Part shown: positions 1 to 15,454 of the stretch, piece after piece
Layout: the number at the start of each line of letters is the position of its first letter
Position numbering within the stretch: position 1 is the first letter of the stretch
Assembly (NCBI GenBank): GCA_028678965.1
Contig: JAJRCM010000168.1
Location: 1 to 15,454, forward strand
Length of the DNA stretch: 15,454 nucleotides
From: Methanomicrobiales archaeon
Lineage (GTDB): Archaea > Halobacteriota > Methanomicrobia > Methanomicrobiales > JACTUA01
Reading direction: 5' to 3'
Notes under the pieces: model-generated
What the model was told of the DNA's origin: nothing
Seen by the model: only the letters and a program-made list of their open reading frames with translations
Databases searched by the model: none
Translations under genes and position numbers: made by a program

Positions 1-255
1 CATATATCTAATTTTTATCGTTGTTTCAGTCACTCTACCGATAGAGGACCCCGTGATGGGATAGACAAAGAAAAGGAAGATGGGTCCTTAACCCCATATC
101 CGTGATTTGATATCTTCTCTTCCTCCTCCAGAGCAGACCAGTACAAGTAACAGCCTACGTATTCAATTTTCACTCCTTTCCTTTGGCCGATCCCTCTTGG
201 TAGTTCCTCCAAGGTTTTACGTATCCGGCGCTCAGTAGTGATCAGTGGTGGAGTG

Positions 256-426
256 ATGGAACTATTCGCATGTACGAAATACGGGTATGTCTATAATCCG
301 CGTTCAGGTGATCTGTCCCAGGGTGTCCCGCCCAGCACACCCTTTGACCGGATCCCCGCAGGATGGCACTGCCCACGGTGTCATGTTAATCGGTCAAAAT
401 TTTTACCTATTGAGGGATACCGATGA
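256..426 (+). CDS. Rubredoxin-like protein with one iron ligand replaced (Cys to Tyr)
   Basis: A 56-residue rubredoxin-fold protein, expected to be a small cytoplasmic one-electron carrier serving the flavodiiron protein or superoxide reductase encoded just downstream. The family frame is clear: GYVYNP after the first knuckle, [14 protein letters not shown] in the middle and CPRC in the second knuckle. However the first knuckle reads C6-T-K-Y9-G where rubredoxins have CxxCG, so one of four iron ligands is Tyr; the codon at 280-282 is TAC, one transition from TGC. The second knuckle has His43 where Gly is usual. ATG 256 is chosen over in-frame GTG 238 because it matches the family length and has GGTG six bases upstream. 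The stop overlaps the next rubredoxin start as ATGA, suggesting translational coupling. It may bind iron with altered chemistry, bind no iron, or be decaying; family assignment is firm, function is not. Confidence 0.8.
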
Positions 427-584
427 AGAAGTACCAGTGTTCCGTCTGTGGCCACATCTATACCCCTGAGGAGGGTGACCCCTACGGGAACATCCCCCAC
501 GGAACCCTGTTCGAAGCACTTCCTGACAGCTGGGTCTGTCCGATCTGCGGGGCAGAGAAGTCGCTCTTCAGGGAGGTGTTGTGA
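423..584 (+). CDS. Rubredoxin
   Basis: A 53-residue canonical rubredoxin: C6-SV-C9-G and C39-PI-C42-G form the Fe(Cys)4 site, with the usual EEGDP and the aromatic Trp37 before the second knuckle. Rubredoxins carry single electrons in the cytoplasm; here the likely partners are the flavodiiron oxidase and the superoxide reductase of the same operon. The start ATG overlaps the stop of the preceding rubredoxin-like gene, and the stop codon lies one base before the fprA start, with GGAGGTG inside its 3' end acting as the fprA ribosome binding site. Because the upstream copy has lost a ligand, this is the only obviously functional rubredoxin of the pair. Confidence 0.93.
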
Positions 585-585
585 G

Positions 586-1782
586 ATGGTGATGCGGCAG
601 CTTGCCGAGGGTATCTATTGGGTGGGTGCCATTGATTGGGATCGGCGACTCTTTGATGCTCTTATACCAACTCCTGAGGGAACGAGCTACAATGCCTACC
701 TCATCCAGGGAAGTAGAAAAACCGCACTGATTGATACTGTTGACCCAAGCAAGGAGGATGAACTTCTCGCCAACCTGAAGGCGCTGAATATCCGGTCCAT
801 CGATTACATCATCCCCAACCATGCAGAGCAAGATCACTCAGGGACCATTGGACGGGTTCTGGCAACTTATCCCATGGCAAAGCTCGTCACCAATGAGAAG
901 TGCCGGGATCTCCTGCAGCGGCTCCTGCTCCTGCCGGATGAGGTGTTTCTTTCCATACAGGATGGGGAGACTCTCGACCTCGGGAACCGGACTCTTGAGT
1001 TCCTCATCACTCCCTGGGTGCACTGGCCGGAGACGATGCTTACCTACCTGCGTGAGGATAAGATTCTCTTTCCCTGTGATTTCCTCGGATCACACTATGC
1101 TGCTTCGGACCTATTTGCACGAAACCGTCACACCATTTATGAAGCGGCGAAACGGTACTTTGCGGAGATTATGATGCCTTTCCGGGGAAGCATCCGAGGT
1201 CACCTGGAACGGCTCAGCCATTTTGAGATCCGTCTCATCGCTCCCAGCCATGGGCCCGTGTGGGATGACCCGAAATTCATCCTTGATGCCTACGCGGAGT
1301 GGACATCGGATCGCATGAAGGACGAAGTAGTCCTTGCCTATGTCTCCATGCATGGGAGCACACAACGGATGGTTGATCACCTGATTGATGCCCTCATCTC
1401 CCGTGGAGTGACGGTAAGACTGTTCAATCTCACCGTGACCGATCTTGGGGAACTCGCCAAGTCACTGGTCGATGCGGCAACTGTGGTGGTGGGGACACCC
1501 ACCATTCTATTTGGTCCCCACCCCGCGGCTCTTTACGCAACGTATCTTGTCAGCGTGCTCAAGCCAAAGACCGCCTATGCCTCGATCATCGGATCCTATG
1601 GATGGGGAGGAAAAACAGTAAAAGTGATCACCGACATGCTTTCAACCACCAAGATGGAGCTCATCCCACCCGTCGTAGTCCAAGGATATCCGAAGGAGGA
1701 AGATTTCCTATCATTGAATGCCCTTGCCGATGAGATTGCGAAAAGGCACCGTGAGAATCCTCTCATCCAGAAAGGAGTGTGA
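586..1782 (+). CDS. fprA: Flavodiiron protein, F420H2 oxidase type
   Basis: A 398-residue A-type flavodiiron protein. In methanogens this family (FprA) reduces O2 to water with electrons from reduced F420, in the cytoplasm. The N-terminal beta-lactamase-like diiron domain shows H79-x-E81-x-D83-H84, then H147, D165 and H222, the full ligand set. The C-terminal flavodoxin domain has the FMN phosphate loop SMHGSTQRM at 254-262 and GTPTILFG near 303-310. ATG 586 is preferred to the longer frame opening at 448, because that extension reads through the rubredoxin gene in another frame, and GGAGGTG lies seven bases upstream of 586. ATG 592 is also in frame. The gene sits between rubredoxin and superoxide reductase, a common oxygen-defence arrangement. 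Use of F420H2 rather than rubredoxin as donor is inferred from methanogen homologs. Confidence 0.93.
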   Translation: MVMRQLAEGIYWVGAIDWDRRLFDALIPTPEGTSYNAYLIQGSRKTALIDTVDPSKEDELLANLKALNIRSIDYIIPNHAEQDHSGTIGRVLATYPMAKLVTNEKCRDLLQRLLLLPDEVFLSIQDGETLDLGNRTLEFLITPWVHWPETMLTYLREDKILFPCDFLGSHYAASDLFARNRHTIYEAAKRYFAEIMMPFRGSIRGHLERLSHFEIRLIAPSHGPVWDDPKFILDAYAEWTSDRMKDEVVLAYVSMHGSTQRMVDHLIDALISRGVTVRLFNLTVTDLGELAKSLVDAATVVVGTPTILFGPHPAALYATYLVSVLKPKTAYASIIGSYGWGGKTVKVITDMLSTTKMELIPPVVVQGYPKEEDFLSLNALADEIAKRHRENPLIQKGV

Positions 1783-2166
1783 ATGATGACCCAGCGGTTC
1801 CAGGTATACCGGTGCCAGATCTGTGGCACGATGGTGAAGGTGGTGAGCGTGGGGAGAGGTACCCTTGTCTGCTGTGGCCAGCCCATGAAGCTTCTCGATG
1901 AGAAGCAGCAGGATTCTGGTAAGGAGAAGCATGTACCGGTCATCGAGAAGAAAGCACAGGGGATACGGGTGGTGGTGGGGGCAACCCCTCATCCCATGGA
2001 GGACCGGCATTTTATCGAATGGATTGAGGTGCGGAGTGGGCCATTCTGTGCGGTCCGGTCCCTGAAACCGGGTGAGAAACCGATGGCAGAGTTCTCCCTT
2101 ACCGATCCCGCGGTAAAAATCCGGGCATACTGTACTGTTCACGGGCTGTGGACCTCCCAGGGGTGA
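1783..2166 (+). CDS. dfx: Desulfoferrodoxin (two-iron superoxide reductase)
   Basis: A 127-residue superoxide reductase that reduces superoxide to hydrogen peroxide in the cytoplasm. The N-terminal desulforedoxin domain has C11-x-x-C14 and adjacent C30-C31, which bind the rubredoxin-like iron. The catalytic domain keeps the square-pyramidal site ligands H50, H70, H76, C117 and H120, and the conserved E48-K49 next to H50. The gene follows fprA directly (stop then ATG). ATG 1786 is a possible alternative, since GGAGTG at 1774-1779 is better spaced for it. Last gene of the apparent operon; a gap of 75 bases precedes phosphoribulokinase. Confidence 0.95.
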   Translation: MMTQRFQVYRCQICGTMVKVVSVGRGTLVCCGQPMKLLDEKQQDSGKEKHVPVIEKKAQGIRVVVGATPHPMEDRHFIEWIEVRSGPFCAVRSLKPGEKPMAEFSLTDPAVKIRAYCTVHGLWTSQG

Positions 2167-2241
2167 TTGGTAATTATCCAGCTCCGCGTCAGCTATGCAC
2201 ATGCCGCCCCGCAGCTGTAGTCAATGCAGTCGTGATTGTCT

Positions 2242-3201
2242 ATGTCTTCCATCAACTTCAAGGAAGTAATTGCTGCATCCCCCTACCGTTTTACCCTTGG
2301 TGTGGCAGGTGACAGTGGATCTGGTAAGACTACCTTCACAACCGCTATTCGGCACATTTTCGGGAACGACCTGGTCTCCACCATCACCCTGGACGATTAC
2401 CACCGTTACGATCGGACTGAACGCCGGGAACGGAGCGTAACACCACTCGCGCCGGAGGCAAACAACCTTCCGCAGCTCGCTGACCATCTCCTCGCCATGA
2501 AACGGGGAGAGACCATTATGAAACCGGTCTACAACCACCGGAGTGGGACGTTTGATCCCCCGGTTCCTTTCACCCCCAAAAAAATACTCATCCTTGAGGG
2601 ATTGCACACCTTCTTCACCTCTTCCCTCCGTGAACACCTCGATTTCTGCCTTTTTGTTGACCCCGACTTGGATGTGAAACGGGAGTGGAAGATCCAACGT
2701 GATATGGAGATCCGTGGGTACCGCGAGGAGGAAGTGTTGAATGAGCTTGCTGACCGGGAACGCGACTACCAGCAGTATATTGCCCCCCAGCGCCAGTATG
2801 CTGATGCCATCATCAGGGTCTCGTACTCCACCTACGGAAAGGAGCTCGGACCGTCCCAGAATATCTACCGGGTCGCTCTCCTCCAGAGCCGGCTGGACCG
2901 GACCATACGGGAAATCGATCTCTCCATTGATCTCCTCTCTCTGCTCTCCCTTTCCGAACGTGACTTTCTTCTTGAGTTTAAGAGAGAAGTGGTCGATGGG
3001 AACGATATGGGCGCCCTCACCTTCGATGGTGAATTAAACCATGCCATAATTCGCAAACTGGAGAAGAATGTGGAGCGCCAGACCAGGGTCCACCCTATCG
3101 ACATCTATGCTCATCGGAGCTATGTGACCGGGGGTGAGATCGCCCAGCTTATCCTTGCCTGGCGGATCATTAACCGCAGGATCTTCATCGGGGATGAATA
3201 A
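2242..3201 (+). CDS. prk: Phosphoribulokinase, archaeal type
   Basis: A 319-residue kinase predicted to convert ribulose 5-phosphate and ATP to ribulose 1,5-bisphosphate. It has the P-loop GDSGSGKT at 23-30, the DDYHRYDR motif typical of phosphoribulokinase and uridine kinase relatives, an EGLH motif after the second strand, and full length. Archaeal phosphoribulokinases of Methanomicrobiales (characterised in Methanospirillum hungatei) act with form III Rubisco in the reductive hexulose-phosphate pathway. No Rubisco, hexulose-phosphate synthase or isomerase gene is visible in the window. An in-frame TTG lies at 2236, but ATG 2242 with GTGAT a few bases upstream is more likely. A uridine kinase role is less likely given the DDYHRYDR context. 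The gene seems to stand alone, ending in a short T run. Confidence 0.85.
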   Translation: MSSINFKEVIAASPYRFTLGVAGDSGSGKTTFTTAIRHIFGNDLVSTITLDDYHRYDRTERRERSVTPLAPEANNLPQLADHLLAMKRGETIMKPVYNHRSGTFDPPVPFTPKKILILEGLHTFFTSSLREHLDFCLFVDPDLDVKREWKIQRDMEIRGYREEEVLNELADRERDYQQYIAPQRQYADAIIRVSYSTYGKELGPSQNIYRVALLQSRLDRTIREIDLSIDLLSLLSLSERDFLLEFKREVVDGNDMGALTFDGELNHAIIRKLEKNVERQTRVHPIDIYAHRSYVTGGEIAQLILAWRIINRRIFIGDE

Positions 3202-3204
3202 TCC

Positions 3205-3210
3205 TTTTTT
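3205..3210 (+). terminator. Possible poly-T terminator after prk
   Basis: Six T residues follow the prk stop codon by three bases, the usual form of intrinsic termination in archaea. The spot is also the convergent junction with the small minus-strand gene ending at 3239. Confidence 0.45.
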
Positions 3211-3238
3211 CCTCTCTCGAAGTCCCTGGCCCCCGAAC

Positions 3239-3418
3239 TTATATCGAGAGGGGGATGCTGATATCGAGGAAGAAATAAGCGAGGATGAGAAGCACAATAA
3301 ATATGATGAAAAAGTAGACGATTCTCGTGCGGCGTTTGGATCGATACAGATCTTCACCGCAGTATTTGCACCATCCGCCCCCATGGCTCCTCTCCATTCC
3401 ACATTCTGGGCATACCAT
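3239..3418 (-). CDS. Small double-CxxC zinc-ribbon protein with one membrane helix
   Basis: A 59-residue protein, short enough to be missed by many annotations. Residues 3-6 read CPEC and 17-20 CKYC, each followed by Gly, the spacing of a small zinc ribbon. A basic patch (RSKRR, 26-30) follows, then a strongly hydrophobic stretch at about 33-50, then a short tail. By the positive-inside rule the zinc knuckles should face the cytoplasm. The start has GAGG about nine bases upstream and an AT-rich box at the right distance for an archaeal promoter (near 3453-3466), giving a short leader. It runs divergently from the nitrogenase-like gene at 3674 and convergently to prk. Similar zinc-ribbon plus membrane-anchor miniproteins occur in archaea with no known role; no specific function can be given. 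The combined Cys pattern, helix, ribosome binding site and promoter make a chance ORF unlikely. Confidence 0.8.
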   Translation of the reverse strand: MVCPECGMERSHGGGWCKYCGEDLYRSKRRTRIVYFFIIFIVLLILAYFFLDISIPLSI

Positions 3419-3435
3419 GACTATATCCTCTTTTT

Positions 3436-3590
3436 ATCAGTTTTTTTCTGAATATTTTTAAAAATAGTTTATTATAACTATTATATATATTTCACTATAT
3501 TTATATATCATAATATTTTTTATAGGGAATCATAAATATTTATCAAATATAGTATAAATGATAATTTTATTTTCGGATCAATCAATTACT
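3436..3590. promoter_or_regulatory. AT-rich divergent promoter region
   Basis: About 150 bases are nearly pure A and T, in sharp contrast to the GC-rich genes around them. A perfect box A (TTTATATA, 3500-3507) faces the nitrogenase-like genes. On the other strand an A/T box at 3453-3466 is well placed for the small zinc-ribbon gene. The latter lies in a 14-base perfect palindrome (TATTTTTAAAAATA), directly followed by an inverted repeat ATAGTT-N6-AACTAT at 3464-3481, both possible regulator sites. Several other TATA-like strings make exact promoter choice uncertain. Confidence 0.6.
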
Positions 3591-3673
3591 TCTTCTCTTC
3601 CAGGTGTTCACCACCGGTCTGCTTCCTTCTCCCACCAGCTACCTAATAGTATGCCATTCTAAATCTCTATGAG

Positions 3674-4486
3674 ATGAGACAGATCGCCCTCTATGGCAAA
3701 GGCGGCATAGGAAAATCAACCACCGCAGCCAACCTTTCTGCGGCATTCGCGGAACAGGGACACCGCGTCCTCCAGATCGGGTGTGATCCCAAACATGACA
3801 GTACCCGTATGCTGATGCATGGGGGCGGGATCCCCACCGCCCTTGACCTTGTCCGGGAACGGGGGACCAGCCCTATTGCCCCAGAAGAGGTGGTTTTTAT
3901 TGGCTATAGGGGAGTACGGTGCGTGGAGGCAGGCGGTCCCGAACCGGGGGTCGGATGTGCCGGCCGGGGTATCATCGCTACCTTCCAGCTTCTGGAGAAG
4001 CTCGGTGCTCTCGAGGGTGATGTGGTGGTGTACGATGTCCTAGGTGACGTAGTCTGCGGCGGTTTTGCCATGCCCATGAGAGAGGGATACGCAGAGGAAG
4101 TATACCTGGTTACCTCAGGCGAGCTCATGTCCCTCTATGCCGCCAACAATATCTGCAAGGCAATCGCTCGGTTGGCGCAGCATGGACGGAGCCGATGTCG
4201 TCTCGGTGGTGTGATCTGTAACTCTGCGAACACCCACCGTGAGAAAGAGCTTGTGGAGCGTTTTGCCCAGGCAATCGGTTCATTTATGATCGGATTCGTC
4301 CCCCGGGACCGGATCGTGCAGCTCGCTGAACTCCATCGCCAGACGGTGGTGGAGTACGCCCCTTCATCCGACCAGGCGAATGTGTACCGCACCCTTGCTG
4401 CAGCAATCCTCAAGAACAAACAATTCACTATCCCCTCCCCTCTTGAGACTGACCGGCTGGAGGCCCTCGCGTTCGAGTATGCTTGA
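3674..4486 (+). CDS. NifH-like ATPase (nitrogenase-like iron protein)
   Basis: A 270-residue iron protein of the nitrogenase reductase family: a homodimer with one bridging [4Fe-4S] cluster that delivers low-potential electrons to a component-1 partner on ATP hydrolysis. Walker A is GKGGIGKST (8-16); the cluster ligands are C95 in GCAGRG and C128 in [10 protein letters not shown]; the switch region [11 protein letters not shown] matches nitrogenase NifH closely. R98 is the position ADP-ribosylated in NifH. The relatives in methanogens are authentic NifH and CfbC of coenzyme F430 synthesis. The partners downstream are neither NifDK length nor a single CfbD, so a separate nitrogenase-like system is inferred. 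No upstream in-frame start is possible (TAG at 3647-3649), and no clear ribosome binding site is seen. A long leader follows the box A at 3500. Confidence 0.88.
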
Positions 4487-4506
4487 GAAAGTGAATTTTT
4501 CGGGTC

Positions 4507-4514
4507 TTTATATC
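4507..4514 (+). promoter_or_regulatory. Box A promoter candidate before the component-1-like genes
   Basis: TTTATATC matches the archaeal box A and would put a transcription start near 4535-4540, immediately before the palindrome at 4541. It suggests that the two downstream genes can be transcribed independently of the NifH-like gene, leaving a leader of about 110 bases. Confidence 0.4.
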
Positions 4515-4540
4515 TGAGTTACACTTCGCTCCTCCATTCC

Positions 4541-4554
4541 AAGGTTCGAACCTT
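4541..4554. repeat. Perfect 14-base palindrome resembling a tRNA T-arm
   Basis: AAGGTTCGAACCTT is its own reverse complement. Read as RNA, 4540-4556 forms a five-pair stem around a TTCGAAC loop, as in a tRNA T-arm. It lies at the predicted transcription start of the downstream genes. No matching acceptor, D or anticodon arms are found, so it is not a tRNA gene; an operator is the simplest reading. Confidence 0.5.
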
Positions 4555-4595
4555 TGACGTCATTCTTGCATTCCGTATCATCCTGCTCCATCCGT

Positions 4596-4636
4596 GTGAT
4601 TAAATAACAGTATCACCAAAATTTGTGTTAGCACAA
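4596..4636. repeat. Two short inverted repeats upstream of the NifD-like start
   Basis: GTGAT (4596-4600) pairs with ATCAC (4612-4616) across 11 bases, and TTGTG-ttag-CACAA spans 4623-4636, ending 13 bases before the ATG. They could be regulator sites or leader RNA hairpins near the start codon, which has no evident ribosome binding site. Arms of five bases can arise by chance. Confidence 0.35.
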
Positions 4637-4649
4637 CCGGATTTTCTCA

Positions 4650-5696
4650 ATGAATGTGATCCCCCATATCACCGAATCGTTACGGCTTGAAGGTTGCACC
4701 ATTCTCGGTGCTCTCTCCATTACTACCGCAATCCGTGACGCGGTGACCGTTATCCACGGCCCTTCTGGGTGCACCCAGCACAATTTTTCTCTCCTCCACG
4801 CTACATTTCTCGCAGACGGTATCGCTGCCCTTCCCCACCTCCTGTCTACCCATCTCACCGAAGATGAGATCATCTTCGGCGGAGAGGAAGTGCTGGAGAC
4901 CCTCCTCAAAGATATCTCAGCACCGGGTCCGGGCTGCATTTTTGTGCTCAGCACCTGCATTGTCGATACCATCGGTGACGATACCTCAGCAGTCTGTCGA
5001 AAATCCTGGGGGGTTCCGGTAATCTACCTCCCCACCGCCGGCTTCCTGGGTGGCGGATTTAACCAGGGTCTTATCAATACCCTTATGACCCTCTCCCACA
5101 GGATCGAACCTGTTGAAAAGCAGCCTCTCACGGTGGCACTGATCGGTGAGAAGAATCTGGAATATGAGGTGGAGACGAACTATGCTGAGATCACCCGCCT
5201 TCTGAATTTATTAGGTGTTCGGGTCGAGCTCCGGTTTGTACGCGACTTGTGCTTCGCCGATATTGATCGTCTCGGTGGGGCAGCGCTCAATATCCTCCGT
5301 GAACCCCTGCTCGCACCAGTCGGGCAGATGCTCGAGTGGAAATTCGGAACCCCGTTCATCGACTGCATGCCGGAGGGTTTCTCGGGCACCCTCCGGTTTC
5401 TCGCCGAGGTAGCCCACCACCTTGATCTGGATGTTCCTCCCGCTCTTCGGAAGGAGACGGCTCACCAGGATGAGGTGTGTGCGAAGTTCGCGGACTTCAG
5501 GGGAGTTGCGGTGAATTTCGGAGCCGAACATCGCCTTTCCGGCATACCCGCCATCGATGAAGTAGTCACTACCCTCGGCCTCCAACCCACCGGTGAAGGA
5601 GTGATGCTACCCCTGCCGGTCCCTGTCCCGATCGGTACAGCGGGGATGGAACGGCTCCTGCACCGCTGGAGGAGGGTGATCCATGTCTCATTGTGA
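4650..5696 (+). CDS. Nitrogenase component-1-like subunit, short (first of pair)
   Basis: A 348-residue protein of the NifD/K/E/N superfamily. Cluster-type cysteines are present at C16 (EGCTILGA), C41 (HGPSGC) and C103 (STCIVDTIGDD), each in the context that binds the P-cluster or an equivalent [4Fe-4S] cluster; FGGEE at 76-80 is also typical. At the position of the NifD FeMo-cofactor cysteine (motif LNLxxC) this protein has ALNILRE at 212-218, so that ligand is absent. The third Rossmann domain looks cut short: after about residue 285 only a partial domain and a Pro-rich tail remain, against about 480 residues in NifD. The length resembles CfbD, the F430 enzyme subunit, but the N-terminal motifs differ and a second subunit follows. 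Its stop overlaps the next gene by 14 bases. Substrate unknown. Confidence 0.82.
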   Translation: MNVIPHITESLRLEGCTILGALSITTAIRDAVTVIHGPSGCTQHNFSLLHATFLADGIAALPHLLSTHLTEDEIIFGGEEVLETLLKDISAPGPGCIFVLSTCIVDTIGDDTSAVCRKSWGVPVIYLPTAGFLGGGFNQGLINTLMTLSHRIEPVEKQPLTVALIGEKNLEYEVETNYAEITRLLNLLGVRVELRFVRDLCFADIDRLGGAALNILREPLLAPVGQMLEWKFGTPFIDCMPEGFSGTLRFLAEVAHHLDLDVPPALRKETAHQDEVCAKFADFRGVAVNFGAEHRLSGIPAIDEVVTTLGLQPTGEGVMLPLPVPVPIGTAGMERLLHRWRRVIHVSL

Positions 5697-6813
5697 GAAT
5701 CCGCTCTGGCCCTGTGCTATGACTGGAGCTGTTGCCTGTCTCGCGGGGTTTGAGGATGTGGCAGTGATCGTCCACGGGTCGAGTGGCTGTTACTTTTATC
5801 CCGCATCCCTCCTGCCCTATCCTATCTATGGATCCCACCTTCTGGAGACCGAGATTATTTTCGGGTCGGGATCACGTCTCCAGGATGTGGTCACCCGTAT
5901 GCCTGGCACCCACGCTGCGGTTGCCGTGGTAACCACCTGTGTTCCCTCACTCGTGGGGGAAGATATTCATGCCCTCCTCGCTGGGGTGGGGGGAGTGCTC
6001 GTTGTGGATGCTCCGGGGTTCATCGGTCAGTTCGAGCGGGGGTGGCAGGCCGCTCAGCAGGTGCTCCCTGCACGCGTGGATCCAGAGAAGACTGGCGTAA
6101 ATATCGATGGATTGAACCCTATTGATCCGTTCTACCGGGGCAATGTTCTTGAAGCCCGGCGCCTTCTCTCTCTCGCAGGGCTCTCTCCTGGCACGTTCTT
6201 TTCCTCCGATCGGTTCCAGTCCCTCTCCCAATCGGGGGCATACACCCTCTCCACCAATCCCGATCTGACCGGAACTGTGGGAACACCGGCTGGCTCTCTC
6301 CTCGGTCTGGAGGCTACCCGCCGGGCCTTCAGAACCCTCGGAGATCGGTACCCGGCAATGGATGGTGATGCTGTGGAGAAGGAGATCGCTCGTGCAGAAG
6401 AACGCATCAGCAAGGTGTGTGATAAATTTCTCCGCCGCCATAACCCTCCGGCAGTCGCCATATTCGGCTCCCGCTCCTACGCTCTTCATGCGGCCGACCT
6501 CCTCACCTACTCCCTCGATGCTTCAATCCTGTGCATAGGATCCCGAAATGGTCCGGTGCACGCTGCCTATCCGGCGGAGGAGATGACCGAGTTCCCCTCC
6601 ATTAAGGAGCGTATCGAGAGGGATCATCCTGACCTGGTGCTGGGCTCCTCATACGAACAGTCGGTATGCGGTGATGCAGCCTTTGTTCCACTGACCCCGC
6701 CAATTCGGGGAAGGATCTTCCTCCATGCCCGTCCTCTTATCGGACCCGAGGGAGCTCTCCTTTTGATCGAGGAGGTGCTCAATGGCTGCCTGGACAGGAT
6801 GAAGAAAAGATAG
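5683..6813 (+). CDS. Nitrogenase component-1-like subunit (second of pair)
   Basis: A 376-residue NifD/K/E/N superfamily protein, likely the partner of the preceding subunit. Cluster cysteines are C11 (WPCAMTGA), C36 (HGSSGC) and C86 (TTCVPSLVGED), with extra C4 and C19 near the N terminus. Unlike its partner it keeps a third domain, ending in PLIGPEGALLLIEEVLN (351-367), close to the end motif of NifD and NifE-like proteins. No Cys is seen where NifD binds FeMo-cofactor. A strong ribosome binding site, GGAGGGTGAT, lies two bases before ATG inside the upstream gene, and the 14-base overlap points to coupled, equal synthesis, as for a heteromeric complex. Dark-operative chlorophyll reductases, NifEN and methylthio-alkane reductases share this fold; none fits the lengths and context well. 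Confidence 0.82.
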   Translation: MSHCENPLWPCAMTGAVACLAGFEDVAVIVHGSSGCYFYPASLLPYPIYGSHLLETEIIFGSGSRLQDVVTRMPGTHAAVAVVTTCVPSLVGEDIHALLAGVGGVLVVDAPGFIGQFERGWQAAQQVLPARVDPEKTGVNIDGLNPIDPFYRGNVLEARRLLSLAGLSPGTFFSSDRFQSLSQSGAYTLSTNPDLTGTVGTPAGSLLGLEATRRAFRTLGDRYPAMDGDAVEKEIARAEERISKVCDKFLRRHNPPAVAIFGSRSYALHAADLLTYSLDASILCIGSRNGPVHAAYPAEEMTEFPSIKERIERDHPDLVLGSSYEQSVCGDAAFVPLTPPIRGRIFLHARPLIGPEGALLLIEEVLNGCLDRMKKR

Positions 6814-6930
6814 GGTGGGGAGCTTCGTAAGAATATCTCATACGCATGAACTATCCGTATCGTACCGGGGAGGAGGGGAACGGAGGCTTTCGAATTCAAT
6901 CCTCATAACAAGATCCCCTTATGAAGCGGA

Positions 6931-6942
6931 TTTTTCTTTTTT
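6931..6942 (+). terminator. T-rich terminator after the nitrogenase-like genes
   Basis: Eleven of twelve bases are T in a convergent intergenic region, a likely termination site for the plus-strand genes. A hairpin ATTCAG-TTC-CTGAAT lies at 6959-6973 next to the leuB stop on the other strand. Confidence 0.55.
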
Positions 6943-6974
6943 CTCTGATTAACGAATCATTCAGTTCCTGAATA

Positions 6975-8093
6975 CTATTCCATTTCAGCCACGTATTGGG
7001 CAATAGCACGTCCTACATCGCTCGTCGATGCCTGCCCGCCAAGGTCTTTCGTGGTGATGCCTCTCGCAATGCTCCACTCCATGGCCCTGACCACCGCTTC
7101 TGCTGCCTGGTGTTCACCAAGATGATCGAGAAGCATGGACCCGGCCCAGATGGTGGCGATGGGATTTGCCACGCCCAGCCCGCGGTATTTTGGTGCGGAA
7201 CCATGGATAGGTTCAAACATCGAGGTCCCCAGAGGATTGATGTTTCCTCCCGGTGCCAGGCCAAGACCGCCCTGGATCATAGCTCCCAGATCGGTGATGA
7301 TGTCCCCGAACATATTGGGGGTCACCACCACGTCAAACCACTCCGGGTTCTTCACGAACCACATGGTGATGGCATCGACAAAGTTGAATTCGGTGGTGAC
7401 GTCGGAATATGAGGCTGCCTCTTCGGTGAATACTTCTCGCCATAACCCGTATACCTCTGTCAGCACATTTGCCTTATCCACCGACGTGAGTTTCTTCCGC
7501 CGCTTGCGGGCGAGGTCAAACGCATACCGGATCACCCGGCGGGCTCCCTCGCGGGAGATAACGCCGATCTGGTAGGCAATCTCCTCGGCATCGGACTCGA
7601 CCTCAAGGCCAAATTTCACCCGGTAGAGTTCCCGTACCACTTCCAGATCCTTCCGTTCTTTTCCCTTGAACCGGGAGCCGATTCCCACGTAGAAGTCCTC
7701 GGTGTTCTCCCGTACCACCATGAAATCAATATCTTTCGGTTTTTTATCGGCGAGCGGCGTCCTTATCCCCTCCAGCAGCCTCACCGGGCGGAGGTTGATG
7801 TACTGGTCAAAATAGAAACGGAGGGCAAGCAGGATCCCTTTCTCCAGTACCCCCGGTTTCACCCGCTCATCGCCAATAGCCCCGAAATAAATTGCCCGGC
7901 ATTGGGAGAGTGCCTTCAGGTCTCTTTCAGTGAGTAGCTTCCCTGAGCGAAGGTACCGCTCGGCCCCGATATCGAACTCCTGCCACCGGATCTCAAAGCC
8001 AAACCTCTCGCCTGCGGCATCGAGCACTTTTCTCCCTTCGGCAATGATCTCCGGTCCTATCCCGTCACCGGGAATTACCGCGATACGGTGCAC
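6975..8093 (-). CDS. leuB: 3-Isopropylmalate dehydrogenase family (LeuB, possibly AksF)
   Basis: A 372-residue beta-decarboxylating dehydrogenase. It has the N-terminal GDGIGPE (9-15), substrate-binding LRPVR (101-105), ENTEDFYVG (129-137), the [12 protein letters not shown] metal-binding region and EPIHGSAP for the nucleotide. LeuB oxidises 3-isopropylmalate with NAD in leucine synthesis; the paralog AksF acts on homoisocitrates in coenzyme B synthesis, and sequence alone does not settle which. GTG at 8093 is the start, supported by GGAGGAGG seven bases upstream; it overlaps the end of leuD by 19 bases. It is the last gene of a leuC-leuD-leuB operon. Confidence 0.85.
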
Positions 8094-8569
8094 AGCGGAA
8101 CCTCCTCCAGCTTCTTTGCATACTCCACGAGCCCGCCGGCTTCAATGATCTCCTTCAGGAACGCGGGTACCGGTTCCAGATGATACGTTTTCCCTTCAAC
8201 AACTGCAATTCTCTTCAAGGTGTTGACTTCTATTTCGCTCATGTCATGAATCCCGTCCGTCTCCGCACATACGAGCGGGAGAAGCCCGGTATTGATCGCA
8301 TTCCGGTAGAAAATCCTCGCGAATGATTTCGCAATCACCACCTGGACACCAGCTCCCAGCAGGGCGATGGGGGCATGCTCCCGCGATGACCCGCATCCAA
8401 AATTCCGCCCGGCGACAATAACGTCCCCTCGTGCCACTCCCATCGCAAACTCCGGACGGGTGCCTTCGAAAGCATGCTTCGCCAGTTCCATGGGGTTGTA
8501 GATGGTGAGGAACCGCCCGGGAATAATGGCATCCGTATCCACATCGTCCCCGAATTTCCAGACTTTCAT
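8075..8569 (-). CDS. leuD: 3-Isopropylmalate dehydratase small subunit family
   Basis: A 164-residue swivelling-domain subunit that pairs with the adjacent large subunit to isomerise 2-isopropylmalate. [14 protein letters not shown] opens the protein and CGSSREH stands at 59-65. The loop that sets substrate choice reads GRFLTIYN (18-25), without the Arg reported at the third loop position in methanogen homoaconitase (YLRT), so isopropylmalate is somewhat favoured over homoaconitate. It starts four bases past the leuC stop, with a G-rich ribosome binding site. Confidence 0.88.
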
Positions 8570-8572
8570 CGC

Positions 8573-9823
8573 TCACACCCCCCTCGGGTCGGTGATAACC
8601 CCATATATAGCACTTGCTGCCGCAGTGGCAGGTGAGCAGAGATAGACCTTCGCCTCCGCACTGCCCTGCCTCCCCTTAAAATTCCGGTTGGAGGTGGAGA
8701 GGGAAACCTCTCCTGGGGCGAGGAGTCCGAACGCACCCCCCATGCACGGCCCGCAGCACGGAGCTTCCACCAGCGCTCCTGCATTAACGAACCGCTCAAT
8801 GGTTCCTGCCTTCAGTGCCTTCAGGTACTCCTTCCGTGATGCCGGGATCACGATCACCCGTACCTTGGGGTCAAATGTCTCTGTCCCTGCGACCTCTGCC
8901 GCTGCTGCCAGGTCCTCAAAACGCCCGTTGGTGCAGGAACCGATGAACACCTGATCGATAGGGGTCCCCGCGACCTCCCCAACCGGGACGACATTATCCA
9001 CATTGTGGGGGACTGCGACCTGCGGTTCAAGGGTGCTTACGTTGTAATCCTTGAACTCCGCGTAGGTAGCATCTGGATCACTTGCTATCTCCAGCGGTGC
9101 CATCACTCCCCGTCCTGCCAGGTACGACCGGGTCACCGTATCGGGCGGCACAATGCCCGCTTTTGCTCCCATCTCGATCGCCATGTTGCAGCAGGTCATC
9201 CGTCCCGCCATATCCATATTTTGGACGGTGTTTCCAGTGAACTCCAGTGTCTGGTAGGTTGCCCCATCAGCGCCAATATCCCCGGTGATGGCGAGGATCA
9301 GGTCCTTTGGGCTTACCCTGCGGGGAAATGTCCCCTCCACCTCTATCCTGATGCTATCGGGAACTCGGAAGTAAAGGGCTCCGAACTTGAGGGCAAACCC
9401 CATATCCGTGGATCCAATGCCGGTGGCAAATGCACCGGTGGCACCATACATGCAGGTGTGGGAGTCTGCTCCCACCACAATCTCTCCTGGGGCAGCAAGG
9501 CCCTCTTCCACCACCACTTGATGGCAGACACCCTCGCGAAGGTCACGATTGAAGATTCCCTGTTCCTCCGCGAACTTCCGCATGAAGACATGGTTCTGCG
9601 CCGCCTCAATAGAGTCGGCAGGGATCTGGTGGTCAAAGAGCATCACCACACGGTTTCGGTCAAAGACCTTTCTCCCACCCATCTCTTTGAATTTCTCAAT
9701 AGCCAGCGGCCCGGTGATGTCATGGATCATCGCCCTGTCGATGGGCGCCATCACCACCTCCCCGGCAGCAACGGCCTTTCCGCAGCGGGAGGAAAAGATC
9801 TTTTCCACAATTGTTGCGCCCAT
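8573..9823 (-). CDS. leuC: 3-Isopropylmalate dehydratase large subunit family
   Basis: A 416-residue aconitase-superfamily subunit. The [4Fe-4S] ligands are C297 (GSCTNG), C357 and C360 (CCGPC), and the active-site stretch GADSHTC is at 118-124. With the downstream small subunit it forms the dehydratase of leucine synthesis, or homoaconitase of coenzyme B synthesis. The oxygen-labile cluster is exposed, as in all aconitases. No clear ribosome binding site precedes ATG 9823; a weak TATA-like string about 32 bases upstream would suit a nearly leaderless transcript. First gene of the operon. Confidence 0.88.
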   Translation of the reverse strand: MGATIVEKIFSSRCGKAVAAGEVVMAPIDRAMIHDITGPLAIEKFKEMGGRKVFDRNRVVMLFDHQIPADSIEAAQNHVFMRKFAEEQGIFNRDLREGVCHQVVVEEGLAAPGEIVVGADSHTCMYGATGAFATGIGSTDMGFALKFGALYFRVPDSIRIEVEGTFPRRVSPKDLILAITGDIGADGATYQTLEFTGNTVQNMDMAGRMTCCNMAIEMGAKAGIVPPDTVTRSYLAGRGVMAPLEIASDPDATYAEFKDYNVSTLEPQVAVPHNVDNVVPVGEVAGTPIDQVFIGSCTNGRFEDLAAAAEVAGTETFDPKVRVIVIPASRKEYLKALKAGTIERFVNAGALVEAPCCGPCMGGAFGLLAPGEVSLSTSNRNFKGRQGSAEAKVYLCSPATAAASAIYGVITDPRGV

Positions 9824-9936
9824 GAATGATCAGTAGCTATGGGAAGGGGGAGCTATTGTAGTTTGGGGACTCAAGCGTCCTTTGGTGGCTTCATTTCCGC
9901 TTCCGGGCACTCCCTGACGGATAGAAGATCGACTTG

Positions 9937-9942
9937 AAAAAA
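9937..9942 (-). terminator. Possible poly-T terminator after the HEAT-repeat gene
   Basis: On the minus strand a T6 run follows the HEAT gene stop by about 28 bases, in the 146-base gap before leuC. Confidence 0.4.
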
Positions 9943-9969
9943 GCCGCGATACCCTGCCTATCCTGTTAC

Positions 9970-10863
9970 TTACCGCTTGATAGCCTTTTTCTTGATATAG
10001 CGCAGGGCTTTATCATCGGAAACTTCCTCCGGTCCCTTTTCACCGGTTGGTTTCTCACCCTCAGCCTCAGAGCGTTCGAGCTGATCCCGGAGATACGAGT
10101 CCCGCCACCGCGAAAGGGCGGTCTCATAGTTCAAGGCTTCGATGATCGGCTCGATCTCGCGAGCGTCCCCAATCCGTTGGAGAAGGTCTGACTCCCACTT
10201 GAGCACCTTCTCCTCATCCTTGAGAACCGTGGAGACGGGCTCCATGCGCATCACGTCCTGGATCTTCCCCAGCGACTCATCCTCTTCCCCGCGGACCCAC
10301 TTACTGCGGTACTTGAATGCCTTGACCAGGGGCTGGATGCTTGTCTTGTCCCCGAGCCGCTCAATCGCCTCGATGTAGGAAGTTTCGCTGTCGTCCCACT
10401 CACCCCGCAGCGCCTGGATGAGCGGTTCGATGGCCCGTTTGTCACCGAGAAACCCCAGGGCCATTGCCGCCTCCCTTCTGACATGGCGGGACTCATCCTT
10501 CAGGCATTCGATAAGCGGTTCGATAGCCCGTTCATCAGCGAGTGTACCAAGTGCCTCCGCGGCATCCATCCGTATGTGCCAGTCGCGGTGCTGGAGGGCC
10601 CTTATCAGGCGTTCCACGTCCTTGCGCTTCTTCAATCGCTCGATATTGGGGCGGAACAGGCCAGAGAGAATTCCCATGTCGCTACCACGCTGGATTACTG
10701 TAACGTTTTCCCATGCCCCAATATAATAATTGAGCCCCCGTCCCCCGTTCCATTTCACCTTCACGTGCTCGAATGTTGTTCCCCCGCAGGTGGGGCATCC
10801 CTGGAGGAACTCGGTCGATCCCTCTTTGAAGCTCTTTTTGCAACGGGTACACTGGTGGGGCAT
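9970..10863 (-). CDS. HEAT-repeat protein with an in-frame N-terminal zinc ribbon
   Basis: An open frame of 297 residues made of two unlike parts. Residues 1-32 are a zinc ribbon (C5-x-x-C8, C23-x-x-C26) that resembles the N terminus of the archaeal Zn-ribbon family OapC (starting MPHQCTRC). Residues 63 onward (MGILSGLF) look like a normal beginning of methanogen PBS-lyase-type HEAT proteins, with about four or five repeats of the IEPLIxAL type between 83 and 220, then a charged tail ending in KKKAIKR. HEAT repeats form protein-binding solenoids; no enzyme activity is visible. The linker 33-62 looks non-coding and carries a TATA-like string on the minus strand about 45 bases before ATG 10677. 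So the HEAT protein may truly begin at 10677 (235 residues), with the ribbon a fragment or separate piece. Confidence 0.7.
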   Translation of the reverse strand: MPHQCTRCKKSFKEGSTEFLQGCPTCGGTTFEHVKVKWNGGRGLNYYIGAWENVTVIQRGSDMGILSGLFRPNIERLKKRKDVERLIRALQHRDWHIRMDAAEALGTLADERAIEPLIECLKDESRHVRREAAMALGFLGDKRAIEPLIQALRGEWDDSETSYIEAIERLGDKTSIQPLVKAFKYRSKWVRGEEDESLGKIQDVMRMEPVSTVLKDEEKVLKWESDLLQRIGDAREIEPIIEALNYETALSRWRDSYLRDQLERSEAEGEKPTGEKGPEEVSDDKALRYIKKKAIKR

Positions 10864-11044
10864 GGAGTATGATTCCTATTCAGCAGGTCGCCATGGTGAG
10901 GCAGGCGGGTAACCTGATTGAAGAAGTTGAGGGTACGGTGATAAGGGTGTGCAATTCAATAATAGTAGATACTATCGTTCTTTGTGCGAATAAATTCCTC
11001 GATGGGATAGAGCGGATCAGTACGATTCACGATTGTTCTGATTT

Positions 11045-11614
11045 TTACCAGGAGCAGAACCGGTAGATAACTAACGCCTCCCCTTCGAGAGAGAGTTTTT
11101 TTACTATCTTCCCACAGAATCCCTGATGAAAAAATAACTTTTCTACTTCTTCCTCGTTCGTGAGGCTGGATACGAGAATGAGCGTCCTCCCTCTTTTCGC
11201 AAGCACCCCCCCTATCTCCCGCGCAAATCGCTCGATCACCATTCTCCCGGAGAGGCCGCCATCGAGAGCCCGCTCCAGCCAGTCATCGATCCGCTCCTCA
11301 TTCGCCGTCGGGAGATACGGGGGATTGAAGACAATAAGATCAAAGTGACCTTTCAGTCCGGCCATGAGATCAGTCCTCACCACCTCAACTCCTTTCTCTC
11401 TCGCTATCCGGACTGCGTGGGGATTGATGTCGGTGGCGATGACGTGTGGGGTGATCTTCATGAGCTCCACAGCGATGTAGCCGCTGCCGGTCCCGACCTC
11501 CAGCACGCGGTCACCGGGGCGGACTTCACCAAGAGCAGCTTCCAGGAGAAAGAGGGTATCCTCACGGACGGGGTAGACCTGGTCTTCGTGGTAAAGATGA
11601 GACATTCGGGGCAT
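11045..11614 (-). CDS. HemK/PrmC-like protein methyltransferase, archaeal type
   Basis: A 189-residue class I SAM methyltransferase. The SAM loop is EVGTGSGYIA (39-48) and the catalytic NPPY is at 97-100, the signature for methylating Gln or Asn amide nitrogen. Archaeal and eukaryotic members (Mtq2-type) modify the GGQ glutamine of release factor aRF1/eRF1, with a Trm112 partner; that is the likely role. The YPVREDTLFLLEAL stretch near residue 14 corresponds to the usual YxPxEDS start region, so ATG 11605 (fourth residue) could be the true start. No clear ribosome binding site. It follows rsmA, separated by a probable terminator. Confidence 0.85.
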   Translation of the reverse strand: MPRMSHLYHEDQVYPVREDTLFLLEAALGEVRPGDRVLEVGTGSGYIAVELMKITPHVIATDINPHAVRIAREKGVEVVRTDLMAGLKGHFDLIVFNPPYLPTANEERIDDWLERALDGGLSGRMVIERFAREIGGVLAKRGRTLILVSSLTNEEEVEKLFFHQGFCGKIVKKLSLEGEALVIYRFCSW

Positions 11615-11652
11615 GAGAAAGATTACATCATGAGTGAGTGCCAGATAACGAT

Positions 11653-11704
11653 AAAAAAAACCTGGTCACAATCCAGGGATTAAAGGGATCAGGAATTATC
11701 CCTG
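11653..11704 (-). terminator. Hairpin and T8 terminator after rsmA
   Basis: On the minus strand, inverted arms of seven bases (11704-11698 and 11680-11674, CAGGGAT and ATCCCTG) overlap the rsmA stop and are followed by eight T residues at 11660-11653. It should end the rpl21e-rsmA transcript and give the hemK-like gene its own start. Confidence 0.55.
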
Positions 11705-12472
11705 TTCTGTCCCTGCATTCGCGATCACCGCAAAGTCCTCAAGCTGGAGTTCCTCCGGGCGACTGGACAGAATATCTGCAGAGAGGGCGCCGAGTATCCG
11801 TTCCAGCTGGCGATGATCGAGAGAGCCACCGAAGCTTTTAAGACCGTTTCTGACTGTTTTTCGGCGGTGGGAGAAAAGGACGCGGACCACATCGCTGTAG
11901 AATTTTCTGTCCGTGATGAAGAACCGGGGCTCGTGGGGGATGAGCCTGACAACGGTGGATCGGACCATTGGCATGGGATTGAATGCCCGGGGGGAGATAT
12001 CAAAGCAGGCTTCGACATCTGCATAGGTCTGGGCCATGATGGAGAGCCTGCCACAGGCGGCGGTGCCGGGGCGGGCGACCATCCGTTCGGCAAATTCTTT
12101 CTGGTACATGAGGACTGCTTCCGTAAAACCGATGTCCAGCAGCCGGAAGGTGATTTTCGAGGAGATTGAGTAGGGAAGGTTTGCCACAACGTACTCGAAC
12201 GGGGGGAGATCGCAGCAGGTTGCATCGCTTTCGATTAGGAGAAGCTGTCCCTTGTCAATCTCCGGTCCAAATCTGAGAGCGAGAGTGGTGCAGAGATGAT
12301 GGTCAAGCTCTACGGCGATAACCTCTGCTCCATGGTTGAGAAGACCACGGGTGAGGATACCGGTGCCAGGGCCAATCTCGAGAACGGTATGGTCACTGAC
12401 ATCCAGAAGGGAGAGGATTCGCTCCACAGTCCTGGGATCGACCAGGAAGTGCTGGTCCTTCGGGGCGCTCAT
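11696..12472 (-). CDS. rsmA: 16S rRNA adenine dimethyltransferase
   Basis: A 258-residue KsgA/Dim1-family enzyme that dimethylates two adjacent adenosines in the 3' end helix of 16S rRNA during small-subunit assembly. It has DQHFLVD at 6-12, the SAM loop EIGPGTG at 32-38 and catalytic NLPYS at 98-102, and is of normal length. The start overlaps the upstream DUF655 gene stop as ATGA. The rsmA-hemK order is conserved in many archaea. Confidence 0.95.
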   Translation of the reverse strand: MSAPKDQHFLVDPRTVERILSLLDVSDHTVLEIGPGTGILTRGLLNHGAEVIAVELDHHLCTTLALRFGPEIDKGQLLLIESDATCCDLPPFEYVVANLPYSISSKITFRLLDIGFTEAVLMYQKEFAERMVARPGTAACGRLSIMAQTYADVEACFDISPRAFNPMPMVRSTVVRLIPHEPRFFITDRKFYSDVVRVLFSHRRKTVRNGLKSFGGSLDHRQLERILGALSADILSSRPEELQLEDFAVIANAGTEQG

Positions 12473-13029
12473 TTCACGGTAAACAGACGATATTTTGCCT
12501 CGGGGTCCTGGATCTCATCCATGATTCGGGCGATGATCATCTTCTCCGGGTGGGGGATGGCCTTGATCCGCTGGCTGATGTCCTCGAAAGAGGCGAAGGG
12601 CTTCCGCTCACGGGCAGCAAGGATCTCCCACATCAGTTTCTTACCAATCCCAGGAAGAAGGTGGAGCATGTGCATCCGCGGGGTGATAGAGATGGCCTTG
12701 TTGAAGAAGTCCACGAAGCGTTCTTTGTGCTCCTTCACTATCCGTTCTACAGCGAAGGGCAGCTCCAGCCTCGCAGTGGGGGTAAGGTCCCCGTACCCCA
12801 CGCGACGCTTCACCCGCTCAATCTTCTCCCGCTCCTCGTCCCCGATATAGACTAGCTCGTGGGTTTTGAGGTCGGCGGATTTGGGGACCAGCTCCAGGAG
12901 CTTGAACTGCTCGATGCCCACGGCCTGGATGATCGGTTCCCGCTTGTAGATAGGCCGCGGATCATCGGAGCGCCCCTTCTGGAGCACGTCCAGTATTACC
13001 GCATACTGTTCCTTTTTCTCGGCCTTCAT
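12469..13029 (-). CDS. DUF655 helix-hairpin-helix protein
   Basis: A 186-residue protein of the archaeal DUF655 family, with an OB-like N-terminal half and a helix-hairpin-helix (LPGIGKKL, 125-132) that suggests nucleic acid binding. Its biochemical role is not known. It sits, as in most archaea, between rpoF and rsmA, pointing to a link with rRNA or translation. GAGGGG about seven bases upstream supports ATG 13029. Confidence 0.92.
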   Translation of the reverse strand: MKAEKKEQYAVILDVLQKGRSDDPRPIYKREPIIQAVGIEQFKLLELVPKSADLKTHELVYIGDEEREKIERVKRRVGYGDLTPTARLELPFAVERIVKEHKERFVDFFNKAISITPRMHMLHLLPGIGKKLMWEILAARERKPFASFEDISQRIKAIPHPEKMIIARIMDEIQDPEAKYRLFTVK

Positions 13030-13038
13030 GGCTGCCCC

Positions 13039-13389
13039 TCACTGGTGTGCTGCGACCAGATCGAGAATGGCGTCCAGCTCGACACCGGTGAGCGTAAAGC
13101 GTTCCTTGGCGTAGATCGCCCGCAGCTCATCCCGGCCCCTGGGCATGATGTTGACGATGCGGTATGCGATGTCTGGTTTCATCTTCTCGAGCTTCAGGAG
13201 CTCTGCAAGAAGAGCACGTGACTGTTCGACAGACGTTTTGGAGAGGAGGCTGGCATGTTCGATACTTCGCCGCAGCTCATAGGGCATCTCTTTCCCTGAA
13301 TCCCGCCGCTCCGCTTCGATCCTCATGAGCATCTCTTTCAATTCCGGGAGGGTTATCCGTTCCTCTTCTAGCTGAGCCTTTACCTTCAT
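13039..13389 (-). CDS. rpoF: DNA-directed RNA polymerase subunit F (Rpo4/Rpb4)
   Basis: A 116-residue Rpb4 homolog that pairs with Rpo7 to form the polymerase stalk, acting in open complex formation and RNA contact. Family features are the helical N-terminal half, a central ELLKLEKM region and the C-terminal HRDC-like part with NIMPRGRDELRAI. AGGTGAG lies about seven bases before ATG 13389. It follows rpl21e by 24 bases, the conserved archaeal order. Confidence 0.95.
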   Translation of the reverse strand: MKVKAQLEEERITLPELKEMLMRIEAERRDSGKEMPYELRRSIEHASLLSKTSVEQSRALLAELLKLEKMKPDIAYRIVNIMPRGRDELRAIYAKERFTLTGVELDAILDLVAAHQ

Positions 13390-13413
13390 GCCAGTCTCAC
13401 CTGCCTTTTTACC

Positions 13414-13701
13414 CTATTGGGCTCTCAGGTGCTGGGGGCGCGCGATAATGGTCTTGGTGGCGTCCCCATCAGTCACCTCGAGTACCCAGGCACGGCCCCG
13501 CTGCCCGATGATAGTTCCGGTCTTCCCATGGAACCTCCGGTGGGGCATGCCCTTGTGAATACTGGGCTCAATGACAACATGAACTTTCTGACCGATCTCG
13601 AACCGCTGAATCAGTCGGGTAACGGGGGGGAGCCCCCGCCGCCGCAAGTCCTTCTTCAGCAGGTATCGGGTCTTCTTTCGTGGACCATTGTGGTGTGCCA
13701 T
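13414..13701 (-). CDS. rpl21e: 50S ribosomal protein L21e
   Basis: A 95-residue basic protein with the L21e pattern: a GPRKKTR start, [11 protein letters not shown], the [15 protein letters not shown] core and [10 protein letters not shown] near the end. It is a component of the large ribosomal subunit of archaea and eukaryotes. AGGAG stands about nine bases before ATG 13701, and the gene follows pus10 by 27 bases, in which GACC-TGAG-GGTC forms a small hairpin. Confidence 0.97.
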
Positions 13702-13728
13702 ATGATATCTCCTGCCCTGTTCCGACCC

Positions 13729-14976
13729 TCAGGTCGTGCAGGCTGGATCAGTCCCGCCGGGGCTGTCGACATGGACGACATCGATCCGAACCACGCGTGC
13801 TGCTCTCCCCAGCGTGCTGGAGAGACTGGGGTCAGTGCGGCCTTCATCGCCGGATACCAGTTCTTTGATATAGAGGCCTGCTTCTCCGATGACATCGATT
13901 AAAAATCTGCCATCCTCGATCCCCATAACCTCGATATCGATGACGCGTCGCTCCCTGACCAGATCAGCCCGCCGGTGAACGACCCTTCGCGGGGTTCGCT
14001 GGTGTATGGTCACCCCACGGAGCTGGTCCAGTGCATCATGCAGTGATTCCAGGGATATGCTGCCGTCAACCTCGACGAGAATCCTGTACCTCTTATACGA
14101 CTGTTTCGATTTAATGGTTTGCACGGTCGCGCGGTCGGAGAATTCCTCCAAGGTCACCGAGACGCGGTTCGCTTCCTTCTCGTTAATACGTCGCTCGAGT
14201 GTGGGAAGATCGACCGAGCGCATACGGGGGGAGACGACCTCCATAACAAACGGCCGGCCGCTGCCTATCATCCGGGCGTCAATATCCTCCCTCCCTGACC
14301 CGTGAAGGATGGCATCCGCTGCCTGAAAGCAAGCGACCACGTGCCTCCCAATCAGCTCCTCTACGGAATCCTGATACATCTTGCCAGTGAACTCGCAGCG
14401 CGGGCAGCCCGACCCCTGGCACTCCCGGCAGAACCAGCGGGTCTGTGGGATACCCCGCTCGTACTTGCAGTACCGGCCCCTGATGAACAAGGGGTTGACC
14501 TGCACCTCCACACTATTTCTTGCGAGTGCGAGAATTACCACAACATCGGGGCGGGTAAAGTCTACCTCTTTACCAGTGAGGAGCGCGATTCGCTTCCCCA
14601 CCTCCCGGTTCATCTCTGCTTTGAGGGGTTCGGGATCGGTGAGCCCGCAGTCGCTCCATTCGAGCTCCTCGCTCTCCGCCATCAGGGGGGGCACTCGGGT
14701 TCCCACGAGGAATGTGGTGTACTCCAAACCCTCGAGTGCCGCCACCGCTCGCTCCGCCCAGCGATCGAGGTGCTGGAAGAGGTCCCCGCAGATCCAGCAG
14801 GAAGCCGTTTCATCAGTGTAGGGAGTATTTGCATGGAGAACATGGCTCACCCGGAGGGCATGACCGCGTGCATCGTTGGAGAGTCCATGTGACCGCTTGC
14901 CAAAGCACCTCCCCAGGCAGTGGTCGCAGATCGGACCATAGGAGAGTAGCTTCCCAACGAGCTCCATCAGGTCCAT
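13729..14976 (-). CDS. pus10: tRNA pseudouridine synthase Pus10
   Basis: A 415-residue archaeal Pus10, which makes pseudouridine at tRNA positions 54 and 55 in the T-loop. The N-terminal part carries zinc-type cysteines C17, C20, C60 and C63, then a THUMP-like region; CxxC pairs are also found at 183-186 and 191-194. The catalytic motif GREDID is at 228-233, with D231 the likely nucleophile. Length is normal. GGAGGGAT precedes ATG 14976, which overlaps the stop of trmY by 10 bases. Pseudouridine 54 made here is the substrate of that neighbour. Confidence 0.95.
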   Translation of the reverse strand: MDLMELVGKLLSYGPICDHCLGRCFGKRSHGLSNDARGHALRVSHVLHANTPYTDETASCWICGDLFQHLDRWAERAVAALEGLEYTTFLVGTRVPPLMAESEELEWSDCGLTDPEPLKAEMNREVGKRIALLTGKEVDFTRPDVVVILALARNSVEVQVNPLFIRGRYCKYERGIPQTRWFCRECQGSGCPRCEFTGKMYQDSVEELIGRHVVACFQAADAILHGSGREDIDARMIGSGRPFVMEVVSPRMRSVDLPTLERRINEKEANRVSVTLEEFSDRATVQTIKSKQSYKRYRILVEVDGSISLESLHDALDQLRGVTIHQRTPRRVVHRRADLVRERRVIDIEVMGIEDGRFLIDVIGEAGLYIKELVSGDEGRTDPSLSSTLGRAARVVRIDVVHVDSPGGTDPACTT

Positions 14977-15454
14977 CCAACATCCCTCCGGTCCAGTTCA
15001 TTGTGGATGAGAGTGATCACATGATCCGCATGGAGGGAGCGGGGGCTAACCGAGAACCGTGGGCAATCACCAACGAGTGCACGCTCTTCATCGGTCAGAT
15101 TCAGGTGATCGCTCAGGAGGAACGTGGTGGGGATAGTAGAGATGTGCCTGAGATCTTCTCCCCCTTCATTGGCAAGGGCAATCTGGTGTTCAGTGAGAAA
15201 GGCCTCAAGCCCAGCTACCCGGATGTAGATACCTGTGGTTGACTGGCGGAACTCCCGTCCGGCAGGCAATGCGAGTGCCTTCCGGAGGAGAGCTGCGGTA
15301 CTCCGCTCATCAGGATTCAGGTACCGTACCTCCTCGCCCTTGATGAGTATCGTCTTTGGGGGGACTGGTGCACCGCAAAGGATAAGGTAACACTCAACAT
15401 CGCGCCGCAGCGTGTGGGAGAGGAAGAAGGCAGTCTGGACACAGCGGCAGAGCA
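14967..15454 (-). CDS. trmY: tRNA (pseudouridine(54)-N1)-methyltransferase TrmY, 5' end outside window
   Basis: The last 161 residues of TrmY are visible, reading in frame from 15452; the start lies beyond the window. This SPOUT-family enzyme methylates N1 of pseudouridine 54 in archaeal tRNA, which takes the place of bacterial m5U54. Recognised segments are RCVQTAFFLSH near the visible start, YLNPDERSTAALL, STTGIYIR, and the C-terminal LTDEERAL and SLHADHVI stretch. ATG 15269 is internal and not the true start. The stop overlaps the pus10 start, linking synthesis of two sequential enzymes. Confidence 0.92.
   Translation of the reverse strand, partial: LCRCVQTAFFLSHTLRRDVECYLILCGAPVPPKTILIKGEEVRYLNPDERSTAALLRKALALPAGREFRQSTTGIYIRVAGLEAFLTEHQIALANEGGEDLRHISTIPTTFLLSDHLNLTDEERALVGDCPRFSVSPRSLHADHVITLIHNELDRRDVGWT

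Follow-up and report, generated by a model that had tools for sequence, protein, structure and literature searches.

The locus described here raises the question of what an enzyme built from one NifH-like ATPase and two dissimilar component 1-like proteins might reduce in a Methanomicrobiales archaeon, and whether its three genes form a self-contained system. The window, meaning the whole stretch of 15,454 nucleotides that was analysed, is contig 68 of a genome (G000) that is 77.75% complete and whose named relatives are Methanomicrobiales. The features in question are:

3674-4486, + strand: H, NifH-like ATPase of 270 aa (PF00142, E 1.7e-110), the putative Fe protein for CfbD and D/K
4650-5696, + strand: D, component 1-like subunit of 348 aa on the NifD/NifE side (PF00148, E 3.6e-51)
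5683-6813, + strand: K, component 1-like subunit of 376 aa on the NifK side (PF00148, E 1.6e-38)
5683-5696, + strand: 14-nt overlap between the end of D and the start of K (ORF coordinates)

H, D and K are real genes with Pfam E-values far beyond chance, and the ORF coordinates leave a gap of 163 nt between H and D. The initial annotation had recognised a NifH-like ATPase with both [4Fe-4S] cysteines, here C95 and C128, and two overlapping genes for component 1-like proteins with three cluster-type cysteines each (C16/C41/C103 in D, C11/C36/C86 in K), all of which is borne out. It was also right that both subunits are shorter than NifD and NifK and that nifB, nifE and nifN are not recognised within the window; neither is a radical-SAM partner. 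The AF2 models of D and K have pLDDT values of 86.5 and 89.5, respectively.

The same annotation took the three genes for a closed system, a view that the Fe protein complement of related genomes does not support. H is the sole Fe protein (E<=1e-20) in 24 of 34 genomes that are at least 90% complete, eight of them single-contig (G011, G013, G016, G019, G022, G036, G037 and G038); nine of the remaining ten encode two to three Fe proteins and one, G003, has a partial match of another type only. Moreover, six genomes without D/K (G165, G440, G443, G444, G446 and G447) keep H in its usual place, flanked by FprA/Dfx/PRK-type genes and gene c7, with 83-175 nt at the D/K site. Since H persists in genomes lacking D/K, it must serve something besides D/K.

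By elimination, the obvious second partner of H is probably CfbD, an argument drawn from gene content. G165 encodes one Fe protein above the cut-off and one PF00148 protein, which is CfbD. The annotation had proposed a search for a separate cfbC/cfbD pair, and half of it was found in G000: cfbD lies on contig 12, overlapping cfbB, and no separate canonical cfbC was found. Among 22 Methanomicrobiales loci scanned for cfbD, two (L074 and L076) lack the gene and were left out; in the other 20 of 20, cfbD abuts cfbB with no Fe protein gene between them. Outside the order, the arrangement cfbD-Fe protein-cfbB occurs in 10/10 loci holding both genes, from a set of 14 genomes; two of these yield no Fe protein at the E<=1e-40 threshold, and another two (G041 and G085) have Fe proteins and no cfbD-cfbB locus among those fetched. 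The canonical CfbC gene thus sits between cfbD and cfbB, whereas the gene for H does not occupy that slot. It is highly likely that H serves CfbD, and in F430 synthesis it would do the work of canonical CfbC as the CfbD donor. The idea that the locus might belong to F430 synthesis therefore splits: H points there, but D/K does not, as it falls outside the CfbD clade in a genome with a separate cfbD.

How H came by this role is less clear-cut. It scores 409.9 on the NCBIfam CfbC model NF033200 (cut-off 402) and 395.1 on the nifH model (cut-off 394.35), but the CfbC score was dropped as proof of identity because a NifH-clade protein (L227) likewise reaches 409.9. It is plausible, if somewhat short of an even bet, that H is the canonical CfbC itself, moved out of the cfb operon with its role unchanged and without replacement by another Fe protein. 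In keeping with this, many such H proteins are already named CfbC by NCBI, and a single clade of H and CfbC retains an AU p of 0.098. However, the best trees put H in a group of its own, apart from canonical CfbC, forcing the two together is 16.7 log units worse, and the test is likewise compatible with a clade that joins H to NifH (p 0.285) or one that joins it to the H part of a fused H-D family (p 0.329). Genomes of this kind that have been classed as diazotrophs or pseudo-diazotrophs on the strength of nifH may carry only the F430 Fe protein.

D/K is a real, order-wide nitrogenase-like heteromer. K is present in 39 of 41 relatives, including 34/34 of those at least 90% complete, and in 209 of 232 Methanomicrobiales genomes (127 of 135 good-quality ones), although weak matches only (E ~1e-25 to 1e-27), which may be paralogs or fragments, underlie at least four of these counts (G338, G405, G407 and G448). 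In a draw of 294 genomes from the phylum, the 54 matches to K (E<=1e-30) are all Methanomicrobiales, with none in about 239 genomes outside the order, and G165 is the only Methanomicrobiales member without K among the misses listed. In a scan of genome contigs, the best 80 of 145 loci come from records named as Methanomicrobiales or unclassified Euryarchaeota bins. The label 'methanogen-associated' in the initial annotation thus narrows to one order. Good-quality genomes without K, among the misses listed, are G165 and five of group g126 (G440, G442, G443, G444 and G446); the latter appear to be Methanospirillum-like, judging from Methanospirillum being among the best named matches to H of G444. 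With D/K near-universal in a major methanogen order, these lineages offer a ready comparison for finding its substrate.

Of the 77 loci where all three genes were called, a set that includes a few places fetched twice (e.g. L052/L078), 62 have H, D and K as an uninterrupted block on the same strand; the other 15 are mostly from Methanoculleus or its kin and have K apart or another ORF called in between. On the upstream side lie FprA, Dfx, PRK and a membrane protein identified by eye as TrkH-like, and on the downstream side convergent LeuC/LeuD/IPMDH genes. A neighbourhood comparison across related genomes, which had been suggested at the outset, brought out this shared synteny and nothing more: the upstream block is retained where D/K is absent, and the neighbourhood was accordingly discarded as a clue to function. 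It would be pure guesswork to link the oxygen-defence genes to D/K, for example through the repair of F430 that has been oxidised.

In a 91-row component 1 alignment, D places C16, C41 and C103, and K places C11, C36 and C86, in the P-cluster-type cysteine columns of the NifD/NifK rows. C16, C41, C103 and C116 of D are invariant in 20/20 rows, as are C11, C19, C36 and C86 of K in 23/23, with C4 in at least 90%. At the FeMo-cofactor site (Cys275 type) no invariant cysteine occurs in the 20 aligned rows of D, which, in the rows printed, is gapped where NifD_Dv and NifE_Dv have their cofactor cysteine. N2 fixation by D/K was rejected for the lack of a conserved cofactor cysteine and because neither subunit reaches any NCBIfam cut-off. 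D scores 100 on the NifE model (cut-off 505.1), 73.5 on NifD (653.55), 57.7 on BchB (490.35) and 37.5 on the CfbD model TIGR03282 (268.4); K scores 56.7 on NifK (427.3) and 36.2 on TIGR03282. A profile search of PDB sequences yields representative D matches to NifE (156.6 bits), NifD (113.9) and BchB (83.2), and NifK (81.5 bits) as best match for K.

In the tree built from the 91 rows, D and K lie outside the sampled CfbD, NifDK/NifEN and DPOR/COR clades, so the earlier view of a heteromeric nitrogenase-like pair stands, one apart from these types. CfbD forms a separate clade (100/100) on a long branch. The sister group of D is formed by the D portion of the fused H-D proteins (99/98), K groups with the K partners of that family at 83/59, and a branch at 94/83 unites K with fused K and CfbD. 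Structural comparison by VIA-align ranks BchB as top match for both models, with a Z score that may be raised by the short length of DPOR-B, and MAR chains follow close behind in VIA-align and Foldseek. The notion that D lacks a third domain was abandoned: since D aligns to BchB over 323-330 residues, this part is shortened, not missing.

Several known systems share features with D/K. Like CfbC/CfbD, it would combine one NifH-like donor, in this case one that scores above the CfbC cut-off as a NifH-clade protein also does, with cofactor-free component 1 proteins, but CfbD has one kind of subunit only, forming a homodimer (PMC11423573), whereas D and K differ from each other and carry three cluster cysteines apiece. 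DPOR (BchL/BchN/BchB) shares the cofactor-free heteromeric design and the top VIA-align match, yet differs in clade and cluster ligands, and D/K stays below the BchB, BchN and BchZ model cut-offs. NifEN and NifDK share P-cluster-type cysteines in both subunits and supply the best profile matches, but form separate clades, are longer, and have the cofactor cysteine that is not conserved in D. MarHDK (methylthio-alkane reductase) and IsrHDK (isethionate reductase) are likewise heteromeric group IV nitrogenase-like reductases; MAR reportedly carries nitrogenase metalloclusters, whereas D has no conserved cofactor cysteine.

For D, the closest relative in the tree is the fused H-D family, which was recovered from group g126, from a small number of other Methanomicrobiales and from family f8. 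It joins H and D in one protein where the present locus has separate ORFs, and its K retains one of the three cysteines that K keeps. Most fused loci sit with B12-type importers, CbiZ, CbiK, CobN or ChlI/D, whereas no chelatase or importer genes lie beside D/K. The 18 fused loci, some of which lie at contig ends, have as neighbours an ABC ATPase (13), periplasmic binding protein (12), FecCD (11), CbiZ (10), ChlI/D-like proteins (9), CbiK (7) and CobN (7). Dos Santos et al. 2012 (PMC3464626) mention, with data not shown, fusions of nifH and nifE followed by nifN-like genes, in a section that contains no description of D/K. The group VI paralogs of nitrogenase, which PMC12176620 also treats, have been called putative tetrapyrrole cofactor genes (PMC9391474). 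A literature search that covered few subscription papers returned no description of the H-D-K set.

The best reading, with a probability of roughly 0.5, is that H has two partners and that D/K is a cofactor-free tetrapyrrole reductase. H would use ATP to drive electron transfer to either of two catalytic proteins, CfbD, encoded elsewhere, and D/K. It would dock on D/K, hydrolyse ATP and hand over electrons one at a time to a predicted Fe-S cluster at the D-K interface, to which each subunit would contribute three cysteines. From there the electrons would reach an organic substrate that occupies the position of FeMoco in nitrogenase; no metal cofactor would take part, just as DPOR and CfbD do without one. 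A tetrapyrrole of the F430 or corrinoid type would be the most probable substrate, its ring undergoing reduction, alteration or repair. It is quite likely that D/K functions as a reductase with H as its electron source; that its substrate is a tetrapyrrole has about an even chance. The wider scenario, which is tentative and somewhat against the odds, is that canonical CfbC was lost or moved in Methanomicrobiales and that one Fe protein came to run two chemically different reductases, CfbD for F430 and a P-cluster-type D/K for a tetrapyrrole (F430-altering, F430-repairing or corrinoid), with D/K secondarily lost in a Methanospirillum-like lineage. Were one Fe protein indeed shared by two such unlike reductases, this would be relevant to the spread of nitrogenase-like enzymes out of F430 synthesis.

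Several observations pull against this reading. The neighbours of D/K are order-wide synteny and give no clue to a substrate, K joins fused K at 83/59 only and fused K is without two of the three cysteines, and five of the 18 fused loci (L217-L220 and L224) have none of the tetrapyrrole-type neighbours. In addition, the sequence tree does not unite D/K with DPOR, whose B subunit may owe part of its Z score to its length, and profile searches rank NifE/NifD for D and NifK for K over BchB. Lineages without D/K still make methane and so do not need it for F430 synthesis. A role for D/K as the missing precorrin-6A reductase was also considered and is weakened: CbiJ (PF02571) is found in 0/232 Methanomicrobiales genomes, those without D/K included, with Methanocaldococcus jannaschii matched as a control and Methanosarcina acetivorans not. 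As CbiJ is equally missing from D/K-less genomes, D/K is not its sole substitute.

Other explanations share part of this evidence. It is unlikely that D/K reduces a small non-tetrapyrrole molecule (a sulfur compound, a sulfonate or another hard bond) like Mar or Isr with H as donor; other group IV systems do so, as far as the consulted parts of PMC11423573 and PMC12552129 go, and the MAR chains rank close behind in the structural comparisons, but D has no conserved cofactor-type cysteine whereas MAR reportedly carries nitrogenase metalloclusters, and the window has no recognised radical-SAM partner. The lack of a conserved cysteine at the cofactor site also weighs against a NifEN-like scaffold that, helped by H, matures an Fe-S cofactor such as the 8Fe clusters of MCR activation. 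NifE is indeed the best-scoring model for D, and NifB is reported to be essential in methanogens without nitrogenase (PMC12176620, seen in part); however, K is missing from other orders in the phylum draw, and the D/K-less g126 and G165 remain methanogen-type genomes, with CfbD present in G165, which leaves the scaffold improbable.

The adjacency of D/K to H, a likely CfbC, and the branch shared by K, fused K and CfbD would suit a second or alternative CfbD in F430 synthesis, but with cfbD intact in all 20 cfbD loci examined, D/K-less G165 included, this is quite improbable. Finally, H could be private to D/K and CfbD fed by another donor, as the contiguity of the three genes in 62 of 77 loci (some places fetched twice) might suggest; this is very improbable given that D/K-less genomes retain H and that H is the sole Fe protein in 24 of the 34 most complete genomes.

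A comparison of 78 distinct H sequences from D/K-type loci with six from loci without D/K revealed four positions that differ, which are not independent evidence because the D/K-less lineages are close kin. L113 is present in 78/78 of the former and replaced by F in 5/6 of the latter, and L167 (77/78) by I in 5/6. R170 (73/78), which is His in the H of the window, is N in 6/6. E137 (77/78), located nine residues past the second cluster cysteine, is K in 6/6.

The genome that holds the window encodes a second nitrogenase-like trio on another contig, contig 162, with the genes in the order D, K, H and products of 497, 451 and 281 aa, respectively. This trio is not related to the clade of the window's genes. 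A single component-1-like protein of about 395-426 aa is present at five further loci, close to cfbD-cfbB in three genomes and at other places in two; in the tree it joins the contig 162 D subunit (92/93), apart from CfbD.

L011 (contig 162) 1277-4962, minus strand: second nitrogenase-like trio
L057 5927-7117, minus strand: single component-1-like protein
L072 5372-6619, minus strand: single component-1-like protein
L063 4855-6129, minus strand: single component-1-like protein
L074 and L076: single component-1-like protein

The NifH-clade protein of locus L227 scores 409.9 with the NCBIfam CfbC model NF033200, exceeding its cut-off of 402, and automatic CfbC names near that score are therefore unreliable. 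Residue 137 of the window's Fe protein H (3674-4486), nine residues past the second cluster cysteine, is glutamate in 77 of 78 loci of the D/K type, whereas all six loci without D/K have lysine; this difference is possibly a docking switch.

Loci encoding a fused NifH-NifD with a K partner (L197 at G444:C1:1066000-1082000, L205, L208, L213-L216, L221-L223 and L225) are adjoined by genes for a B12-type importer, CbiZ, CbiK, CobN or ChlI/D-like proteins and likely represent operons for tetrapyrrole uptake, chelation and reduction. CbiJ (precorrin-6A reductase, PF02571) was matched in none of 232 Methanomicrobiales genomes, a gap in corrinoid synthesis that some other component must fill.

Two other regions of the window encode the following.

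448-3201, plus strand: block lying upstream of H, with genes for an FprA-type flavodiiron protein and a desulfoferrodoxin and a gene of the phosphoribulokinase family
9970-10863, minus strand: one protein in which HEAT repeats come after an OapC-type N-terminus (PF09845)

The former block is common to many Methanomicrobiales genomes; the domain pairing in the latter is unusual.
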